Shown: in pieces, positions 1-64,000 of the stretch
Position numbering within the stretch: position 1 is the stretch's first letter
How the letters are laid out: each line of letters opens with the position of its first letter
Assembly (NCBI GenBank): GCA_021816865.1
Contig: JAKAWX010000002.1
Span: 76,110-140,109, forward strand
From: Thermoplasmata archaeon
GTDB lineage: Archaea > Thermoplasmatota > Thermoplasmata > Lutacidiplasmatales > UBA184
Direction: 5' to 3'
DNA length: 64,000 bases
The notes under the pieces: model-generated
The model's database searches: none
What the model was told of the DNA's origin: nothing
Seen by the model: only the letters and a program-made list of their open reading frames with translations
Made by a program: the position numbers and the translations under genes

Positions 1-436
1 CCTCGCCGAACCGGTAGACGTACAGGATCGCCGCGCCGAGCGTCCCGCCGCTCGAGATCCCGAGCAGGAACGGGTCCGCGAGCGGGTTGCGAAAGACCCC
101 CTGGAGCGCCCCGCCGGACACGCCGAGGGCCGCGCCGACGATCGCGGCGAGGAGCACCTCGGGGAGGGCGATGTTGAGGACGATGAACGTGGCCCCGAAA
201 CATCCCGACGGCCCGAGCGCGGCCCCGGCGCACGGATCCGGTGCCAGCCGGCCCCCGCTCAGGGCGTGGACGAGGATGGCGAGCGACGTGGCGAGCGGTA
301 TGGGGTAGGGGCGCAACAGGACGGATTCCAGGACGACGGAGAGGATCACCGTCCCGATGCCGGCGACGACCAGAGCGACGAGGCGGGGGCGCCGCCGGGA
401 CGATCGTAGCGGCGGCGCGACGTCGGGGACGCCCAC
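1..436 (-). CDS. FecCD/BtuC-type ABC transporter permease, partial
   Basis: This is the N-terminal part of an iron-siderophore or cobalamin ABC importer permease; the rest lies beyond the left edge. Reading the minus strand from a GTG at 434-436 gives a basic N-terminus, a first membrane helix and then the family signature 'GGALQGVFRNPLADP' followed by 'LGISSGG', typical of BtuC, FecCD and FhuB. The start lies 26 bases after the stop of the upstream substrate-binding protein gene, so the two form an uptake operon. The GTG is preceded by a weak AGG and no better start is visible. The ATPase subunit is presumably further left. The substrate (haem, siderophore, cobalamin) cannot be decided from the sequence. 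Confidence 0.88.
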   Translation of the reverse strand, partial: MGVPDVAPPLRSSRRRPRLVALVVAGIGTVILSVVLESVLLRPYPIPLATSLAILVHALSGGRLAPDPCAGAALGPSGCFGATFIVLNIALPEVLLAAIVGAALGVSGGALQGVFRNPLADPFLLGISSGGTLGAAILYVYRFGE

Positions 437-462
437 GAAACCTGAGGACTTCCCGGCCTCGG

Positions 463-1473
463 TCAGCCCGTGATCGGATGGAAGAGGTCGAGCAGCGCCG
501 GGACCCCGTACAGGATCATCGTGGGATCGGGCTCCGTGATCCAGTTCGCATCGATCCCCGATAGGTTCCCGTGGGCGACGGCGGAGAAGCTCGACCAGTC
601 GGGTCCCGCCGCGTACGCACTCTCGTTGAGCCCGTACCCGACGCCGTAGACAATCCAAGTCGGATCCCCCGACAGCACCTGCGCGCCCGTCAGTTCGGGG
701 TACGAGAGCGGCGCGCTCGCCCCGAGTCCTACGGCCCCCGTGATCTCGAGCAGGGATTCTCCGAACGTCCCCGGCCCGAACGTCCAGTAACCGTTCGCGT
801 CGACCGAGTAGGTGAGCAGCACGGTCGGAAAGCTCGTGGCGCTCGCGCTCACGTTGGTGGCATTGTAAAGCTCGCTCGCGAGGAGCGCGTTGAGGGCGTC
901 CGCCGGACCGGTGGCCCCGAAGATCTCGCCGAGAAGGAGGTCGTCCACCAGTATCCCGCTCAGCGTAGGGGGTTGGAGCATCACGACCGGCACGTGCAGC
1001 TGGCTCGTGATCAGCTCGACATCGGCGATCGAGACGATCGTCGACGCGAGGACCAGCTGGGGCGCGAGGTCTACCAGCATCGACGGAACGAACGTAGGAC
1101 CGACCTGCACGCACATCGTCGGGGTCAGGTTCCAGAGGGCGATCTGGTCGGTCGAGTAATCGTCCGATAGGCCGCCGAGGCTCGTCGCGTAGCAGTCGAC
1201 GCCGACGACGTGGCCGCGCAGTCCGAGCCGGAACACTTCGTCCATGATGCTCGGGCCGAGGACGACCACGCGGGCGGGGTCCGCGGGAACCTGGACCGTC
1301 CGGCCGAGGTCGTCCGTCACGGTGACCGCCGTACCGACGGACGTCGACCGGGCCGGTGCGACGAAGACGGCGGTCAGGGCAATCCCGAGGCTGGCGGCGA
1401 TCAGGACGCTCGCGATCACCCAGGCCAGGGGGACGGTCCGGCGGGGGATCTCCGACGGGGGACTCAACTGCAT
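463..1473 (-). CDS. Membrane-anchored ABC substrate-binding protein (BtuF/FepB type)
   Basis: The 336-residue protein starts with a short basic segment and a hydrophobic anchor (about residues 17-40), followed by a Peripla_BP_2 domain. The entry motif 'VTVTDDLGRTVQVPADPARVV' is characteristic of binding proteins for iron-siderophores, haem and cobalamin. It should capture the ligand outside the membrane and deliver it to the FecCD-type permease encoded immediately downstream. Length is normal for the family. The N-terminal helix probably stays as a membrane anchor, as is common in archaea. A TATA-like element 24-32 bases before the ATG supports this start and a near-leaderless mRNA. The ligand is not predictable by eye. 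Confidence 0.87.
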   Translation of the reverse strand: MQLSPPSEIPRRTVPLAWVIASVLIAASLGIALTAVFVAPARSTSVGTAVTVTDDLGRTVQVPADPARVVVLGPSIMDEVFRLGLRGHVVGVDCYATSLGGLSDDYSTDQIALWNLTPTMCVQVGPTFVPSMLVDLAPQLVLASTIVSIADVELITSQLHVPVVMLQPPTLSGILVDDLLLGEIFGATGPADALNALLASELYNATNVSASATSFPTVLLTYSVDANGYWTFGPGTFGESLLEITGAVGLGASAPLSYPELTGAQVLSGDPTWIVYGVGYGLNESAYAAGPDWSSFSAVAHGNLSGIDANWITEPDPTMILYGVPALLDLFHPITG

Positions 1474-1496
1474 TGGATTCTGGACAAATCGACTTT

Positions 1497-1505
1497 ACCA
1501 TAAAG
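1497..1505 (-). promoter_or_regulatory. TATA-like box for the substrate-binding protein operon
   Basis: On the minus strand the AT-rich element ctttatggt lies 24-32 bases before the ATG at 1473, the spacing expected for an archaeal TATA box on a leaderless transcript. It stands out from the GC-rich surroundings. Confidence 0.5.
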
Positions 1506-1613
1506 GTTGCGGCGGCGCTGCGGGTGGCCTGCGGCCGTCCGGTCGCGCGAACCCCGCTCCGCGGGCCTGCACAACAAACGATATCTCCCCCGGCGCGCCC
1601 GGGGGTTCTCGGT

Positions 1614-1774
1614 GGGAGCATAGGCTAATCTGGCAGACCAGCGGGCTCCAGTCAGGGAGTCGCACGCGACCCCCTGGGATTAGGGTCTGCGGAGGGGCGC
1701 CTCGCGCCCCGATGACGAGTGACTGGAGCGCGCGGAGAGACCCGCATATCGGGGTTCAAATCCCCGTGCTCCCA
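1614..1774 (+). tRNA. tRNA-Trp (CCA) with an 88-nt intron
   Basis: Exon 1 (1614-1651) and exon 2 (1740-1774) make a full cloverleaf: acceptor GGGAGCA/TGCTCCC with discriminator A, anticodon stem GCGGG/CCCGC, anticodon loop CTCCAGA, T arm CGGGG-TTCAAAT-CCCCG. CCA is not encoded. The D stem has a C-A mismatch. The intron at 1652-1739 interrupts the gene between positions 37 and 38, the canonical archaeal site. It holds a perfect 7-bp hairpin (1694-1710). A stretch at 1720-1728 is exactly complementary to the anticodon loop plus the first intron bases (1646-1654). An ATGACGA at 1712-1718 matches box C of C/D RNAs at 6 of 7 positions. A TATA-like GATATC lies near 1581-1586. Confidence 0.92.
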
Positions 1775-1903
1775 TCTTTCCCGGTGGCGGGTCGCGCCCC
1801 AAAGACGGCGGCGTTCTCGAATTCCCTGCAGGGTAGGCGGTCCGGCACGGGCTCTCTTCGAGCCGGCGCAGCTCCCCCCGCAGTCCGGCCTTCCGCCGAT
1901 CGA

Positions 1904-2293
1904 TCAGAGGGCTAGAAGGGGACCCGTGTAGCTTCCCGAGACGTCGGCCGGCACGCACGGTGTCGATCCCGGACAGGAGGCCCCGAACTCGTAGACGCCT
2001 CCGAGAGAAGCGAACGCGCCGAGCCCTTGGGTTCCGTTGGCCTGGTAGGCGACTTGGTTGGCCGAGCAGCTCACGACGAAGAAGTAGACCGGTGATGGGG
2101 CCGACCAGCGGAAGCTTACGGTCGTGCCCCCGGTGGTATCGATGCCGGTGCAGGTCGTCGCGAGATCATAGATTGCCGCTTCGTGCAGCGAGAAGTGCTG
2201 GGGCACCGGCACGGTGATCGAGGCGAGGAAGGCGGCGAGCGCGGCCCCGACCGAGACACCCGCGACCATCAGCCCGCGCGTCCTCTGCCGCAT
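1904..2293 (-). CDS. Small secreted or membrane-anchored hypothetical protein
   Basis: This 129-residue protein has an N-terminal hydrophobic helix (about residues 8-28, after MRQR) that reads as a signal peptide or anchor. The exported part is about 100 residues, rich in Ser, Thr, Gly and aromatic residues, with four cysteines that could form two disulfides. The composition matches other exported archaeal beta-sandwich proteins in this window. I do not recognise the family. It is a single gene divergent from the cupredoxin-PKD gene. A TTTAAGG-like element about 40 bases upstream could be its TATA box. Being real is supported by the signal peptide and the lack of a better overlapping frame. 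Confidence 0.62.
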   Translation of the reverse strand: MRQRTRGLMVAGVSVGAALAAFLASITVPVPQHFSLHEAAIYDLATTCTGIDTTGGTTVSFRWSAPSPVYFFVVSCSANQVAYQANGTQGLGAFASLGGVYEFGASCPGSTPCVPADVSGSYTGPLLAL

Positions 2294-2507
2294 GACCGCC
2301 GTGCGCGATCGCGCGATGCGTCCCGTCCGTTTAAGGACGGCTCGAGGACGAGCCGATCGGGGGTCGTTGGCGCGGGCTCCTTCGGCGACCGACGCCGAGG
2401 ACTCGGACGGCGGGCGGTGGGGTCACCGCGAACGAGCGGGCCATGCGCCAAAGGTTTCGGAGTTCGCACCAAAACGCAGGTGTAGTCGCTCCTCGCCAGA
2501 AGGGGCG

Positions 2508-4955
2508 ATGGGGGATGGGGGACCCACCGACGGCGGTCCCGCACGACGCCGCCTCGCGAACCTCACCGCAAGGGTATCGGTGGCGGCTTCGCGGGCCACG
2601 CGCTCTTCGACCGCCCGAAGACTCGCGGTCGTTGCGCTCGCCGGGCTCCTGGCCCTGTCCATCTACGGCACGTGGATGCCCGCGGACGTGCGCTGCTCCC
2701 TCCCGGGCGCCGTGGCCTGCGCGGGCGGGATCCTCGGACCCGCTATCGCACCGGCGGGATCCGGTGAGCAGTGGTTTGACGTAACGATGTACGACTGGGG
2801 GTTCTGGATCGTCGACTCGACGACCGGTCAGAACGAGTCGAGCGCCTGGAACGTCTTCGAGGGCTGGACGGTCCACGTCAACGCGACCAGCCTCCCGCCC
2901 GACGTCGCGGTCGGTGGGACGGCGTACCACGGGCTGGGCGTCGAGATCAACGCCACGGGCCAGCAGCTGCTCTCGCTTGCCGCCCCCGTCGGCCGCTGGG
3001 TGACGGCCACGTTCGCCGCTCCTTCGACCCCCTACTACCACCAGCACATCTGGTGCACGATCCAGTGCGGCCCGGGCCACGGTTCGCAGCAGGCGTACGT
3101 CCTGAACGTCATCCCGGGGGTCGTCTCTCCGGTCGCCACCGCCGCGGCGAACACGACCTCCGGGTCGGCTCCGCTCGCGGTCGAGCTCACCGGCAACGGG
3201 ACATCAGGAACCCCGCCGTACAATTACAGCTGGAGCTTCGGCGACGGCCCCGGGGTCGCGTACGGGAACGTCGCCCGGCACGTCTACGCTCTCGGGGGGA
3301 TTTACTACGCGACGCTCACGGTCACCGACTCGAAGGGGAATCCGGGCCGGACGACCGTTACCATCACCGTCCTGTCGAACGCCCCCCTCGAATCGAACCT
3401 GACCGCCACGCCCTCGGCCGGGACGGCCCCGCTCGCCACGAGCTTGAGCCTTGTGACCCACGGGGGCACGCCCCCGTACCGTTACGTGTGGTCGTTCGGG
3501 GACGGCCCCAACGTTTCGGGGCCCAACGCCACCCGGCACGTCTACGACTCGCCCGGGGTCTATGCCGCGTCGGTCGACGTGGTCGACTCCGTCGGCGCGT
3601 CGATCCGGGCGCTGGTCCTCGTCACCGTGCACGATTCGGCCGGGACCTTCACCCTCGTCACGACGGCCACGCCGTCCAACGGAAGCGCCCCCGAGCAGCC
3701 GACGTTCAACGTCACCGCGAGCGGAGGGACGGCCCCTTACTCGTTCTCCTGGGTGTACGGGGACGGAACGACCGGCACCGGGGCCTCCACGACCCACCTG
3801 TACAACCAGACCGGTTCGTACGAGGCGACGGTCTTCGCCTCCGATGCGGCGGGACGGACAGCGACCTCGGAGGTCCGGGTCGTCGCCACCGCGCTCAACT
3901 TGAGCGGGGGTGACGACGGACCGTCGTCCGCGGGCGCCGCGCCGGCGGCTTCGCCGCTCACGATCCGCATCGTCGACACGCCGTCGAGCGGCGGGGCGCC
4001 GCTCTCGGTTTGGGCCACCGCCTCTATCGAGGGCGGGACCGGCCTTTCCGAGGTGGTGAACTGGAACTTCGGGGACGGAGGGACCGCGAGCGGGCAGGTC
4101 GTCACGCACTCTTTCTCCACCCTCGGAACGTTCAACGTCACGGTCTCCGCGACCGACTCGAGCGGAAGCACGGGCTCCAATTCGACCGCGATCCGGGTCG
4201 GTCCTCTTGCCGTCGAAATCGTAGCGAACCAGACGGTCGGGGACTCCCCCTTCTCCGTGAGTGCTGCCACGACGATCACGGGAGGCAGCGGCTCGTATGG
4301 CACCGTTACCTGGAACTGGGGCGACGGGCGGACCGGCGCGGGCGACCTTGCATCCCACACGTACGGCCCGAACGCCACGGGAACGGTCACGCTCAGCGCG
4401 CGGGTCACCGACTCCACGGGAGCGGTTGCGAACTCGACCCTCCGGTTCTCGCTCCGCGGTCCACCGAGCGCGAGCATCTCGGTGGCTCGAGGTCCCGGGA
4501 CTGGGGTGCCCGTTGTCGTGACCTTCGCGGTCACGGTCGCCGGCGGGAGTGGGGGGTACGCCTCGCAGGTCCTCTGGACGTTCGGCGACTTCTCGAGCAC
4601 CCGAGGCCCGACGGTCGTGAACCACACTTACAACCACACCGGCCACTTCATGGTGACCGTCGAAACGAACGACAGCTCGGGCCGCATCGCCCTGGCCCAG
4701 GCCTGGGTGAACATCTCTTCGGTCCCGGCGGCGCTTCCGGCCGGGGGCCCTCAACCGTGGATCTTCACCGGGGTCCCGGACCCCCAGGCGGCGGCACTGG
4801 CGCTCCTGGGGATCGTCGCCGCGACCGGGCTCGTGTTCCTTCTGCGCAAGCGCTCCGCCCGGCGGTCGAAACCCCCTGCCGCGGCCCCTCCGCGTCCGTC
4901 CCCCGCCCCTCCGGGCCGGGCCGATCCTCCCTCGTTCCCCCGGGGACCCGCCTAG
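2508..4955 (+). CDS. CuA-like cupredoxin domain fused to six PKD domains, membrane anchored
   Basis: The protein has 815 residues. An N-terminal helix (about 37-58) precedes a cupredoxin domain with a cytochrome-oxidase-subunit-II-like copper site: His141, Cys183, Cys187 and His191 in the spacing C-x3-C-x3-H. The position of the CuA methionine is Gln194. Six PKD-type beta-sandwich repeats follow, each with a W-x-F/Y/W-GDG or similar core, near residues 237, 324, 411, 517, 599 and 686. A C-terminal helix (about 760-785) and basic tail anchor it. It is probably an extracellular electron-transfer or copper-binding surface protein. The ATG at 2508 follows an AGAAGGGG ribosome-binding site; the longer upstream frame overlaps the divergent gene and was rejected. 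No oxidase subunit I is encoded nearby, so a role in a terminal oxidase is only inference. Confidence 0.8.
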   Translation: MGDGGPTDGGPARRRLANLTARVSVAASRATRSSTARRLAVVALAGLLALSIYGTWMPADVRCSLPGAVACAGGILGPAIAPAGSGEQWFDVTMYDWGFWIVDSTTGQNESSAWNVFEGWTVHVNATSLPPDVAVGGTAYHGLGVEINATGQQLLSLAAPVGRWVTATFAAPSTPYYHQHIWCTIQCGPGHGSQQAYVLNVIPGVVSPVATAAANTTSGSAPLAVELTGNGTSGTPPYNYSWSFGDGPGVAYGNVARHVYALGGIYYATLTVTDSKGNPGRTTVTITVLSNAPLESNLTATPSAGTAPLATSLSLVTHGGTPPYRYVWSFGDGPNVSGPNATRHVYDSPGVYAASVDVVDSVGASIRALVLVTVHDSAGTFTLVTTATPSNGSAPEQPTFNVTASGGTAPYSFSWVYGDGTTGTGASTTHLYNQTGSYEATVFASDAAGRTATSEVRVVATALNLSGGDDGPSSAGAAPAASPLTIRIVDTPSSGGAPLSVWATASIEGGTGLSEVVNWNFGDGGTASGQVVTHSFSTLGTFNVTVSATDSSGSTGSNSTAIRVGPLAVEIVANQTVGDSPFSVSAATTITGGSGSYGTVTWNWGDGRTGAGDLASHTYGPNATGTVTLSARVTDSTGAVANSTLRFSLRGPPSASISVARGPGTGVPVVVTFAVTVAGGSGGYASQVLWTFGDFSSTRGPTVVNHTYNHTGHFMVTVETNDSSGRIALAQAWVNISSVPAALPAGGPQPWIFTGVPDPQAAALALLGIVAATGLVFLLRKRSARRSKPPAAAPPRPSPAPPGRADPPSFPRGPA

Positions 4956-4965
4956 GGGCTCGGCC

Positions 4966-5826
4966 GTGGCCGAGGTTACCGACGTCGGGACGGCCGCCTC
5001 GCCGAGCCAGAACCGGCCGCCGGTGCCGACTCGCCGGGTCCCGAGCGACCTCGGGCGCAAGGTGCTCGCGTTCGAGTTCGTCGTCCTCGCCGAGTACTGG
5101 GTCGCACCGGTCTTCCTCGGCGTCACCAACTACGCCGGCGTCTGGTCGGAGATCGGGTCGACGCTGTTCTTCGTTCTCGTCGCGAGCCTTCTCGCGTTCG
5201 TCGTGGTTCCCCTGATGCCGCACCTCAGGGCTGCCCTCGGATCCGGGCGGCGCCGTCTCGTCTTCCACGGGGTCTGGGCGACTTCGCTGGCCGTAGGGAT
5301 GTTCGTCACGAACATCCTCCAGTTCGTCGACGGCCCGACCTCCGGCCCGATCCTCTTGGGCCAGGAGACCGTCTACACTCCCCTCGGCGCATGGTCGAGC
5401 CTGACCGTGTACCTTCCGGGCGTCCAGCTCTGGGCCACCTTCAACCCCGAAGGGCCGACGGTCCTCTTCCTACTCGGCTTCCTCTCGGCCGCCTCGCTCG
5501 TTCTCGGCCCGATGCGTCGACCCGCGGCCTGCCCGGCTCCTTCCGCGAAGCCGACCGGTACCCGGGCCCGTCTCGCGTCCCTCGGGGCCCTCGCCCCGCT
5601 CGGGTTCATCACGGGGTGCCCGGCCTGCAGCCCGGCGTACTTCGCGCTGCTCTCCCTTCTCGTTCCGGGCGCCGCGGTCGGAGCGTACGCAGCGCTCCCG
5701 CTCGTACCGTGGATCGGCTTCGCGGGGCTCCTCTTCCTCGTCGGTTTCTGGCTGGCCGTGCGCCTCATCGAACGCAGCACGTCGCCCCCCACGACCGGCC
5801 CGCTGGCCGCGATTCCGGTGGGGTGA
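4966..5826 (+). CDS. Polytopic membrane protein with a CPAC motif
   Basis: This protein of 286 residues has about six to seven predicted membrane helices. A late loop carries 'GFITGCPACSPAYF', a C-x2-C pair at the start of a helix that could bind metal, haem or form a redox disulfide. I do not recognise a named family. It starts with GTG 10 bases after the cupredoxin-PKD stop and its own stop overlaps the start of the RnfD-like gene, so the three are almost certainly cotranscribed. The context (copper protein before, flavoprotein-like membrane subunit after) suggests an electron-transfer role, which is inference. Confidence 0.7.
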   Translation: MAEVTDVGTAASPSQNRPPVPTRRVPSDLGRKVLAFEFVVLAEYWVAPVFLGVTNYAGVWSEIGSTLFFVLVASLLAFVVVPLMPHLRAALGSGRRRLVFHGVWATSLAVGMFVTNILQFVDGPTSGPILLGQETVYTPLGAWSSLTVYLPGVQLWATFNPEGPTVLFLLGFLSAASLVLGPMRRPAACPAPSAKPTGTRARLASLGALAPLGFITGCPACSPAYFALLSLLVPGAAVGAYAALPLVPWIGFAGLLFLVGFWLAVRLIERSTSPPTTGPLAAIPVG

Positions 5827-7253
5827 GCGACGTGTCCGCGGAATCGTCGTCGTCGCGGCCTGCCGCGCGTCCGTGCGAGCTCTGCGGTCTCCCGATGTCT
5901 TCGGGGAGACTGTGCCCGGAATGCCAGGGTCTCCTCATCGCGGGCTTTCGCACGGCCTCGTTTCGCCCGATGGCGGAGGGAGGGCCGACGACGGCACGAC
6001 CGCAGGTCGTGCCGCACGGGCCCCCGGTCGAGCCGTCCGCGATTCCGGGTCCCCAACGTCCGGGCGCGGGCCTCCGCGCTTCTCCCTCGGCGAGCCCTCC
6101 GGCCACCCCCCCGGCGACGTCCCCGACAGCCGTCACGACCCTCCCCGGCCCGTCGCCGCATCCGCCGGGTGCGTCCGGTACGACGGCCTCCGTCACGGCG
6201 AACCCGACCGGCGCCCCGTCCCGAACCGCGGTCCGGCCCCGGCCCGTTCCGGGTGCCGGAACGGCCGCGCCCCGCCCCGCCTCCCGGCCCGCCGGATGGC
6301 GCCGCTCGCCGGTGGTCCGGATCTGGAAGCGGTACTTCCCCCCTGTGCGGCTCGTCTGGATCTTCCTCCTCCTCCTCGTCTACAACGCCGACGGGTTCGC
6401 CAACCGTGCGGTCGCCTGGCCTCTACTGGCGCTTCCGCTCGCGGCCGCGCTGACGGACATCGGCCTCCAGCTGGCCCGGTTTCCTCGACCCCGGATCCCG
6501 GACGCGGCCATCGCCAATGGCCTCTTCCTTTCGGTCATCCTTTGGCCGACCGACGTCTCCCTCGAGCTCGTCGCCGTCGCGGTGGCGACCGTCGGGCTGC
6601 GTTACCTCCTCCGGCGGAACGGCCATCCGATCCTCAACCCGGCGGCGCTCGGGGTCACCCTGGCCGCGACGGTCTTCGCGCTCCCGCAGCCCTGGCATGT
6701 CGGCCTGACGCTGACGGACGCCGCCGTGGTTGCCCTCCTCGGGCTCGTGCTCTGGTCCCGGGCCTGGCACACCTGGCGGCTTTGGGTTGTCTTCTTCGCG
6801 GTGAACGCCGTGGCTTCGCTTGCGCTGGCCGAGTACTTGGCGGGAAGTTCCGTCCTCCTCTACGTAGCCCAGACGGTCCTCCTCGCTCCGGCTCCGGTCT
6901 TCTACGGGTTCTTCATGGTGACCGAGCCGCGGACCGCGCCGTCCGCCCGGCGCCCGATGATCTTCTACGCCGCCGTCGTCGGCGCGAGCGCCGCAGCGTT
7001 CCCGTTCCTTTTCGCGAAGTACCCGGTCGTTTCGGCGCTCGGCATCCTCGCCCCCTACCTCGCGCTGTTCGTCGGTAACCTCTACACCACGGTCGTCCCC
7101 TCGGCCCGCGGGGTCCGACGGAAACCGAGCGCGAGCGCGCCCGCGTCGCGGTCCGCCGCGCCGGTCCGCCCGACGACCGCCGTGGCCGCCGAACGCTTCG
7201 GAACGGTTCCCGAGGTCGACGGGGTCCCCTCGCGACACGCCTCGGGCGGATGA
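5823..7253 (+). CDS. RnfD/NqrB-like membrane protein with N-terminal zinc ribbon
   Basis: Translation from a GTG that overlaps the preceding stop (GTGA) gives 476 residues. Residues 18-40 hold a C-x2-C...C-x2-C zinc ribbon ('CELCG', 'CPECQ'). A Pro/Ala/Thr-rich linker of about 100 residues follows, then roughly ten membrane helices. Two motifs in the membrane part fit the NQR2/RnfD/RnfE family: 'HPILNPAALGVTL' and 'FFMVTEPRTAPSARRP'. RnfD and NqrB carry covalent FMN in ion-translocating oxidoreductases; I do not see the usual flavinylated S/T-G-A-T motif. No other Rnf or Nqr subunit is encoded here. A stand-alone quinone- or flavin-linked redox protein working with the preceding cupredoxin is a reasonable inference. 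A GTG nine bases downstream (5832) is an alternative start. Confidence 0.7.
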   Translation: MSDVSAESSSSRPAARPCELCGLPMSSGRLCPECQGLLIAGFRTASFRPMAEGGPTTARPQVVPHGPPVEPSAIPGPQRPGAGLRASPSASPPATPPATSPTAVTTLPGPSPHPPGASGTTASVTANPTGAPSRTAVRPRPVPGAGTAAPRPASRPAGWRRSPVVRIWKRYFPPVRLVWIFLLLLVYNADGFANRAVAWPLLALPLAAALTDIGLQLARFPRPRIPDAAIANGLFLSVILWPTDVSLELVAVAVATVGLRYLLRRNGHPILNPAALGVTLAATVFALPQPWHVGLTLTDAAVVALLGLVLWSRAWHTWRLWVVFFAVNAVASLALAEYLAGSSVLLYVAQTVLLAPAPVFYGFFMVTEPRTAPSARRPMIFYAAVVGASAAAFPFLFAKYPVVSALGILAPYLALFVGNLYTTVVPSARGVRRKPSASAPASRSAAPVRPTTAVAAERFGTVPEVDGVPSRHASGG

Positions 7254-7571
7254 GCGATCGGTCCGCGCCCGCGGGCCGGCCCGCCCAAGACCCGTCCCGC
7301 GCGCCTCCGCCGAGGCGATCCGCTCGGCCGGCCGGCCGCGGAAACGAGGAAGGCCCGGCGTCGACGCCCGCCGGGACGCGGCCCGCGCTCCCGTAGCGCG
7401 CGACGACGGATGACGACAAAGCTCCCCGGAGAAGGCCCACCGATACGAGGGGGCGACGACCCGGGTAGCGAGCGCCCCCGGGGGGCCCCGAGCGTCCTAT
7501 CCGCGACGGTCGTCGGGCCGACCGAGGGAAAAGCCTCCTATGGGTTCGAACGTACTAGCGGTACGGCAGAG
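7254..7571 (+). other. 318-base intergenic stretch without a supported gene
   Basis: GC-rich with short self-complementary runs such as ccggccggccg near 7330. In-frame extension of the antiporter gene through this segment gives a low-complexity leader with no homology to the family, so I treat it as non-coding. The last 70 bases are less GC-rich and probably hold the antiporter promoter. Confidence 0.5.
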
Positions 7572-8855
7572 ATGGTCGATTTCGGCCCGCTGTTGATCCT
7601 GCTCGTGATCGCCATCGGCGTGGTCGTGATCTCCACGCGTCTGCGGTTTCCGTACACCGCCGCGCTCCTACTGCTCGGTATCTCGATCGGGTTCGTCGGA
7701 CAACGGGTCTTCCTTCTCGGGATCGTCCACCAGGGAGGGTTCCTGTTTTCTCCCGAGATGTTCTTCTACATCCTGCTCCCCCCCATCATCTTCGACGCGG
7801 GCCTCCACATCAATTTCCACGTCCTGAGGCGTCGGGCACCGTTCGTGCTCTTCCTCGTGTTCGTCGGGGTCCTCTTCACCACCGTTTTCACCGGGCTTGC
7901 GGTGGCGTGGCTCGTCGGTCTGCCGATCCTGGTCGCCCTGCTGCTGGCAGCGATCGTCTCCCCCACCGACCCGATCGCCGTGGTCGACCTCCTACGACGC
8001 CACCGTATACCGTCGGAGCTGTCCGCGATCGTCGAAGGCGAGTCGTTGCTCAACGACGCCGTCGGGGTCGTGACGTTTGTGGTGATCCTTGGGATCATCA
8101 CGAGCGGGAGCTGGAACCTCCTCGGGAGCGTGGTCGCGTTTTCCTGGCAGGTGGTCGGAGGGGTCGGTGTGGGGCTTCTCGTTGCCGGAGGGGTCTACGT
8201 GCTGCACCGCCGCCTCAACGACCCGGCGGTCGAGACGGCCGTGACGATCGTCGCCGCCTACGGTTCCTACCTGCTCGCGAGCGACGTCGGCGCGTCGGGG
8301 ATCATCGCGACCGCGATCGCCGGGATCGCGGTCGGGACGTGGGTCGCACCCCGCGCGATCTCGCCCGAGGTGCGGGCGTCGCTGAACACGTTCTGGAAGG
8401 TCGTCGTGTACGTCGACAACTCGATTATCTTTCTCGCGATGGGCATCCTCGTCGCACCGTCCGACATCGTCTCTCACCTCGGGCTCGTATTGCTCGTGGT
8501 GGCGATCCTTTACGCGGGGCGCGCGACGTTCGTCTACCTGCATCGTCCGTTGAGCCGCGTGACCTCGCGCGCGTCCGCCCAACTGCCGACCCCCTGGTAC
8601 AACGTGCTCGTTCTCTCGGGCATCCGGGGGGCGATCCCGGTCGTCCTCGCGCTCTCGTTGCTGCGCTCGACGACGCCGCTCAGCACTGCGGTCGTCAGCA
8701 CGATCGTAGGTGTCGTGATCGGGGTCGCCGCGATCTCGGTCGTCGCCGGCAACCTTCTCGCCTCGGCGTACATCACCCGGCGGTTCCCGGCCCAGTACGG
8801 ACCCGTCGAGACGCCCACCGCCTTCGTCCCCGAGCTGGAAGGCTCGGCGAAGTGA
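7572..8855 (+). CDS. Monovalent cation/proton antiporter, CPA1 (NhaP) family
   Basis: The 427-residue protein has about 12 membrane helices and the CPA1 signatures: 'SPTDPIAVVDLL' with the ion-binding Asp of the unwound helix, and 'IVEGESLLNDAVGVV' with the Asn-Asp pair. These define Na+/H+ or K+/H+ exchangers such as NhaP and NHE. The role is cytoplasmic pH and sodium homeostasis at the cell membrane. The ATG at 7572 begins 'MVDFGPLLILL', placing the first helix directly at the N-terminus as usual; the in-frame upstream codons are low complexity. It is followed by a convergent cupredoxin-like gene. There is no C-terminal TrkA domain. Ion preference cannot be read from the sequence. Confidence 0.9.
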   Translation: MVDFGPLLILLVIAIGVVVISTRLRFPYTAALLLLGISIGFVGQRVFLLGIVHQGGFLFSPEMFFYILLPPIIFDAGLHINFHVLRRRAPFVLFLVFVGVLFTTVFTGLAVAWLVGLPILVALLLAAIVSPTDPIAVVDLLRRHRIPSELSAIVEGESLLNDAVGVVTFVVILGIITSGSWNLLGSVVAFSWQVVGGVGVGLLVAGGVYVLHRRLNDPAVETAVTIVAAYGSYLLASDVGASGIIATAIAGIAVGTWVAPRAISPEVRASLNTFWKVVVYVDNSIIFLAMGILVAPSDIVSHLGLVLLVVAILYAGRATFVYLHRPLSRVTSRASAQLPTPWYNVLVLSGIRGAIPVVLALSLLRSTTPLSTAVVSTIVGVVIGVAAISVVAGNLLASAYITRRFPAQYGPVETPTAFVPELEGSAK

Positions 8856-8903
8856 CCCGACCCGGTCGCGACCCGCGCTCCTCGCATCGGGGCGGGCGGG
8901 GCC

Positions 8904-9485
8904 TCAGTCGATCGTCAGGGTCCCGTACATCCGGTCGGCGGCCATGCCGGGGGCGCTGCACTCCGCGACACACCCCCAGTTGGTCGTCTCCTGCCAGTTG
9001 AGGACCAGTGTGAACGAAACGACCGTCGGACTCCCGAGCCTTGCTGCCGGCGGGATGGGCACCGAGATGTTGTAGAGAGCGTCATGGATCGTAAAGGTGT
9101 GGCCGATGTGGTTCGCCGCGATGGCGCTGACCCAGTAGGACGCGTTGGCCGTGCTCACGAGCTCGTTGCCCCCGTAGGTCCCGATCACTTGGTTGTCCCA
9201 GGGCACCAGCAACCGGCTCGCCTGGGGGTCCTCGTTCGTGATCGTCACCACGACCCGGGTGTGGGACGGGACCACGAGGTTCGACGCCGAGAAGTCGTCC
9301 GCTCCCGTCGTGGGGTTGTACCCGATCGTGAGATTAAGATAGGCCGTGGGCCCCGCCGAGGCCGCGGAGGGGACCGTGCGCGAGGGAGTGGGGGCGCTCG
9401 GGGCGAGCGCGAGTGCCACCCCGAGCAGGAGCACGGCGACCACCACCCCGACCGCGATCCGATTGAACCAGGACTGGTCGTCCAT
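8904..9485 (-). CDS. Membrane-anchored cupredoxin-like protein with an incomplete copper site
   Basis: This protein of 193 residues has an N-terminal anchor (about 9-29), a Pro/Ser/Thr linker and a cupredoxin-like beta-sandwich. The motif 'HIGHTFTI' supplies a likely first copper-ligand histidine (His129). The C-terminal loop reads 'NWGCVAECSAPGM', giving Cys172 and Cys176 in the C-x3-C spacing of CuA proteins. The expected histidine at 180 is Gly, with Met181 and Met186 beyond it. It is therefore a divergent relative of COX2 CuA domains that may bind copper differently or have another role. It converges on the antiporter gene and shares the region with the larger CuA-like/PKD protein. The ATG at 9485 places the anchor near the N-terminus. 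Confidence 0.72.
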   Translation of the reverse strand: MDDQSWFNRIAVGVVVAVLLLGVALALAPSAPTPSRTVPSAASAGPTAYLNLTIGYNPTTGADDFSASNLVVPSHTRVVVTITNEDPQASRLLVPWDNQVIGTYGGNELVSTANASYWVSAIAANHIGHTFTIHDALYNISVPIPPAARLGSPTVVSFTLVLNWQETTNWGCVAECSAPGMAADRMYGTLTID

Positions 9486-9731
9486 AGAGACTCCGTGCGT
9501 GGCCACGGTACGGCCGCCCCCACCGCTTATGCGGTTGGTCAATTCCAGTTCACCCGTTGGCCCACCGTGCGGCCGGTACCGTGCGCGGGATCCGAGGTGC
9601 GATTCGTCCGTTCGGCGGCCGCCTCCCCGCATCTCTGACGCCATCGGATGGGGCCGACCCCGATGGGCGGAAGGGCCATCGTCGGGCTCATTAACCCGGG
9701 AGGGGAACGATTTCGGACGGGCGGGGGCGTT

Positions 9732-12700
9732 ATGGGAACGACGAGCGACGGAACGCGTGGCCACGCTGTGCCGGTCCTGCTCGTGCTCCTGCTCCTCACG
9801 GGAGCGATCGCCCCGTTGGCTCTCGGGACCGCGACCGGCGTGCCGGGACCGCACCCGGTGGTTTCGGTTGCTGGGACCCGCGCTCTCGCCGACCCCGGCC
9901 GGGGGGGCGTCGGCCCGCCGCTCTCGGGCTCCAACGGCTCGCCACTCCAATGCGACGGGGTCCTCTGGTCGTCGTCGATCTGGGCCAGCTACAGCCCGAG
10001 CTATTGTTACGGTCACGACGAGCCCACTTTGAGCTACCGCTCGAGCGCCCCAGGCTCGGGCGCCAACGCGAGCTTCCGCGTGGTGCTCCCGTCCGACGAC
10101 GGGACCACGTACGCCCAGGGCCAGTTCTTCGCGACGCTCTGGTTCGGTGGGGTGGTCCACGATGCGAACAGTACCGCCGGCAACCTCCAGGCGTTCCTCG
10201 AGTTCCAGTTCTACCCGGCCCCACCGGTGTACACCGGACCGGGAAGTGGCGCGTCCGACTGCCTGCCGAACGGCGCCTACGCCCCGAATCCGACCCCCGG
10301 GTCGAACGAGTGGTTCGCCTGCGCGATCGTCTGGCAGCTCCAGCTCAACGGTTCCTCGGCGGTCGAGAACGCGGCGTTCGCGGGCCCGCTCGACGCCGCC
10401 GGTTCCTCGGGGGCGATCCTGGTGATGCACAGCGGCGACCCGGTTTACGTGAACTACAGCGGAGTCGCCCAAAGCACCACCCAGGGCTGGCATCTTTCCG
10501 CGGCCGACACCGCCACCGGCCAAGGCGGTTCGGTCACGCTCGTCTCAGGCTCCCTCGTCCTCTCGCCCTACTACTCGACGGCGACCGCCTCGAACACTCT
10601 TAGCTGGGGGGCGAGCAACCCGGGGGCGATCGCCTTTGCCTACGAGATCGGGCACGAGGTCTCGGGGGTAACGTGCTCTCCGTCCCTCTCCAACCCCTGC
10701 AACAGCTACTGGCCGGGCGGTTGGCCGCTCCTCGGACCGCTCGAGCTCTCGCTTCCCTGGCTCGGGGGGCCACGAAGTCCGTCCTACCCGTCAACGATCG
10801 GATTCAGCTCGTCGGCCGGGGGCGAAGCGGAGGTGAACGCTTCGTCGTGCGGAACTCCATCGTTCTCCCCGTCCTCGTACTGCATGTATCCGTTCTACCA
10901 GTACCGCGGCGGGTCGTACTCGTTCACCTTCGGCGCGGCCGTCGTGACGAACACCACCCACGCCTACGGGGCGGAGTACCAGTTCCCGGCCACGCACAAC
11001 ACACAGGGTCAGTTCGCGACCCGCGTCGAGCCCGCGCCGTGGGGGAGCGTCGAAGCCACCGTTGCGCCGGCCAATGCGACCGTTGCGCTGAACCCGAAAG
11101 GCGGCACGAGCCTTCTGGCGGTCGCCCCGAACGGAACGGCCGGTGGTGAATTCACCGAAGGGCCGTACTGGCTCAACGTCTCGGCGGCCGGATGCACGAA
11201 CGCGAGCCGATTCGTGTACCTGGCGACCGGGGCGGTCGACCGGCTCTCGGTCGCGTTGTCCTGCGGGCCGCCCGCCCCCCTCGCGGCCTCCGCTTCCGCG
11301 TCGCCCAGTTCGGGGGACGCTCCGCTCGCCGTGACCTTCGGGGGCACGGCCTCGGGAGGCCGACCTCCGTACTCCTACGCCTGGACGTTCGGAGACGGCA
11401 CCACCGGCTCCGGGGGGAACCTGACCCACACCTACACGGCCCCGGGAGCGTACCGGGCCAACCTCACCGTCACGGACGCCGGCGCGAACGTCACGACGGC
11501 AAGCGTGACGGTCACCGTCGCCGCACCGCTGACCGTCCTCGCGACGGCCGCGCCCAGTTCGGGCCCGGCGCCGCTCACGGTCCGCTTCATGGGAGCCACG
11601 GCGGGGGGGACATCCCCGGTGTCGTTCCTATGGACGTTCGGCGACGGCGGGTCGAGCACCGCGCAGGACCCGACGCACACGTACGCGGCTGCGGGCCCGT
11701 ACGTCGCCATCGTCCGAGCGGTCGACGCCTCGGGCGCGACCGCCTCGTCGTCCGTGACCGTGGTCGTGACCTCCGCGACGGGGTTCCCGGTGTACTTCAA
11801 CGAGACCGGGCTCGCCGGCGGCACCCGCTGGAACGTGTCGGTCGACGGGCTCACGGGGTCGACGACTTCGAGCAGCCTCGAGTTCGCGCTCCCGAACGGG
11901 ACGCACGCGTATGCGATCGGGGTGGCAAACTCGAGCTACCGGCCGATAGCGGCCCACGGAAACGTCACCGTGGTCGGCGCTGCGGCCAGCGTCCCCGTCG
12001 CCTTCGTTCCGGTGGTCTATCCTGTCACCTTCCTCGAGACGACCCTCCCCGCCGGCCTCGCCTGGTCGGTGCGCCTCGATGCCATCAACCGTTCCACGGC
12101 GGCCGGCACCCTCGCGTTCTCGGTGGGCAACGGCTCGTACCCCTACGCGGTCGGACCGCCCGCGGGGTACGCCGCCGTCCCCTCGTCCGGCCTCCTCACG
12201 GTCGCCGGGGCGGGGACGAACCTCACGGTGGCGTTCACTCCGTCGGTCGGGTCGGTCGCGTTCGAGGCGAGCGGGCTTCCGGCCGCGGCGTCCTGGTCCG
12301 TCGCGCTGGGGACGAGCGTCGCGAGCAGTACGGGGAGGTTCACGAACTTCACCGTGACGATCGGGACGTACCCGTTCGCCGTCTCGCCTCCGCCCGGGTA
12401 CTCCTCCGCGCCGGTCCGGGGGAACGTGACGGTGACGACCGCGGGCGAGATCGTTCCGATCGCGTTCGCGCCCGTTCTCTACGCGGTCACTTTCCAGGAA
12501 TCCGGCCTCGGGGCCCCGACCGCGTGGAGCGTGACCGTCGGCGGGCGACCGTACGGTTCGAACTCCTCCGCGATCGTGGTCGAGCTCGCGGACGGGTCGT
12601 ACCCCTTCTCGGTCGCGAACGTGAGCGGTTACTCGGTCGCGAACGCGACCGGGGTCCTGACGGTGGCCGGCCAGCCGGTCCGAGAGCCCGTGCGGTTCGT

Positions 12701-12860
12701 CCCGACGGGAGCGCCGTCGCCGATCGCGTTCCTCACGAGCTCCCCGTTCCTCCTCGGCCTGCTCGCGGTCGGGCTGATCACCGCCGGGGGGATCCTGTAC
12801 GCGATCGGAGCCCGGCGACGCCGGGAGGGTCGGCCGCCTCCCCGAGCGCCCGGTCCCTGA
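9732..12860 (+). CDS. Giant cell-surface protein with PKD domains and ESGLPxGTxWSV repeats
   Basis: The protein has 1042 residues. A signal peptide (about 12-33) leads into an unrecognised extracellular region of about 500 residues, rich in Ser, Gly and Tyr with scattered cysteines. Two PKD domains follow (cores near 548 and 633, both 'TFGDG'). Four tandem beta-sandwich repeats come next, each opening with a motif such as 'FNETGLAGGTRWNVSV', 'FLETTLPAGLAWSV' or 'FQESGLGAPTAWSV' (near 683, 766, 841 and 918). A C-terminal helix (about 998-1023) with a basic tail anchors it. This repeat type is typical of exported Thermoplasmatota proteins. Likely an S-layer-associated, adhesive or degradative surface protein; no catalytic motif is obvious. 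An attaac element about 40 bases upstream may be the TATA box. Confidence 0.85.
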   Translation: MGTTSDGTRGHAVPVLLVLLLLTGAIAPLALGTATGVPGPHPVVSVAGTRALADPGRGGVGPPLSGSNGSPLQCDGVLWSSSIWASYSPSYCYGHDEPTLSYRSSAPGSGANASFRVVLPSDDGTTYAQGQFFATLWFGGVVHDANSTAGNLQAFLEFQFYPAPPVYTGPGSGASDCLPNGAYAPNPTPGSNEWFACAIVWQLQLNGSSAVENAAFAGPLDAAGSSGAILVMHSGDPVYVNYSGVAQSTTQGWHLSAADTATGQGGSVTLVSGSLVLSPYYSTATASNTLSWGASNPGAIAFAYEIGHEVSGVTCSPSLSNPCNSYWPGGWPLLGPLELSLPWLGGPRSPSYPSTIGFSSSAGGEAEVNASSCGTPSFSPSSYCMYPFYQYRGGSYSFTFGAAVVTNTTHAYGAEYQFPATHNTQGQFATRVEPAPWGSVEATVAPANATVALNPKGGTSLLAVAPNGTAGGEFTEGPYWLNVSAAGCTNASRFVYLATGAVDRLSVALSCGPPAPLAASASASPSSGDAPLAVTFGGTASGGRPPYSYAWTFGDGTTGSGGNLTHTYTAPGAYRANLTVTDAGANVTTASVTVTVAAPLTVLATAAPSSGPAPLTVRFMGATAGGTSPVSFLWTFGDGGSSTAQDPTHTYAAAGPYVAIVRAVDASGATASSSVTVVVTSATGFPVYFNETGLAGGTRWNVSVDGLTGSTTSSSLEFALPNGTHAYAIGVANSSYRPIAAHGNVTVVGAAASVPVAFVPVVYPVTFLETTLPAGLAWSVRLDAINRSTAAGTLAFSVGNGSYPYAVGPPAGYAAVPSSGLLTVAGAGTNLTVAFTPSVGSVAFEASGLPAAASWSVALGTSVASSTGRFTNFTVTIGTYPFAVSPPPGYSSAPVRGNVTVTTAGEIVPIAFAPVLYAVTFQESGLGAPTAWSVTVGGRPYGSNSSAIVVELADGSYPFSVANVSGYSVANATGVLTVAGQPVREPVRFVPTGAPSPIAFLTSSPFLLGLLAVGLITAGGILYAIGARRRREGRPPPRAPGP

Positions 12861-12878
12861 GCGGGGCGCCCGCCGCGT

Positions 12879-14381
12879 TCACTCGCCCGCCGACGGGAGG
12901 CCCGGCGGTTCGGCCGTCGGCCTCGGCGCGCTCGCCTTCTGGCCGAGGACCTCCCGGCCGAACATGATGAAGACGCCCGCGAAGACGAACGCGGCCGCGG
13001 CGAGCCCGAACGACCATTCGAACGCCACGTACGTCGGGACCGACCCACCGAAGACAGTGATCGCGTACGTCGCCAGCAGCGAGCCCGACAGCGGCGCCCC
13101 GACCGAGCTGCCGATGTTGCGGAACACCGACGAGAGCGAGGTCGCAAGCCCCATCTCGCGCGGGTCGACCGTGAGGACGAGCATGTTGATCATCCCCGCG
13201 TTCACGATCCCGATCCCCGCGCCGACGAAGAACTCGACGATCCAGCGGGAGTCGAGCGGCTGGGAGGGAATCGCGAGGAGGAAGGCCGCCGCGGTCACGG
13301 CCGCGCCGATCGCAGTCATCGGGCGCGTCCCGATCCGCGAAACGAGGACTCCCGCGATGGGGGCGAAGACCAGCATGCCGACCGCGAGGGGAACGAGGTA
13401 GATGCCGGCCCCGAGGATGTCCTGCCCGTACCCCACCGGTTTCGGGAGCTCGAACAGGTAGGTCATCGACAGGAGGGCGAGGTACATGCCGAGGCCCGAC
13501 ACCGCGCCGACCACGTTCGTGACGAGGACATTGCGCTGGCGAAGGAGACGAAAGTCGAGGATCGCCTCTCCGCCTCGGGCCCGGTACCGACGCTCGAACC
13601 CGACGAGCGGCACGAGGAGGACGACCCCGGTCCCGAAGAGCCCGAGCGTGGGAAGGGCGGACCAGCCCCAGGTCGGGCCTTCCGACAGCGCGAGGACGAA
13701 GGCGGTCAGCGAGAGTCCGAGGAGGGCCGCCCCGACGTAGTCGACGCGCGTCTCCGGACGCCGGTAGGGGGACTCCCGGACGAAGAGAAAGACAAGGATC
13801 GCGAGCAGGACGACGAACGGGATCGCCGAGTGGTACGTCGTTCGCCAACCGTAACTGTTCGAGACCCACGCCCCGAGCGGGAGGCTGACGGCGAACCCGA
13901 CGCCGAACATCGCGCTCAGGAACCCCTGGAACCGCGGGACGAGCTCCCGAGGAAACTCCTCGCGGCCGAGGCTCATCCCGATCGGGAAGATCGTGAGTCC
14001 GATGCCCTGGAACGCCCGGGCAGCCACCATGAAGGGGAACGATGGGGAAAACCCGGTCACCGACACGCAGACGGCGTAGATCGCCACCACGATGCCGAGG
14101 ACCTTCTTCTTGCCGTAGATGTCGCCGAGCTTTCCGACCACCGGGCTCAGCGCGACGCCGGTCACGATGTAAGCGGAGAGGATGAGGCTCGCCTGGCCCA
14201 CGGTGATGTTGAACTCGGACTCGATCGCGGGAAGCGAGGGGGTCAGCATTCCTTCGACGTAGAGGACAAGGGTGACGAGGGCCGCGAGGATCCCCATCAC
14301 GCGCCAAGCGTACGCGCGGTCGAAGGTCTCCTTCGTGCGGACCCCGCTCGCGAGCGGGACCGATGTCGCCGACTCGGTCAT
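12879..14381 (-). CDS. MFS multidrug efflux transporter, 14-helix DHA2 type
   Basis: This 500-residue protein has about 14 hydrophobic helices. The loop between helices 2 and 3 reads 'GKLGDIYGKKKVLG', the major facilitator motif A (GxLaDrxGrkxxl). The length and 14-helix layout fit the DHA2 family of proton-coupled drug exporters (EmrB/QacA-like). Its ATG overlaps the stop of the upstream marR-type gene by four bases (ATGA), so the two are translated from one mRNA and the regulator very probably controls the pump. The substrate is unknown. The short cytoplasmic C-terminus is rich in Pro and Ala. Confidence 0.88.
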   Translation of the reverse strand: MTESATSVPLASGVRTKETFDRAYAWRVMGILAALVTLVLYVEGMLTPSLPAIESEFNITVGQASLILSAYIVTGVALSPVVGKLGDIYGKKKVLGIVVAIYAVCVSVTGFSPSFPFMVAARAFQGIGLTIFPIGMSLGREEFPRELVPRFQGFLSAMFGVGFAVSLPLGAWVSNSYGWRTTYHSAIPFVVLLAILVFLFVRESPYRRPETRVDYVGAALLGLSLTAFVLALSEGPTWGWSALPTLGLFGTGVVLLVPLVGFERRYRARGGEAILDFRLLRQRNVLVTNVVGAVSGLGMYLALLSMTYLFELPKPVGYGQDILGAGIYLVPLAVGMLVFAPIAGVLVSRIGTRPMTAIGAAVTAAAFLLAIPSQPLDSRWIVEFFVGAGIGIVNAGMINMLVLTVDPREMGLATSLSSVFRNIGSSVGAPLSGSLLATYAITVFGGSVPTYVAFEWSFGLAAAAFVFAGVFIMFGREVLGQKASAPRPTAEPPGLPSAGE

Positions 14382-14857
14382 CGGGGGACCCCGGCCCGGT
14401 CGGAGACGCTCCGTTCGCGCCACGCGTGCATGCCGCTCCGGGCGAGGGCGATCGTCTCGACGGTGGCGCGCCGCCGGTCCGTCGGCACCGACTCCGTGGA
14501 ACGGCGGACGATCCGTTCGAGGTCGCGATCGAGCTCGCGCATCAACGCCGCCGCCTTGGGGGTGGTGCGGACGACGACCCCGCGGCGGTCGGCCACGGTC
14601 CGTTCCCGCCGCACCCAGCCGTGGGTCTCGAGCGACGCGACGATCGCCGTGGCGGCGGGGCGAGAGATCCCGAACTCCTCGGCCAGGGCCGAGAGGCGTC
14701 GGCCATCGGACGACGCGATCCAACGGAGCGTGAAGTACCGCCCGACCGAGAGCCGGTGCCGACGGAGGAGCTGGGCACCCAGGAGGCGGGTCTCCGCGAG
14801 GGCGTCGCGCAGGGCGGGCCAGAGCTCGGGGCGGGGGGAGTGGGATTTTGAAGGCAT
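14378..14857 (-). CDS. MarR-family transcriptional regulator
   Basis: The protein has 159 residues, normal for MarR. A winged helix-turn-helix is clear: 'LSALAEEFGISRPAATAIVASLE' forms the helix-turn-helix and 'GWVRRERTVADRRGVVVRTT' the wing with the conserved D-R-R. N- and C-terminal helices would make the dimer interface. It is the first gene of a two-gene operon with the MFS exporter, the usual arrangement for autoregulated, ligand-relieved efflux control. A TATA-like element lies about 25-33 bases before its ATG, and an imperfect inverted repeat spans that element, a plausible operator. Confidence 0.88.
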   Translation of the reverse strand: MPSKSHSPRPELWPALRDALAETRLLGAQLLRRHRLSVGRYFTLRWIASSDGRRLSALAEEFGISRPAATAIVASLETHGWVRRERTVADRRGVVVRTTPKAAALMRELDRDLERIVRRSTESVPTDRRRATVETIALARSGMHAWRERSVSDRAGVPR

Positions 14858-14860
14858 GGA

Positions 14861-14897
14861 CAGTTAAGCTGGCTGAATAGTTAGATAAGCCTTACTG
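14861..14897 (-). promoter_or_regulatory. marR-MFS promoter with candidate MarR operator
   Basis: An AT-rich island in otherwise GC-rich DNA. On the minus strand ttatctaac serves as a TATA-like box 25-33 bases before the marR ATG. It is flanked by an imperfect inverted repeat, cagttaag (14861-14868) and cttactg (14891-14897), placed so that a bound dimer would cover the promoter. Confidence 0.45.
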
Positions 14898-15022
14898 GAT
14901 GCGACGTCGGGGCCGGGACCGGGCCCCATGCGGTCGGTCCGCCGCGTCCCGGTCCGTCGGCGCACCGAGCGCAAGGCTCATGGTTCCCTCCGTCGCTCGG
15001 GGCGGTGCCGCGAACGCTTTCC

Positions 15023-15427
15023 ATGCCGCTCGAGTATACCGGGATCCGGGTTCGCGACCTCGCCCGGTCGATCCGCTTCTACACCGAAGGGCTCGGGTTG
15101 CGACGGGGCCCGACCGGGCGGATGTCGGCCGGCGGGACCTGGCAGGAACTCCACGATCCTGCGACGGGGGCCGTCCTGGAGCTCAACTACTACCCCGGCG
15201 ACCCGCCGTATCGGGAAGGGGACGAGCTCGACCACCTCGGGTTCCGGGTCGACGACCTCGACGCCACCGTCGCCCGGCTCGTCGCGCTGGGGGCCCGGCT
15301 TCGGATCCCCCCGTTTTCGGAGCCTCCCGATCGGCTCGCGTTCCTCTCCGATCCGGACGGTGTGTGGGTCGAGCTCGAGGAACGTCGGTCGGAGGAGCTT
15401 CCTCCGACCTCGCGACCGGGGTCATAG
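15023..15427 (+). CDS. VOC (glyoxalase/dioxygenase-fold) protein
   Basis: This protein of 134 residues is one vicinal-oxygen-chelate domain made of two beta-alpha-beta-beta-beta halves. It opens 'YTGIRVRDLARSIRFYTEGLG', the usual first strand and helix. A second half begins 'HLGFRVDDLDATVARL' and ends 'FLSDPDGVWVELEE' with the common Asp-Pro-Asp-Gly turn and a metal-ligand Glu. His and Glu positions allow a metal site. Such proteins include lactoylglutathione lyases, bleomycin-type resistance proteins and methylmalonyl-CoA epimerases; the substrate here is unknown. I chose the ATG at 15023 over an in-frame GTG at 15005 because the domain starts directly after it. It is divergent from the marR operon. 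Confidence 0.82.
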   Translation: MPLEYTGIRVRDLARSIRFYTEGLGLRRGPTGRMSAGGTWQELHDPATGAVLELNYYPGDPPYREGDELDHLGFRVDDLDATVARLVALGARLRIPPFSEPPDRLAFLSDPDGVWVELEERRSEELPPTSRPGS

Positions 15428-15512
15428 ACCCGGGACCGCCTCGGTGGAGCGACGGGCATAAGAAGCGGGCCCCGCCTTGGGCCGCTCGGTCGATTTTGAG
15501 GCTCTCGGGCGG

Positions 15513-17234
15513 ATGAGCGTGTCGTTGCCGAAAGAGGCCGAGATTCCCCGGGCCAAGCATTCGCTGACCCTGAGCTCGGGGGCGGTGTTCACCGCGAGCG
15601 TCGTCACCCAGGGGATCGGAGTGGTTGCGAGCTTCTTCTTGTACCACGTGATCGGGGCGAGCAGCAGCGGGCGGGACATCGTCGGAACCGTCCAGCTCTT
15701 TCTCCTGATCGGCTCGTCGATCAACGGCGTCGGGGACCTGCGGCTCGGGACCGCGTTCACCTATTTCCTCGCCCGAGGTAAACCTCCGACCGACAACATC
15801 TCCGCCTACCTCCTCGTCCGGATGTTGATGGTCGGCCTCGCCGGGGTCGTCATCTTCGTCGTCGCCCCGCTCTCCCTCGGAGGGGCGCCGATCGCGTCCG
15901 GGGGGTCGAACCTGACCTCCCTCGGGATCTTCCTGTTCCTGCCGCTGCTCTGGTCGTTCTCGTCGGTCTACAACCAGCTGTTCATCGGCCTAGGGAACTC
16001 GGTCCGGGCCCAGTACCCCTCCCTGCTCGAGACGACGGCCCGCCTCCCGGTGATTGTCCTCGTCTCGTTCTACGACCCGACGATCGAGGGGATCACGATC
16101 GCCTACGTCCTCGGGGCGGTCGTCTCGACGGTGTTCTGCCTACCGGCGGTCGTCGGGCGCCTGCGCAAATTTCGCTGGACGGAGGTCGTTGGGCTCTTCC
16201 GATTCGCTTGGCCGCTCATGGGGAGCCTCGTCCTCGGTTACATCGTCACGAACCTGATCCCGCTCGTGATCAACGCGGGCCTCGGCGTCGGCCAGCTCAC
16301 CTACTTCCTCGCGGCGAACGGGTGGCGGATCCTGGTCCTCTCGCTCCCTGCGGCCGTGACGACGCCCCTCTTCCCGTACCTCGCCGGGCTCCACCAGCGG
16401 CGAGAGTTCGACGGAATCCGTCGGGGGATCTGGCAGGCGTTGCGGTACTCGGCGATGCTCATCGTGCCGGGCGTGGTCGCGCTCGTCACCTACCGCACGG
16501 TGTTCCTGAACGTCTTCGCCAACGCCGCGTACGCCCAGGCGGGTTCGCTCCCGCTCGCGATCCTGGTCGTCGGCGCGGTGCCGCTCGCGCTGAGCCAGAT
16601 CATGCAGTCGGGCATCAACGCGATTGGCCGGCAGCGGCTCGAGCTCTACATCACGGCGACCCAGGTCGTCGTGCTGTTCACGGCGGTCGGGGTGTTGATG
16701 CCCCCGTGGGGGCTCCTGCCACGGAGCGAAGGGTTGGTCGCCGGCTCGGTGGCGGTGCTCCTCTCGTCGATCGCGGCGGTGACGCTCAACACGTACTTCA
16801 TGGAGGTCCTGATCCGCGTGCACATCCAGCCCCGTTCGATCGCGAGCATCGTGTTCAGCGCCGCGGGGTCGTTCTGGGTGATCTCCGAGTTCAACCGGTT
16901 CCTCCCGCACGGCCGATACTACCAGCTCGCCGCGGCGGTGGCGCTCGGCTTCGCGGTCTACTTCGTCGTCCTCGCGCTGATCGGGGAGCTCACCCGGGAG
17001 GACGTCCGCCAGATCGGCTCGTCGATCGGCCTGCCCGCACGCTTGTATGAGCGGCTCGCCCGGCTCTGCTGGAGGGAATCGACCCCGGGCATCGGGCCGG
17101 TCGACCTCTCGCGCGCGCCCGGCCTCTGGCAACCCGTGCTGCCCGAGACGTTCACCGGGACCCACGAGCTTCCGAAGGTCGAGTCGGTCGGGACGGACGT
17201 GCCCGTCGAACCGATCGGGCCCCGTAGGCCGTGA
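15513..17234 (+). CDS. Polysaccharide/lipid-linked oligosaccharide flippase (Wzx/MATE-like)
   Basis: The protein has 573 residues with about 14 membrane helices. It starts with a short polar segment and then the first helix 'GAVFTASVVTQGIGVVASFF', as in oligosaccharide flippases of the MOP superfamily. It should move undecaprenyl- or dolichyl-linked sugars across the membrane for surface glycan or protein glycosylation, which would suit a cell with many Asn-X-Ser/Thr-rich surface proteins. It has a hydrophilic C-terminal tail of about 70 residues. No glycosyltransferases flank it. The ATG at 15513 is preferred to an in-frame TTG at 15477. A cataag element lies about 50 bases upstream. Confidence 0.82.
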   Translation: MSVSLPKEAEIPRAKHSLTLSSGAVFTASVVTQGIGVVASFFLYHVIGASSSGRDIVGTVQLFLLIGSSINGVGDLRLGTAFTYFLARGKPPTDNISAYLLVRMLMVGLAGVVIFVVAPLSLGGAPIASGGSNLTSLGIFLFLPLLWSFSSVYNQLFIGLGNSVRAQYPSLLETTARLPVIVLVSFYDPTIEGITIAYVLGAVVSTVFCLPAVVGRLRKFRWTEVVGLFRFAWPLMGSLVLGYIVTNLIPLVINAGLGVGQLTYFLAANGWRILVLSLPAAVTTPLFPYLAGLHQRREFDGIRRGIWQALRYSAMLIVPGVVALVTYRTVFLNVFANAAYAQAGSLPLAILVVGAVPLALSQIMQSGINAIGRQRLELYITATQVVVLFTAVGVLMPPWGLLPRSEGLVAGSVAVLLSSIAAVTLNTYFMEVLIRVHIQPRSIASIVFSAAGSFWVISEFNRFLPHGRYYQLAAAVALGFAVYFVVLALIGELTREDVRQIGSSIGLPARLYERLARLCWRESTPGIGPVDLSRAPGLWQPVLPETFTGTHELPKVESVGTDVPVEPIGPRRP

Positions 17235-17312
17235 CGGTCCTCCGCCTTAGGGCGGGGGGCCGCCGGTGGCCGTCCCGGAATCCACGAATGTCGCGCGCGG
17301 CGCGGCAGAGGC

Positions 17313-17320
17313 CTTAAACC
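17313..17320 (+). promoter_or_regulatory. TATA-like box for the IscA-like gene
   Basis: The element cttaaacc sits 35-42 bases before the ATG at 17355 in GC-rich DNA. A TGAGGAG ribosome-binding site lies between it and the start. Confidence 0.45.
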
Positions 17321-17354
17321 CCCCACCGGGCTGCTCAGGGTGAGGAGAACGACG

Positions 17355-17753
17355 ATGGTCCGTATCGAGGTCCGCGCTCCGGCGGTCCAGCAGGTCAAGA
17401 CGCTCATGCGCGGCCAGAAGCCCGAGGTTGGGGTTCGCCTGTACGCCCAGCCGGGCGGGGGCGGGTGCTGCGGGGGCGGCGGAGGGGCCGTCCAGTTCGG
17501 GCTGGCCTTCGCCAAACCGCGGCCGGACGACGAGGTCGTTCGGATCGACGGCGTCTCCCTCCTCGTCGACCCGACCAGCGCGCCGTTCGTCGACGGGGCG
17601 ATCGTCGACTATGTCGAGGACCTGCGCGAGTCCGGCTTCAAGGTCACCAACCCGAACCTTCCCGAACCCGACGCGGCCGGACAGGCCGGCGGGTGCAGTT
17701 CCTGCGGCTCCAACGCCTCGAACGGCGGTGGCTGCGGCTGCGGGTCGCACTAG
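17355..17753 (+). CDS. HesB/IscA-like iron-sulfur carrier with Cys-rich tail
   Basis: This protein of 132 residues resembles A-type iron-sulfur carriers. The segment 'VGVRLYAQPGGGGCCGGG' (Cys38, Cys39) followed by 'VQFGLAFA' corresponds to the GGCSGxxY...L region with the first cluster ligand. 'RIDGVSLLVDPTSAPFVDGAIVDY' matches the conserved middle of the family. The C-terminal C-x-C is replaced by two cysteine groups, C-x2-C at 114/117 and C-x-C at 127/129, within a Gly/Ser-rich tail. It probably assembles or carries Fe-S clusters in the cytoplasm. A TGAGGAG ribosome-binding site precedes the ATG. It is monocistronic. Confidence 0.8.
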   Translation: MVRIEVRAPAVQQVKTLMRGQKPEVGVRLYAQPGGGGCCGGGGGAVQFGLAFAKPRPDDEVVRIDGVSLLVDPTSAPFVDGAIVDYVEDLRESGFKVTNPNLPEPDAAGQAGGCSSCGSNASNGGGCGCGSH

Positions 17754-17808
17754 GCCGCCGTCCGCGCGACGGCCGCGAGCTCGGGCCGGCGCGCCGCCGA
17801 CTCGATAA

Positions 17809-17816
17809 GTAAATAC
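17809..17816 (+). promoter_or_regulatory. TATA-like box for the ABC-2 exporter operon
   Basis: The element gtaaatac lies 25-32 bases upstream of the ATG at 17841, ideal for a leaderless archaeal transcript. It is the only AT-rich block in the interval. Confidence 0.55.
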
Positions 17817-17840
17817 GCCTCGGTAGGTCGGGCCGTGCCC

Positions 17841-18770
17841 ATGGGCGACGCCGAGGCGCTGCGCAGCCAAGACCTGCGCAAGGTCTACACGACCAAGGGG
17901 GCTCCGCCGACGGAAGCCCTCGCCGGGGTCTCGCTCGACGTCCGTCGGGGCGAGCGGGTCGCGCTGCTCGGGCGCAACGGGGCCGGGAAGACAACGTTCC
18001 TCAAGATCGCCTCCACGCTCCTCCGGCCCACCTCGGGGTCGATCGAGGTCTTCGGATACGACATCGCCCGGACCCCCGAGCGGGCCCGGCCGTACATCGC
18101 GGTCGTTCCGCAGGAGGGCAAGCCGTTCTTCCACCTCACCCCCCGCGAGCAGGTCTACACGTACCTCCGGGCGCGGGGCCTGGCGCGCGAGACGGCGCGG
18201 TCGCGAACGGAGGAGGCGCTCGGCCGGATGGGGCTCACCGAGATCGCCGACCGCCTTGCGATCACGCTCTCGGGGGGCCAGCGCCAGCGGACGATGGTGG
18301 CGACGGTGATCGCGACCGAGGCTCCGCTCCTCTTCCTCGACGAACCGTCGATCGGCATGGACCCCTTCGCCCGCCGCGACGTTTGGGAGTCGCTGCGCGA
18401 GCTCACCCGGCGCGGGTCGACCATCCTGCTCACGACGCACTACCTTGACGAGGCGGAGGCGCTCAGCGACCGACTCTACATCATCGAGCGCGGTCGGGTC
18501 CTCGTGACGGGTACCGCGGACGACCTGAAGCGGTCGGTCGGCGGCACCCTCAAGGTGACGATGCCCGGGGGGGGCGCCTTCGCGGAGTCGTTCCGCTCGT
18601 TCGGCGCGTCGGTCGTCGACGGTTCGCACCTCACCATCATCGTACCCCCCGAACGCCTCGGCGAGCTCATGGAGCTCGCGGTCCGTGAGCGCCTGGTCGC
18701 GACGGTCGGACCGGTGACGCTCGAAGAGGCGTTCCTTCGGGTCGTCGGGCGGTCGATCGATGAGGACTAG
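17841..18770 (+). CDS. ABC transporter ATP-binding protein (ABC-2 exporter)
   Basis: The protein has 309 residues with all nucleotide-binding motifs: Walker A 'GRNGAGKT', signature 'LSGGQRQR', Walker B 'LLFLDEP' and the switch histidine in 'LLTTHYLDEAE'. The order and the 'FGYDIARTPERAR' segment are those of DrrA/NatA-type exporters that pair with ABC-2 permeases. A C-terminal domain of about 90 residues follows. Two permease genes come directly after it (11-base overlap with the first), forming a three-gene operon. The cargo (drug, lipid or sodium) is unknown. I chose ATG 17841 over GTG 17835 because of the TATA spacing. Confidence 0.9.
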   Translation: MGDAEALRSQDLRKVYTTKGAPPTEALAGVSLDVRRGERVALLGRNGAGKTTFLKIASTLLRPTSGSIEVFGYDIARTPERARPYIAVVPQEGKPFFHLTPREQVYTYLRARGLARETARSRTEEALGRMGLTEIADRLAITLSGGQRQRTMVATVIATEAPLLFLDEPSIGMDPFARRDVWESLRELTRRGSTILLTTHYLDEAEALSDRLYIIERGRVLVTGTADDLKRSVGGTLKVTMPGGGAFAESFRSFGASVVDGSHLTIIVPPERLGELMELAVRERLVATVGPVTLEEAFLRVVGRSIDED

Positions 18771-19524
18771 CGGGGGTGGCGTCGAGGGCCGCCCGTTCCG
18801 GGGCCTTGCGGCGTTCCTCTGGACCGAGGCCCTCGTCCAAGCGCACGAGAGCCTCGCGATGGCGACGTCGATGGTCGTCCAGGGCGTCCTCCTCGTCTTC
18901 GTGCTCATCCTGGATCCCTCGCTCCTCGGGGTCGCGCTGGCCGGCGCGATCCTGTTCTCGATGTTCGCCATGGGCTCCCGGGTGCTGAACGAGGCGGCGT
19001 ACATTCGCATCGACCACAAGGCGCACGACCTCTACCTCGCGAGCCCGCTCTCGCCGGAGGGGTACTTCCTCGGCCTTTCGGGCGGGATCCTCACGGTCTA
19101 CGTGGCGCCGGTCGTCGTCCTCGGGGCCATCACCGTCGCGGTCGCCCACCTCTCGGTCGGCGTCGGCCTGCTCCTGCTCGCGCTTGCCGCCGCGGTCTGG
19201 CTGTTCTCGGCGTCGATCGGGTACGTTTTCTCCACGTTCTTCCGCGACAACCGCGCGATCTGGGCGTACGCGAGCCTGTTCTTCAACGTCTTCGGGGTCC
19301 TTCCGCCGGTCTTCTACCCGTTCGGCCTCTTCCCCAAACCCCTCGACCCGGTGGTCCTCCTGATGCCGCCCAGCGCGGCCGCCGCGCTCGTCCAGCACGC
19401 GATGGGCGTCACGAGCCTCACCGGCGGTCAGATCGCCCTCGCGGTCGTCGCGCTCGTGGTCGAGACCGTCGGGCTCTTTCTGTTCGCCGTTCACTGGGCG
19501 CGCCGCACCGTGCAGGAGCGGTAG
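18760..19524 (+). CDS. ABC-2 type permease, first subunit
   Basis: This 254-residue protein has six predicted helices in the ABC-2 membrane domain arrangement. Its second helix region contains 'SRVLNEAAYIRIDHKAHDLYLASPLSPEGYFLG', resembling the cytoplasmic coupling segment of such permeases (a 'dly.asPls...yflg' pattern also present in the partner). The start overlaps the end of the ATPase gene by 11 bases and its stop abuts the next ATG, so translation is coupled. It should form a heterodimeric pore with the next gene product. Confidence 0.85.
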   Translation: MRTSGGGVEGRPFRGLAAFLWTEALVQAHESLAMATSMVVQGVLLVFVLILDPSLLGVALAGAILFSMFAMGSRVLNEAAYIRIDHKAHDLYLASPLSPEGYFLGLSGGILTVYVAPVVVLGAITVAVAHLSVGVGLLLLALAAAVWLFSASIGYVFSTFFRDNRAIWAYASLFFNVFGVLPPVFYPFGLFPKPLDPVVLLMPPSAAAALVQHAMGVTSLTGGQIALAVVALVVETVGLFLFAVHWARRTVQER

Positions 19525-20307
19525 ATGGCGAGCGTCCGGTCCGACTTTCCGGGCGTCCCGCTGCGTGGCCGGGCGCTCCCGGCGTTCCTGATCGTCGGCT
19601 GGCGCTGGATCGGGCGCAACCCGGCCGTTGCGATCGCCCCGATCCTCTTGCCGTTCATCTTCCTCTACTTCCTGTCGTTCATCTCGCCCCCCTCCCTCCT
19701 CCCCCTCGAGATCGTCGGCGCGATGTTGTTCACGATGCAGAACATCGGTTCCTGGGTCCTCGGCGACAGCGCGACCTGGAGGATCGAGTGCTCGCTCCAG
19801 GACCTGTTCGTCGCGAGCCCCCTCGGCCGGATCCGCTACCTGTTCGGTATCGCGTTCTCGAACCTGATCGCGATGCTGCCCGCGCTCGCGATCCTCGCGG
19901 TCCTCCTTGCGTGGGTCGGCGGGTCCCGGGGGCTGCCCCTGACGCCGTACGCCGCCGTCGTGCTTGCGGGGAGCCTCGCGACGCTCTGGGTCCTCTTCTC
20001 GTCGATCGGGATCGCGATCTCGAGCCGGGTGAAGACCCAGCGCGCGATCTGGCCCGTGAGCAACCTCACTTTCACCATCCTCGGCATGCTCTCCCCGCTC
20101 TACTACCCGATCTCGGCGCTCCCGCCGGTCTGGCAGGACGCGGCCCGGTTCCTCCCCGCCACGTACGCCGCGCTGCTCGTCCAGGGCGCGATCGGGATCA
20201 CCCCCGCGACCCCGGCCGAGATGGTCGTGTACGCGGGGCTCCTCGGAGCCTCCGCCCTCGTCGTCCTCACGGTCACCCTGAGACTGTATCGCTGGGGCGA
20301 CGCCTGA
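19525..20307 (+). CDS. ABC-2 type permease, second subunit
   Basis: The protein has 260 residues and six predicted helices. It shares with its neighbour the coupling segment ('SLQDLFVASPLGRIRYLFG') and the late 'LSPLYYPISALPPVWQDAARFLPATYAA' loop typical of ABC-2 permeases of the NodJ/YadH type. The ATG follows the previous stop without any gap. It completes a predicted exporter with the upstream ATPase and permease. No accessory or substrate gene adjoins, so the transported compound remains unknown. Confidence 0.85.
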   Translation: MASVRSDFPGVPLRGRALPAFLIVGWRWIGRNPAVAIAPILLPFIFLYFLSFISPPSLLPLEIVGAMLFTMQNIGSWVLGDSATWRIECSLQDLFVASPLGRIRYLFGIAFSNLIAMLPALAILAVLLAWVGGSRGLPLTPYAAVVLAGSLATLWVLFSSIGIAISSRVKTQRAIWPVSNLTFTILGMLSPLYYPISALPPVWQDAARFLPATYAALLVQGAIGITPATPAEMVVYAGLLGASALVVLTVTLRLYRWGDA

Positions 20308-20475
20308 GCAGTGGAAACGTTGATGGGGGGCCGCGGTCTAGCAGGGTTGGTGCGTCTACCGAACCTTCGGGCATCCCTTCCTCCCCGCCGAACCGGACCG
20401 GCGGTCGCGTTCCCCGGCCGTCCTCGATTCACATTCCCTCCGTTCGATCCGGGAGGACCGTAGAGGGACACAACG

Positions 20476-20793
20476 ATGGGCAACGAAGAGTTCGACGAGA
20501 TCCTGTCGGCGCTCGACCGAGAGACCGCGCGCATCCGAGTACGGGCGGAACCCCGACGCTACAACAAGCCCGCGACCGTGATCTCGGGATTCCCGCACGG
20601 AGTGGACCTCGCGGAGACAACCCGGTCGCTCAAGAACCGTCTCGCGACCGGCGGCTCGGTCGTCAACGGGGAGGTCTACCTCCAGGGCGACCACCGGGCT
20701 CGCATCCGCGAGGAGCTCGCGCGCCTCGGGTTCGACCCGGAGACGATCGAGGTGTCGGACACCGCTCTCCCGAAGCGGGGCCGGCGCGGGTAG
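20476..20793 (+). CDS. Translation initiation factor aIF1 (SUI1 family)
   Basis: This protein of 105 residues has the SUI1 signature: 'YNKPATVISGF' with the first strand, 'LKNRLATGGSV' in the middle helix-turn, 'VYLQGDHR' and a final 'ELARLGF'. aIF1 binds the small ribosomal subunit near the P site and checks start-codon recognition. Length is normal. It has a 168-base upstream gap that probably carries the promoter and a leader; AGGGACACAACG precedes the ATG. It stands alone between the exporter operon and a rhodanese gene. Confidence 0.93.
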   Translation: MGNEEFDEILSALDRETARIRVRAEPRRYNKPATVISGFPHGVDLAETTRSLKNRLATGGSVVNGEVYLQGDHRARIREELARLGFDPETIEVSDTALPKRGRRG

Positions 20794-20862
20794 TCAACCC
20801 ACCGGCGTGGGCGGCCGGGACGGAACCCCCGGCGTCCCGAGTATTTACGCACTTCAAAGAAC

Positions 20863-20869
20863 GTATATT
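20863..20869 (+). promoter_or_regulatory. TATA-like box for the sulfurtransferase gene
   Basis: gtatatt lies 31-37 bases before the ATG at 20900. Another AT-rich element (gtatttac, 20841-20848) lies further upstream. Confidence 0.5.
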
Positions 20870-20899
20870 CTTCCGTCCCTACCGGCCGTTGAGACGACG

Positions 20900-21754
20900 A
20901 TGACGGCGTACGCTCATCCGGAAGTCCTCGTGGAGAACGACTGGCTCTCGGACCACCTCGAGGACCCGAAGGTCCGCGTGGCCGAGGTCGACTACGACCC
21001 CGTCGCGAACTACGAGCTCGGCCACGTGCCCGGGTCGGTGCTGATCGACTGGCGCAAGGAGATCAACGACTCGGTCCGCCGCGATATCCTGAGCGCGGAC
21101 GCGCTCACCGAGCTGCTCCGCCGCGCGGGCGTCGGGAACGACACCACGCTTGTCCTCTACGGGGACTTCAACAACTGGTTCGCGGCGTTCGCCTACTGGG
21201 TCTTCACCTACTATGGCGTCCCCCGTTTGAAGCTCCTGAACGGCGGCCGCAAGAAGTGGATCGCCGAGGATCGCCCGATCACGAAGTCGGTGCCGACCCC
21301 GGCCCGGGGGACGTTCACGGCCGGACCCGCCGACCCGAAGTTGCGGGCGTATCTCGACGATATCCGGGCCGTCCTCCCCGACGTAAAGGCCTCGAAGGTC
21401 CATCTGGTCGACGTCCGTGGCCCGAAGGAGTTCAGCGGGGAGATCACGGCCCCCCCCGAGTACCCGACGGAACACGCGCAGCGGGGCGGCCACATCCCGG
21501 GCGCGAAGAACATCCCGTGGGCCCAGGCCGTGCGGGACGACGGGACGTTCAAGTCCCGCGAGGAGCTCGCCGCGCTCTACGGGTCGCACGGGGTGACGCA
21601 GGGCAGCCCCGTGATCACGTACTGCCGCATCGGAGAACGGTCGAGTCACACTTGGTTCGTGTTGAAGTACCTGCTCGGATACCCCGACGTGCGCAACTAC
21701 GACGGTTCCTGGACCGAGTGGGGGAACCTCATCCGAACGCCGATCGAGAAGTAG
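20900..21754 (+). CDS. Two-domain rhodanese (thiosulfate/3-mercaptopyruvate sulfurtransferase)
   Basis: The protein has 284 residues and two rhodanese folds. The N-terminal half is inactive-type, with 'LGHVPGSVLIDWR'. The C-terminal half carries 'LVDVRGPKEFSGE', 'GGHIPGAKNIPW' and the active-site loop 'YCRIGERSSHTW', where the cysteine forms the persulfide and the C-R-x-G-x-R loop favours thiosulfate-type donors. It moves sulfane sulfur to acceptors in the cytoplasm. Its stop is 18 bases from the convergent end of a GcvH/TusA-like fusion gene, a natural sulfur-acceptor candidate. The start at ATG 20900 fits the TATA spacing and the domain boundary. Confidence 0.92.
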   Translation: MTAYAHPEVLVENDWLSDHLEDPKVRVAEVDYDPVANYELGHVPGSVLIDWRKEINDSVRRDILSADALTELLRRAGVGNDTTLVLYGDFNNWFAAFAYWVFTYYGVPRLKLLNGGRKKWIAEDRPITKSVPTPARGTFTAGPADPKLRAYLDDIRAVLPDVKASKVHLVDVRGPKEFSGEITAPPEYPTEHAQRGGHIPGAKNIPWAQAVRDDGTFKSREELAALYGSHGVTQGSPVITYCRIGERSSHTWFVLKYLLGYPDVRNYDGSWTEWGNLIRTPIEK

Positions 21755-21772
21755 GTCCGCCGGGCGGCTCCC

Positions 21773-22468
21773 CTAGCCGCGCGGGCGGCGCGGCACCGGG
21801 TGGACCTCCTTGCGCACGAGGAATAGGTAGAGCGACCCCTCCGTCCGGTGCGCGAGGACGACGTGGCCGGTCTGGTCGGACCAGCGGACCATTTCGATCG
21901 GGCTCGTCGGGTCGTCGGTGACGAGGAGGAGGGCCTCGCCGCCCTCGCGGTGGCCGAGCTCCTCGTTGAGCCGGGCAAGGACCGCCGAGCATTCGACACC
22001 GACCTCGACCACCTCGACCTCGGGGGTCGCCGGCCAGCAGCGGACGTGCTGGGCGCGGATCCGCGAGCGTACGAGATCGGCGACCTCGCGCGCCTCCCGC
22101 AGGAGGCGCCCGGGGTCGTCCGGCCGCACGGGTCGGACGCGCACGACCCACCCGGACCCGTACGGGTCGTCGTTCACGCCGCGGGGGTGCCGGACGAGCT
22201 CCAGGTTCCGTTCCACGATCGTCGCCTCGACCGGCAGCCGGACCGCGCCGACATACCGGACGCTCTCGACCGTCGCCACGCTCCGCCCTGTGGCGAGCGT
22301 CCCCTCGACCGGTCGGAACGTCAGCGAGCGGAACGGTCCGGCGAACGACGCGAGGACGGCGGTCACGCCGATGCGGGCGGTGCCCGCGCCGGGGTCGCCC
22401 TGCCACCAAACATCGTGCTCGAGGTCGTACCGCCGGTCGTCCGGCAGCGGGCAGCCGTCGATCTCCAC
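21773..22468 (-). CDS. GcvH-like domain fused to TusA-like domain, lipoyl lysine absent
   Basis: The protein has 231 residues in two parts. Residues 5-125 follow the glycine-cleavage H-protein fold: 'CPLPDDRRYDLEHDVWW', 'RIGVTAVLASFAGP', 'VATVESVRYVGAVRLPV' and 'NDDPYGSGWVVRV'. The lipoylated lysine of the ESVK motif is Arg71, so it cannot carry lipoate there. Residues 145-225 resemble TusA/SirA: 'VECSAVLARLNEEL' with Cys160 at the position of the CPxP cysteine (here CSAV), then 'LLVTDDPTSPIEMVRW' and 'YLFLVRK'. Together with the facing rhodanese this suggests sulfur-relay function (inference). Translation from GTG 22468 is chosen because a TATA-like box lies 22-30 bases before it; the open frame continues upstream but has no domain. 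Confidence 0.75.
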   Translation of the reverse strand: MEIDGCPLPDDRRYDLEHDVWWQGDPGAGTARIGVTAVLASFAGPFRSLTFRPVEGTLATGRSVATVESVRYVGAVRLPVEATIVERNLELVRHPRGVNDDPYGSGWVVRVRPVRPDDPGRLLREAREVADLVRSRIRAQHVRCWPATPEVEVVEVGVECSAVLARLNEELGHREGGEALLLVTDDPTSPIEMVRWSDQTGHVVLAHRTEGSLYLFLVRKEVHPVPRRPRG

Positions 22469-22489
22469 GGCCCCCGAAGCCGTCCGCGC

Positions 22490-22498
22490 CGTAAATAG
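22490..22498 (-). promoter_or_regulatory. TATA-like box for the GcvH/TusA-like gene
   Basis: On the minus strand ctatttac and its flank lie 22-30 bases before the GTG at 22468, which both fixes that start and predicts a leaderless mRNA. Confidence 0.55.
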
Positions 22499-22579
22499 CT
22501 CGGCCGCGTCGGCAACCCTTTTGGTCCGCGGGCCCTCCCGCGCCGCAGGATGGCGGCCCGCGGAGCGACCGGCTCGACG

Positions 22580-22744
22580 ATGACGGGGTTCTTGAAGGCC
22601 CGATGCCGTTGCGGCCACCTGCCGACCCACCACATGGTCGTCGAGTCGGTCGGAACGACGGGGAACTACCGCCTCGTCCCGTCGGGTCCGTGCGCGATCT
22701 GCGGTGAGCTCGTCTGCCGCGTCTACGCGCCGGGCGCCCCCTAG
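22580..22744 (+). CDS. Small zinc-ribbon-like protein
   Basis: This is a predicted 54-residue protein with cysteine pairs 'CRCGH' near residue 9 and 'CAICGELVC' near residue 42. A histidine-rich turn ('PTHHMVV') lies in between. The arrangement suits a small zinc finger or rubredoxin-like knuckle. I recognise no family. An in-frame ATG at 22550 would add ten low-complexity residues. It is divergent from the GcvH/TusA-like gene and convergent with the SRPBCC gene. No clear TATA box precedes it, so the call is moderate. Confidence 0.5.
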   Translation: MTGFLKARCRCGHLPTHHMVVESVGTTGNYRLVPSGPCAICGELVCRVYAPGAP

Positions 22745-22764
22745 GTATCGGACGTCCCCGGCCG

Positions 22765-23223
22765 TCAGCCGTAGGCGGCCTTGATGAGGTAGTCCTTGAG
22801 GCGGGTGAGCCGTTCGTCCCAGAAGTGGAAGTGCCAGGAGCGTGCGTCCTCCCATTCCTCGCCCGAGCCCCATCCCTCGTGTTCGAGCGTCACGTCGATT
22901 CCCTCGGGGGACTCCTGGAGCCGGACGTAGACCTGGGTCGTCGGCGGGGGGCCGTTCATCAGGTGGTCGAACGGTGCGGGGGCGTACCAGCGGAACCCGA
23001 TGTCGACGTCGGGCGTCGCCCGGACGACCTCGCCGGGACTCTCGAACGCGACGGGCTCGCGGAACGTGAGACGGTACGGTCCCCCGACCTCCCGGGACGC
23101 CTCGGCCGAGGCGCAAAGCCATTGCACGAGTCCCGCGGGCTCGGTGAGTGCCGTGTAGATCATCGGGACGGGGAGGGGGATCGTCACCTGGATCAGGATG
23201 GGGTCGAGCGGTTCGTCGGCCAC
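22765..23223 (-). CDS. SRPBCC-superfamily protein (AHSA1-like)
   Basis: The 152-residue protein fits the START/Bet-v1-like fold of the AHSA1 family. It opens with a strand and 'PLPVPMIYTALTEPAGLVQWL', the standard helix-grip start. A middle region 'GGPYRLTFREPVAFESPGEVV' and a late 'TLEHEGWGSGEEWEDARSWHFHFWDERLTRLKDYL' complete the signature. Such proteins bind hydrophobic ligands or act with chaperones; a specific role is not predictable. The GTG start is supported by a TATA-like element 24-33 bases upstream. Confidence 0.82.
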   Translation of the reverse strand: MADEPLDPILIQVTIPLPVPMIYTALTEPAGLVQWLCASAEASREVGGPYRLTFREPVAFESPGEVVRATPDVDIGFRWYAPAPFDHLMNGPPPTTQVYVRLQESPEGIDVTLEHEGWGSGEEWEDARSWHFHFWDERLTRLKDYLIKAAYG

Positions 23224-23246
23224 GACCGCCGTTCGGACGCAGGCCC

Positions 23247-23256
23247 CTAAAGAGTT
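23247..23256 (-). promoter_or_regulatory. TATA-like box for the SRPBCC gene
   Basis: Minus-strand aactctttag, 24-33 bases before the GTG at 23223, in an otherwise GC-rich interval. Confidence 0.5.
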
Positions 23257-23382
23257 TGCGCGACCGCGGAGTCTTCGTCCCTCCGCGGCCGACGCCGGCG
23301 AACCGACCCGGTCGTGGACAACGCTTTCCTCCCCGGACCGCAGTACCCGCGGGGGGTCGTTCGGGGTCGGACGGAGCGCGAG

Positions 23383-24102
23383 ATGGATTCGAGGCCGACC
23401 CCCGGTGGACCTTTTGCGCTCCTCTCGGTCTCGGCCCTCACGGTTCGCGTGGGGCGGTCGACGGTCCTCGACCGCGTGAGCTTCTCGGCCGCCCGGGGTG
23501 TCACGCTCGCCATCGTCGGCCCGAACGGCGCCGGGAAGACGACCCTTCTACGGGCGCTCCTCGGCCGGGTCCCGTATACGGGACGGATCGCGTGGAACGG
23601 GTCCGTGCGCATCGGCTACGTCCCTCAGAAGCTCGTCGACACCGACATCCCGCTCTCCGTCGAGGAGCTTCTGTCGCTGAAATGTCCCGGTGATTACGGG
23701 GCCTGCCTCGCGATGGTCGGGCTCGGTCCGGGGACCCTCGACCGCCAGATCGGGACCCTCTCCGGGGGCGAGGTCCAGCGCGTCCTGATCGCGTGGGCGA
23801 CGGTCGACCGACCCGATGTCCTCCTCTTCGACGAGCCGACCGCCAACGTCGACGTGGGGAGCGAGGACACGATCTTCTCGGCGGTGCGGCGCGTCCAGAC
23901 CGAGACCGGCACGACGGTCTTCCTCGTCACGCACGACCTCCACGAGATCCACCACTACGCCGATCGGGTGCTCGTCCTCGACCACCACGTGGTCTTCGAG
24001 GGGGCCGTGGCCGAGCTCTTCCGGGACCCGCGGCTCGTCGCCGAGACGTTCGGGCTCCGGGCCGGCGAGGAGCTCCCGTTCGAAGTCGGGGCGCACCGAT
24101 GA
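23383..24102 (+). CDS. Metal ABC transporter ATP-binding protein (ZnuC/MntA-like)
   Basis: The protein has 239 residues with Walker A 'GPNGAGKT', signature 'LSGGEVQR', Walker B 'LLFDEPT' and switch 'LVTHDLHEI'. The short Q-loop region 'IGYVPQKL' and the overall length match ATPases of Zn2+/Mn2+ (ZnuC, MntB) importers. The following gene, overlapping by four bases, encodes the matching permease, so this is a high-affinity metal uptake pair. No substrate-binding protein gene adjoins. The start is uncertain: ATG 23383 precedes the domain by a normal distance, but an in-frame GTG at 23314 is possible. Confidence 0.88.
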   Translation: MDSRPTPGGPFALLSVSALTVRVGRSTVLDRVSFSAARGVTLAIVGPNGAGKTTLLRALLGRVPYTGRIAWNGSVRIGYVPQKLVDTDIPLSVEELLSLKCPGDYGACLAMVGLGPGTLDRQIGTLSGGEVQRVLIAWATVDRPDVLLFDEPTANVDVGSEDTIFSAVRRVQTETGTTVFLVTHDLHEIHHYADRVLVLDHHVVFEGAVAELFRDPRLVAETFGLRAGEELPFEVGAHR

Positions 24103-24908
24103 CCGGCGAGCCGCTCTTGAGCCTCGCCACCGCGGCCGCGGTGGGGTTCGGGGCCGGGTACGTCGGGTCGCTCATGGTCGTCCGCCGGATGGCGCTGGTC
24201 GGGGACGCGCTCTCGCACGTCGCGCTCCCCGGCCTCGCCCTCGGGATCCTGTTCGGTTTCGACCCGTTCCTCGGGGCGTTCGTCTTCGTGCTCGGCGCCG
24301 CGTTCCTCACCTGGTTCATCGAGCGGTCGACGCACCTCGCGGTCGACGCGGTGGTGGGAGTCCTCTTCGTCCTCGCGCTCGCGGTCGGAGTCCTCCTGAC
24401 ACCGAACCCCGACCTTCTGGAGGCGCTCTTCGGGGACGTCCGAGGCGTCGGTCTCCTCGCGACGCTCGCGTCGATCGCGCTCGCGGCGGGGGTCGTGGCC
24501 GTGACGCGGCTCATCTACCGCTCGATGGTGCTGTCGGTGATCTCCGAGGACCTGGCGGCGAGCGCGGGGGTCCGGGTCGAGCTCGTGAGCCTCGTCTACC
24601 TCGTGCTCGTCAGCGTCGTGGTCGCGGTCGGCGTCCAGGTCGTCGGGACCCTGCTCGTCGGCGCGCTCGTCATCGTCCCCGCGGCCGCCGCGAAGACCCT
24701 GGGCACGAACCTGACCCGGTACGCCGTCCTGAGCGCGGTCTTCGGCGTCGTGAGCTCCCTCGGCGGAACGGCCCTATCGTTCGCTTGGGGGATCACGGCG
24801 GGGCCGCTCGTCGTGGTCCTCGGGGTCACCGTGTTCCTCGTCTCGTGGGGGTTCGCGGCGGTCCGACGCCGCCGGGCCGGCGACGCCGAGGGTGCACGTC
24901 CCGTCTAG
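24099..24908 (+). CDS. Metal ABC transporter permease (ZnuB/MntC-like)
   Basis: This 269-residue protein has about eight helices and belongs to the ABC-3 family. The first loop 'VVRRMALVGDALSHVALPGLALG' is the family hallmark, and the conserved 'VGTLLVGALVIVPAAAA' occurs in the second half. It forms the membrane channel for Zn2+, Mn2+ or Fe2+ uptake with the ATPase encoded upstream (ATGA overlap). The solute-binding partner must be elsewhere. A metal regulator could control it but none is adjacent. Confidence 0.9.
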   Translation: MTGEPLLSLATAAAVGFGAGYVGSLMVVRRMALVGDALSHVALPGLALGILFGFDPFLGAFVFVLGAAFLTWFIERSTHLAVDAVVGVLFVLALAVGVLLTPNPDLLEALFGDVRGVGLLATLASIALAAGVVAVTRLIYRSMVLSVISEDLAASAGVRVELVSLVYLVLVSVVVAVGVQVVGTLLVGALVIVPAAAAKTLGTNLTRYAVLSAVFGVVSSLGGTALSFAWGITAGPLVVVLGVTVFLVSWGFAAVRRRRAGDAEGARPV

Positions 24909-25043
24909 GCTCCGGGGAGATCCTCGCGGGCCCCGGGACGTCCCAACCCCCGAAAGCGCCCCTGCCCCTCGGCCGACGCTTGGTGAACCCCTCTTCACGG
25001 TCGGCTCATCTTTCCGCGCGAGATTGTGCACTCGAGGGAGGGC

Positions 25044-25235
25044 ATGTGCGAACATTGTCACCTGGAGTACTGTTGCGTGCACGGCCACCGCATGCGCCGC
25101 GGCTACGGACCACCGTTCGACTACTACGACGCTCCCGACCCCCGGTCGGCTCGGGAGACCCTCGAGGAAGAGAAAGCGTTCCTCGAACGTCGGCTCAAGA
25201 ACCTCGAAGCACGGCTTGCCGAAGCGACGAAGTGA
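25044..25235 (+). CDS. Small Cys-rich protein with C-terminal coiled coil
   Basis: This is a predicted 63-residue protein. The N-terminal 17 residues hold 'CEHCHLEYCCVHGH', five cysteine/histidine-rich positions suited to one or two metal ions. The C-terminal half is a charged amphipathic helix (about residues 33-63, 'EEEKAFLERRLKNLEARL'). The layout resembles small archaeal proteins with a metal knuckle and oligomerising helix; I cannot assign a function. A GAGGGAGGG ribosome-binding site just before the ATG supports the start. Confidence 0.62.
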   Translation: MCEHCHLEYCCVHGHRMRRGYGPPFDYYDAPDPRSARETLEEEKAFLERRLKNLEARLAEATK

Positions 25236-26197
25236 TCGTGCAATCGTGCCGGCCCGGGCTACCGCCCGGCGGGCGAGGGACGGATGCGAGTCGGCCGCCC
25301 CCTTGGCCCTCGGCGCCGGGTCGTGAGCCGAGGTGAGTCGAACGTGCGTCCGGCTCGCATCGCGGGACCCTGCGCCTCTTTGGGCCGACTCCCGGGCCCG
25401 TGGCGAGCGATCCATGGGGCTCGGCCCGAGTCCCGTGGCCGTTCGTACTGGGGAACTGCTCGTTCCGTCGTAGACGCAAAGTACGGGCGACCCTCGGTTT
25501 GGGCGATTCCCGCGACGAGGTTCGACGGGATCCAGCGGACGTTGAGCCGCCGGGCGTCCGCGATCGCCTCCGTGCGGCTCGAAATCGTTCGTGGGGGAAA
25601 GGAGCGCACTCTCGGTCGAACCCCCGACTCGATGTTCCGGGGTTCCAGAGTCCGCCCTACGCTCCACTCGAAGGGGTCCCTCTCCTCGAACGAATCACGT
25701 ACTCGGCGATTTTTGGGACGCAGCTCGTCGAGTCCGGAGGCCTACTTAGGCAGTCTTACCGTACGCCAGGCGAGCTTTGTTACCGTGGGTGTATGCCTTG
25801 TTGCGTGTTTGGTAGAGCGCGCTCTACGCCGAGGAAAACCCCCTCATTGGTGCGGCCGCCATTGCCGTCGGAGAGGGACTCGACCGGTAGGTGATTCGCC
25901 CGACGCAGGCCGAAGTCAACCCTCCTAATCGAGAGAAGAGCTCGTATCTCGGCCCTTGCCGGAATCCAAGTCGACCAACGAACGGAGCTCGCGCGGGAGG
26001 GAGCGTACTATGCGGATGGGATCGCGTACTGGCCCGCAGGTTTTGGTTCCCCAATAGTAGCGTTCACCGTACACCCGCTTGCTCGACACTAGAGCGCCAC
26101 CTACCGACGGCTTGACCGACGCCCCCGCAGGAGAGGCGCCGCAGCCTCGCATGAGCTCGACGAGATTGACCGGTGGCTCAAGAGTTCCATCACGCCG
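25236..26197. other. Gene-poor stretch of about 960 bases
   Basis: I find no reading frame with recognisable domains, signal sequence or normal codon pattern on either strand. Base composition is more even than in flanking genes, with several AT-richer patches, and there are scattered short frames only. It contains a 16-bp perfect palindrome (25812-25827). It may be a decayed gene region, an integration scar or a structured non-coding locus; the sequence alone does not decide. Confidence 0.5.
25812..25827. repeat. 16-bp perfect palindrome
   Basis: gtagagcgcgctctac reads identically on both strands. It lies alone in the gene-poor stretch, with no promoter or gene start close by. Confidence 0.7.
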
Positions 26198-26833
26198 TCA
26201 GTTGTACTGCGAACAGTTGACGTCGAGCACTGCCGCGGGCACGTAGACCCCATTTTGGGAGGGGAGGGTGATGTTCATATCGAGCCCGGCCGAGGCACTA
26301 CCCCCGCTCTCAGCCGTTTCACCGGTGAGATTCAGCGGCAAAGGGTGGCTACTCCACACCTGGCCGAAGACGCCCCCACTGAACACCGTGATCGCGAAGG
26401 GAGATGAGATGGAAACTGCGTCCGCGCTGCAATTGGGCGGCGCACCGGCCCCTAGCTCGGTATAGTCGATGCTCATGTCCATCCAGACGACACTCCCCGA
26501 TGGGGCACTTATGGATAGGATGGAGGCGGACCCGTTGCTGCCGATGCCCAAGCCGTACAGGAACGAAATTGCGAGTGGGGGAGTTGCCCCCATCGGGGCG
26601 TTCGTATAGTTCACCGATAAGTCGATCCAACTGACTTGCACATCGTCGGGGACCGCACTTCGGGGCTCGGTCAAATTGATCGCAAGCAGCACCAGGAGCG
26701 AGGAGGCCACGGCCAGGACGATGATCCACGACCGACGGATTCGTCGCGAAGTAGCGGTCGTATGCGATGGGAGGGGACTCCCGCGCCCCGGGGACCGCGC
26801 CGGAGATGCCGCAGCGGGATCTCGTCCCTCCAC
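26198..26833 (-). CDS. Membrane-anchored extracellular hypothetical protein
   Basis: The protein has 211 residues. A basic, low-complexity start of about 35 residues leads into one helix ('IIVLAVASSLLVLLAINL'), then an exterior domain of about 150 residues with many Ser, Asn and Gly and several Asn-X-Ser/Thr sites. The layout resembles archaeal pilin-like or other single-anchor surface proteins. Two internal segments, 'VQVSWIDLSVNYTNAP' and 'VVWMDMSIDYTELG', look like a diverged duplication. It is less GC-rich than its neighbours, perhaps acquired. The GTG start is uncertain. Confidence 0.6.
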   Translation of the reverse strand: MEGRDPAAASPARSPGRGSPLPSHTTATSRRIRRSWIIVLAVASSLLVLLAINLTEPRSAVPDDVQVSWIDLSVNYTNAPMGATPPLAISFLYGLGIGSNGSASILSISAPSGSVVWMDMSIDYTELGAGAPPNCSADAVSISSPFAITVFSGGVFGQVWSSHPLPLNLTGETAESGGSASAGLDMNITLPSQNGVYVPAAVLDVNCSQYN

Positions 26834-26960
26834 GGGCCAACTAAGCGGCGAGCAACTTCGTCATGTAGAACCGTTTCGACTTACCCGGTTGGGTCTGGAG
26901 TCCAACAATTAGTGGATCAGAAACGGTCCGGCGGATAAATATTCGTACTCTCGGGGAGAA

Positions 26961-27034
26961 TGGACTGGTCGGGATTTGAACCCGAGGCCTCCGGTTTGCA
27001 AAACCGGCGATCTTCCGGACTGATCTACCAGCCC
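26961..27034 (-). tRNA. tRNA-Ala (UGC)
   Basis: On the minus strand the acceptor stem is GGGCTGG/CCAGTCC with discriminator A. The anticodon arm is CCGGT-TTTGCAA-ACCGG, giving anticodon TGC, and the T arm is CGGGT/ATCCCG-like around TTCAAAT. There is no intron, and CCA is not encoded. A GATAAG element at about 27060-27067 may be its promoter and would lie at the end of the Nudix gene. Confidence 0.93.
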
Positions 27035-27061
27035 ACGCGCCCGGAGGGTACGACTTCCGTC

Positions 27062-27781
27062 TTATCCTTTCGGAGTCGGGACGCGGGCCACGGCCTCCCA
27101 CGCCCGGTCGAGCTTCGGGACGGTCGATCGGTGGCGGACCTCCGACGGGTCGACCCACTCGCATCGCACGTGCTCCCAGTCGAGGCGGACGTCCACCTCA
27201 CCGACCCCGAAGCGGAACGGGTGGACGACGTAGACCACGTTCTCGTGACGGGCGAGGACCGGGTCCCCGGACGCCCGCAGTTCGAGTCGGCCGCGGGCGA
27301 GCCCGGTCTCCTCCTCGACCTCGCGGTATGCCTGCTCGAGCGGCGTCGTCGCCTCGAGGAATCCCGAGACGCCGGCCCAGCGCCCCCGGAAGCTCCCGAC
27401 CTTCGACGACCGTTCGAGGAGGAGGATGCGGCCGTCCCCCCGCTCGAGAAAGGCCGTGACGACCTCGACCTCCCGAACCCCGGCGATCGAGATCGTGCCC
27501 TTCGATCCGTTCACCTCCACGGTCTCCCCTTCGCGAACGAGGTCCGGGTCGACACCCGCCACGACAGGGATCGGGCCGGGGAGCGGCCGCACCGTCGGCA
27601 CACCGAGGAGGACCGCCGCGCGAACGTTCGCGGGCAGGGAGTGAGCGGGGGGCCACCAGAGCGCCGGCAGGACGAGCACTTCGGGCCCCGGCCGACCCGA
27701 GTCCCACCGGAGCGGGTCGTCCGTCCGGTGGACCGTGCCGCCCGCCCAGCCGGGGGAGAGCGGGCGGACCGGAAGCGTCAT
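27062..27781 (-). CDS. Nudix hydrolase with N-terminal swivelling-type domain
   Basis: The protein has 239 residues. The C-terminal 135 form a Nudix domain with the box 'GFLEATTPLEQAYREVEEETGL' (GX5EX7REUXEEXGU, two extra residues aside), so a nucleoside-diphosphate-X hydrolase is likely. The N-terminal 95 residues contain 'LPALWWPPAHSLPANVRAAVLLGVPTV' and 'GETVEVNGSKGTI'. These recall the swivelling beta/beta/alpha domain of PEP-utilising enzymes and the DUF126 family. I am fairly sure of the Nudix part and less of the other. It is the last gene before tRNA-Ala and is divergent from the flavin-dependent oxidoreductase gene. Confidence 0.82.
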   Translation of the reverse strand: MTLPVRPLSPGWAGGTVHRTDDPLRWDSGRPGPEVLVLPALWWPPAHSLPANVRAAVLLGVPTVRPLPGPIPVVAGVDPDLVREGETVEVNGSKGTISIAGVREVEVVTAFLERGDGRILLLERSSKVGSFRGRWAGVSGFLEATTPLEQAYREVEEETGLARGRLELRASGDPVLARHENVVYVVHPFRFGVGEVDVRLDWEHVRCEWVDPSEVRHRSTVPKLDRAWEAVARVPTPKG

Positions 27782-27837
27782 CCCCCGGCCGAGGGCGACG
27801 CTCGTTCATCGGCTTGTCGCTGCCGGGCCATCGAGCC

Positions 27838-27845
27838 GATAAACG
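27838..27845 (+). promoter_or_regulatory. TATA-like box for the luciferase-like oxidoreductase gene
   Basis: gataaacg lies 30-37 bases before the GTG at 27875 and supports that non-ATG start. Confidence 0.45.
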
Positions 27846-27874
27846 CCTTCTACCTCGAAACGGTCCCGCCGGCC

Positions 27875-28864
27875 GTGAAGTTGAGCGCGTTCACCGTGGT
27901 CGACGCGTACGACACTCCCGGGGCCGCCGACCGCTTGGCCGATGTCGTCCGGCTTGCAGAGGAGGCGGAGCGGGGCGGGCTGTCGGCGTTGTGGGTCGCC
28001 GAGCACCACTTCCACGGCGGCGGGATCTGCCCGTCTCCTCCCGTGCTGCTCGCCGCGTGCGCCGCCCGGACCCGCCGGCTGCGTCTCGGATCCCTCGTGA
28101 GCGTTCTCCCGTTCCACCGGCCGATCGACCTTGCGGAGGAGTACGCGATGGTCGACCGCCTCAGCGGGGGGCGCCTCAACCTCGGCGTCGGAAGCGGTTA
28201 CATCCCGATGGAGTTCGAGGGGTTCGGCGTCGACCCCGCGACGAAACGCGAGGCGTTCGACCGCGGTCTTGAGACCATCCTGGCCGCGTTCGCGGGCGAT
28301 CCGGTTCGCCCCGGGGGGGCGCTCGGCGCCCCCGTCCGCCTCAACGTGCGGCCCGTCCAGGCGCCGCACCCACCGATATGGATCGCCGTCCAGCGCCGGG
28401 AGGCGATCCCGTTCGTGGCGCGACGAGGGGCGTCGATCGCCCTCGTGCCGTACGCCACGCTCGACACTCCCGAGGAGCTCGGTGCCGAGGTCCGGGAGTA
28501 CCGCGAAAGCCTGCCGGAAGGCGCGCGCGGTGAGGTCGCGGCGGCGCTGCACCTCTACGCGGGTCCCCACCCCGAGCGCGCCCGGGCGGCGTTCCAGCGG
28601 TACCTGGATAGCCGCCTCGCGTCGCAAAGCGCGTTCTACCAGGAGAAGGTGAAGCACGCCCCGCACCTCGCCCGCGCCGAGGAAGTTGAAAGGAGCGGCT
28701 GGGCGATCTTCGGCTCCGCGAGCGAGGTGGTGCACCGCCTCGACGCGTTCCGCCGGCTCGGCGTCGACGAGGTCCTCGGGATCTTCGACTTCGGCGGCCT
28801 CGCCCCCGACGACGTTTCCGAGTCGGTCTGCGGGCTCGGGGGAGCGTTCGCCTCCAGGTCGTGA
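27875..28864 (+). CDS. LLM-class flavin-dependent oxidoreductase
   Basis: This 329-residue protein belongs to the bacterial luciferase-like TIM-barrel group. Signatures are 'LWVAEHHFHGGGICPSPPVLLAACAARTRRLRLGSLV' near residue 40, 'RPIDLAEEYAMVDRLSGGRLNLGVGSGY' near residue 85 and 'APHPPIWIAVQRREAI'. Members use FMN or F420 for mono-oxygenation or hydride transfer. The archaeal setting makes F420 possible, but the cofactor is not readable. It probably starts with GTG at 27875 by TATA spacing and domain start. The longer frame upstream runs antisense through the Nudix gene and was rejected. Confidence 0.88.
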   Translation: MKLSAFTVVDAYDTPGAADRLADVVRLAEEAERGGLSALWVAEHHFHGGGICPSPPVLLAACAARTRRLRLGSLVSVLPFHRPIDLAEEYAMVDRLSGGRLNLGVGSGYIPMEFEGFGVDPATKREAFDRGLETILAAFAGDPVRPGGALGAPVRLNVRPVQAPHPPIWIAVQRREAIPFVARRGASIALVPYATLDTPEELGAEVREYRESLPEGARGEVAAALHLYAGPHPERARAAFQRYLDSRLASQSAFYQEKVKHAPHLARAEEVERSGWAIFGSASEVVHRLDAFRRLGVDEVLGIFDFGGLAPDDVSESVCGLGGAFASRS

Positions 28865-28933
28865 CCCCGGAGCTCGCCCGAGCGCAGCCGGGGGTCGGCG
28901 ATTTAGGCAGGAACGCCCTGTTCCGGTCCGCGA

Positions 28934-29695
28934 ATGGGCCCGAGCACGAAACCCGGCCGCAAACCGAGACGGCTCTACATGCGCCTCGTCGGGGCCAGCG
29001 GGAACCGCTCCGACTCCGGTCCCGCCCCGGCGGTCCTCCGGGCGTTCCTCGCGGAGCTCGACCGCGTCGAGCGGCTCGTCGCGCACGGTGCCCTCACCGA
29101 GCCGGCCGGGGACCTTCTCGTCTTCCGCGCCGCCGGGTACTCCGAGGCCCGTCGCGTGTTGCGGCGCGACCCATGGGTCGAGTTCCCCCAGGGACGGTAC
29201 GAGCTCTGGGAATGGGACCCGACGACGCTCGGCGCCGGCGTGAACCTCGAGATTCCGCCGTCCCGGGGCTCGGGCCGCCTCACCCTCCTCCAGCGGGTTG
29301 CCGTGGTCGTCTCCGACCGGGCCCGGTCGATCCGGTTCTACCATGACGGGCTCGGCCTCCAGGTCCGCGCGCGCGACCCGGACACCGGCTACGTGGAACT
29401 CTCGCTCGGCAAAGGGACCGCCGCCTTGTCGCTGGTCGTCCCCCGGCCGGAGTGGGGAGAGCCGCATTACGCCGAGGCGAAGGCGCGAATCGGGACGCGG
29501 ACCGGCATCGCCTTCCAGACCGACAGCGCCTCGGCGCTCGCGCTTCGCCTGAAGCACCTCGGCGCGCGGATCACGCAACCGCCCCGCGCCGAGCCGTGGG
29601 GCGGCCGCACGCTCCGGTTCACGGACCCGGACGGAAACGAGTTCCTCGCCTTCGAGGCGACCGAAGTTCGTCGGCGACGTCCCCGATCGGCCTAG
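28934..29695 (+). CDS. YCII-domain plus VOC-domain fusion protein
   Basis: The protein has 253 residues. Residues about 15-100 resemble a YCII (dimeric ferredoxin-like) domain: 'YMRLVGASGN', 'LDRVERLVAHGALTEPAGDLLVF', 'VLRRDPWV' and 'YELWEWDP'. Residues about 118-245 are one VOC domain: 'VAVVVSDRARSIRFYHDGLGLQV', 'GIAFQTDSASALALRLKHLGA' and 'RFTDPDGNEFLAFE'. Both families handle small metabolites, so a two-step or regulatory enzyme is plausible; no reaction can be named. A TATA-like gatttagg lies 27-34 bases before the ATG, supporting this start over one at 28979. Confidence 0.78.
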   Translation: MGPSTKPGRKPRRLYMRLVGASGNRSDSGPAPAVLRAFLAELDRVERLVAHGALTEPAGDLLVFRAAGYSEARRVLRRDPWVEFPQGRYELWEWDPTTLGAGVNLEIPPSRGSGRLTLLQRVAVVVSDRARSIRFYHDGLGLQVRARDPDTGYVELSLGKGTAALSLVVPRPEWGEPHYAEAKARIGTRTGIAFQTDSASALALRLKHLGARITQPPRAEPWGGRTLRFTDPDGNEFLAFEATEVRRRRPRSA

Positions 29696-29761
29696 AACCC
29701 TTTCGCCGACCGGGCCGAACGGAATTTATGGTGCGGCCGGCTCCCGTCGACCGGTGCAACC

Positions 29762-30430
29762 ATGGCCGAGATTCTTCCCGGGGTCCATCAGGTGGAAGGG
29801 GTCGATCCGTCCCCCGACTTCACGACGCACGTCTACCTCGTCAAGGACCGGGGGCCGTCGTGGACTCTCATCGACACGGGGCTACCGGGCGCGCACGAGG
29901 CGATCTTCGCCTACCTCGAGAAGATCCACGTCGCCCCGACGGCGGTCACGAAGGTCCTCTTGACCCACCTCCACCGTGACCACACCGGCTCGTTGAAGGC
30001 GGTGGCGGAGCGGACCCGAGCGCGGACGTTCGCCCACTGGATCGAGGCCGCGTACATCGCGATGGACCCGAAGTACGACGGCCCCGGAACGCCGCCCGCC
30101 GAGCCGTTCACGGTCGCCGAGACGCTCAAGGACGGGGACTCGGTCGACGCGGCCGGAGGGCTCATCGCGTACCACACGCCAGGTCACACGCCCGGGCATC
30201 TCTCGTACTACCAGCCGGAGCGCAAGCTCCTCTTTTCGGGCGACCTCTTCTTCGTCGAGGACGAGAAGGTCATCCTCACCGTTCCCGACTTCACCCACCA
30301 CACCCCCACCGCGAAGATCTCCGCGCGCCGGGTCGGCCAGCTCATGATCGACTCGCTCCTGACCTACCACGGCGGTCCGGTCCTGAAGAACGGCGGCCAC
30401 GCGGTCCGGGCGCTCACCCACAAGCTCTAG
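29762..30430 (+). CDS. Metallo-beta-lactamase fold hydrolase
   Basis: The protein has 222 residues and all metal motifs of the MBL superfamily: 'LLTHLHRDHTGS' (HxHxDH), a later His in 'HTPGHTPGHLSYY' and the Asp in 'LFSGDLFF'. The final metal-binding histidine is probably in 'LTYHGGPVLKNGGH'. Length and spacing match small glyoxalase-II-like or SoxH-like hydrolases. Substrate candidates are thioesters, lactones or phosphodiesters. A TATA-like aatttatg lies 32-39 bases upstream of the ATG. It is monocistronic. Confidence 0.88.
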   Translation: MAEILPGVHQVEGVDPSPDFTTHVYLVKDRGPSWTLIDTGLPGAHEAIFAYLEKIHVAPTAVTKVLLTHLHRDHTGSLKAVAERTRARTFAHWIEAAYIAMDPKYDGPGTPPAEPFTVAETLKDGDSVDAAGGLIAYHTPGHTPGHLSYYQPERKLLFSGDLFFVEDEKVILTVPDFTHHTPTAKISARRVGQLMIDSLLTYHGGPVLKNGGHAVRALTHKL

Positions 30431-30670
30431 CGCTCGATTCTCCCGTTCGAGATCGGGCGGGGACGAACCCGAGCAAGGTGGCACGAAGCGCTCGGGGGGG
30501 GACGGCGCCCCCGCACCCGAAGCCGTGCATCGTGCGGTCGTCGACCGTACCGGGCCGGTCCGCGAGATCGTCCGGAGGGAAGCCGGAAGGTCGGAAAGGG
30601 CCGTCATCGGCTGGGCTCCCCCACGATGCGGTGGACCGGGACCCGCGGCCGTTGCCCCGAGCGGCCGAGT
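30431..30670. other. 240-base intergenic stretch
   Basis: No supported gene. The stretch is GC-rich, ends at the 3' side of the leftward tRNA-Pro and follows the MBL gene. It has G-runs (cgctcgggggggg near 30491) but no convincing RNA structure that I can name. Confidence 0.4.
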
Positions 30671-30744
30671 GGGACTGGCCAGATTTGAACTGGCGTCTCG
30701 GAGTCCCGAACCCCGAAGGATGGACCAAGCTACCCCACAGTCCC
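30671..30744 (-). tRNA. tRNA-Pro (CGG)
   Basis: The minus strand gives acceptor GGGACTG/CAGTCCC with discriminator A and D stem GGGT/ATCC. The anticodon arm is CGGGG-TTCGGGA-CTCCG, with anticodon CGG, and the T stem is GCCAG/CTGGC around TTCAAAT. The TCCTT run before the anticodon arm is common in archaeal tRNA-Pro. No intron is present and CCA is not encoded. NreA lies divergently about 130 bases away. Confidence 0.9.
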
Positions 30745-30872
30745 AGACGGGGGGTCGCCACTGCGCCGCGCTATTTGAGCGTAGGGGCGTGCGTCCGCCC
30801 GCGTCGGGGCCCGACCGTTTCACGACCTCAGGTACGAGCCTTACATTCCGGCCGGCTCTACCCACGACGGAG

Positions 30873-32192
30873 ATGACCGGCACCAGCACCTCCCCGCCGA
30901 TCCCGGGCCTGGCTCCCGTGGAATCCCTTTCCTGGAGTATCCCCGGGCTCAAGGACGACCCCACGATGTGCCTGCGCTGCCGTTCGGCCCAGCTGCTCTG
31001 CGGCAAGCCGGTCTGCCCGATCCTGCTCAAGTACCGGGCGTTCGAGAAGACGCTCCCCTTGGTGGGCGGGACCCAGCTCGACGGGTCGAGCCCTCCCGGG
31101 TTGTTCGTCGGCCGGTTCGGCTACCCGAAGGTCGGCGTCGGCCCGCTTCTCTCCCCCCTGCACGGCTCGACCGAGCTCCTCGACACCCCCGAGGAGTGGG
31201 TCGGCCGTTCGGTCGACGAGGTCGTCGGCTACCGGACGAGCCTCGTGCGGGGGACGACCCCGATCCGGGTCACGGACGCGGAGCGCCCCATTCCGTTGCT
31301 CGAAGACCTCCAGCTGCTCGGCATCGCCGGGGAGTCGGCGGAGAGCGAAGCGGTCTTCCGCCGGCCCCCCCGGGGCCATCTTTCGCTCTCCGACACCGCC
31401 CCACCGTTCGGTCCGTCGGCGCCGATCGAGAAGCTCCACCTCGACGTACGACGCGTCGACCCCCACCTCGACCGCCTCTCCTCCGACCGGGACGCGAACG
31501 CTCGGATCGCGGTCGGGGAGCTGTACCAGCGCGGCGTGCGCGTGAGCCGCATCCAGCGGGCGTTCAGCGTCGGCGTTCTCGGCCGGCGGGGTCGCCGCAA
31601 ACTCGTCCCGACCCGCTGGAGCATCACCGCGGTCGACGACCTCCTCTCCCGGCAGAACCTCGAGAAGGTCCGCGACCTGCCCGAGCTCGGGTCGCCGCAG
31701 ATCTACCGCCTGACCGCCCTCGACAACCGGTGGCTGATCGCCTTCTTGCCGGGGAGCTACCGTTACGAGTCGATCGAGGCGTGGTACCCGAACACCGTCT
31801 GGAACCCGAGTCCGAACCGGATCGTCATCATGGGCGACCACGAGGGCCACCTCGGACGGACTACCTACGCGTCGATCGGCGGCTGCTATTACGCCGCCCG
31901 GCTCGCGACCAGCGAGGCGTTGCTCGGCCTCGGCCGGCAAGCCGGCGTCGTCGTCCTCCGCGAGGTCCACCCGGGCGAGATCCTGCCGCTCGGGGTGTGG
32001 AATGTCCGGGAGTACGTGCGCGCCGCGCTCCAGAGGCGCCCGGAACCCCTCTCTGGCCTCGCCGAGCTTTCGGAGCGGATCTCGGAGACGTTCGCGATCC
32101 CCCGCGAGCGCTGGCTCGCGGCGAGCGCGGTGCTGCACGAGGCCCGGACCCAGCGACGGCTGGACGAGTGGCTCGCCCCGGGGGCCGTCTAG
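30873..32192 (+). CDS. nreA: DNA repair protein NreA
   Basis: This 439-residue protein has the Nre N-terminal zinc site 'CLRCRSAQLLCGKPVCPI' (Cys33, Cys36, Cys43, Cys48) followed by the conserved 'PPGLFVGRFGYPKVGVGPL'. 'YQRGVRVSRIQRAFSVGVLG' and 'PNRIVIMGDHEGHLGRTTYAS' are further Nre signatures. It is an archaeal factor linked to DNA damage tolerance. The C-terminus 'QRRLDEWLAPGAV' resembles a PCNA-interacting peptide (Q-x2-L-x2-W), as known for NreA. A ttacatt element about 30 bases upstream may be its TATA box. Confidence 0.92.
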   Translation: MTGTSTSPPIPGLAPVESLSWSIPGLKDDPTMCLRCRSAQLLCGKPVCPILLKYRAFEKTLPLVGGTQLDGSSPPGLFVGRFGYPKVGVGPLLSPLHGSTELLDTPEEWVGRSVDEVVGYRTSLVRGTTPIRVTDAERPIPLLEDLQLLGIAGESAESEAVFRRPPRGHLSLSDTAPPFGPSAPIEKLHLDVRRVDPHLDRLSSDRDANARIAVGELYQRGVRVSRIQRAFSVGVLGRRGRRKLVPTRWSITAVDDLLSRQNLEKVRDLPELGSPQIYRLTALDNRWLIAFLPGSYRYESIEAWYPNTVWNPSPNRIVIMGDHEGHLGRTTYASIGGCYYAARLATSEALLGLGRQAGVVVLREVHPGEILPLGVWNVREYVRAALQRRPEPLSGLAELSERISETFAIPRERWLAASAVLHEARTQRRLDEWLAPGAV

Positions 32193-32196
32193 CCCG

Positions 32197-33144
32197 TCAG
32201 GAGAACCTCGCTCCGCATCGGCCGCAGAACGTGTCGACGGGCGTTCGGGCGGCCCCGCACTTCGGGCACGCCATCGGCCTTCGCTGAGACCCGCACCCTC
32301 GGCAGAACCGGTCGTCGGGGAGCAGGGGGAACCCGCACTCCGGGCACCGCGCCGCGTCCGCGGCCCGCATCGCGGCCTCGGCCGCGTCCGCAGCGGCCGA
32401 AGGGGGGGACGACGCCGGTGGGCGGTCGGCGGGCGAGCGGAACGTCGGAGACGGCGGAAGCGCTTCGACGGTCCCCCCGAGCGCGCGACGCGTTCGCAGG
32501 GCGCTTCGGAACGCCTCCGTGAAATCGCCGCGGTCGAACGCCGCCCGGGCCCGGTCGCGTCCCGCGACGGCCTCCGCCGTCTCGGGGGTTCCGGGACGGC
32601 CTTCTCGGGCCGTACCGAGCTCCTGGTCGAGCAGCCGGAGCTGGAACTGGGCCTCGGCCCGGTTCCGGGGAATGGCGGCCGCCGGGCCGGTCGCCGGTCC
32701 GGCGACCCATGGGCCCGTCCCGTTCGGTAGCGGCGCGGTCGGGGCCGAGGGGCTCGGCAGGGGGGCGGTGGACGGGCCGCGATGCGCCGAAGCGAGCGGA
32801 GGCGAACGGGAATGGACGAGCGACTCGTGCGCGAGCTGGGCCGACCGGTACGCCTCGTTGTAGTTGCGCGTGTCGAACGCCGCCTGGGCGGCCGCGATCA
32901 GTTCCCGGGCCCGCCCCACGTCGCGGCCCTGACGGCCCAAGATCTCTGCCTCGCGCCGGGCCATCGCGATCCGGTTGAAAGCGCGATCCTGGACGAGCTC
33001 GGGTCGGTCCCGGAGCTCGTGGAGCAGCTGGTCGCGGCGGTCCTTGAGCCGCTTCACGAGAAAGAGGAGGAGGGTGACGACCGCCACGCCGAGAACGACG
33101 ATCACGACGATCGCGAGGAGCTCCTGCGACGTGAGCGACGACAC
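32197..33144 (-). CDS. Membrane-anchored double zinc-ribbon protein
   Basis: The protein has 315 residues. One N-terminal helix (about 9-31) is followed by a charged helical region (32-112) with 'ARELIAAAQAAFDTRNYNEAYRSAQLAHESL', a TPR-like alpha-hairpin. A Pro-rich spacer and a second helical segment with a similar 'RARAAFDRGDFTEAFRSALRTRRAL' hairpin come next. Two zinc ribbons end the protein ('CPECGFPLLPDDRFCRGCG' and 'CPKCGAARTPVDTFCGRCG'). The ribbons are probably cytoplasmic. It follows the methylthiotransferase gene by 63 bases on the same strand. The function is unknown; scaffolding at the membrane is a guess. Confidence 0.75.
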   Translation of the reverse strand: MSSLTSQELLAIVVIVVLGVAVVTLLLFLVKRLKDRRDQLLHELRDRPELVQDRAFNRIAMARREAEILGRQGRDVGRARELIAAAQAAFDTRNYNEAYRSAQLAHESLVHSRSPPLASAHRGPSTAPLPSPSAPTAPLPNGTGPWVAGPATGPAAAIPRNRAEAQFQLRLLDQELGTAREGRPGTPETAEAVAGRDRARAAFDRGDFTEAFRSALRTRRALGGTVEALPPSPTFRSPADRPPASSPPSAAADAAEAAMRAADAARCPECGFPLLPDDRFCRGCGSQRRPMACPKCGAARTPVDTFCGRCGARFS

Positions 33145-33207
33145 GGTCGGACCCTCGGGGTGCCCCGCGCCGGTAGCGGGCGGGAGAACTAGGGAGGGTC
33201 GGGGTAT

Positions 33208-34491
33208 TTAGACCGGGGCCTCTTGCGCGCGCCCGACCAGGTACGTCGACCGGGCCCCGTCGACCCGGACCGTCACGCTCGCGCCGAGCGCCGGGCGGCC
33301 GTCGAGGACGACGGGCAGGTAGTTCGGCAGCCGCGCGACCGCGCTCGTCCCGGGGCCGTGCTCGACGACGCGCGCCGGCCCCCGATGGCCGATCCACCGC
33401 TCGAGTCGCTCGCGGGCGACGCGCTGCCGCAGAGCCGTGAGCTCGCGGGAGCGTCGCTTCGCGGTCCGCGGAGGGAGCAAGGGCAGGCGCGCGGCCGGCG
33501 TGCCCGGGCGGGGCGAGAACCGGGTCACGTTGACGGTCTCGGGCCCCACTTCCTCGAGAAGCTCCCCGGTCGCCCGATGGTCGTCCTCGGTCTCTCCGGG
33601 GTACCCGACGATAAGGTCGGTCGCGAGCATCAGGTCGGGATACCGGCGTCGGGCAATCGAGACCTGCCGGCGGAACTCGGCGACGCCGTAGCCCCGGTGC
33701 ATCGCCGCGAGGACCGCGTCCGACCCGCTCTGGACGGGCAGGTGGAGAAACCGGTAAAAGCGGCTCGGGGCGAGCGCCTCCAGATAGTCGGGAAGGATCG
33801 GCGCCAGCGACTGGGGGCTCATCATCCCGACCCGGACCCGGACGTCCCCCGGGACCCGGGCGACCGCCCGGAGGAGGTCGGGGAGTCGGGGCCCGTCCGC
33901 CCGGTCGCACCCCCACGCGGCGGTGTCGAGCGACGTCAGGCGGACCTCCGCCGCGCCGCGAGCGATCGCCCCCCGCACCCGCTCGACGACCGCGCCGGCG
34001 GGCACGCTCGCGATCCGTCCGCGCGCGAGACGGCTGTAGCAATAGGCGCAGGCGCTCGTGCACCCTTGGGCGATCACGACCTCCTCCGTCGCGGCGGCGG
34101 GGAGGGTGGGGTCGGCCGGAGCGGACCCGGCCCGGTCGGCGTCCATCCCACCCTCCCGGGCCCAGGTCGCGAGCAGTTCGGGGATTCGGAACTGCTCACG
34201 TATCGGGACGAGGTCCGTGCGCGCTCGGCCGGGGCCGTCGAGGAGGTCCGTGCGCAGCGGGACGAGACAGCCGGTCACCACGACCCGCCGATCCCGCGAC
34301 GCGAGCACCCGCCAGCGCCGGACCATCCGCGACTCGGTCGGGCCAATGACGCCGCACGTCACGAGGATCCCGACGTCCGCGGCGTCGGGGGAGGCGACCA
34401 GGTCGTGGCCGTGGGCCGCCACGTCGCGCGCGATCGCCGCCCCCTCGCCCTGGTTCTGCGCGCAGCCGTACGTCTCGACGAAGACGCGCAC
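33208..34491 (-). CDS. tRNA threonylcarbamoyladenosine methylthiotransferase, MtaB/CDKAL1-like
   Basis: The 427-residue radical-SAM protein has the UPF0004 N-terminal domain with cluster cysteines Cys10, Cys46 and Cys75. Its radical SAM motif is 'CTSACAYC' (Cys144, Cys148, Cys151) and a C-terminal TRAM domain follows (about residues 360-425). It should add a methylthio group to t6A37 of tRNAs reading ANN codons, as the archaeal MiaB-like e-MtaB enzymes do. The GTG start is 23 bases after the AdoMet synthetase stop, and the enzyme consumes AdoMet, so the operon link is logical. Confidence 0.9.
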   Translation of the reverse strand: MRVFVETYGCAQNQGEGAAIARDVAAHGHDLVASPDAADVGILVTCGVIGPTESRMVRRWRVLASRDRRVVVTGCLVPLRTDLLDGPGRARTDLVPIREQFRIPELLATWAREGGMDADRAGSAPADPTLPAAATEEVVIAQGCTSACAYCYSRLARGRIASVPAGAVVERVRGAIARGAAEVRLTSLDTAAWGCDRADGPRLPDLLRAVARVPGDVRVRVGMMSPQSLAPILPDYLEALAPSRFYRFLHLPVQSGSDAVLAAMHRGYGVAEFRRQVSIARRRYPDLMLATDLIVGYPGETEDDHRATGELLEEVGPETVNVTRFSPRPGTPAARLPLLPPRTAKRRSRELTALRQRVARERLERWIGHRGPARVVEHGPGTSAVARLPNYLPVVLDGRPALGASVTVRVDGARSTYLVGRAQEAPV

Positions 34492-34514
34492 GGTCGCGCT
34501 CCGGCCCTTCCGAT

Positions 34515-35711
34515 CTAGAAGACCGACAGCTTGTCGGTGAGAAGGCGTCGGGGGAGCGAGTCGATCTGGTCGAACCAGCTCTGCGCGACCGCGTTCGCCC
34601 TCCCGCGCACCTCGGCGAGCTTCACGCCGTCCGCCGGCAGGATCTGCAGGCTCGCGACCTGGGGCTGGTCGACCGGCTTACCGATCTGGGAGAGGATCCG
34701 CACGTGGACCTCCTTGACGTTACCGCCCGTCTCCTTGACGATGTCGTTCGCGATCAGGTTCCCGAGCAGGTTGTAGATCTTCCCGACGTGGTTGACGGGG
34801 TTCTTCCCCGCGGAGGCCTCGAGGCTCATCGGGCGGCACGGCGTGATGAGCCCGTTCGCCCGGTTCCCCCGGCCGACCGAACCGTCGTCCCCCGCCTCCA
34901 TCGAACACCCCGTGACCGTGAGGTAGAACCGACCGAGCTCGGGGTCGTCGGCCGTGTTGACGTCGATCTCCACCTCGCGGCGCGTCAACTTCGTCGCCTG
35001 GTCGGCGAGCTTGTCGTGGATCTCCTCGCAGACGGCCGCGTACTCCTTCGGGTTCGCGATCTCGCTGTCGACGAGCGCCGCGGCGACCGTGAGGTGGATC
35101 CGGTCGCCCTGCCGGTACCCCATCACCTTCACGTCCTCGCCGAGCGCGGTGAGCTTCTTCTTCAGCTTGAGCGTGAGGAACTTCTCGCTCTCGAGCACGA
35201 GGCGCTCGGTGTCGGAGAGCGGCGCGAACCCGACTCCGAAGCTCGTGTCGTTCGCGAGCACCGCCTTCTGCTCGAAGACCCCCCTCAGGTCGACCGAGCC
35301 CGACCCGATCTTGCAGTCGAACTCGACCTGCTTGTCGACGTCGACGTGGGCGCAGATCGACCGGACGTAGCTGCGGGCCGCTTCGAGCGCGACGTCGCGG
35401 TACGGGAGCTTCTCGCCGTTCACTTCGGTCGTCGCCCGCCCCACCAGGAGGATGTAGATGGGGTTCGTCACGCGTCCGCCACCGAACTTCGGCTCGGAGG
35501 AGCCCCCGACGACCTGGGTCTCGTCCGTGTTGTGGTGGAGGATGCGGCCGAACTCGTCGAGGTAGAGCCGGGAGAGCGCCCGGCTGACCGATTCGGAGAT
35601 CCCGTCCGCGATCGAATCCGGATGCCCGAGACCCTTGCGCTCGACCAGCTCGATCTCTTGGTCCTCGATGTGGACGGTGCGCAGCGGCTCGACCTGGATG
35701 TTGCGGGCCAT
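34515..35711 (-). CDS. metK: S-adenosylmethionine synthetase, archaeal type
   Basis: This protein of 398 residues matches the archaeal AdoMet synthetase family, distinct from bacterial MetK. It shows '[18 protein letters not shown]' near the N-terminus, '[21 protein letters not shown]', '[11 protein letters not shown]', '[40 protein letters not shown]' in short blocks, and '[13 protein letters not shown]'. It makes AdoMet from methionine and ATP. The promoter is probably the ttaaacc element about 40 bases before the ATG. It lies upstream of a methylthiotransferase and downstream of Elp3, both AdoMet users. Confidence 0.95.
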
Positions 35712-35790
35712 GGGCGTTCCTTCGCTCGCCGAGACGGGGGCGGGTTTAACAGTTGCGCGAGCGCGACCGTCGGGGAGTCCCCGAAGCCCC

Positions 35791-37344
35791 TCAGCCGTTG
35801 TGTCGCGCGAAAATCTCCTTCGCCATATGCGGCCCGCGGCGCTCGTAGCCGCGGGCGCGGTAGTAGAGGCGGGTGCCGACCGCGCTGGTGACGTATATCC
35901 GATCGAATCCCTCCGCCCGGACCGCCTCCTCCGCCGCGTCGAGCAGGCGGCGGCCGAACCCCCGGTGCTGGACGTCGGCCGGGCCGCGGCCGGTGCATCC
36001 CACGGGCACCTCCGGGCCGACGACCTTGAGCTCCCGGACGACCGGGGCGTCGAGCCCGCCGTCCGTCCGGTCGGACGGGAAACGCAGTCGAAGAAAGCCG
36101 GCGACGGTGTCGGTCGTCGGGTCCTCCCAGGCGAAGAAGAGCTCGCGGCCGTCGGCCGCCGTGTACTCCTGGCGCGTGAGGGCGAACGCGTCCAACGGCG
36201 GGGTCGCCCGTCGTCCGACCTCGCGGCAGCGCAGGCATCGGCACCGCGCTCCCGCGTCCGCGAGCGCCTTCAGGGCCTTCTGACGCACGTTGCTCGCCCG
36301 CACGCCGGCCGCGATCAGGCGGGCCGGGATGTCCCGCTGGATGCGCTGGATGCGGACCCAGGGCGGTAGGAGGCGCTTCATCCGGGCGAGGAGCTCCACG
36401 GCCGTCGGCGTGTCGTACGGGGTGTACCGACCGGCCTTCCAGTCGTCGTAGAGCGGCGTACCGGGCAGGACGAGCGTCGGGTAGACCTTGAGGAGGTCCG
36501 GGCGGAAGTCGGACTCGTCGAACAGGCGGCGGAAGTCGGCGAGGTCCCGGGCAGGGTCCATTCCGGGGAGGCCGAGCATGAGGTGGTAGCAGACCTTGAG
36601 GCCCCGGTCGCGCGCCTCTCGCGTCGCCGTCTGCACGTCGGCGCCCGAGTGCGCCCGGCCGACCGATGCGAGGACGTCGTCGTGCAGGCACTCGACGCCC
36701 ACCTCGACCCGCGTCACCCCGGCGTCGAGCAAGAACGGAAGGATGCGGCCGTCGCACCAGTCCGGACGCGTCTCGACCGTGAGCCCGACCATCCGGTGCT
36801 CCGCGGCCTCGTTCAACGCCTCCGCCTCGGCGAGCGACGCCGCCGGTGGACCGCCGTTCAACCCGTCGTAGATCCCCTTGAAGACCCCCTCCTGGAAGCG
36901 ACGGGGGCGGGCCGGGAACGTTCCGCCCATGACGATCACCTCGACCTTCGACGTCGGATGGCCGATCGTTTCGAGCGTGTCGAGACGATGGCGGACGATC
37001 GCCTCGGCGTCCCAGTGGAACTGCGCGCCACGCAGCGCCGACGGTTCCTCGCCGGTGTAGCTCTGAGGGCTCGAGTTCTCGACCCCGCCGGGGCAGTAGG
37101 TACATCGCCCGTGCGGGCACCGAGCGGGGGAGGTCATGACCGCGACGATCGCGACCCCCGAGAGCGTCCGGGACGGCTTGCGGAGGACGGTGCCGGCGAA
37201 CCGCGCCCGCTCCTCGGGGGAGAGCGAGCGCACCCACTCGACGTTGGACGGGAGCGGGCCCCCCGGGCCGGCCCGGCGGCGGGCGAGCTTCTCCCGGTGC
37301 AGGGCGTCCGGGGTCGCCGTCGTGCTCGCTAGCGGCGGAGCCAC
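35791..37344 (-). CDS. Elp3 tRNA uridine(34) acetyltransferase, radical SAM/GNAT
   Basis: The 517-residue protein has a radical SAM site C-x4-C-x2-C (Cys76, Cys81, Cys84 in 'CPHGRCTYC'). 'VIVMGGTFPARPRRFQ', 'VGLTVETRPDWCD' and 'VEVGVECLHDDVL' follow. A C-terminal GNAT domain (about 400-517) has 'HRGFGRRLLDAAEEAVR' as the acetyl-CoA loop. Archaeal Elp3 modifies wobble uridines. I set the start at GTG 37344, which overlaps the fni stop by 16 bases; the frame extends much further upstream, but only antisense-like low-complexity sequence lies there. Confidence 0.93.
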   Translation of the reverse strand: MAPPLASTTATPDALHREKLARRRAGPGGPLPSNVEWVRSLSPEERARFAGTVLRKPSRTLSGVAIVAVMTSPARCPHGRCTYCPGGVENSSPQSYTGEEPSALRGAQFHWDAEAIVRHRLDTLETIGHPTSKVEVIVMGGTFPARPRRFQEGVFKGIYDGLNGGPPAASLAEAEALNEAAEHRMVGLTVETRPDWCDGRILPFLLDAGVTRVEVGVECLHDDVLASVGRAHSGADVQTATREARDRGLKVCYHLMLGLPGMDPARDLADFRRLFDESDFRPDLLKVYPTLVLPGTPLYDDWKAGRYTPYDTPTAVELLARMKRLLPPWVRIQRIQRDIPARLIAAGVRASNVRQKALKALADAGARCRCLRCREVGRRATPPLDAFALTRQEYTAADGRELFFAWEDPTTDTVAGFLRLRFPSDRTDGGLDAPVVRELKVVGPEVPVGCTGRGPADVQHRGFGRRLLDAAEEAVRAEGFDRIYVTSAVGTRLYYRARGYERRGPHMAKEIFARHNG

Positions 37345-38474
37345 GGCCGGGTCTCCCCCGTGACGACGTACGGCGCCCGCCGCAGCTCCTGGACCGTCCG
37401 CGACCCCGTGAGGAACATCGCGACCTTGAGCTCGTGGAGGAGCGTCTCGAGTTCCGTACGCGTCTCCTCGAAACCGGTCGAGGCGGCCCGCAGCACGCCG
37501 CCCGCGGTCCCGGCCGCGGTCGCGCCGAGCGCGATCGCGCGCGCGACGTCGAGTCCCGAACGCACGCCCCCGCTCGCCACGACGGGCAACCCGAGCGGAA
37601 CGACCTCGAGGACCGAGACCGGCGACGGGATACCCCAGTCCCAGAACGTCTTGCCGACCCGGGCCTCCCGGTCGGCGCCCTGGTCGAGCGCGCGGTAGTA
37701 CTCGACCGCGGCGAACGACGTCCCGCCGGTACCGCTCACGTCGAACGCCCGCACACCGTGCGCCCGCAGACTTTCGCCGACGGCCGCCGAGAGCCCCGCG
37801 CCGGTTTCCTTCACCAGCACGGGGAACGCCTTCGCGAGGGTCGAGATCCGTTCGAGGCATCCCTTCGCCCGCCGGTCGCCGCCGGGCTGGACCATCTCCT
37901 GGAGGAAGTTCAGGTGGATCGCGAGAACGTCGGCCCCGATGAGCTCCATCGCCGCTCGGGCCTCGTCCGGCCCGACGACCCGGTCGCCGGGCGCCTGCGG
38001 GATCAGCTGCGGGGCGCCGATGTTCGCGAACTTGAGGGGGACCGCGTGACGGGCGACGCAGGCGTAGCTCTCGGGGTACTGCCCCTTCAGGACGGCGGCC
38101 CGCTCGCTACCCACGCCCATCGCGATCCCGACCTCGGCGGCGGCCCGCGCGAGGTTGTCGTTGATCTTCGCGGCGTCGGGGAACCCGCCGGTCATCCCCG
38201 TGATGACGATCGGCGCCCGGAGCCGGTGGCCGAGCAGCTCGATCGAGGGGTCGATGTCGGCGAAGTCGATCTCGGGCAGTGCCCGGTGGACGAGCTGGAT
38301 ATCGTCCCAGAAGCGGTAACGTCCCTCGACGTTGCGGCCGAGGACGACCTTGACGTGCTCGGCCTTGCGGTGGCTCAGGTCGAGCCCGCTCGCGTCCGCC
38401 GCGCTACCGGGGTTCGGCGTGGGCCCAGCTCCCGTAGACCGATTCCCCCCGGATCGCTCGCGAGAGCGCACCAT
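37329..38474 (-). CDS. fni: Type 2 isopentenyl-diphosphate delta-isomerase
   Basis: The protein has 381 residues. Family motifs are 'RKAEHVKVVLG', 'IVITGMTGGFPDAAKIND' and 'MGVGSERAAV'. 'IHLNFLQEMVQPGGDRRAKG' carries the conserved His-x-Asn...Gln-Glu, and 'VSGTGGTSFA' and 'SGGVRSGLDVARAIALGA' follow. It is FMN-dependent and interconverts IPP and DMAPP for archaeal lipid synthesis. The reading frame overlaps the end of the kinase gene by 71 bases and no later start is visible. It sits directly after isopentenyl phosphate kinase, the preceding pathway step. Confidence 0.94.
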   Translation of the reverse strand: MVRSRERSGGNRSTGAGPTPNPGSAADASGLDLSHRKAEHVKVVLGRNVEGRYRFWDDIQLVHRALPEIDFADIDPSIELLGHRLRAPIVITGMTGGFPDAAKINDNLARAAAEVGIAMGVGSERAAVLKGQYPESYACVARHAVPLKFANIGAPQLIPQAPGDRVVGPDEARAAMELIGADVLAIHLNFLQEMVQPGGDRRAKGCLERISTLAKAFPVLVKETGAGLSAAVGESLRAHGVRAFDVSGTGGTSFAAVEYYRALDQGADREARVGKTFWDWGIPSPVSVLEVVPLGLPVVASGGVRSGLDVARAIALGATAAGTAGGVLRAASTGFEETRTELETLLHELKVAMFLTGSRTVQELRRAPYVVTGETRPWLRR

Positions 38475-39222
38475 CCGTGAGTCCGCTAATAAGGCCTGCG
38501 TCCGCGCCGAGGGAGGCGATCCGTCGCATCGCGATCGCCTTCGTCCGGATCCCGCCCGTGACGTCGGGGGCGCCGCCCGACGGGGTAAGGCCCGCGACGA
38601 CCGCGTCGGTCACTTCGGCGATCACCGAGCGGCGGCGGCCCGGCGGTCCCTCGAGGATCCCCGGCACGTCGCTCACGAAGAGGACCCGCGCCGGTCGAAG
38701 TCGGGCGGCGAGCGCGATCGCGATCGTGTCCGCGCTCAGGATCGACGCGCCCCAGTCGTCGTCGAAGACGACGTCGCCGAACGAGACCGGGAGGTACCCC
38801 CGGGCGAGGGTCTCCTCGAAGGGCGCGCTCTCGAAGGCGAGGAGCTCGCCGGCCCGGTTGCGGGCGAGCGTGGCGGACGGGACCGAGAGCGCCAGCGCCC
38901 CCGCGCCGACCAGCGCGCGCATCACGAGCGCGTGGAGCCGGCGGACCTCGAGGGCGACGACCGCGGCCCCGCGACGGCGCTCGACGATCGCGCGGGCGTT
39001 CGCCGGGGGCCGGGCGAGGCCGAACCGGAGCGCGCCGGGGTGGCCGAACGACCCGGCACCGTGGAGGAGGATCACGCGAGCGCCCGGGGCGTTCGCGACC
39101 TCCCGCGCGAGGCGGTCGAGGACCTTCGGCCGCGCCCGCTCGACCTCGCGCTTTCGAGTGATGACGCTGCCGCCGAGCTTGACGACCACCAGCGGCCGGT
39201 CCGCCTCGGTCGGCGAAACCAT
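38404..39222 (-). CDS. ipk: Isopentenyl phosphate kinase
   Basis: This 272-residue protein belongs to the amino-acid-kinase superfamily. It has the phosphate-binding 'KLGGSVITRK', 'HGAGSFGH' with the IPK catalytic histidine (His61), 'SGD'-equivalent 'PVSFGDVVFDDD', and 'LFVSDVPGIL' and 'DVTGGIRTK'. It phosphorylates isopentenyl phosphate to IPP, the last step of the alternative archaeal mevalonate route. The gene is followed by fni with a 71-base overlap, so the two are translationally coupled. An upstream decarboxylase or dehydratase is not in the window. Confidence 0.93.
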   Translation of the reverse strand: MVSPTEADRPLVVVKLGGSVITRKREVERARPKVLDRLAREVANAPGARVILLHGAGSFGHPGALRFGLARPPANARAIVERRRGAAVVALEVRRLHALVMRALVGAGALALSVPSATLARNRAGELLAFESAPFEETLARGYLPVSFGDVVFDDDWGASILSADTIAIALAARLRPARVLFVSDVPGILEGPPGRRRSVIAEVTDAVVAGLTPSGGAPDVTGGIRTKAIAMRRIASLGADAGLISGLTDGALSRAIRGESVYGSWAHAEPR

Positions 39223-39234
39223 CGGGTCCGTCGC

Positions 39235-39456
39235 CTACGCCCGGTCGGGTCCGGTGCCGCGAGTGAAGAGCATGTACGCGCCGAAGACGAGCGGTATGAC
39301 CGCCGCGAAGTCGAGCCAGCTTTGCGTGACCAACCAGAGCGTGACCCCGAAGAGGCCGACGCCGATCAGGGCCACGGCCGCGAGGAGGTACGCGATCGAC
39401 ACGCGGCCGGACGATTCGTCCCGGTGGGGGGTTCCCCCGGCGCCGTACTGGGCCAT
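39235..39456 (-). CDS. Small two-helix membrane protein
   Basis: The protein has 73 residues and two hydrophobic helices (about 20-43 and 48-66) joined by a short aromatic turn. The ends are polar. It starts 12 bases upstream of the IPK gene end-to-start and may lead the operon. An in-frame GTG one codon earlier is possible. I recognise no family. Such small proteins often precede IPK in related genomes, but I have not verified that. Confidence 0.6.
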   Translation of the reverse strand: MAQYGAGGTPHRDESSGRVSIAYLLAAVALIGVGLFGVTLWLVTQSWLDFAAVIPLVFGAYMLFTRGTGPDRA

Positions 39457-39491
39457 CACCTCGAGGGAGCCGACGGTCCTTCAAATGATTT

Positions 39492-39510
39492 CGGTCGGTC
39501 CCGCCGACCG
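39492..39510. repeat. Inverted repeat upstream of orc1/cdc6
   Basis: cggtcgg (39492-39498) and ccgaccg (39504-39510) form a perfect 7-bp inverted repeat with a 5-base spacer. It lies in the 175-base region between divergent genes, 120 bases before the orc1/cdc6 start. It could be part of a regulatory site or replication origin, though no classical origin recognition box is visible. Confidence 0.5.
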
Positions 39511-39631
39511 CTCGCGGAGCCGGACGCCCGGCCCCGAGCCTCGCGCGCGTCGAACGCGCGGTGTGTCGGCGCAAGGTAGATATGGCTCGCCCTCCTCGCA
39601 CTGCCGCCCGGGGCCCGGGCAGGCTTTGACG

Positions 39632-41059
39632 GTGCCACCTTCTCCCGAGGACCGGCCGGCGGAAACGCCGGAGCGGCCCGAGATCGCCCAAGCCCTGAAC
39701 CCGGCGGCCGCGCCCGTCAACGACCGCCGTCCGGCGGCGGGAATCTCGCCCTCCCCTTCGGGAGGGAACGCCCCGGCGGGGACCCCGAGCTCGGCGGGCG
39801 AGTTCCTCGACTCGATCCTCCAGTCGAAGAGCGAACTCTACCGCGGAAGCCGGGAGGTGTTGCGCGATTCGTACATCCCGAGCCGGCTTCCGCACCGCGA
39901 GCAGCAGATCCGGCAGGTCGCCGAGGTGCTGGCGCCCGCGCTGCGCGGCGACACGCCGTCCAACCTGCTCATCTACGGCAAGATCGGGACCGGGAAGACG
40001 GCGGTCGTGGCGCAGGTCCGCCAGGACATTCTGCGTAGGGTCGACCCGTCGGGCCAGCTCACGTTCGTCACGCTCAACTGCGGCAACATCGACACGCCCT
40101 ATAGTCTCCTCCAGACGATCGGCAACTCGTTCGCGCGCACGGAGCCCGACCGGATCCCGACGGGATGGTCGCTCGACCGGGTCCAGGCCGCCATGCGACG
40201 ATTGATGGACACGAAAGGCGGCACGATCCTCCTCGTGCTGGACGAGATCGACCGTCTGGTCGCGCGCAGCGGCGACAACGTGCTCTACACGCTTTCGCAG
40301 ATCAACACCGAGCTCGAGGTCGCGCGGCTGGTTCTCATCGGGATCTCGAACGACCTCAAGTTCACGAACCACCTCGACGCCCGGGTCCGCAGCCGGCTCA
40401 ACGAAGAGAAGATCCTCTTCCCGCCGTATGACGCGGTCCAGCTGCAGGATATCCTTCGGGACCGGGCGCGCGAAGCGTTCAAGGATGGGGTCGTCGACCC
40501 CGGAGTGGTCGAGCGGTGCGCGGCGTACGCCGCGCTCGAGAACGGGGACGCCCGCCGTGCCCTCGCGCTCCTGCGTCTCGCCTCGGAGATGGCCGAGCGC
40601 GACCACGCCAAACGCATCACGCCGGACCACGTGGTGAAGGCCAAGAACCGCCTCGAGCAGGACATCATCGTCGAGTGCGTGCGGACCCTCCCGCCCCACT
40701 GCAAAGTGCTCCTCTACGCGATCCTCCAGTCGTTCGAGCGTCGCCGCAACGGGGTCCTCACGGGCGAGGTCTACGACAGCTACAAGCGCCTCGCCGAGCG
40801 CCTGGGCCTCCAGCCGCTGCACGCCCGCTCGATCTCGAACTACGTGAGCGAGCTCGAGTCCCTCGGCCTCATCCGTGCGACGATCGTCTCGCGCGGCCGC
40901 GGGGGCCGCACGCGGGAGATCCTCGTCGACGTCCCGATCTCCGAGACGATGCCCGCCCTCGAAGAGGACCCGCTGATCTCGCCCGTCGGTCGCCCGAAGC
41001 CGCGGGGGCAGATGCTCCTCACGAACTTCGACAATCCCGGCCGGACCGGGCCCCTCTGA
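39632..41059 (+). CDS. Orc1/Cdc6 replication initiator
   Basis: The protein has 475 residues. A Pro/Ala-rich N-terminal tail of about 55 residues precedes the AAA+ domain: Walker A 'GKIGTGKT' (116-123), Walker B 'LLVLDEIDRL' (about residues 196-205), sensor 1 'IGISNDLKF' and sensor 2 'GDARRALALL'. A C-terminal winged helix follows ('SISNYVSELESLGLIRA'). It recognises origins and loads MCM. Archaeal origins often adjoin this gene, but I see no obvious ORB repeats. The start is probably GTG 39632; the C-terminus ends with a short Gly/Pro tail. Confidence 0.93.
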   Translation: MPPSPEDRPAETPERPEIAQALNPAAAPVNDRRPAAGISPSPSGGNAPAGTPSSAGEFLDSILQSKSELYRGSREVLRDSYIPSRLPHREQQIRQVAEVLAPALRGDTPSNLLIYGKIGTGKTAVVAQVRQDILRRVDPSGQLTFVTLNCGNIDTPYSLLQTIGNSFARTEPDRIPTGWSLDRVQAAMRRLMDTKGGTILLVLDEIDRLVARSGDNVLYTLSQINTELEVARLVLIGISNDLKFTNHLDARVRSRLNEEKILFPPYDAVQLQDILRDRAREAFKDGVVDPGVVERCAAYAALENGDARRALALLRLASEMAERDHAKRITPDHVVKAKNRLEQDIIVECVRTLPPHCKVLLYAILQSFERRRNGVLTGEVYDSYKRLAERLGLQPLHARSISNYVSELESLGLIRATIVSRGRGGRTREILVDVPISETMPALEEDPLISPVGRPKPRGQMLLTNFDNPGRTGPL

Positions 41060-41077
41060 CCTATCGCGAGGTCGGGC

Positions 41078-42526
41078 TCACTCGCGCGCCGCGGTCATCA
41101 TCTTCATCTCGCGACCGGCGACTCCCGTGGGGGTGCCGACCGGACCGATGGGGTTCCCGCCGGAGGCGACCAGCACCGGACCCCCGGTGCAGTTGGTGGA
41201 TTGGATCGGGCCGGCCATGAACACCGCCCCGCTCGAGGCGTTGACCTCGGTGGTGACGTACGACCCCGCCCCCGTGTACCCCGCCGAGCAGGTCGAGAAC
41301 TCGACCAGCCACATCGACGGCTGGGAGTAGGTGAAGTTGCCGTAGGTGACCGAGATTCCCCCGACGAGCGTGTAGGCGGCGTCCGCTTGGGGGTGGGCGG
41401 CGACGAACGCCGACCCGTTCGTCGTGCCCGCCGCCGCCGAGGCGGCGACCGGGCTGTCGACAGGGTTGGTGATGAGGGTGACGTTGCCGTACTCGGTCCC
41501 GAAGCAGCCCGACCCGCTCATTTCGCCCAGGTAGGTGCCCGCTCCGTTCAGCACGGCGACCAGGAACAGTGCCTGAGGCGAGGGCTGGTAGTAGCCGAAC
41601 ATCCATGCGGGGCTGACCCCCGAATGGTAGTTGCCCGAGAACGTCGGGAGCGTCACGGTGGTGGTGGAGCCGCCGGTCAGCGTGCAGTTCGACTTTGTGA
41701 CATTCGTGGAGCTGTTGGTGTAGGAGCTGCGACTGTCGAGACCGTACGAGACCCAAAGCACCGCCGAGGTCGAGTGCCCCGAGACGATGGAGTCCGCGGT
41801 TGGTTTCGCCTGACTGAACGTCTGGGCCCCGCCGCCGCCTCCGCCGGAGCTGGTGAAGGTAACGCCCTGCGACGCGGCCGTGCCCGAGACCGCTATGCTC
41901 CCGGAGGCTGGATTGGCCGAGTAGCCGGTGACCGAATCGACGGTGAAGGGCCAGCTCCCGTTACCGATCGTGAACGCAATGGTGGAGGTGGCGGAGCTAC
42001 CGGCCGTCCCGTTGAACGTCACGGACCAGCTCGTCCCCACCGGGAGTCCGGACTCCGTGAAGGTGACCGTGTACGAGCCGGGAGGGAGGGCGGTGAAGGC
42101 GATGCTCTGGGAAGCCGCTGCCCCGCTCACCGTAACGCTTCCGGTGCTCGGAGTGGCCTTGTATCCGGCGACGGGGCCAACGGTGTAGGAGTAAGTCCCG
42201 TTCGACTTTGAGAAGATCAGCGATGTCGTGGTCGAGCTGACGGTCGAGCCCGAGATGGTCACGGACCAGCTCGTCCCCGACGGGAGGCCCGACTCGGTGA
42301 AGGTGACGTTGTACGAGGGCCCGGAGGCCCCGCCGCCCCCTCCTCCGCCGCTCGAACCGAGGTGAAGGCCCGGGATCACGTTGGCGAAAAGGAGGGCAAG
42401 CAGCACGACAATCACGACCACGACCGCGGCGAGGGCCCCCAGGAGTCCCTTCGACATTCCCCGCGGTTTCGTCGGAGGCATCGTGGCGGGCGGTGCGCCC
42501 GAAGGTGTACCCGGCGTAGCGGTCAT
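41078..42526 (-). CDS. Membrane-anchored surface protein with two ESGLPxGTSWSV repeats
   Basis: This 482-residue protein starts with a Pro/Thr-rich cytoplasmic segment, one helix (about 27-49) and a glycine run. Two tandem repeats begin 'FTESGLPSGTSWSV' and 'FTESGLPVGTSWSV' (near 74 and 155). A second glycine run is followed by a C-terminal domain of about 240 residues, rich in Ser and Thr with about five cysteines and aromatic residues. The orientation suggests an N-in, C-out exported protein. It shares its repeats with the giant surface protein at 9.7-12.9 kb. It converges on the orc1/cdc6 gene. The ATG is preceded by an AT-rich region (42550-42580). Confidence 0.8.
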   Translation of the reverse strand: MTATPGTPSGAPPATMPPTKPRGMSKGLLGALAAVVVVIVVLLALLFANVIPGLHLGSSGGGGGGGASGPSYNVTFTESGLPSGTSWSVTISGSTVSSTTTSLIFSKSNGTYSYTVGPVAGYKATPSTGSVTVSGAAASQSIAFTALPPGSYTVTFTESGLPVGTSWSVTFNGTAGSSATSTIAFTIGNGSWPFTVDSVTGYSANPASGSIAVSGTAASQGVTFTSSGGGGGGAQTFSQAKPTADSIVSGHSTSAVLWVSYGLDSRSSYTNSSTNVTKSNCTLTGGSTTTVTLPTFSGNYHSGVSPAWMFGYYQPSPQALFLVAVLNGAGTYLGEMSGSGCFGTEYGNVTLITNPVDSPVAASAAAGTTNGSAFVAAHPQADAAYTLVGGISVTYGNFTYSQPSMWLVEFSTCSAGYTGAGSYVTTEVNASSGAVFMAGPIQSTNCTGGPVLVASGGNPIGPVGTPTGVAGREMKMMTAARE

Positions 42527-42626
42527 CGAGGACCGAGCAGCGGTTGGCTCTAATTCGTCGTTTCGTTAAGTGCCGTACCCGCGTATAATCGCGACTTGGG
42601 TGCGGAAACCGCGCATCCCCCCGGCG

Positions 42627-42836
42627 CTAGTCGCCGACCGGTCCGACGACCACCTCGCCGTCCGCGGTCCCGGGGATCGGGACCCGGCGTCGGGCGCGCT
42701 CGCGCTTGAGCTCGCGCAGGTCACGGTCGAGCTCCTTCAGCTCCGCGGCCGTCCGCCGCAGGCGCAGGCGGGCGATCCGCTCGAGCGCGGCGATCTCGCG
42801 GTCGAGCGATTCGTCCGACCCGCGGAATCCGCTCAT
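42627..42836 (-). CDS. Coiled-coil microprotein overlapping the aldehyde dehydrogenase stop
   Basis: This predicted 69-residue protein is mostly one charged helix ('LDREIAALERIARLRLRR', 'LKELDRDLRELKRE'), so a coiled coil is likely. A short beta-like tail 'GEVVVGPVGD' follows. Its ATG overlaps the dehydrogenase stop by four bases (ATGA), which makes translational coupling likely. The function is unknown; it could be a subunit or adaptor of the enzyme. Confidence 0.62.
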   Translation of the reverse strand: MSGFRGSDESLDREIAALERIARLRLRRTAAELKELDRDLRELKRERARRRVPIPGTADGEVVVGPVGD

Positions 42837-44329
42837 ACCGCGGTCTCGCTGTCGATCTGGGCCTTCTGGAGCTTCGCGGAGAAGTCGACGAAGACGCTCT
42901 TGATCTCGGTGAACTCCTCGATGGCGGCGCTTCCCGCCTCCCGGCCGCCGTTGCCGGTGTTCTTGATCCCGCCGAACGGCAGCTGCACCTCGGCGCCGAT
43001 CGTCGGGGCGTTGATGTACGTGATCCCCGCCTCGAGGTCGTTGATCGCCCGGAACGCCCGGTTGACGTCGCGCGTGTAGATCGACGAGGAAAGGCCGTAG
43101 TCCACGTCGTTCGCGACCTTCACCGCCTCGTCGTAGTCGCCGACGCGCACGACGGAGAGGACGGGCCCGAAGATCTCCTCCCGGGAGATCCGGGTCCCGT
43201 GCCGGGTCTCGAAGATCGTCGGCTCGAGGAAGTGGCCGGGGTCGTAGATCCCCCCGGTCCGCTTGCGGCCCCCGTAGCGCAGCGTCGCCTCCGAGCGCCC
43301 GAGATCGATGTACCCGAGGATCTTCTTCTCCTGGTCGGCCGACGCGACCGGTCCCATGCCGGTCGCCGGGTCGAGCGGGTCGCCGACGGTGAACCGGTCG
43401 AGGCGGTCGGTGAGCATCCCGAGGAACTCGTCGTAGACCTTCGTGTGGACGATGAGGCGACTTGTTGCGGTGCAGCGCTGGCCGGCGGTGCCGAACGCGC
43501 CGAAGAGGACGCCGTCGAGCGCCAGCGGAAGGTCGGCGTCGTCCATCAGGATCACCGGATTCTTCCCGCCGAGTTCGAGGTGGACCATCTTGAGGCCCTG
43601 GGCGCCCCGGACGTAGACGTCGCGCCCCGTCTCCACGCCGCCCGTGAACGAGATCGCCCTTACCCGGGGGTCCCCGACGAGGGCGTTCCCGACAACGCCG
43701 CCCGAGCCGGTCACGAGGTTGAGGACCCCCGGCGGGACCCCCGACTCCTCGTAGATCCGCACGACCTCGGCGGCGCAGCGGGCCGTGCCGGAGGCGGGCT
43801 TGAAGACGACCGTGTTGCCCGTGATGAGGGCCGCCGCGATCTTCCAGTTCGGGATCGCGGTCGGAAAGTTCCAGGGGGTGATGCACGCGACCACGCCCTT
43901 GGGCTGGCGCACGGTGAGGCAGAACTTCGCTCGGAGCTCCGACGGAACCGTCTCGCCGAAGAGACGCCGGCCTTCTCCGGCCATGTATTCGATGAAGTCG
44001 ATCGACTCCTGCACGTCCCCGAGGCCCTCGGCGATCACCTTGCCCATCTCCCGGGTCACGATCGCCCCGAGGTCGGCCTTGGCGCGTCGCATCCGACGGG
44101 CGACCTCGAGCAGGATCTCTCCCCGCTTCGGGGCGGGGGTCGCCTTCCAGCCGGGGAAAGCGCGGTGCGCTGCCGCGACGGCGTCCTTCACGTCGTCCGG
44201 CGTCCCAACGACGAACGACCCAACGGTCTCGCCGGTCGCCGGGTTCAACGTCTCGAATCGCTTGGCGGCCGACGGCGTGGCCCACCGGCCTCCTACGAAC
44301 AGGCCGAATTCCTCCGCGCGGAACGACAT
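42833..44329 (-). CDS. NAD(P)-dependent aldehyde dehydrogenase
   Basis: The 498-residue ALDH has all catalytic parts: oxyanion Asn154 in 'TPWNFP', general base Glu252 in 'LELGGK', nucleophile Cys286 in 'GQRCTA', and the NAD loop 'FTGGVETG'. The final 'LPFGGIKNTGNGGREAG' is conserved. The length matches the succinate-semialdehyde/lactaldehyde group. Substrate preference (semialdehyde or glyceraldehyde-type) is not readable. A strong ribosome-binding site (GGAGAGGAGCG) precedes the ATG. A coiled-coil microprotein gene is coupled downstream. Confidence 0.92.
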   Translation of the reverse strand: MSFRAEEFGLFVGGRWATPSAAKRFETLNPATGETVGSFVVGTPDDVKDAVAAAHRAFPGWKATPAPKRGEILLEVARRMRRAKADLGAIVTREMGKVIAEGLGDVQESIDFIEYMAGEGRRLFGETVPSELRAKFCLTVRQPKGVVACITPWNFPTAIPNWKIAAALITGNTVVFKPASGTARCAAEVVRIYEESGVPPGVLNLVTGSGGVVGNALVGDPRVRAISFTGGVETGRDVYVRGAQGLKMVHLELGGKNPVILMDDADLPLALDGVLFGAFGTAGQRCTATSRLIVHTKVYDEFLGMLTDRLDRFTVGDPLDPATGMGPVASADQEKKILGYIDLGRSEATLRYGGRKRTGGIYDPGHFLEPTIFETRHGTRISREEIFGPVLSVVRVGDYDEAVKVANDVDYGLSSSIYTRDVNRAFRAINDLEAGITYINAPTIGAEVQLPFGGIKNTGNGGREAGSAAIEEFTEIKSVFVDFSAKLQKAQIDSETAV

Positions 44330-44423
44330 CGCTCCTCTCCTCCGCGTCCCGATTCCCCGCGAGGCTACATAGGCGTTTGCCGGCGGGTCCCAAGTCCCGC
44401 GACCGTCCCACCCCGAGGCGGCA

Positions 44424-44432
44424 AGGATATTC
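44424..44432 (+). promoter_or_regulatory. TATA-like box for serS
   Basis: aggatattc lies 24-32 bases before the GTG at 44456, arguing for a leaderless transcript and for this start codon. Confidence 0.5.
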
Positions 44433-44455
44433 GCAGGGGCCCCCTCCGGAGCAAC

Positions 44456-45751
44456 GTGATCGACGTCGACGTTCTCCGTAAAGATCCCGGTCGGATCGAG
44501 CAGAACCTCGGGCGCCGGGGGAACCCCGCATATCTCACGCTGTTCGCCGAGGCGAGGGCGAAGGACGAAGCCTGGCGCGCCGCGCGGGTCGAGGCGGACC
44601 GGCTGCGCCAGCGACGCAACGACCTCGGACGTCGCATCGCGCTCGAGCGCGCGAGGGGGGCCGTCCCGGCCGAGCTCGAGGCGGAGGCCCGGTCGATCCC
44701 GACGGCGCTGCGCGAGGCCGAGGCCCGGGAAGGGGAGCAACGGCGCGCACGCGACGCGCTCCTGATGCGCCTCCCGAACCTTATGGACGAGTCGGTTCCG
44801 GCCGGCAAGGACGACTCGGAGAACGCGGTCGTCGCCACCTGGGGGACTCCCGCGGGCCCGAACCCCGCCCTCCGGGCTCACGGGGAGGTCCTGGAAGCGC
44901 TCGGGATGGCGGAATTCGATCGCGCGCATCGGGCGAGCGGCTCGGGGTTCTACTATCTGACCGGGCCCATCGTCCTGCTCGACCTCGCTCTCCAGCGGTT
45001 CGCCCTCGACCTCCTAGTCGAGCGGGGGTATCTCCCGGTCGCGCCTCCGTACCTCCTGCGGCGCGAGCCGTACGAGGGCGTCACCGACCTCGCGGACTTC
45101 GAGAACGTCATGTACAAGGTGGAGGGCGAGGACCTCTACCTCATCGCGACGAGCGAGCACCCGCTGGCGGCGCTCTACCACGGCGAGATCCTCGACGAGG
45201 ACCGACTTCCGCTCCGGCTCGCCGGCCTGAGCCCGTGCTTCCGCAAGGAGATCGGCGGCCACGGGGTCGACCAGAAGGGGATCTTCCGGGTCCACCAGTT
45301 CCAGAAGGTCGAGCAGTTCGTCTTCTGCCGGCCCGAGGAGTCGGCCGGGCTCCACGAGGAGCTTCGGGCGAACGCCGAGGAGATCGTGCGACGGCTCGGC
45401 GTGCCCTACCGAGTAGTGAACGTCTGCACGGGAGACCTCGGGACGGTCGCGGCGAAGAAGTACGACATCGAGGCCTGGTTTCCCCGTCAGCAGGCGTACC
45501 GGGAGGTCGTGAGCTGCTCGAACTGCACCGACTACCAGGCCCGTCGTCTCGGCATCCGGATGGGCAAGGCCGGGCGGCCGGGGAAGGTCGTGCCGCACAC
45601 GCTCAACTCGACGGCGGTCGCGACCTCCCGGACCATGGCCGTGATCCTGGAGCAGTACCAGCAGCCGGACGGCTCGGTCACGGTCCCCGAGGTCCTCCGC
45701 CCCTATCTCGGGGGTCGGGACTCCCTCCGACCGGTCGGGCCGAAGGCCTGA
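44456..45751 (+). CDS. serS: Seryl-tRNA synthetase
   Basis: The protein has 431 residues. An N-terminal coiled-coil tRNA-binding arm (about 30-110) is followed by a class II core: 'SGSGFYYLTGP', motif 2 'SPCFRKEIG', 'RVHQFQKVEQFVF', 'DIEAWFPRQQAYREVVSCSNCTDYQARR' in short blocks, and motif 3 'STAVATSRTMAVILEQYQ'. This is the common, bacterial/eukaryotic-like form and not the methanogen-type SerRS. It charges tRNA-Ser and, if Sec is used, tRNA-Sec. Start GTG with TATA-like box. Confidence 0.95.
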   Translation: MIDVDVLRKDPGRIEQNLGRRGNPAYLTLFAEARAKDEAWRAARVEADRLRQRRNDLGRRIALERARGAVPAELEAEARSIPTALREAEAREGEQRRARDALLMRLPNLMDESVPAGKDDSENAVVATWGTPAGPNPALRAHGEVLEALGMAEFDRAHRASGSGFYYLTGPIVLLDLALQRFALDLLVERGYLPVAPPYLLRREPYEGVTDLADFENVMYKVEGEDLYLIATSEHPLAALYHGEILDEDRLPLRLAGLSPCFRKEIGGHGVDQKGIFRVHQFQKVEQFVFCRPEESAGLHEELRANAEEIVRRLGVPYRVVNVCTGDLGTVAAKKYDIEAWFPRQQAYREVVSCSNCTDYQARRLGIRMGKAGRPGKVVPHTLNSTAVATSRTMAVILEQYQQPDGSVTVPEVLRPYLGGRDSLRPVGPKA

Positions 45752-45868
45752 GTCGAAGCCGCTCGACGCGGAGGGGCCTACGGTCGCAGACCTCCGAGCC
45801 GGCCCCACGGGGCGCGAGCGCGCTTCCGGACGCGGTCCCCGCGGTACGCGGACCCGGGGGAAGTTCCC

Positions 45869-47578
45869 GTGAGCCGGCAACGTCGGCTGGACGAGTTCTC
45901 GCCCGCGGCGGGGGTGGCGGCGGCGCCCCCGCTCCGAGTCGGTCGGCCCCGTCCGGACGCGCTGCCGGGGGTCTGGAGCGTCGTCGAGGGCCAGATCGAG
46001 CATCCCCTCCTAAGGTCCGGGACGCTCCGCGCCCTCCCCTTCCAGATCGATCTCGCCCGCATCGGGCTCACCGAGGACCTCCTGGTCGTTCTGCCGACGG
46101 GCCTCGGGAAGACCGTCATCGCCGCCCTCCTCGCCGCCGAGGTCCTGCGGCGCGACGTCGGCAAGGTCCTCTTCCTCGCCCCGACGCGTCCGCTCGTCCA
46201 GCAGCACGCGGAGTCGTTCGCCCGCTGGCTCCTTCCGCTACGGCTCGCGCGGTTCACGGGGACGGTCCGGCGTCCGGTCCGGGAAGGGGCCTGGGAGTCC
46301 GCCGACTGCGTGTTCGCCACGCCCGAGATCGTACAGAACGACCTCGCGTCGGGTCGCTACGACCTCAAGGACGTCGCGCTCGCGGTCTTCGACGAGGCCC
46401 ACCACGCCGTCGGCAAGTACGTCTACGTGCCGATCGCGGCCCGCTACCTCGCGGAGCGGCCCCCCGCCGGTCGGGTCCTCGCCCTCACCGCGTCCCCCGG
46501 CGGCCGGGACGAGCGGATCGAGGAGGTCGTCGCCGCGCTCGGGGTCCGGCGCATCGAGGCCCGTTCGCGGGACGACGAAGGGGTGCGGGAGTACGTTCAG
46601 CCGGTCACGGTCGACTACGTGTGGGTCGACCTCTCGCCGACGGCGGCGCACATCCGCGACCGGCTCGCGGAGGCCGCCCGCGCGACCGCCCGCAAGCTGC
46701 AGAAGATGGGGTACCTGAGGAAGAAGCCGATCGCGTCGCTCTCGGTGAAGGACCTGATCGCGCTTCGAGCGGAGATCTTCGCGCGACCCGGACCGATGGT
46801 GCGCCGGTTCGGCCCGCTCTTCCACCAGCTCGTGCTCCTGCACTTGCACCACGCCGAGGAGCGTCTCGAGACCCAAGGGGTCGCCCCGTTCGTCCAGTAT
46901 CTCGACCGCCTGGCGGTGAAGCCGAAGCCGAGCCGTGGGGACCTCGCGGTCCTGAAGTTGCCGGAGGTCGTCGCCGCGCGCGCCGCCGCCGAAGCGTTCC
47001 TGCGCGGCACTCGGGAGCCGTCCCATCCGAAGCTCGACGCGCTGGTCGACCTCGTCCGGACCACGCTCGCGGCCGCGACCGGTCGACGCGCGCGGATCCT
47101 CGTCTTCGCCCAGTACCGCGACACCATCCAGACGATCCAGTCGACGCTCGAACAGGAGGGTTGGACCGTCGGCCGGTTCGTCGGCCAGTCGACCCGCGAC
47201 CCGGGCGACCGGGGCATGAACCAGAAGGACCAGGCCCGGATCCTCGCGGGGTTCCGCGACGGGCGGTTCCCGATCCTGGTCGCGAGCAGCGTCGCCGAGG
47301 AGGGTCTCGACGTGCCGGACGTCGACCTCGTCGTCTTCTTCGAATCGGTCCCGAGCGAGATTCGGGCGATCCAGCGGCGCGGTCGCACGGGGCGAAGCTC
47401 GCTCGGGCGCGTCGTGGTCCTGCTCACCCGGGCGACGCGCGACGTCGGCTACCAGGCCGCCGAGGTCCGACGGGAGAAGGCGATGCATCGCATCGTGCGG
47501 CGCCTCTCGGCCGAGGGGCGACGGGCGCGCGCCGCGGACGAGGCCAAGGGTCGGCCGGCCGCCGGGGGCTCGGGATAA
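45869..47578 (+). CDS. Hef/FANCM-like superfamily 2 helicase without nuclease domain
   Basis: The 569-residue protein has SF2 motifs: Walker A 'LPTGLGKT', DEAH-box 'DEAHHA', 'ALTASPGG' (motif III), 'VFAQYRDT' (Ia of domain 2) and motif VI 'QRRGRTGR'. An insertion of about 130 residues between the two RecA-like lobes matches the Hef-type clamp. Archaeal Hef often has a C-terminal XPF nuclease and helix-hairpin-helix; here the protein ends after the helicase. The N-terminus 'QRRLDEF' resembles a PCNA-interacting peptide. It is probably involved in fork remodelling. The start GTG is likely. Confidence 0.88.
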   Translation: MSRQRRLDEFSPAAGVAAAPPLRVGRPRPDALPGVWSVVEGQIEHPLLRSGTLRALPFQIDLARIGLTEDLLVVLPTGLGKTVIAALLAAEVLRRDVGKVLFLAPTRPLVQQHAESFARWLLPLRLARFTGTVRRPVREGAWESADCVFATPEIVQNDLASGRYDLKDVALAVFDEAHHAVGKYVYVPIAARYLAERPPAGRVLALTASPGGRDERIEEVVAALGVRRIEARSRDDEGVREYVQPVTVDYVWVDLSPTAAHIRDRLAEAARATARKLQKMGYLRKKPIASLSVKDLIALRAEIFARPGPMVRRFGPLFHQLVLLHLHHAEERLETQGVAPFVQYLDRLAVKPKPSRGDLAVLKLPEVVAARAAAEAFLRGTREPSHPKLDALVDLVRTTLAAATGRRARILVFAQYRDTIQTIQSTLEQEGWTVGRFVGQSTRDPGDRGMNQKDQARILAGFRDGRFPILVASSVAEEGLDVPDVDLVVFFESVPSEIRAIQRRGRTGRSSLGRVVVLLTRATRDVGYQAAEVRREKAMHRIVRRLSAEGRRARAADEAKGRPAAGGSG

Positions 47579-47622
47579 GCCTTCCGGCGCGCCCGCGCGG
47601 TGGTGCGGCTCGGTCACTGACG

Positions 47623-47630
47623 CTAAATAA
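47623..47630 (+). promoter_or_regulatory. TATA-like box for the kdp operon
   Basis: ctaaataa, 35-42 bases before the kdpF ATG, is the only AT-rich element before the potassium-pump operon. Confidence 0.5.
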
Positions 47631-47664
47631 CCTCCCTCGGGTGCGACCGAGCGGAGCGTGCGCG

Positions 47665-47778
47665 ATGGGCCCGCTCGACTGGGTAGCCCAGAACCTCGGA
47701 TTGGTGGCGCTGACGGTACTCTCGGTCGCGCTCGCGGTGTATCTGGTCTACTCGATGATTCATCCCGAGAGGTTCTGA
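47665..47778 (+). CDS. kdpF: KdpF, small subunit of the Kdp potassium pump
   Basis: The 37-residue protein is one hydrophobic helix with the KdpF ending 'YLVYSMIHPERF'. KdpF stabilises the KdpFABC complex in the membrane. It is the first gene of the operon, 15 bases before kdpA, and is too short for usual gene-length limits. The ATG at 47665 follows a weak ribosome-binding region. Confidence 0.85.
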   Translation: MGPLDWVAQNLGLVALTVLSVALAVYLVYSMIHPERF

Positions 47779-47793
47779 GGCGCGCGGGGGCCC

Positions 47794-49503
47794 GTGTTCG
47801 ACTTCCGCTCGGTCTGGGACGTCGTCCTGCTGGTCGGCCTCGTCGTGGCGATCGCTCCGTGGTTCGGGGCGTACCTGGGCCGCGTCTACATGAACCGGCC
47901 CGCGTTCGGCGACGCGATCCTCGCGCCGATCGAGAGCGCCCTCTACCGGTTGCTCGGCACGTCGCCGCGCAGTGCGATGCGCTCGAGCGAGTACATGCTC
48001 GCGGTGCTGTTCGTCAACGGCGGGGTCTTCGTGTTCCTCTTCGTCTTCCTCGCGCTCCAGCACGCGCTGCCGCTCGACGCGACCGGGGCGCCGAACATGC
48101 ACTGGACGCTCGCGTTCCACTCGGCGGCGAGCTTCACGACGAACACCGACTTCACGCACTTCACGAACGAGAGCCAGTTGAGCCTCGGCGCGCTGATGGT
48201 CGCCTGGCCCCTCGCGCTCTTCCTGTCGGCCGCCACCGGGCTCTCGGTCGCCGCCGCGATGGTCCGCGGGTTCGTCCGCAAGGACGGGACGCTCGGGAAC
48301 TTCTACGTCGACCTCGTCCGCACGATGACCCGGGTCCTCATGCCTCTCGCGTTCCTCCTCGCCCTCGCGCTCGTGCTGCTGGGGGTCCCCGAGACGCTCA
48401 CCAACTACGCGATCGCTCACCCGCTCACCGGCGGAACCCAGACGATCTACCTCGGCCCGGTCGCGAGCTTCCAGGCGATCTCTTTCCTCGGGACGAACGG
48501 CGGCGGGTTCTACTCGACCAACGCGGCGAGCCCGCTCGCGAACCCGAGCGCGGTCTCGGACCTCCTCGGAACGTTCGCGATGATGTTGATCCCGTTCTCG
48601 ACGCCGTTCGCGTTCGGCCAGATCGTGCGGCGCAAGGGCGAGGCGTGGCCGTTCATGGGCACGATCCTGATCGTCTTCGCGATCGCGCTCGGTCTCTTCG
48701 TGGCGTACCAGGCGGCGGTGAACCCCGCGCTGGCGGGACTCTCGGGCCTCGGCCCGCAGACCGCAGGGTACCCGGTCGGCCAGGAGACCCGCTTCGGCCT
48801 CACGGACGGCTCGCTCTTCCAGGTCGTGAGCGTCTACACGAACACGGGCGCGAACAACATGCAGATCGGCGCGCTCGCCCCGGTCGCCCAGCTCGTCCTT
48901 CTGTTCGGGATGTTCACCCAGAGCACCCCGGGCGGCGACGGCACCGGGTTCGGGATGCTCCTGCTGTTCGCCATCCTCGGGATCTTCGTGGGCGGACTCA
49001 TGGTCGGGCGGAGCCCCGAGTACCTCGGCAAGAAGGTAGGGACCGGCCACGTGAAGTGGGCGGCGCTCGCGCTCCTCACGCACCCGGCGCTCATCCTCGT
49101 GCCGTTCGTCCTCGCGGTCGCCGGCGGCTTCGTGACGGTCGCGTCCGGGTCGCTGCCGGCCTCGGCGCACACGTTCACGGCGGTCCTCTACGAGTTCACG
49201 TCCGAGGCGGCCAACAACGGGAGCGCGCTCGGCGCTTCGTCGTTCAACGACACCACGTGGTTCTTCAACATCGCCGGCGGGCTCGTGATGCTCCTCGGCC
49301 GCTTCGTGCCGATCTTCGCGATGCTCAAGGTCGGCGGGATGTTCTCGGAGGAGAGCGTCCTCCCCCCGGGCCCGGGGACGCTGCGGACGGCGAGCGCGAC
49401 CTTCACGGTCTACATCACGCTCTTCCTGATCATCGTCTCGGTCCTGCTGTTCCTGCCGGTCATCGCGCTCGGTCCGCTCGCCCAGATCGTGGGAGGCCCC
49501 TAG
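47794..49503 (+). CDS. kdpA: KdpA, potassium-translocating subunit
   Basis: The protein has 569 residues, about ten helices and the four selectivity-filter-like loops of KdpA: 'TNTDFTHF', 'GTNGGGFYSTNAAS', 'YTNTGANN' and 'EFTSEAANNGSALG'. It selects and conducts K+. Typical family length is about 555-570. The GTG start lies 15 bases after kdpF and the stop abuts kdpB. It works with KdpB at very low external K+. Confidence 0.95.
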   Translation: MFDFRSVWDVVLLVGLVVAIAPWFGAYLGRVYMNRPAFGDAILAPIESALYRLLGTSPRSAMRSSEYMLAVLFVNGGVFVFLFVFLALQHALPLDATGAPNMHWTLAFHSAASFTTNTDFTHFTNESQLSLGALMVAWPLALFLSAATGLSVAAAMVRGFVRKDGTLGNFYVDLVRTMTRVLMPLAFLLALALVLLGVPETLTNYAIAHPLTGGTQTIYLGPVASFQAISFLGTNGGGFYSTNAASPLANPSAVSDLLGTFAMMLIPFSTPFAFGQIVRRKGEAWPFMGTILIVFAIALGLFVAYQAAVNPALAGLSGLGPQTAGYPVGQETRFGLTDGSLFQVVSVYTNTGANNMQIGALAPVAQLVLLFGMFTQSTPGGDGTGFGMLLLFAILGIFVGGLMVGRSPEYLGKKVGTGHVKWAALALLTHPALILVPFVLAVAGGFVTVASGSLPASAHTFTAVLYEFTSEAANNGSALGASSFNDTTWFFNIAGGLVMLLGRFVPIFAMLKVGGMFSEESVLPPGPGTLRTASATFTVYITLFLIIVSVLLFLPVIALGPLAQIVGGP

Positions 49504-51636
49504 ATGGACGAGGACGCTCCCCCGCCGGGGTCGGTGGTCTCGGTCCGCCGGGTTCCCCACACCTCGATCGTCCGGGTGCTGGTCGACTCGTTCAAGCTGT
49601 TCCGCCCCGGCCAGCAGGTCCGCTCGCCCGTGATGTTCTGCGTCTACGTGCTCTTCCTGTTCCTCGTCGGGATCACGCTCGTGCCCCGGGTGTTTCCCGA
49701 CCTCGTCGGCACGTACAACCCGTCGTACTACCTGTGGATCACGGTCATCCTTTTCCTCACCCTCTGGTTCGCGAACGTCTCGACGGCGATCGCGGAGGCG
49801 CAGGGCCGCGCGCGGGCCGACGCGCTGCGGACGATCCGCAGCGGCATCCGGGCCCGTCAGGTGCTGCCGGACGGCACGACCCAGTGGGTGCCGTCGGACG
49901 TCCTCCACGTCGGGGACACCGTCGAGATCCGCCCTGGCGAGCCTGTCCCCATGGACGGGGACGTCACGCAGGGCGCGGCGTTGATCGACGAGGCGATGAT
50001 GACCGGCGAGTCCGAGCCGGTCACCCGGGAGAGCGGCGGCGACAAGACGAGCGTGCTCGGGGGCACGCAGGTCCTCCAGGGGACGGCCCGCATCCGGGTT
50101 ACGGCCGTGCGGGGCGAGTCGTTCCTCGACCGGCTGATCCGGCTCGTCGAGGGCCAGGGCCGCGAGCCGACCCCGAACGAGCTCGCGCTCGGGGTGCTGC
50201 TCTCGGCGCTGACGGTCGCGCTCTTCACGGTCGTCGTGACGTTCGTCTACCTCGCCCACTTCACCGACATCGTCACGGTCGACCTCGGGACGATCGTGGC
50301 CCTGTTCGTCTGCCTGATGCCGACGACGATCGGCGCGCTCCTGCCCGCGATCGGGATCTCGGGCATCAACCGGACCGCGCGCGCGAACGTCATCACGAAG
50401 TCCGGTAAGGCCGTCGAGGCGGCCGGAGACCTCGACGTGCTGATCCTCGACAAAACCGGCACGATCACCGTCGGCAACCGCCTCGCCTCTCAGTTCGTTG
50501 CCGCGCCGGGGGTCCCGATGCCCGAGCTGCTCGAGGGGGCGCTCCTCGCCTCGAGCCTGGACGACACGCCCGAGGGCCGCTCGATCGTCCGACTCGCCGC
50601 CCGGCGGAACGCGCCGACGCGCCGGCTCGAGCCCGGGAAGTTCAAGGTCCTGCCGTTCACCGCCGAGCGACGGATGAGCGGGATCACCCTCCCCGACGGG
50701 GTCGAGGTGTTCAAGGGGTCCCTTCAGGCGATGGAGACCTACGGGGCGGTCCTCCCGCTCGAGCTGCGCCGCGCCGCGGCCGAGGCGTCGAAGGAGGGGA
50801 TGACCCCGCTCGCGATCTCGTTCAACCGCCGGGCGATCGGCCTTGTCTTCCTCAAGGACGTGGTGAAGCCGGGGATCCGCGACCGCCTGCGCGAGCTCAA
50901 GACGATGGGGATCCGAACGATCATGTGCACCGGCGACAACCGTCTCACGGCCGCCGCGATCGCCCGCGAGAGCGGGGTCGACGAGTACGTCGCCGAGGCG
51001 CGACCGGAGTCCAAGCTCTTGCTCATCGATCGGGAGAAGGCGAAGGGCCGTTTGGTCGCCATGACGGGGGACGGGACGAACGACGCCCCGGCGCTCGCCC
51101 GAGCCGACGTGGGCCTCGCGATGAACAGCGGCACGAGCGCCGCGAAGGAGGCCGGCAACATGGTCGACCTCGACAACGATCCCACGAAGCTGATCGAGGT
51201 CGTGTCGATCGGCAAGCAGCTCCTGATCACGCGGGGTGCCCTCACGACGTTCTCGATCACGAACGACGTCGCGAAGTACTTCGCGATCATCCCGGCGATC
51301 TTCATCGGGTCGGGGTCGGCGACGCTTCCGGGGATCGAGATCATGAACATCCTCGGGATGACGAATCCGCACCTCGCGGTCCTCTCCGCGCTCCTGTTCA
51401 ACGGTCTTATCATCCCGATCCTGATCCCGCTCGCGATCGTCGGGGTCCCGTTCCGACCGCGCAGCGCGATCGACCTCCTGCGTCGCAACCTGATCCTCTA
51501 CGGGTTCGGCGGGCTCGTGAGCGCGTTCGTCGGGATCAAGCTGCTCTACCTCCTGCTCAGCTACCTCAGTACGACCTCCTTCTCGGCCCAGGTCGGCGGG
51601 ATCGTCGGCCACCTGCTCCCGCTCGGAGGCCTATGA
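49504..51636 (+). CDS. kdpB: KdpB, P-type ATPase subunit
   Basis: The protein has 710 residues. P-type motifs are the phosphorylated Asp316 in 'LDKTGTITVGN', the TGES loop 'MMTGESEPV', 'TGDGTNDAPAL' and 'KFKVLPFTAERRMSG' in the nucleotide domain. Seven helices are expected. The ATG begins right after the kdpA stop, and the stop overlaps kdpC (ATGA). It energises K+ uptake. The E. coli serine that is phosphorylated for inhibition lies in the same TGES loop, which is present here. Confidence 0.96.
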   Translation: MDEDAPPPGSVVSVRRVPHTSIVRVLVDSFKLFRPGQQVRSPVMFCVYVLFLFLVGITLVPRVFPDLVGTYNPSYYLWITVILFLTLWFANVSTAIAEAQGRARADALRTIRSGIRARQVLPDGTTQWVPSDVLHVGDTVEIRPGEPVPMDGDVTQGAALIDEAMMTGESEPVTRESGGDKTSVLGGTQVLQGTARIRVTAVRGESFLDRLIRLVEGQGREPTPNELALGVLLSALTVALFTVVVTFVYLAHFTDIVTVDLGTIVALFVCLMPTTIGALLPAIGISGINRTARANVITKSGKAVEAAGDLDVLILDKTGTITVGNRLASQFVAAPGVPMPELLEGALLASSLDDTPEGRSIVRLAARRNAPTRRLEPGKFKVLPFTAERRMSGITLPDGVEVFKGSLQAMETYGAVLPLELRRAAAEASKEGMTPLAISFNRRAIGLVFLKDVVKPGIRDRLRELKTMGIRTIMCTGDNRLTAAAIARESGVDEYVAEARPESKLLLIDREKAKGRLVAMTGDGTNDAPALARADVGLAMNSGTSAAKEAGNMVDLDNDPTKLIEVVSIGKQLLITRGALTTFSITNDVAKYFAIIPAIFIGSGSATLPGIEIMNILGMTNPHLAVLSALLFNGLIIPILIPLAIVGVPFRPRSAIDLLRRNLILYGFGGLVSAFVGIKLLYLLLSYLSTTSFSAQVGGIVGHLLPLGGL

Positions 51637-52265
51637 GCGCGCCCGCCGCGCCGCCCGCCCCGCGCCCGCCCGCGCGGGTCCATTCGGCCGCCGGCCACCT
51701 GCGGGCGACCGCCGTCGTCCTCGTGCTCGTGGTCCTCGGTGCGGGGGTCGCCTACCCGCTGGTCGTGACCGGGATCGCCGAGCTGATCGCCCCGGGGACC
51801 GCCAACGGCTCGCTTCTGCACGGCCCGAACGGCACGGTGGTCGGCTCGTCGCTCATCGCCCAGAACCTGAGCGCACCGTACCTCTTCTGGGCCCGCCCCT
51901 CACTCACCGACTACAACATGACGCTCGGAGCCGGTAGTGTCCCCGGCCCGAGCGACCCCGCGCTCCGCAGCCTCCTCAACGAAACCCTATCGTACATGCG
52001 GCTCTATGGCAACCTCAGTGTGAACGCGACGGTGCCGTTCGATTGGGCCGCCCCGTCGGCGTCGTCGCTCGACCCGGACCTAGTCCCCGAGGCCGTCCTC
52101 GTCCAGGTCCCCCGGGTCGCCGCCGCCACGAACCTCTCGATCGCGTTCCTCCAGGGGTTCGTGAACGCGCACATCGTGAACCCGCTCATCCCGTACCTCG
52201 GCGTACCGTTCGTTAACGTCCTTTCGCTCGACCTCGCGCTCCTGCCGCTGATCGGGAAGGCCTGA
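51633..52265 (+). CDS. kdpC: KdpC, potassium-pump periplasmic-side subunit
   Basis: The 210-residue protein has one N-terminal helix (about 28-48, 'VVLVLVVLGAGVAYPLVVTGI') and an exterior domain with the family motifs 'GTVVGSSLIAQ', 'FWARPSLTDYN' and 'LDLALLPLIG'. It contains a longer insertion between 'PGPSDPALRSLLN' and the end than E. coli KdpC. The C-terminus ends two bases before the universal stress protein gene. It stabilises the pump and may help K+ delivery. Confidence 0.9.
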   Translation: MSAPAAPPAPRPPARVHSAAGHLRATAVVLVLVVLGAGVAYPLVVTGIAELIAPGTANGSLLHGPNGTVVGSSLIAQNLSAPYLFWARPSLTDYNMTLGAGSVPGPSDPALRSLLNETLSYMRLYGNLSVNATVPFDWAAPSASSLDPDLVPEAVLVQVPRVAAATNLSIAFLQGFVNAHIVNPLIPYLGVPFVNVLSLDLALLPLIGKA

Positions 52266-52267
52266 CG

Positions 52268-53077
52268 ATGTACCGGCGGATCCTCATTCCCGTCCAGGAG
52301 CCGCCCGAGGTCGAGCCGCTGATCCGCTTCGCGTCGATGCTGCTCGAGGCCGACGGCGAAGTGCGCGTCCTCCATGTCATCCCGACGACGACGCTTCCCC
52401 AGGTGACCCGGGAGTGGAGGGCGTCGGTCCGCCTGGTCGTTCCCGCGCACGAAGCGGGGGCGGCGCTCGACGTCCGGGTCGACCCCGAGGTCCGGGCGGC
52501 GACGGACGTCCCCGGCGAGATCCTCGAGAGCGCGGAGTCGCACAACGTCGACGCGATCCTTCTCACGCTGCGCGGCGACCGCCGCAGCCGGAATCCGTTC
52601 GTCGGTCACACGGCGACCGGGATCCTCCACCACGCGCGCTGCGACGTCCTGGTCGTCAATCGTCTTGCGCTCGCCGCCGACACGATCCCGCGGATCCTCC
52701 TTCCGACGCTCCGCGAGATGCCGACCCCGACCGCGATGCGGGTCGCGGAGGACATCGCCGTACACTCCCCCGGGGCTCCCGTGATCGCGCTCTCGATCGC
52801 GCCGTCGGGCGACCGGGCCGCGGAGCGCGGGGGGGCGAGCGACAAGGGGTTCCGCGGTGTGCCGATCCGCCGCAAGCGCTCGATCTTTCCCGCGAAGATC
52901 CTCGGGCGACGCCACCGGCTCCCCGAGCTGATCGTTCAGGCCGCCCAGCGCGAGCGGTTCGGCTTCGTGATCGTCGGGGAGGAGCCGGACCCGTCGGGCA
53001 CCCCCCTGCTCACGCGGCGTTTCCTCGAAGACCTGTTCCGGGCGGCCCCGTGCCCGGTGATGGCGATACGGGGCTAG
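52268..53077 (+). CDS. Universal stress protein, tandem domains, in the kdp operon
   Basis: The protein has 269 residues. The first half is a UspA domain ('YRRILIPVQEPPEVEPLIRFASML', 'VDAILLTLRGDRRSRNPFVGHTATGILHHARCDVLVV'); its G-x2-G-x9-G ATP motif is degenerate. The second half is a diverged Usp-like domain ('RFGFVIVGEE', 'PCPVMAI'). It lies two bases after kdpC on the same mRNA. Haloarchaeal kdp operons carry a Usp-type gene (kdpQ), so a regulatory or stabilising role for the pump is likely. Confidence 0.82.
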   Translation: MYRRILIPVQEPPEVEPLIRFASMLLEADGEVRVLHVIPTTTLPQVTREWRASVRLVVPAHEAGAALDVRVDPEVRAATDVPGEILESAESHNVDAILLTLRGDRRSRNPFVGHTATGILHHARCDVLVVNRLALAADTIPRILLPTLREMPTPTAMRVAEDIAVHSPGAPVIALSIAPSGDRAAERGGASDKGFRGVPIRRKRSIFPAKILGRRHRLPELIVQAAQRERFGFVIVGEEPDPSGTPLLTRRFLEDLFRAAPCPVMAIRG

Positions 53078-53094
53078 CGGCGACGGTCCGAGCG

Positions 53095-53862
53095 ATGGGC
53101 GAGCTCTGGTTCGTCGGCCTCGGCCTGGGGGACGAGCGCGGCCTGAGCCGGCGGGGCCTCGCGGCGCTCGCAGCGGCCGACGTCGTCTTCGCGGAGGAGT
53201 ACACGGCGGTCGCCCCGCCCGGCACGCTCGACCGGCTCGCCGACGAGATCGGACGCCCGATCCGTTCGCTCGACCGGGCGGAGCTCGAGGCAGAAACGCC
53301 TATCCTCGATGCGCTCGGGACGCACGCTCGCGTCGCCCTCCTCGTGGTCGGCGACCCGTTCGCGGCGACGACGCATGTCGCACTGCGGCTGGCGGCCGAA
53401 GACCACGGCCACGCGTGGCGCTACGTCCCGAACGCGAGCATCCTCACCGCGGCGCCCGGGCTCCTCGGCCTCATGCCGTACCGCTTCGGGCGCACGGTCT
53501 CGCTCCCGTTCCCGGCGCCCGGTTACGCTCCCCGCTCGCCGCTCGAGCAGATCGCGGGGAACCGGGAGCGGGGCCTGCACACCCTCGTCCTGCTCGACCT
53601 GCGCCCGGCCGAGGGTCGGTTCCTCGGGGCCGCCGAGGCGCTCGGCCTCCTGCGGGAGCGGGACGCGGAGCGGACGATCCTTCCCGACGACGCCCCGGTC
53701 GCGGTCGTGGCCCGGGTCGGACGGGACGACGCGCGCGCGTGGTACGGCCGCTTCGACCGCCTCCGGGCCGTCGACTTCGGACCGCCGATGCACGCGCTCG
53801 TCGTCCCCGCACCCGACCTCCACTTCGAGGAGGCGGCGGCGCTCCGGCGCTTCGAAACGTAA
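53095..53862 (+). CDS. dphB: Diphthine synthase
   Basis: This 255-residue SAM-dependent methyltransferase of the tetrapyrrole-methylase fold opens 'LWFVGLGLGDERGLSRRGLAALAAADVVFAEEYT', the Dph5/DphB signature. 'LLVVGDPFAATTHVALRLAAED' contains the GDP-x2-A-T-T-H motif, and 'NASILTAAPGLLGLMPYRFGRTVSLPF' follows. It trimethylates the diphthamide precursor on elongation factor 2. It starts 17 bases after the stress-protein gene, probably by read-through of the kdp transcript or its own promoter. Confidence 0.93.
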   Translation: MGELWFVGLGLGDERGLSRRGLAALAAADVVFAEEYTAVAPPGTLDRLADEIGRPIRSLDRAELEAETPILDALGTHARVALLVVGDPFAATTHVALRLAAEDHGHAWRYVPNASILTAAPGLLGLMPYRFGRTVSLPFPAPGYAPRSPLEQIAGNRERGLHTLVLLDLRPAEGRFLGAAEALGLLRERDAERTILPDDAPVAVVARVGRDDARAWYGRFDRLRAVDFGPPMHALVVPAPDLHFEEAAALRRFET

Positions 53863-53893
53863 GACGCCTCCGCGGCGGCCGCCCTCGGAGGAC

Positions 53894-54277
53894 CTAGGCG
53901 CGGGCGGTGCCGGGCAAGAGTGCCTCCGCGAACTGCCGGATCCGGAACGGGCGCAGCAGCACGACGTCCGGCCGGTGGGCGGCGTCCGGCATCGACGGAG
54001 GGCGGGACGCCGGCGCGACCAGGATCACGCGCAAGGCGGGGTGGATCGCCCGGGCGTTGGCGACGAGGCTCGTCGGGCTCCCCTCTGCGAGGTTCACGTC
54101 CGCGACCATCAGCCCCGGGCGGCGGGCGCTCACGAGCTCGAGCGCGTGCGAGACCCCCTCTGCCTCGCCTTCCACCCGGAAGTGGTGGAGCCGAAGAAGC
54201 CCCCGCAAGAGGACGCGGGTCTCCTCGTCGCCGGCGACCACGATCGCCGTTGACCCCCCGTTCGACGGGGCGCTCAC
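53894..54277 (-). CDS. Stand-alone receiver-like protein
   Basis: The protein has 127 residues and fits a response-regulator receiver: an N-terminal acidic pair 'GDEE', phospho-acceptor Asp in 'LMVADVNL', Ala/Pro-rich switch region 'VILVAPAS' and the final 'LLRPFRI'. The invariant lysine before Pro is replaced by Arg, so phosphotransfer may be altered or absent. There is no output domain and no histidine kinase gene nearby. GTG start. A gtac-6-gtac near-palindrome (54325-54338) lies upstream. Confidence 0.72.
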   Translation of the reverse strand: MSAPSNGGSTAIVVAGDEETRVLLRGLLRLHHFRVEGEAEGVSHALELVSARRPGLMVADVNLAEGSPTSLVANARAIHPALRVILVAPASRPPSMPDAAHRPDVVLLRPFRIRQFAEALLPGTARA

Positions 54278-54324
54278 GTTGGTGCTCCCGGTGCGCGGCC
54301 CGTTGCGGGAACCGAGCAGGTAAC

Positions 54325-54338
54325 GTACTCAATGGTAC
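54325..54338. repeat. Near-palindrome upstream of the receiver gene
   Basis: gtac-tcaatg-gtac lies about 50 bases upstream of the receiver-protein start, in an AT-rich patch with ctattttt. It could be an operator or part of the promoter for the leftward gene. Confidence 0.4.
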
Positions 54339-54404
54339 AATGGGCTATTTTTCCCTTCCCCGTACCCGTACGGCCCGTTCCGTCCGTTCCCGGGGCGCTC
54401 GCCG

Positions 54405-55967
54405 TCATGCCCCGACGGTGCCCGCAGGGACGCGGACGCCCCAGTCGACGACGCCCGCCGACCGCAAGAGCGCGTCGAGCGCGTCGTGGTAGTGGACCGC
54501 CGGCGCGGTGAGCAACGCTCGGGCCGCGTCCGCGAGCGCGCCGCCGAACTCCTTCTCGGTCGGCGTGAACTGCCAGGCGTGCGCGCCGGCGCGCCCGACC
54601 GCGAGCAGAAGGCCGTACGCGAGTCCCCGCTCCTTTCCGTCGCGGGGCAGCGAGCCGAGGATCGTCCGCTCCGCTCCGGCCTCCCGGTGCGTCCGGTACT
54701 CCCGCGCGACCCGGTCGACCCAGGCCGCCTCCCGCACCAGTCGGTCGTAGCGGGGGAGGGTGTCGAGCAGCTCGCGTTCGTCGTTGCGGCGCTGGGCCCG
54801 TTTGAGGACCTCCGCGATCCGACCGGGCGCTCCGCGCGCCTCGTCAACCAGGCGGCGGACCTCGGCGGGGTCGTCGACGATCGTCCGCGCGATCATCTCC
54901 GCGTGGTCCGGCCAGAGTCGCTCGAGGGCGCGGCTCGCGCTCGGCTCGTCGACCTCGAAGTACCGCGCGCCGTCGCCGAGCACCGATTCGAGAGCGCGGC
55001 GCTCGACGGGGGACGGGCGGAGGTCGTTTAAGAACGCCTCGCGGCGGTCGCCGTAGCAGACGCCGCCCGCGACGTACGTCGGGCGGCTCGTCCGCTCGAC
55101 GCGGGGCTTCACCTCCGCGACGTAGGCGTCGAGGAGCTGCGCGTCGGAGAGGCGGCCGAGCTCGTAGTTCCGTCGGAGCCCGCGCGGGAGGCCGGGGAGG
55201 TCGGCATGGACGCACTCGGGTCCCCCGCCGCAGCGCACGTTCAGCTGGGCGGAGACGGGGAACGTCGCGGCGGGGTCCGGGCTCGCGGTCCCGTCGGAGA
55301 GGCTCCCGAGCAGATGGCGGTCGTCCTTCGCGCAGCGCCGGCAGACCCGGAACGCGGTGCGGGCCCCCGGCCAGCCGACCTCGACGTACGGGCGCGCCTC
55401 CCCGGCCGCGAGGTGGGGGCAGACGTACCGGTGGTCGGTCGGGGTCTCGGTGAGACGGTACGGCAGGTCGGCGATCTTCTCCGAGCGGACCTCGGGGGGA
55501 GGTTCGTCCGAGCGCCCCGTGCACCAGAGCGCCTTCCGGGTCGCGAAGAAGTGGAGGCCCCGCCGGGCCCAGTCGATGTAGCCGAGCAGGAGCCGACTCG
55601 GGTCGTCCGACTGCTGAACGGCGACCTCGGCCTCCCGGTCGGTCCGCGCGAGGTTCGCGAACGAGACCGGGCCTCCCGGGAGCTCGAACTCCACGACCGT
55701 GAGCGCGGGCCGCTCGAGGTGGTACCGGAGCAGCCCCGCGTACGCCCGAGCGAGCGGGTCGCCCCACCGCGTCAGGCGGTCGAGGCGCTTCGAGTCGTCC
55801 CGGGCCGATCGGACCTCCTCGAGCTCCGCCCGTCGGCGGTCGAACCGCTCGGTCGGGCAGTCCGGGGTGAGCCGGGGAAGGAGCGGGTCCACGGAGTCCC
55901 GGAGGACCTTCGCACGCGCGGCGAGGTCGTGCTCCCGGCTCCCCGAACCCTTGCGGAGACGCGCCAT
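54405..55967 (-). CDS. Conserved-looking hypothetical protein with cysteine/histidine clusters
   Basis: The protein has 520 residues and no signal peptide or membrane helix. Metal-type clusters occur mid-protein: 'YVCPHLAAGE', 'FRVCRRCAKDDRH' and 'VRCGGGPECVHADLPGLPRG', about five to six Cys/His positions within 80 residues. The N-terminal part has 'LLGYIDWARRGLHFFATRKALWCTG'. The C-terminal third is helical and charged. I do not recognise the family. A zinc-dependent nucleic-acid-binding protein is one possibility. A TATA-like ccataagta lies 31-39 bases before the ATG, so it is a genuine, probably single gene. Confidence 0.65.
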   Translation of the reverse strand: MARLRKGSGSREHDLAARAKVLRDSVDPLLPRLTPDCPTERFDRRRAELEEVRSARDDSKRLDRLTRWGDPLARAYAGLLRYHLERPALTVVEFELPGGPVSFANLARTDREAEVAVQQSDDPSRLLLGYIDWARRGLHFFATRKALWCTGRSDEPPPEVRSEKIADLPYRLTETPTDHRYVCPHLAAGEARPYVEVGWPGARTAFRVCRRCAKDDRHLLGSLSDGTASPDPAATFPVSAQLNVRCGGGPECVHADLPGLPRGLRRNYELGRLSDAQLLDAYVAEVKPRVERTSRPTYVAGGVCYGDRREAFLNDLRPSPVERRALESVLGDGARYFEVDEPSASRALERLWPDHAEMIARTIVDDPAEVRRLVDEARGAPGRIAEVLKRAQRRNDERELLDTLPRYDRLVREAAWVDRVAREYRTHREAGAERTILGSLPRDGKERGLAYGLLLAVGRAGAHAWQFTPTEKEFGGALADAARALLTAPAVHYHDALDALLRSAGVVDWGVRVPAGTVGA

Positions 55968-55997
55968 GAGGGCCTCGTCGGGGCGAGCGGAAGGCGG

Positions 55998-56006
55998 TAC
56001 TTATGG
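55998..56006 (-). promoter_or_regulatory. TATA-like box for the hypothetical zinc-motif protein
   Basis: Minus-strand ccataagta lies 31-39 bases before the ATG at 55967. Confidence 0.5.
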
Positions 56007-56020
56007 CGGACGGGCTAGCG

Positions 56021-56587
56021 TTAGCGGCGGCAGGCGTCGAGGAAGTGGCGGAAGATCTCTCGACCCCCTTGGCTGTGTTCCACCTCGGGGTGGAACTGCA
56101 CGCCCCAGATCGTCCGCGTCGGATGGGCCATCGCCTGGACCGGGCAAACGGTCGAGTGGGCGAGCACCTCCCAGCCGGGAGGCGGGACGACGACCTGGTC
56201 GTTGTGGCTCGACCAGACCCTCAGTTGCCGTGGCAGGTCGACGAACATGGGATGCTCGGGTCGGTCGACCGTAAGATCGACCGACCCGAATTCGGGGGAC
56301 GGGGACCTCCCGACGCGCCCTCCGAACGTGCGGGCGAGGAACTGGTGTCCGACGCAGATCGCGAGGACCGGCACGGGGACGGTCCCGACCCACTCGTCGA
56401 TCCTCCCGAGCGGGGCGGTGCTGCCCTCGAGGCTGAGCGCTCCGCCCGAGAGGACGACCCCGTCGGCGTCCAGCTCGTCGAACGACACGGTGTTCGGGAC
56501 GATCCGCGTCTCGGCCCCGAGGTCGCGCAGGACGCGCCACTCGCGGTGGGTCCACTGGCCGCCGTTGTCGAGAACCGGGACCTTCAC
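56021..56587 (-). CDS. guaAA: GMP synthase glutamine amidotransferase subunit
   Basis: The 188-residue protein is a class I amidotransferase with nucleophile Cys78 ('AICVGHQ') and catalytic His166/Glu168 ('FHPEVEH'). The 'SSHNDQV' stretch is conserved in GuaA. In many archaea GMP synthase is split into this subunit and a separate ATP-pyrophosphatase subunit, which is not in this window. It starts with GTG overlapping the upstream gene stop by four bases and is the last gene of a four-gene operon. Confidence 0.9.
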   Translation of the reverse strand: MKVPVLDNGGQWTHREWRVLRDLGAETRIVPNTVSFDELDADGVVLSGGALSLEGSTAPLGRIDEWVGTVPVPVLAICVGHQFLARTFGGRVGRSPSPEFGSVDLTVDRPEHPMFVDLPRQLRVWSSHNDQVVVPPPGWEVLAHSTVCPVQAMAHPTRTIWGVQFHPEVEHSQGGREIFRHFLDACRR

Positions 56588-56955
56588 GTCCGCCCCCCGG
56601 TCCGTCGATCGGGCTCGGCCGTCGACTCCGCCGGGTCCCGGCCGAGCCTCGCCTCGATCCGGCCGACCGACTCCCGGACGGTCGAGATCTCCTGCCGCAT
56701 CTTCAGCATCTCCTCTTCGAACGGGGTGAACCCGGACGGGCTCATGATGCGCTGGGTGACGTAGATCCCGATGAAGATGGCACCGACCAGGGCGAGGATC
56801 GTCGTGAAGACCAGCGCGAAAACGAACGCGAGCGGGTCGCCGATCGCCGATTGGATGGGGAGCGTAAAGACGTGGGTGATCTCCGCGACCTCCACCACGA
56901 GGAGGACGACGATCAGCAGGACCCAGAGGAGGATCACGAGGCGGGACGGTCTCAC
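56584..56955 (-). CDS. Two-helix membrane protein with coiled-coil tail
   Basis: This protein of 123 residues has two long hydrophobic helices (about 6-29 and 40-66), then a soluble helix 'FEEEMLKMRQEISTVRESVGRIEARLG' typical of a coiled coil. It overlaps both neighbours by four bases (GTGA junctions). I recognise no family. Its position between an exported protein and the GMP synthase subunit is unexpected and may only reflect operon packing. Confidence 0.65.
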   Translation of the reverse strand: MRPSRLVILLWVLLIVVLLVVEVAEITHVFTLPIQSAIGDPLAFVFALVFTTILALVGAIFIGIYVTQRIMSPSGFTPFEEEMLKMRQEISTVRESVGRIEARLGRDPAESTAEPDRRTGGRT

Positions 56956-57557
56956 GGTGGTCCTCCGGAGGCCGTCAGGGGCATGAGGATTGTGAGCGGG
57001 AGGCTCGTGTTGTCGAGCGGCGTCGAAGCGGCGACCGTGAGCCCGGGCGTGGCGCTCGAGGCGAAGAGGACGAGCCCTCCCGTGGTCGACGACGGGCCCA
57101 CGTAGAACGCGATCGTCGCTCGGTAGGAGGCGCTCCCGCCCGAGCTCGCGTAGTACGCCGTGACGTTGACGGCGACCGGGTTGGCCGTCGTGGAGACGAG
57201 CGACGCGAGCACGAACGAGTCGTTCGCCCAGCGATCCCAAGTGATCGAGCTCCACTGGGGCGTGCCGGCGCCCGACCAGGCGGGGCTCGTGTTCGTCCCG
57301 AAGGCGATCTCGTCGTACCGGACGGTCGAGCCGAGACCCCGGACGTAGAAGTGGAAGGTCGCGTTGCCCGGGACGCGGTCGACGATCAGCTCGGCCTGCG
57401 TCAAGATGCCCGGCGCCGGTTGTCCCTCCGAGACAAGGACGGGGGTCACGAGGATCACGACCACGAGGAGCACCACGAGCCCGACCAGCGGTACGGGGGC
57501 GTACTCGCGCAGCCGCCCTCGCGTCCGTCCGCGGGGAGCGAGCGCGTTCGCCATCAC
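56952..57557 (-). CDS. Exported single-anchor hypothetical protein
   Basis: The protein has 201 residues. A basic start and one helix (about 23-44) precede an extracellular beta-rich domain with many Ser, Thr, Ala and several Asn-X-Ser/Thr sites. The layout recalls pilin-like or S-layer-associated proteins, but there is no clear pilin cleavage motif. The start is GTG 57557 or ATG 57554; either overlaps the ubiX-type stop. It is cotranscribed with the two-helix membrane protein, with which it may act. Confidence 0.62.
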   Translation of the reverse strand: MMANALAPRGRTRGRLREYAPVPLVGLVVLLVVVILVTPVLVSEGQPAPGILTQAELIVDRVPGNATFHFYVRGLGSTVRYDEIAFGTNTSPAWSGAGTPQWSSITWDRWANDSFVLASLVSTTANPVAVNVTAYYASSGGSASYRATIAFYVGPSSTTGGLVLFASSATPGLTVAASTPLDNTSLPLTILMPLTASGGPP

Positions 57558-58132
57558 GCCTCTTCCTCCTCCTTCCAGCCCCGGTAAAGGCGGTGCGGCA
57601 CCCCGAGGTGATCGAGGACCTTTCCGGCGAGGTAGTCGGTGATCTCGTCGACGGACGCCGGCTTAAGGTAGTACGCGGGGGACGCGACAAGGACGACGAC
57701 GCCGAGCTCGCTCAGGGTCGTAAGGTGGCGGAGCAGCACGGTGGGGAGCGGCGTTTCGCGGGGCACGACGACGAGCGGCCGCCGCTCCTTCAAATGGACG
57801 TGCGCGGCGCGCGTGAGCAGCGTGTCGCCGAGGCCGAGAGCGATCTTCGCGGCGGTGTTCGACGAGCACGGTACGACGACCATCCCCCGGGTCCGGTGGG
57901 AGCCGCTCGCGATCGGGGCCCCGAGGTCCCGGTCGTCGTAGACGTCCCGCGCGTGCGACCGCAACGCGTCGACGTCGAGCCCGCACTCCTCGTTTAGGAC
58001 CGCCCGGGCGCCCTCGGAGACGACGAGGCCGACCGGAACGCCGGCGTCGTGGAGCCCGCGCAGGACCCGCACCGCGATCGGCGCCCCGCTCGCGCCCGAA
58101 ACGCCGACCACGATCGGAGGTTCCCGTGCCAC
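57554..58132 (-). CDS. UbiX-like flavin prenyltransferase
   Basis: The protein has 192 residues with the UbiX fold: FMN-binding 'GVSGASGAPIAVRVL', 'MVVVPCSSNTAAKIALGLGDTLLTRAAHVHLKERRPLVVVPRETPL' in short conserved blocks, and 'PAYYLKPASVDEITDYLAGKVLDHLG'. UbiX adds a prenyl group to FMN to make the prFMN cofactor of UbiD decarboxylases, which may include a menaquinone or mevalonate-type step. No ubiD gene adjoins. It is the first gene of the four-gene operon. The GTG start is likely. Confidence 0.9.
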   Translation of the reverse strand: MAREPPIVVGVSGASGAPIAVRVLRGLHDAGVPVGLVVSEGARAVLNEECGLDVDALRSHARDVYDDRDLGAPIASGSHRTRGMVVVPCSSNTAAKIALGLGDTLLTRAAHVHLKERRPLVVVPRETPLPTVLLRHLTTLSELGVVVLVASPAYYLKPASVDEITDYLAGKVLDHLGVPHRLYRGWKEEEEA

Positions 58133-58194
58133 GTCGATTCCCCGGACTTAAGAAGCTCCAACGACTCGGGCGTTATGACGGTTCTCGCGGGGCG

Positions 58195-59361
58195 ATGGGA
58201 GTGCATCGGGCAGCGATCGTGGGCGCCGGCCACACCCGGTTCGGGGTCCTGGAGGAGGGACCGCGCGCGCTCCTCCGCGCGGCGGTCGCGGGAGCGTTCG
58301 CGAGCGTCGATCGTGCCCCAGAGCGTTCGTCCGTGGACGAGATGTTCCTCGCCACGCTCGGCTTCGGTGGCTGGCAGATCGGGAACTCGGCCTCGGTCCT
58401 CGCGGAAGAGAGCGGGGGCGTAGGTGTTCCCGTCACGCGCGTCGAGAACGCCTGCGCTTCGGGCGGCTTCGCCCTGCGGGCGGCAGTGCGGGCCGTCTCG
58501 AGCGGCTCCGCGGAGCTCGTCCTGGTCGCGGGTGTCGAGAAGATGACCGACGTCTCGAACGCTCGTCGGCGCTACTGGCTCGGTGTCTCGGGCGACACCG
58601 AGTGGGAGCGTCTGGCCGGGCTCACGTTCGCGGGGGTCTACGGGCTCATCGCCTCCCGCTACCTCTCGGAGCACCGGCTGGGCCGAGAGGCGCTCGCCGA
58701 GGTCGCCGTGAAGAACCACGAGGCCGGCGCTCTCAATCCGAACGCCCACTTCCGCAAGGCGATCCGAACCGACCAGGTGCTCGGCGCGCCGCGCGTCGCC
58801 GACCCCCTCGGGCTGTACGACTGCTGCCCCGTCAGCGACGGGGCGGCCGCGATTCTGGTCGCCCGGGCGGACGTCGCGCGACGGTTCACCGATACCCCCG
58901 TGTGGGTCGATGGGCTCGGCGCCGGCTCGGACTACCTCGCGGTTCAGGAACGGCCGGACCTCGTGCGGTTCGCCGCGACCCGCCGGGCCGCCGATGCGGC
59001 GTTCGCCTCGGCGGGGTTCGACCGATCGAAGGTCTCGTTCGCCCTCGTCCACGACTGCTTCACGATCGCCGAACTCCTCGCCCTAGAGGACCTCGGGTTC
59101 GCCGCGCCGGGCGAGGCCCCGCGCCTCACGCTCGCGCGGGAGACCCGGCGGACCGGGCGGCTGCCCGTGAACCCCGACGGGGGGCTGAAGGCGAAGGGGC
59201 ACCCGATCGGGGCCACGGGGGTCAGCCAGGCGTACGAGGTCTTCGCGCAGCTGCGCGGGCAGGCCGGTGCCCGTCAGGTCCCCGGGGCGAGCCACGCACT
59301 GACCCACAACGTCGGTGGCGCGGGTGCGACCGCGGCGGTGACCGTCTTCTCGGTAGGGTGA
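58195..59361 (+). CDS. Thiolase, SCP2-type acetyl-CoA acetyltransferase
   Basis: This 388-residue protein has the nucleophile Cys87 in 'VENACASGG', 'HDCFTIAE' and the catalytic His in 'KGHPIGATG'. The C-terminal 'HNVGGAGAT' replaces the CxG of degradative thiolases, as in the archaeal and SCP2-type group. In archaea such a thiolase forms a complex with HMG-CoA synthase and a DUF35 protein to start the mevalonate pathway. The DUF35-containing gene follows after five bases. No HMG-CoA synthase gene is in the window. It is divergent from the ubiX-like operon. The start at 58195 is chosen from the domain boundary. Confidence 0.92.
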   Translation: MGVHRAAIVGAGHTRFGVLEEGPRALLRAAVAGAFASVDRAPERSSVDEMFLATLGFGGWQIGNSASVLAEESGGVGVPVTRVENACASGGFALRAAVRAVSSGSAELVLVAGVEKMTDVSNARRRYWLGVSGDTEWERLAGLTFAGVYGLIASRYLSEHRLGREALAEVAVKNHEAGALNPNAHFRKAIRTDQVLGAPRVADPLGLYDCCPVSDGAAAILVARADVARRFTDTPVWVDGLGAGSDYLAVQERPDLVRFAATRRAADAAFASAGFDRSKVSFALVHDCFTIAELLALEDLGFAAPGEAPRLTLARETRRTGRLPVNPDGGLKAKGHPIGATGVSQAYEVFAQLRGQAGARQVPGASHALTHNVGGAGATAAVTVFSVG

Positions 59362-59366
59362 GGGGG

Positions 59367-60434
59367 ATGCGGGAACTTGTGCGCGCCGGCATCGGCCGGG
59401 CGGGGAGCGTCCGCGACGGCCGACGCGTTCTCGGACCCGACGAGGACGCGTTCACGCTGGCGGCGACCGCGCTCGAGCGCGTTCGTGGCCCCCGCTTTGG
59501 CGACCGGACGCCGGTCCGTGTGACGGTCCTGGGCTCCCTCCCGCCCGCCACGGACTGGGCGATTTCGGTCGTCCTGGAGCGACCGGTCGAAGTGGTTCGG
59601 TCGGTGTCCGGTGCCGAAGGGTTCGACCGAGCCCTCGAAGAGGCGCGCGCCGGCCCGTCGGGCGATGCGGTCGTTCTCGCGGTCGTCGCGGGAGGGGCCG
59701 AGACCGCCTCGTGTGACGGAGTTCTCCCGACGGCGGACGGTGAGCGGGACGATGCGGCCGTCGCGGTTTGGTTCGGGGAGAGGGGGGCGGCCCGGTCCGG
59801 GGAAGCGCTGCGGGTCGGCGACACGGCCGGCGGACCCCTCGCGCTCGCCTCCGAGCTGTACCGGACGGCGGTCCGTGAAGGGCGGGACGGTTCGTGGGGC
59901 GGACCCTGGTCGGTGACACCACCGGAAGGTCCGACGGTCGAGCCGTCGAAGCTCCGGGCGCTCGCCGACCTGCGCCCGACCGCGGTCTCGGAGGGAGCGT
60001 ACGTGCCCCGACCCCGGTATCTCGAGAACCTGCCGAGCCGCTGGAACTTCGCGGCGGAGAGGTGTCGAACCTGCGGCACGACGACATTCCCCAGCCGGGG
60101 ACGGTGCCGCTCGTGCGACCGGGCGGAGGGGCTCGAGACGGTCGGGCTCCCTACCGACGGGGCGCTCGTCGTCGCCACGACGGTCATCGGGTCCGGCGCC
60201 CAGCCGACCGAGTTCGACCCCCAGGTCGGGGCCCTGGGAGCGTACGGGGTCGTGCTCGCCGAGGTTGCCCCCGGCGTCCGGGTCACGCTTCAGCTCACCG
60301 ACGCGTCCCCGGGCGAGGTCCGCATCGGCGATCGGGTCGACACCCGGTTGCGCCGCCTCTATCCTATGGAAGGCGAGTGGCGGTACGGCCGCAAGGCGGT
60401 CCCCCGGCGGCCACCGCCCCGCTCGTCCGGCTAA
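59367..60434 (+). CDS. DUF35 (zinc ribbon/OB) protein with a degenerate thiolase-like N-terminus
   Basis: The protein has 355 residues. The C-terminal part (about 205-340) is a DUF35 domain: zinc ribbon Cys233, Cys236, Cys247 and Cys250 followed by an OB-like domain with 'GAYGVVLAEVAPGVRVTLQL'. The N-terminal 170 residues read like the start of an HMG-CoA-synthase/thiolase fold ('LGPDEDAFTLAATALERV', 'VTVLGSLPP', 'SGDAVVLAVVAGG'), but the nucleophile cysteine is not evident at the expected place. It probably bridges thiolase and HMG-CoA synthase. An ATG follows a GAGGGGG ribosome-binding site. Its stop overlaps the convergent peptidase stop. Confidence 0.78.
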   Translation: MRELVRAGIGRAGSVRDGRRVLGPDEDAFTLAATALERVRGPRFGDRTPVRVTVLGSLPPATDWAISVVLERPVEVVRSVSGAEGFDRALEEARAGPSGDAVVLAVVAGGAETASCDGVLPTADGERDDAAVAVWFGERGAARSGEALRVGDTAGGPLALASELYRTAVREGRDGSWGGPWSVTPPEGPTVEPSKLRALADLRPTAVSEGAYVPRPRYLENLPSRWNFAAERCRTCGTTTFPSRGRCRSCDRAEGLETVGLPTDGALVVATTVIGSGAQPTEFDPQVGALGAYGVVLAEVAPGVRVTLQLTDASPGEVRIGDRVDTRLRRLYPMEGEWRYGRKAVPRRPPPRSSG

Positions 60435-62206
60435 TCGTGCTTCGCCGGGGAGGCGGGCTCCCACGGCGCGCCGATCCAACTCGCGTACACCCGGCGCTCG
60501 AGGTCGGTCGGGTTCTCTACGGCGGAGAAAGCGTACTTCTCGGGCGGGCCCCGGCCCATCGTGGCCGAAACGTGGCGGAGGTAGCCCCGGCGGAAGAGCG
60601 CGAGATCGACCTCGGTCCCCGGCGGGTAGCGCTTGAGGGTCGCCTCGAACTGCGAATACGTCAGCTTCCCTCCGTTCACCGCGACGATCTCGTCCCCCGG
60701 TGAAAGACCGGCCCGCTGACCGGGCGCGTCGCGCAGAACGTGCCGAACCCGGACAAGGCCGTCGTGGTCCTCGACGCGGAGCCCGAGGTAGCCGGGGTCG
60801 TTCGAGTCGTCGTTCTCGGGCTTGGCCTTCGGTCCGAACGAGAGACCGGCGTAGCGGGCGAACGCGTCGAAATCGACCTCGAGCGTGCTCCGGACGTAAC
60901 GCGCGAAGAACGAGCCAAGGTCGAGCCCCGTCGACCGCTCGGCGATGGCGAGGAGCTCGTCCTCGCCCACGCCGCGGTCGACGCGTCCGTATTCGGTCCA
61001 GAGGGTCCTCATCACCGATTCGAGCGACGCCCGGGTCTCGGTCCGGTGGCGGATCTCGAGGTCGAGGAGGAGGGCCACGAGGCTGCCCTTGAGGTAGTAG
61101 GAGACCGACTGGTTCGGGGTCTCCTCGAACGGCTGGTAGAGGTCGACCCAGGAGAGCCACGACGCCTCCTCGAGGCTCAGCTCGCGGCGGCCCGGGGTCT
61201 CGAGGAAGGCTTTCGCGGCCTTCGCTTCGACCTCGAGGAACTTCGCGGGCGTTACGAGCCCCGCCCGCCGCAGGACGAGGTCGGAGAAGTAGTCGGTCGC
61301 CCCCTCCATCCACCAGAGGAGCCGCGTGTACATCTCGCGGGTGTAGTCGAACCGGTCGAGGGCCTTCGGCCGGACCCGCTTCACGTTGTAGAGGTGGAAG
61401 TACTCGTGGCTCGTCAGGCTGAGGAACTTGAGGTAGTCGTCCGCCGGCTGGAACGTGGTGCGCCGGACGACGCACGAGTTCGAGGTCGCGTGCTCGAGGC
61501 CCCCGTCCGGGACGTCGGTGAGGTGGTAGAAGAACGTGTAGCGGGTGAGGGGGGAGTCGCCGACCATGCGCGTCGCCGCTTCCACGATCTTGCCGATATC
61601 CTCCTCGAGACGATGGGCCTCGTAGTTGCCGCCCTCCCCGCAGAGCGAGATCCGGTGCGGGATGCCGCCGGGGTGGATCGTGAGGACGAGGGGCTGGCCC
61701 GCGTCGATCGGGCTGTCGACCAGCACGTCGTAGTTCGGCGCGCGGAACCGGGGCGGATGGCTCCCGACCTCCTCGAGTTCGGTGACGACCCGCCAGTGGG
61801 GGGGGATCTCGAGCGCGACTTCGAGCGGTTCGTCCCGGTGCTCCTCAACGTACGGGAGGCACAGCGCCGCGTTGACGAACAGGTGCTCGGGCGTGAGGTC
61901 GAACGCCTCGGTGACGAGGCCGTGGCCGTAGACCGAGTAGTCGACCCGGACGTGCGGGGCGCCGTCGGTCCGGATCCGCCACCGTGTCTTGTCGACCCGT
62001 TCGACCGGAAGTGGGGGTCCCCCCTCCCCCGCTCGGGCGGTGAGCCCGCGGAACCCTTGGACGTAGTTCACGATGTGGTAGGACCCCGGTACCCAGGACG
62101 GGAGGACGAGGTCGACGCTCGGGCCGGCGACGCCCTCGAGGTCGATCGACAATCGCCCGCGGTGGCCGGCGGGCTCCGTCGCCCGAACGATGTAGCGGAT
62201 CGGCAT
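60431..62206 (-). CDS. M61-family aminopeptidase with PDZ domain
   Basis: The 591-residue protein has the zinc site 'SHEYFHLYNVKR' (HExxH type) and downstream Glu in 'WWMEGATDYFSD'. An N-terminal beta-sandwich (about 1-170, 'LPSWVPGSYHIVNY') and a PDZ domain near the C-terminus ('VRHVLRDAPGQRAGLSPGDEIVAVNG') complete the glycyl-aminopeptidase layout. There is no signal peptide, so it is cytoplasmic. The start is ATG 62206; a GTG at 62239 would overlap the upstream coiled-coil gene. Confidence 0.92.
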   Translation of the reverse strand: MPIRYIVRATEPAGHRGRLSIDLEGVAGPSVDLVLPSWVPGSYHIVNYVQGFRGLTARAGEGGPPLPVERVDKTRWRIRTDGAPHVRVDYSVYGHGLVTEAFDLTPEHLFVNAALCLPYVEEHRDEPLEVALEIPPHWRVVTELEEVGSHPPRFRAPNYDVLVDSPIDAGQPLVLTIHPGGIPHRISLCGEGGNYEAHRLEEDIGKIVEAATRMVGDSPLTRYTFFYHLTDVPDGGLEHATSNSCVVRRTTFQPADDYLKFLSLTSHEYFHLYNVKRVRPKALDRFDYTREMYTRLLWWMEGATDYFSDLVLRRAGLVTPAKFLEVEAKAAKAFLETPGRRELSLEEASWLSWVDLYQPFEETPNQSVSYYLKGSLVALLLDLEIRHRTETRASLESVMRTLWTEYGRVDRGVGEDELLAIAERSTGLDLGSFFARYVRSTLEVDFDAFARYAGLSFGPKAKPENDDSNDPGYLGLRVEDHDGLVRVRHVLRDAPGQRAGLSPGDEIVAVNGGKLTYSQFEATLKRYPPGTEVDLALFRRGYLRHVSATMGRGPPEKYAFSAVENPTDLERRVYASWIGAPWEPASPAKHD

Positions 62207-62216
62207 CGGGCCCGGC

Positions 62217-62435
62217 CTAGCCGAATCCGGGCAGGTCACTGTCGCGGCGGCCGGACTCCTTGCGGACGTACGGTTCGGCGGCGATCCCGAGATGGGTCGC
62301 GAGCATGCGGAACGTGCCGACGAGCTGGTCGACCGCCTTGGCCATCTCGCGCTGCTCGGCGCGCAGCTCCCGTAGCTCCTCGCGCAGCGCGCGAAGCTCG
62401 GCCTCCCAGCGACCTTCGCCCGACCCCAGCGTCAT
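62217..62435 (-). CDS. Small coiled-coil protein
   Basis: This predicted 72-residue protein consists of a long amphipathic helix (about residues 8-42, 'LRALREELRELRAEQREMAKAVDQL') followed by a short polar tail. It ends 11 bases before the peptidase ATG on the same strand, so they may be cotranscribed. I recognise no family. The frame is supported by position and by the helix pattern. Confidence 0.55.
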   Translation of the reverse strand: MTLGSGEGRWEAELRALREELRELRAEQREMAKAVDQLVGTFRMLATHLGIAAEPYVRKESGRRDSDLPGFG

Positions 62436-62536
62436 CGTCCCTCGAACGGCGCGAGGTCGTTTCCGTAGATTAGCTTCTCCGCAGCCTCCTCGCCCGGGGC
62501 CGCCGGCCGCCCCTAGATCGAAACCGTCAAGAAGGT

Positions 62537-62556
62537 GTATTGGTATTCCGATATCG
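62537..62556 (+). promoter_or_regulatory. padR promoter with cgatatcg palindrome
   Basis: An AT-rich island just before the padR-type gene. A TATA-like gtattggtatt (62537-62547) lies about 18-28 bases before the ATG at 62565, followed by the perfect palindrome cgatatcg (62549-62556). A PadR dimer bound here would block initiation, consistent with autoregulation. Confidence 0.45.
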
Positions 62557-62564
62557 AAAAACCG

Positions 62565-62987
62565 ATGAACCTCTGGAGCGATGTCTGGGTCTCCAAGAAG
62601 CGTCGCGGGCTGCGCGGTTGGGTGCTGCTCTCTCTCGGCCACTCGCCCAAGACCGGCGCGGAGTTGATGGACGAGATGGAGCGGATGAGCGGCGGTTGGT
62701 GGCGCCCGTCGCCCGGCTCCATCTACCCGCTGCTCGAGGAGCTCTCGAAGGAGGAGCTCGTGCACAAGCGGCCGGACGGACGGTACGAGCTCGCCGCGAA
62801 AATTCGGGACGGGGTCGGCTCCGCGTTCGGTCCCTTCGGCCCGCGCACGGCCGAGGACGCGGTGAGAGAGCTGAGCGGACTCGCGAGCTTCCTCGAGGAG
62901 CTCGGTGGGTCGCACGCGGACCGGCTCGAACGGGTCCGCGCGCAGCTGAAGGACGTGGCCGACCGCCTCGCCCGGTTGTCGAGCTAG
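62565..62987 (+). CDS. PadR-family transcriptional regulator
   Basis: The protein has 140 residues. The PadR winged helix is clear: 'RGWVLLSLGHSPKTGAELMDEM' then 'GGWWRPSPGSIYPLLEELSKEELVHKR' with the P-S-P-G-S-I-Y-P recognition helix and the wing 'DGRYEL'. A C-terminal helix of about 50 residues forms the dimer interface. It is directly upstream of an ABC exporter ATPase (8 bases), a common PadR-controlled drug-export arrangement. An ATG start at 62565 is chosen over an upstream in-frame codon that overlaps the promoter. Confidence 0.88.
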   Translation: MNLWSDVWVSKKRRGLRGWVLLSLGHSPKTGAELMDEMERMSGGWWRPSPGSIYPLLEELSKEELVHKRPDGRYELAAKIRDGVGSAFGPFGPRTAEDAVRELSGLASFLEELGGSHADRLERVRAQLKDVADRLARLSS

Positions 62988-62995
62988 GAGGCCCA

Positions 62996-64000
62996 ATGCT
63001 CGAGTCGGCGATCCGGGTCGCGCACCTCTCGAAGACCTACAACGGGAAGGTCCGGGCGGTCGAGGACGTCTCCTTCTCGGTGCTCCCGGGCGAGGCGTTC
63101 GGCTTTCTCGGGCCGAACGGCGCCGGCAAGACGACCACGGTATCGATGCTCACGGCCGGACTCATCCCCACGAGCGGCCGTGCGGTGGTCGACGGCGTGG
63201 ACGTCTTCCGCGACCCGGCCGCCATCCAGCAACGGATCGGGATCGTCTTCCAGGAATCGACGGCCGACCCGGACCTGACCGGACGGGAGAACCTCGAGCT
63301 CGCTGCCGCGTTGTTCCGGGTGCCCCGGGCCGAGTCGCGCCCGCGGATCGCCTCCCTTCTCGACCGCTTGCAGATCGGCGACGCCGCCCACCGGCTCGTG
63401 AAAACGTACTCGGGCGGGATGCGCCGGCGGCTCGAGCTCGCGGTCGGCATCATCCACGCCCCGCGCGTCCTCTTCCTAGACGAACCGACCCTCGGCCTCG
63501 ACCCCCAGGGCCGCGCCGGGTTCTGGCAGTACGTCCGGGAGCTCCGCAAGGACCACGGCATGACGATCTTCGTGACGACCCACTACCTCGACGAGGCGGA
63601 TGCTATCTGCGAACGTCTCGCGATCATCGATCACGGTCGCCTGGTCGCAATGGGGACCCCGTCCGAGCTCAAGGACCGGCTGGGCGGTGACGTCGTGACG
63701 GTATGGACCGCGCGCAGCGACGCGCCGGTCGCGGCGGTGCTCTCCGCCGTACCGGGGGTCGTCTCGGTGACCCGCCAGGAGGAGGCGTACCGGGTGAAGG
63801 CCCCCCGGGGAGAGTCGCTCATCCCGCTGCTGGTCGACGCCTGCACGAGGGCCGGGATCGGGCTTACGGGGGTTTCGCTGAAGCGCCCGAGCCTCGACGA
63901 GGTCTTCCTCGAGTTCACCGGCCGGGAGTTCCGCGAGGACGAAGGAGCGACCGCCACCGATCGCGCCGTCCGCATCGGCCAGGTGCGGGAGGCGTTCGGC
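62996..64000 (+). CDS. ABC exporter ATP-binding protein (DrrA type), partial
   Basis: The gene runs off the right edge; 335 codons are visible. Walker A 'GPNGAGKT', signature 'YSGGMRRRLELA', Walker B 'LFLDEPT' and switch 'VTTHYLDEAD' are present. The 'GRENLELAAALFRVP' and C-terminal 'GVSLKRPSLDEVFLEFTGR' segments are typical of DrrA/CcmA-like exporters. A TAGGAGG ribosome-binding site precedes the ATG. It is preceded by padR; the permease gene is expected next. Confidence 0.9.
   Translation, partial: MLESAIRVAHLSKTYNGKVRAVEDVSFSVLPGEAFGFLGPNGAGKTTTVSMLTAGLIPTSGRAVVDGVDVFRDPAAIQQRIGIVFQESTADPDLTGRENLELAAALFRVPRAESRPRIASLLDRLQIGDAAHRLVKTYSGGMRRRLELAVGIIHAPRVLFLDEPTLGLDPQGRAGFWQYVRELRKDHGMTIFVTTHYLDEADAICERLAIIDHGRLVAMGTPSELKDRLGGDVVTVWTARSDAPVAAVLSAVPGVVSVTRQEEAYRVKAPRGESLIPLLVDACTRAGIGLTGVSLKRPSLDEVFLEFTGREFREDEGATATDRAVRIGQVREAFG

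Follow-up and report, generated by a model that had tools for sequence, protein, structure and literature searches.

The window, the whole 64,000-nucleotide stretch of DNA analysed, carries on its minus strand a gene (21773..22468, stop codon included) that starts with GTG and encodes 231 amino acids. Open reading frame, Pfam, AlphaFold and comparison with relatives identify its product as a fusion of two domains: an LbpA/H-protein-type domain with a C-terminal helix, about residues 1-137 (22058..22468, minus strand), and a TusA-like domain, about residues 151-220 (21809..22018, minus strand). Four codons, all on the minus strand, mark its key residues: Cys6, the N-terminal LbpA-type cysteine (22451..22453); Arg71, at the lipoyl-lysine position (22256..22258); Cys144, the C-terminal cysteine of LbpA type, shortly ahead of the TusA domain (22037..22039); and Cys160, at the sulfur-carrying position of TusA in the motif CSAV (21989..21991). 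A two-domain rhodanese on the plus strand (20900..21754; Pfam Rhodanese in two stretches), the proposed sulfur donor, converges on this gene with 18 bp between the stop codons. Its Cys242, in the motif CRIGERSS (21623..21625, plus strand), is the presumed active-site cysteine. A preliminary description made from the letters alone had given the same coordinates, strand, start codon and length for the fusion gene and had noted the convergent rhodanese; both held. At the site equivalent to the GTG, an ATG, GTG or TTG was present in 27 of 27 relatives. By eye, an A/T-rich stretch (22491-22497; minus strand TATTTAC) can be seen some 23 bases ahead of the start; it could be an archaeal TATA box for a transcript without a leader. 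The promoter pattern TTTAWAW gave no matches, and the plus strand of the upstream stretch, translated in one frame, contained no open frame.

Pfam matched GCV_H to residues 13-130 (E 2.8e-21) and TusA to residues 157-220 (E 5.3e-6), the latter at 26.6 bits, just missing the cut-off of 28.6 bits. We aligned the window protein with 25 of the 27 relatives, excluding L050 and L052 (alignment A1); each of these 26 proteins matched both domains at E <= 0.01. Against the PDB, the profile of this alignment retrieved H-proteins of known structure, the best at E 2.4e-21, along with E. coli TusA at E 0.0011; with a profile of the C-terminal domain alone, matches to E. coli TusA had E-values of 1.2e-4 and 1.3e-4. 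An AlphaFold2 model built on A1 (mean pLDDT 95.3, pTM 0.86) was searched against the PDB with Foldseek. The top matches were H-proteins (T. thermophilus 1onl, target TM-score 0.93, 1.4 A), followed by E. coli TusA (3lvj, target TM-score 0.87, 1.3 A). The structural comparison that the description had proposed therefore returned both folds rather than their absence, and its central reading, the joining of an H-protein and a TusA fold, was borne out by Pfam, profiles, AlphaFold and Foldseek alike. That the C-terminal half resembles TusA by chance is ruled out by fold, profile and conservation. GCV_H and TusA were the sole domains detected by Pfam in the window protein and in A1, with no output domain.

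Distribution of the fusion and its pairing with a rhodanese

A survey of other Thermoplasmatota, also proposed in the description, revealed a conserved family of 92 distinct copies from three families of the phylum (f1, which includes the window's genome, f11 and f25), together with an f26 copy (L141) cut off by the end of its contig. Among 300 sampled genomes of the class, 230 gave matches to the fusion protein at E <= 1e-5, mostly via the H domain. Requiring E below 1e-33 and a match into the TusA part, and excluding G139 for its short C-terminal piece, left 75 fusion genomes (50 f1, 8 f11 and 17 f25). In a sample of 292 genomes from the phylum, nine, each of them f1, contained the full-length fusion; the remaining listed matches covered the H domain alone, and neither f11 nor f25 was among the matches listed. 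Phyla beyond Thermoplasmatota were covered by a pattern scan of GTDB representative contigs, which picks up close relatives and yielded 52. Those reaching the TusA part carried archaeal labels, except L056, labelled as a bacterium and 63% identical, and L087 from Desulfobacteraceae, a protein ending at 162 residues that matched residues 10-170 at 27%. Twelve plasmid records matched the fusion query, none covering 80% of it. One carrier, AcS1-45 (L041), belongs to the Lutacidiplasmatales genome set described in passages of Sheridan 2022 (PMC9287336).

No published description of a GcvH/LbpA-TusA fusion was found among open-licence PMC papers, and the main text of a paper on archaeal protein fusions (PMC11237513) mentions neither TusA nor glycine cleavage. 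The LbpA and TusA domains are known; this architecture, its mostly lipoate-free state and its independence of sHdr appear to be undescribed.

The convergent rhodanese accompanies the fusion widely. Of 92 fusion loci, 86 had at least 400 bp of downstream sequence; a convergent rhodanese lay within 3 kb in 71 of these and within 250 bp in 67. At the 3 kb limit, the pairing was present in 57/59 f1 loci, 8/8 f11 loci and 6/19 loci of f25+ (f25 plus L060, L062, L067 and L068). The CRIGERSS motif was found in 94 of 94 rhodanese matches examined, some from overlapping loci; a copy in L104, outside this set, has CRVGERSS. Local synteny alone does not account for the pairing. Within f1, SUI1 was kept in 22/27 and AHSA1 in 34/47 loci with enough sequence, while neither occurred in f11 or f25+, yet f11, a distant family, has the rhodanese in every locus. 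Indeed, among the window's neighbours between 14 and 31 kb, f11 loci share the rhodanese alone. At the genome level, the co-occurrence that the description had suggested checking was found in 73 of 75 fusion genomes. Of the 12 f1 genomes of the 300-genome sample in which no fusion was detected, 5 were included for comparison, and the rhodanese was present in 3 of them as well; in one, G197 (L155), the contig stops just past the rhodanese, so a fusion there may be missed. The link is thus not exclusive, given the 6/19 loci of f25+, the two fusion genomes lacking a rhodanese and the three comparison genomes that have one.

Several other features of these neighbourhoods were observed. A small Gly/Cys-rich protein (window 17355-17753; CCGGGGGAVQFG, with the motif CSSCGSN) travels with the f1 fusion neighbourhood, and several f25+ loci carry, at varying places, a homologue of the glyoxalase-like gene that the window has at 15023. 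In f25 loci without an adjacent rhodanese (e.g. L093, L096, L101, L107), genes for a zinc alcohol dehydrogenase, a pirin and a MOSC-domain protein recur, as do those for GYD-domain, L-PSP-type, cupredoxin and GcvT-family proteins. Genome G211 has two fusion/rhodanese pairs. One of its fusion copies (L117, 2238 onward) is shortened within the H domain, and in L104 (2-1234) the rhodanese is interrupted by a glyoxalase-like frame, possibly through an assembly error. G073 also has two pairs; we do not claim these as proof that the unit is mobile, as SUI1 stands beside both copies.

Judging from gene neighbourhoods, thiosulfate is probably the source of sulfane sulfur for the rhodanese. In G254 (L151, 4765-7905), a sulfite-oxidase-type molybdopterin protein is encoded directly after a rhodanese homologue, and next to it comes a rhodanese/metallo-beta-lactamase protein that could be a persulfide-oxidising enzyme. 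In G293, a first rhodanese homologue pairs with the fusion (L156) and a second directly precedes a sulfite-oxidase-type protein (L152, 1130-3152). Such neighbours suggest that thiosulfate is cleaved to sulfite and sulfane sulfur, and for Lutacidiplasmatales, passages of Sheridan 2022 (PMC9287336) list both sulfite oxidase and a thiosulfate/mercaptopyruvate sulfurtransferase. The fusion is not regularly accompanied by sulfite oxidase: PF00174 matched in just 42 of 75 fusion genomes, as well as in 3 of the 5 without a detected fusion, and the window's own genome, which is 83% complete, gave no match. The best NCBIfam match of the rhodanese, below its cut-off, is 3-mercaptopyruvate sulfurtransferase, so the donor could differ from thiosulfate.

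Kinship with LbpA and relation to sHdr

To place the H domain, a tree of 63 H domains was built from 35 of 91 fusion proteins, 14 LbpA-like proteins and 14 GcvH, with truncated and odd rows excluded. The fusion proteins formed one group (support 99/97) and GcvH another (99/85). Eight LbpA fell into the same clade as the fusion (99/98): six from the window's genome and other Thermoplasmatota, one from Aquificaceae (L070) and one from Proteobacteria (L071). Support for the exact sister of the fusion inside this clade was weak (81/68). The GcvH side of the tree also took in six other Thermoplasmatota LbpA-like proteins, among them the second one of the window's genome (L003). Seven of the eight LbpA grouping with the fusion are encoded within sHdr gene clusters; the 12 kb covered around the remaining one, L071, showed just a DsrE-type gene and the LbpA-type gene. 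Cysteines equivalent to Cys6 and Cys144 followed the same division, as they were present in 8/8 of the grouping LbpA, 0/14 GcvH and 0/6 LbpA-like proteins on the GcvH side.

By tree and shared cysteines, then, the H domain of the fusion is nearer to sHdr-type LbpA than to GcvH. This replaces the original designation 'GcvH-like' and rules out a plain GcvH duplicate. In passages of Cao 2018 (PMC6067878), the lipoate-binding lysine is strictly conserved among 95 LbpA, and two strictly conserved cysteines, lacking in GcvH, are likewise reported, some archaeal LbpA excepted. The same passages liken the C-terminal cysteine to the sulfur-binding cysteine of SoxY, hold lipoate to be essential in LbpA and treat the role of the two cysteines as unproven.

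The window's genome has an sHdr-like sulfur-oxidation cluster of its own, on contig C11 (L091, 4618-13660). It encodes two iron-sulfur proteins, two CCG-domain proteins, a flavoprotein, LbpA, DsrE, two lipoate ligases and TusA, with an ATP sulfurylase nearby. Subunit names were assigned from gene order and the known composition of such clusters. The locus also encodes a second LbpA-like protein (13277-13660), which has the lysine but no cysteine at the C-terminal position and in the tree forms a long branch on the GcvH side.

This cluster, together with the kinship between fusion and LbpA, would fit an arrangement in which the fusion feeds sHdr, taking sulfur from the rhodanese and giving it to lipoylated LbpA and sHdr. 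The marker sHdrB1 was detected in 23 of 75 fusion genomes (16/50 f1, 7/8 f11 and 0/17 f25), and one of the 5 genomes without a detected fusion had it too; the frequency of the marker within f11 also fits such a role. Against it, sHdrB1 gave no match in 52 of 75 fusion genomes, including all 17 of f25. A single marker can be missed in incomplete genomes; these negatives include genomes 97-100% complete, such as G009 (100%), G083 and G060 (both 98%). Nor did any locus examined show an sHdr gene next to the fusion, apart from LbpA-type matches of the fusion itself. Distribution and gene context thus rule out the fusion as a general part of sHdr, and we regard the feeder role as unlikely.

Cysteines and the lipoyl-lysine position

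Conservation was assessed across 92 distinct proteins whose match began ahead of residue 70 and extended past residue 200, with duplicates and fragments (such as L069, L076, L117 and L141) excluded. Cys144 and Cys160 were present in 92/92. Cys6 was present in 90/92 and the other two are gaps: L067 begins at a contig end, and a longer reading of L104 does contain the cysteine. Cysteine is the majority residue at positions 6, 144 and 160 only, and at these it is invariant wherever sequenced. The mean frequency of the top residue was 0.70 for residues 137-220 versus 0.56 for residues 1-136. A CPxP motif is a hallmark of the TusA family. In the HMMER alignment, Cys160 falls on the CP-motif cysteine of E. 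coli TusA and is followed in the window protein by SAV; CPxP is absent from this protein, and residue 161 is proline in 1 of 92 copies. Cys160 was thus rightly described as the retained TusA cysteine in CSAV.

Position 71 is considerably less constant, with Arg in 73 copies, Lys in 17 and Thr in 2. The window protein indeed has Arg in place of the lipoyl lysine (ESVR for ESVK), so the term 'non-lipoylatable' applies to it and to 75 of 92 copies, not to the 17 with Lys. In these, Lys71 lies in an ESGKYFG context like that of LbpA, and lipoylation might be possible. All of the Lys71 copies also retain the TusA part, so that Lys at this position is not coupled to a C-terminus unlike TusA. In a quick tree of 91 rows (L067 dropped, column 71 omitted), with changes counted without direction, Lys versus non-Lys required 8 changes, 7 of them forced by well-supported branches, and Lys/Arg/Thr required 9. 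Arg71 was found in all 64 f1 rows, and Lys71 was confined to f11, f25 and their named relatives.

One account of this pattern is that the fusion was once lipoylated on Lys71, and still is in some lineages, the Arg71 forms being decayed or redundant. The 17 Lys71 copies with their LbpA-like context would be expected on this account, as would the Lys found at this position in 28/28 non-fusion H domains compared. Decay, however, fits poorly with Arg being uniform across the 64 f1 rows while the rest of the protein is conserved, and with Lys and Arg forms adjoining within f11 and f25. For a lipoylated carrier, it is also unfavourable that f25, the family richest in Lys, shows no sHdr marker. We therefore find this account very doubtful. 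Instead, the pattern of conservation makes cysteine chemistry, rather than lipoate, appear to be the conserved function of the fusion. The description had proposed a persulfide carrier using the H-protein fold as a docking surface. This understated the H domain: Cys6 and Cys144, neither of them mentioned in the description, are invariant and belong to it.

Three invariant cysteines could also belong to a sensor or adaptor with a regulatory task, binding persulfide sulfur (or a partner protein) and not delivering it to an enzyme. Such a role would suit the absence of CPxP and the lack of a constant acceptor enzyme in the neighbourhoods examined. A protein of two domains, neither an output domain, is a poor match for it, and both the linkage to a rhodanese that keeps its active-site motif and the descent from carrier domains favour transport. 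Regulation is accordingly an improbable explanation.

A proposed sulfur relay and its known counterparts

A putative persulfide carrier is the likeliest role of the fusion on present sequence evidence. We think it fairly probable that it is a sulfane-sulfur carrier derived from sHdr-type LbpA and TusA, loaded by the rhodanese and relaying sulfur internally from Cys160 to Cys144/Cys6 and on to an acceptor. From the modelled folds, the LbpA kinship, the invariant cysteines, the mostly absent and often exchanged lysine and the rhodanese linkage, we infer the following persulfide loading and order of transfer. Sulfane sulfur would be taken up on rhodanese Cys242, the most likely donor being thiosulfate, which would release sulfite, and would be passed as a persulfide to Cys160 of the TusA domain. 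Sulfur would then move within the fusion from Cys160 to Cys144 and/or Cys6, and the LbpA domain would present it to the acceptor. As most fusion genomes lack the sHdr marker tested, this final acceptor would not generally be sHdr. The lipoyl arm of ordinary LbpA would be dispensable, perhaps because delivery falls to the tethered TusA domain; if TusA stands in for the arm, the loss of the lysine would be explained. More tentatively, the fusion may be an LbpA without a lipoyl swinging arm, in which tethered TusA brings persulfide to the LbpA cysteines as part of an sHdr-independent thiosulfate relay.

The usual position of the fusion gene beside a rhodanese gene suggests an undescribed handover of sulfur from thiosulfate to other proteins. 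This would point to an undescribed sulfane sulfur route in Thermoplasmatota, including Lutacidiplasmatales of acid soils, many of them without a detected sHdr marker. If the relay exists, cysteines rather than lipoate would be the irreducible core of LbpA function. With the lysine mostly lost, the cysteines kept and TusA added, the role of the cysteines can be tested alone and in one protein.

Each part of the fusion has a known counterpart. It shares with LbpA, as treated in passages of Cao 2018 (PMC6067878) and Tanabe 2023 (PMC10332631), the H-protein fold, the closest position in the tree, both cysteines and a sulfur-related context. Unlike LbpA, it mostly has Arg at the lipoyl lysine, carries a TusA domain and is encoded outside the sHdr cluster, many of its genomes having no sHdr marker. 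GcvH (PF01597) has the same fold; it forms a separate branch, lacks Cys6 and Cys144 and has the lysine. The similarity to TusA (PF01206; E. coli 3lvj and 1dcj) extends to the fold, the position of the sulfur-carrying cysteine and an acidic DDP stretch, while the fusion differs in having CSAV for CPxP and a covalently attached LbpA domain, with the window protein falling below the Pfam cut-off. A parallel relay is that of Hyphomicrobium, where, according to passages of PMC11582611 and PMC6067878, a rhodanese, DsrE3C and possibly TusA deliver sulfur to sHdr-LbpA. As in our proposal, sulfur enters through a rhodanese and passes via a TusA-type carrier to an LbpA-type carrier downstream. In contrast to the relay portrayed there, the pair described here is kept in genomes where sHdr was not found, and two of the stations are joined in one polypeptide.
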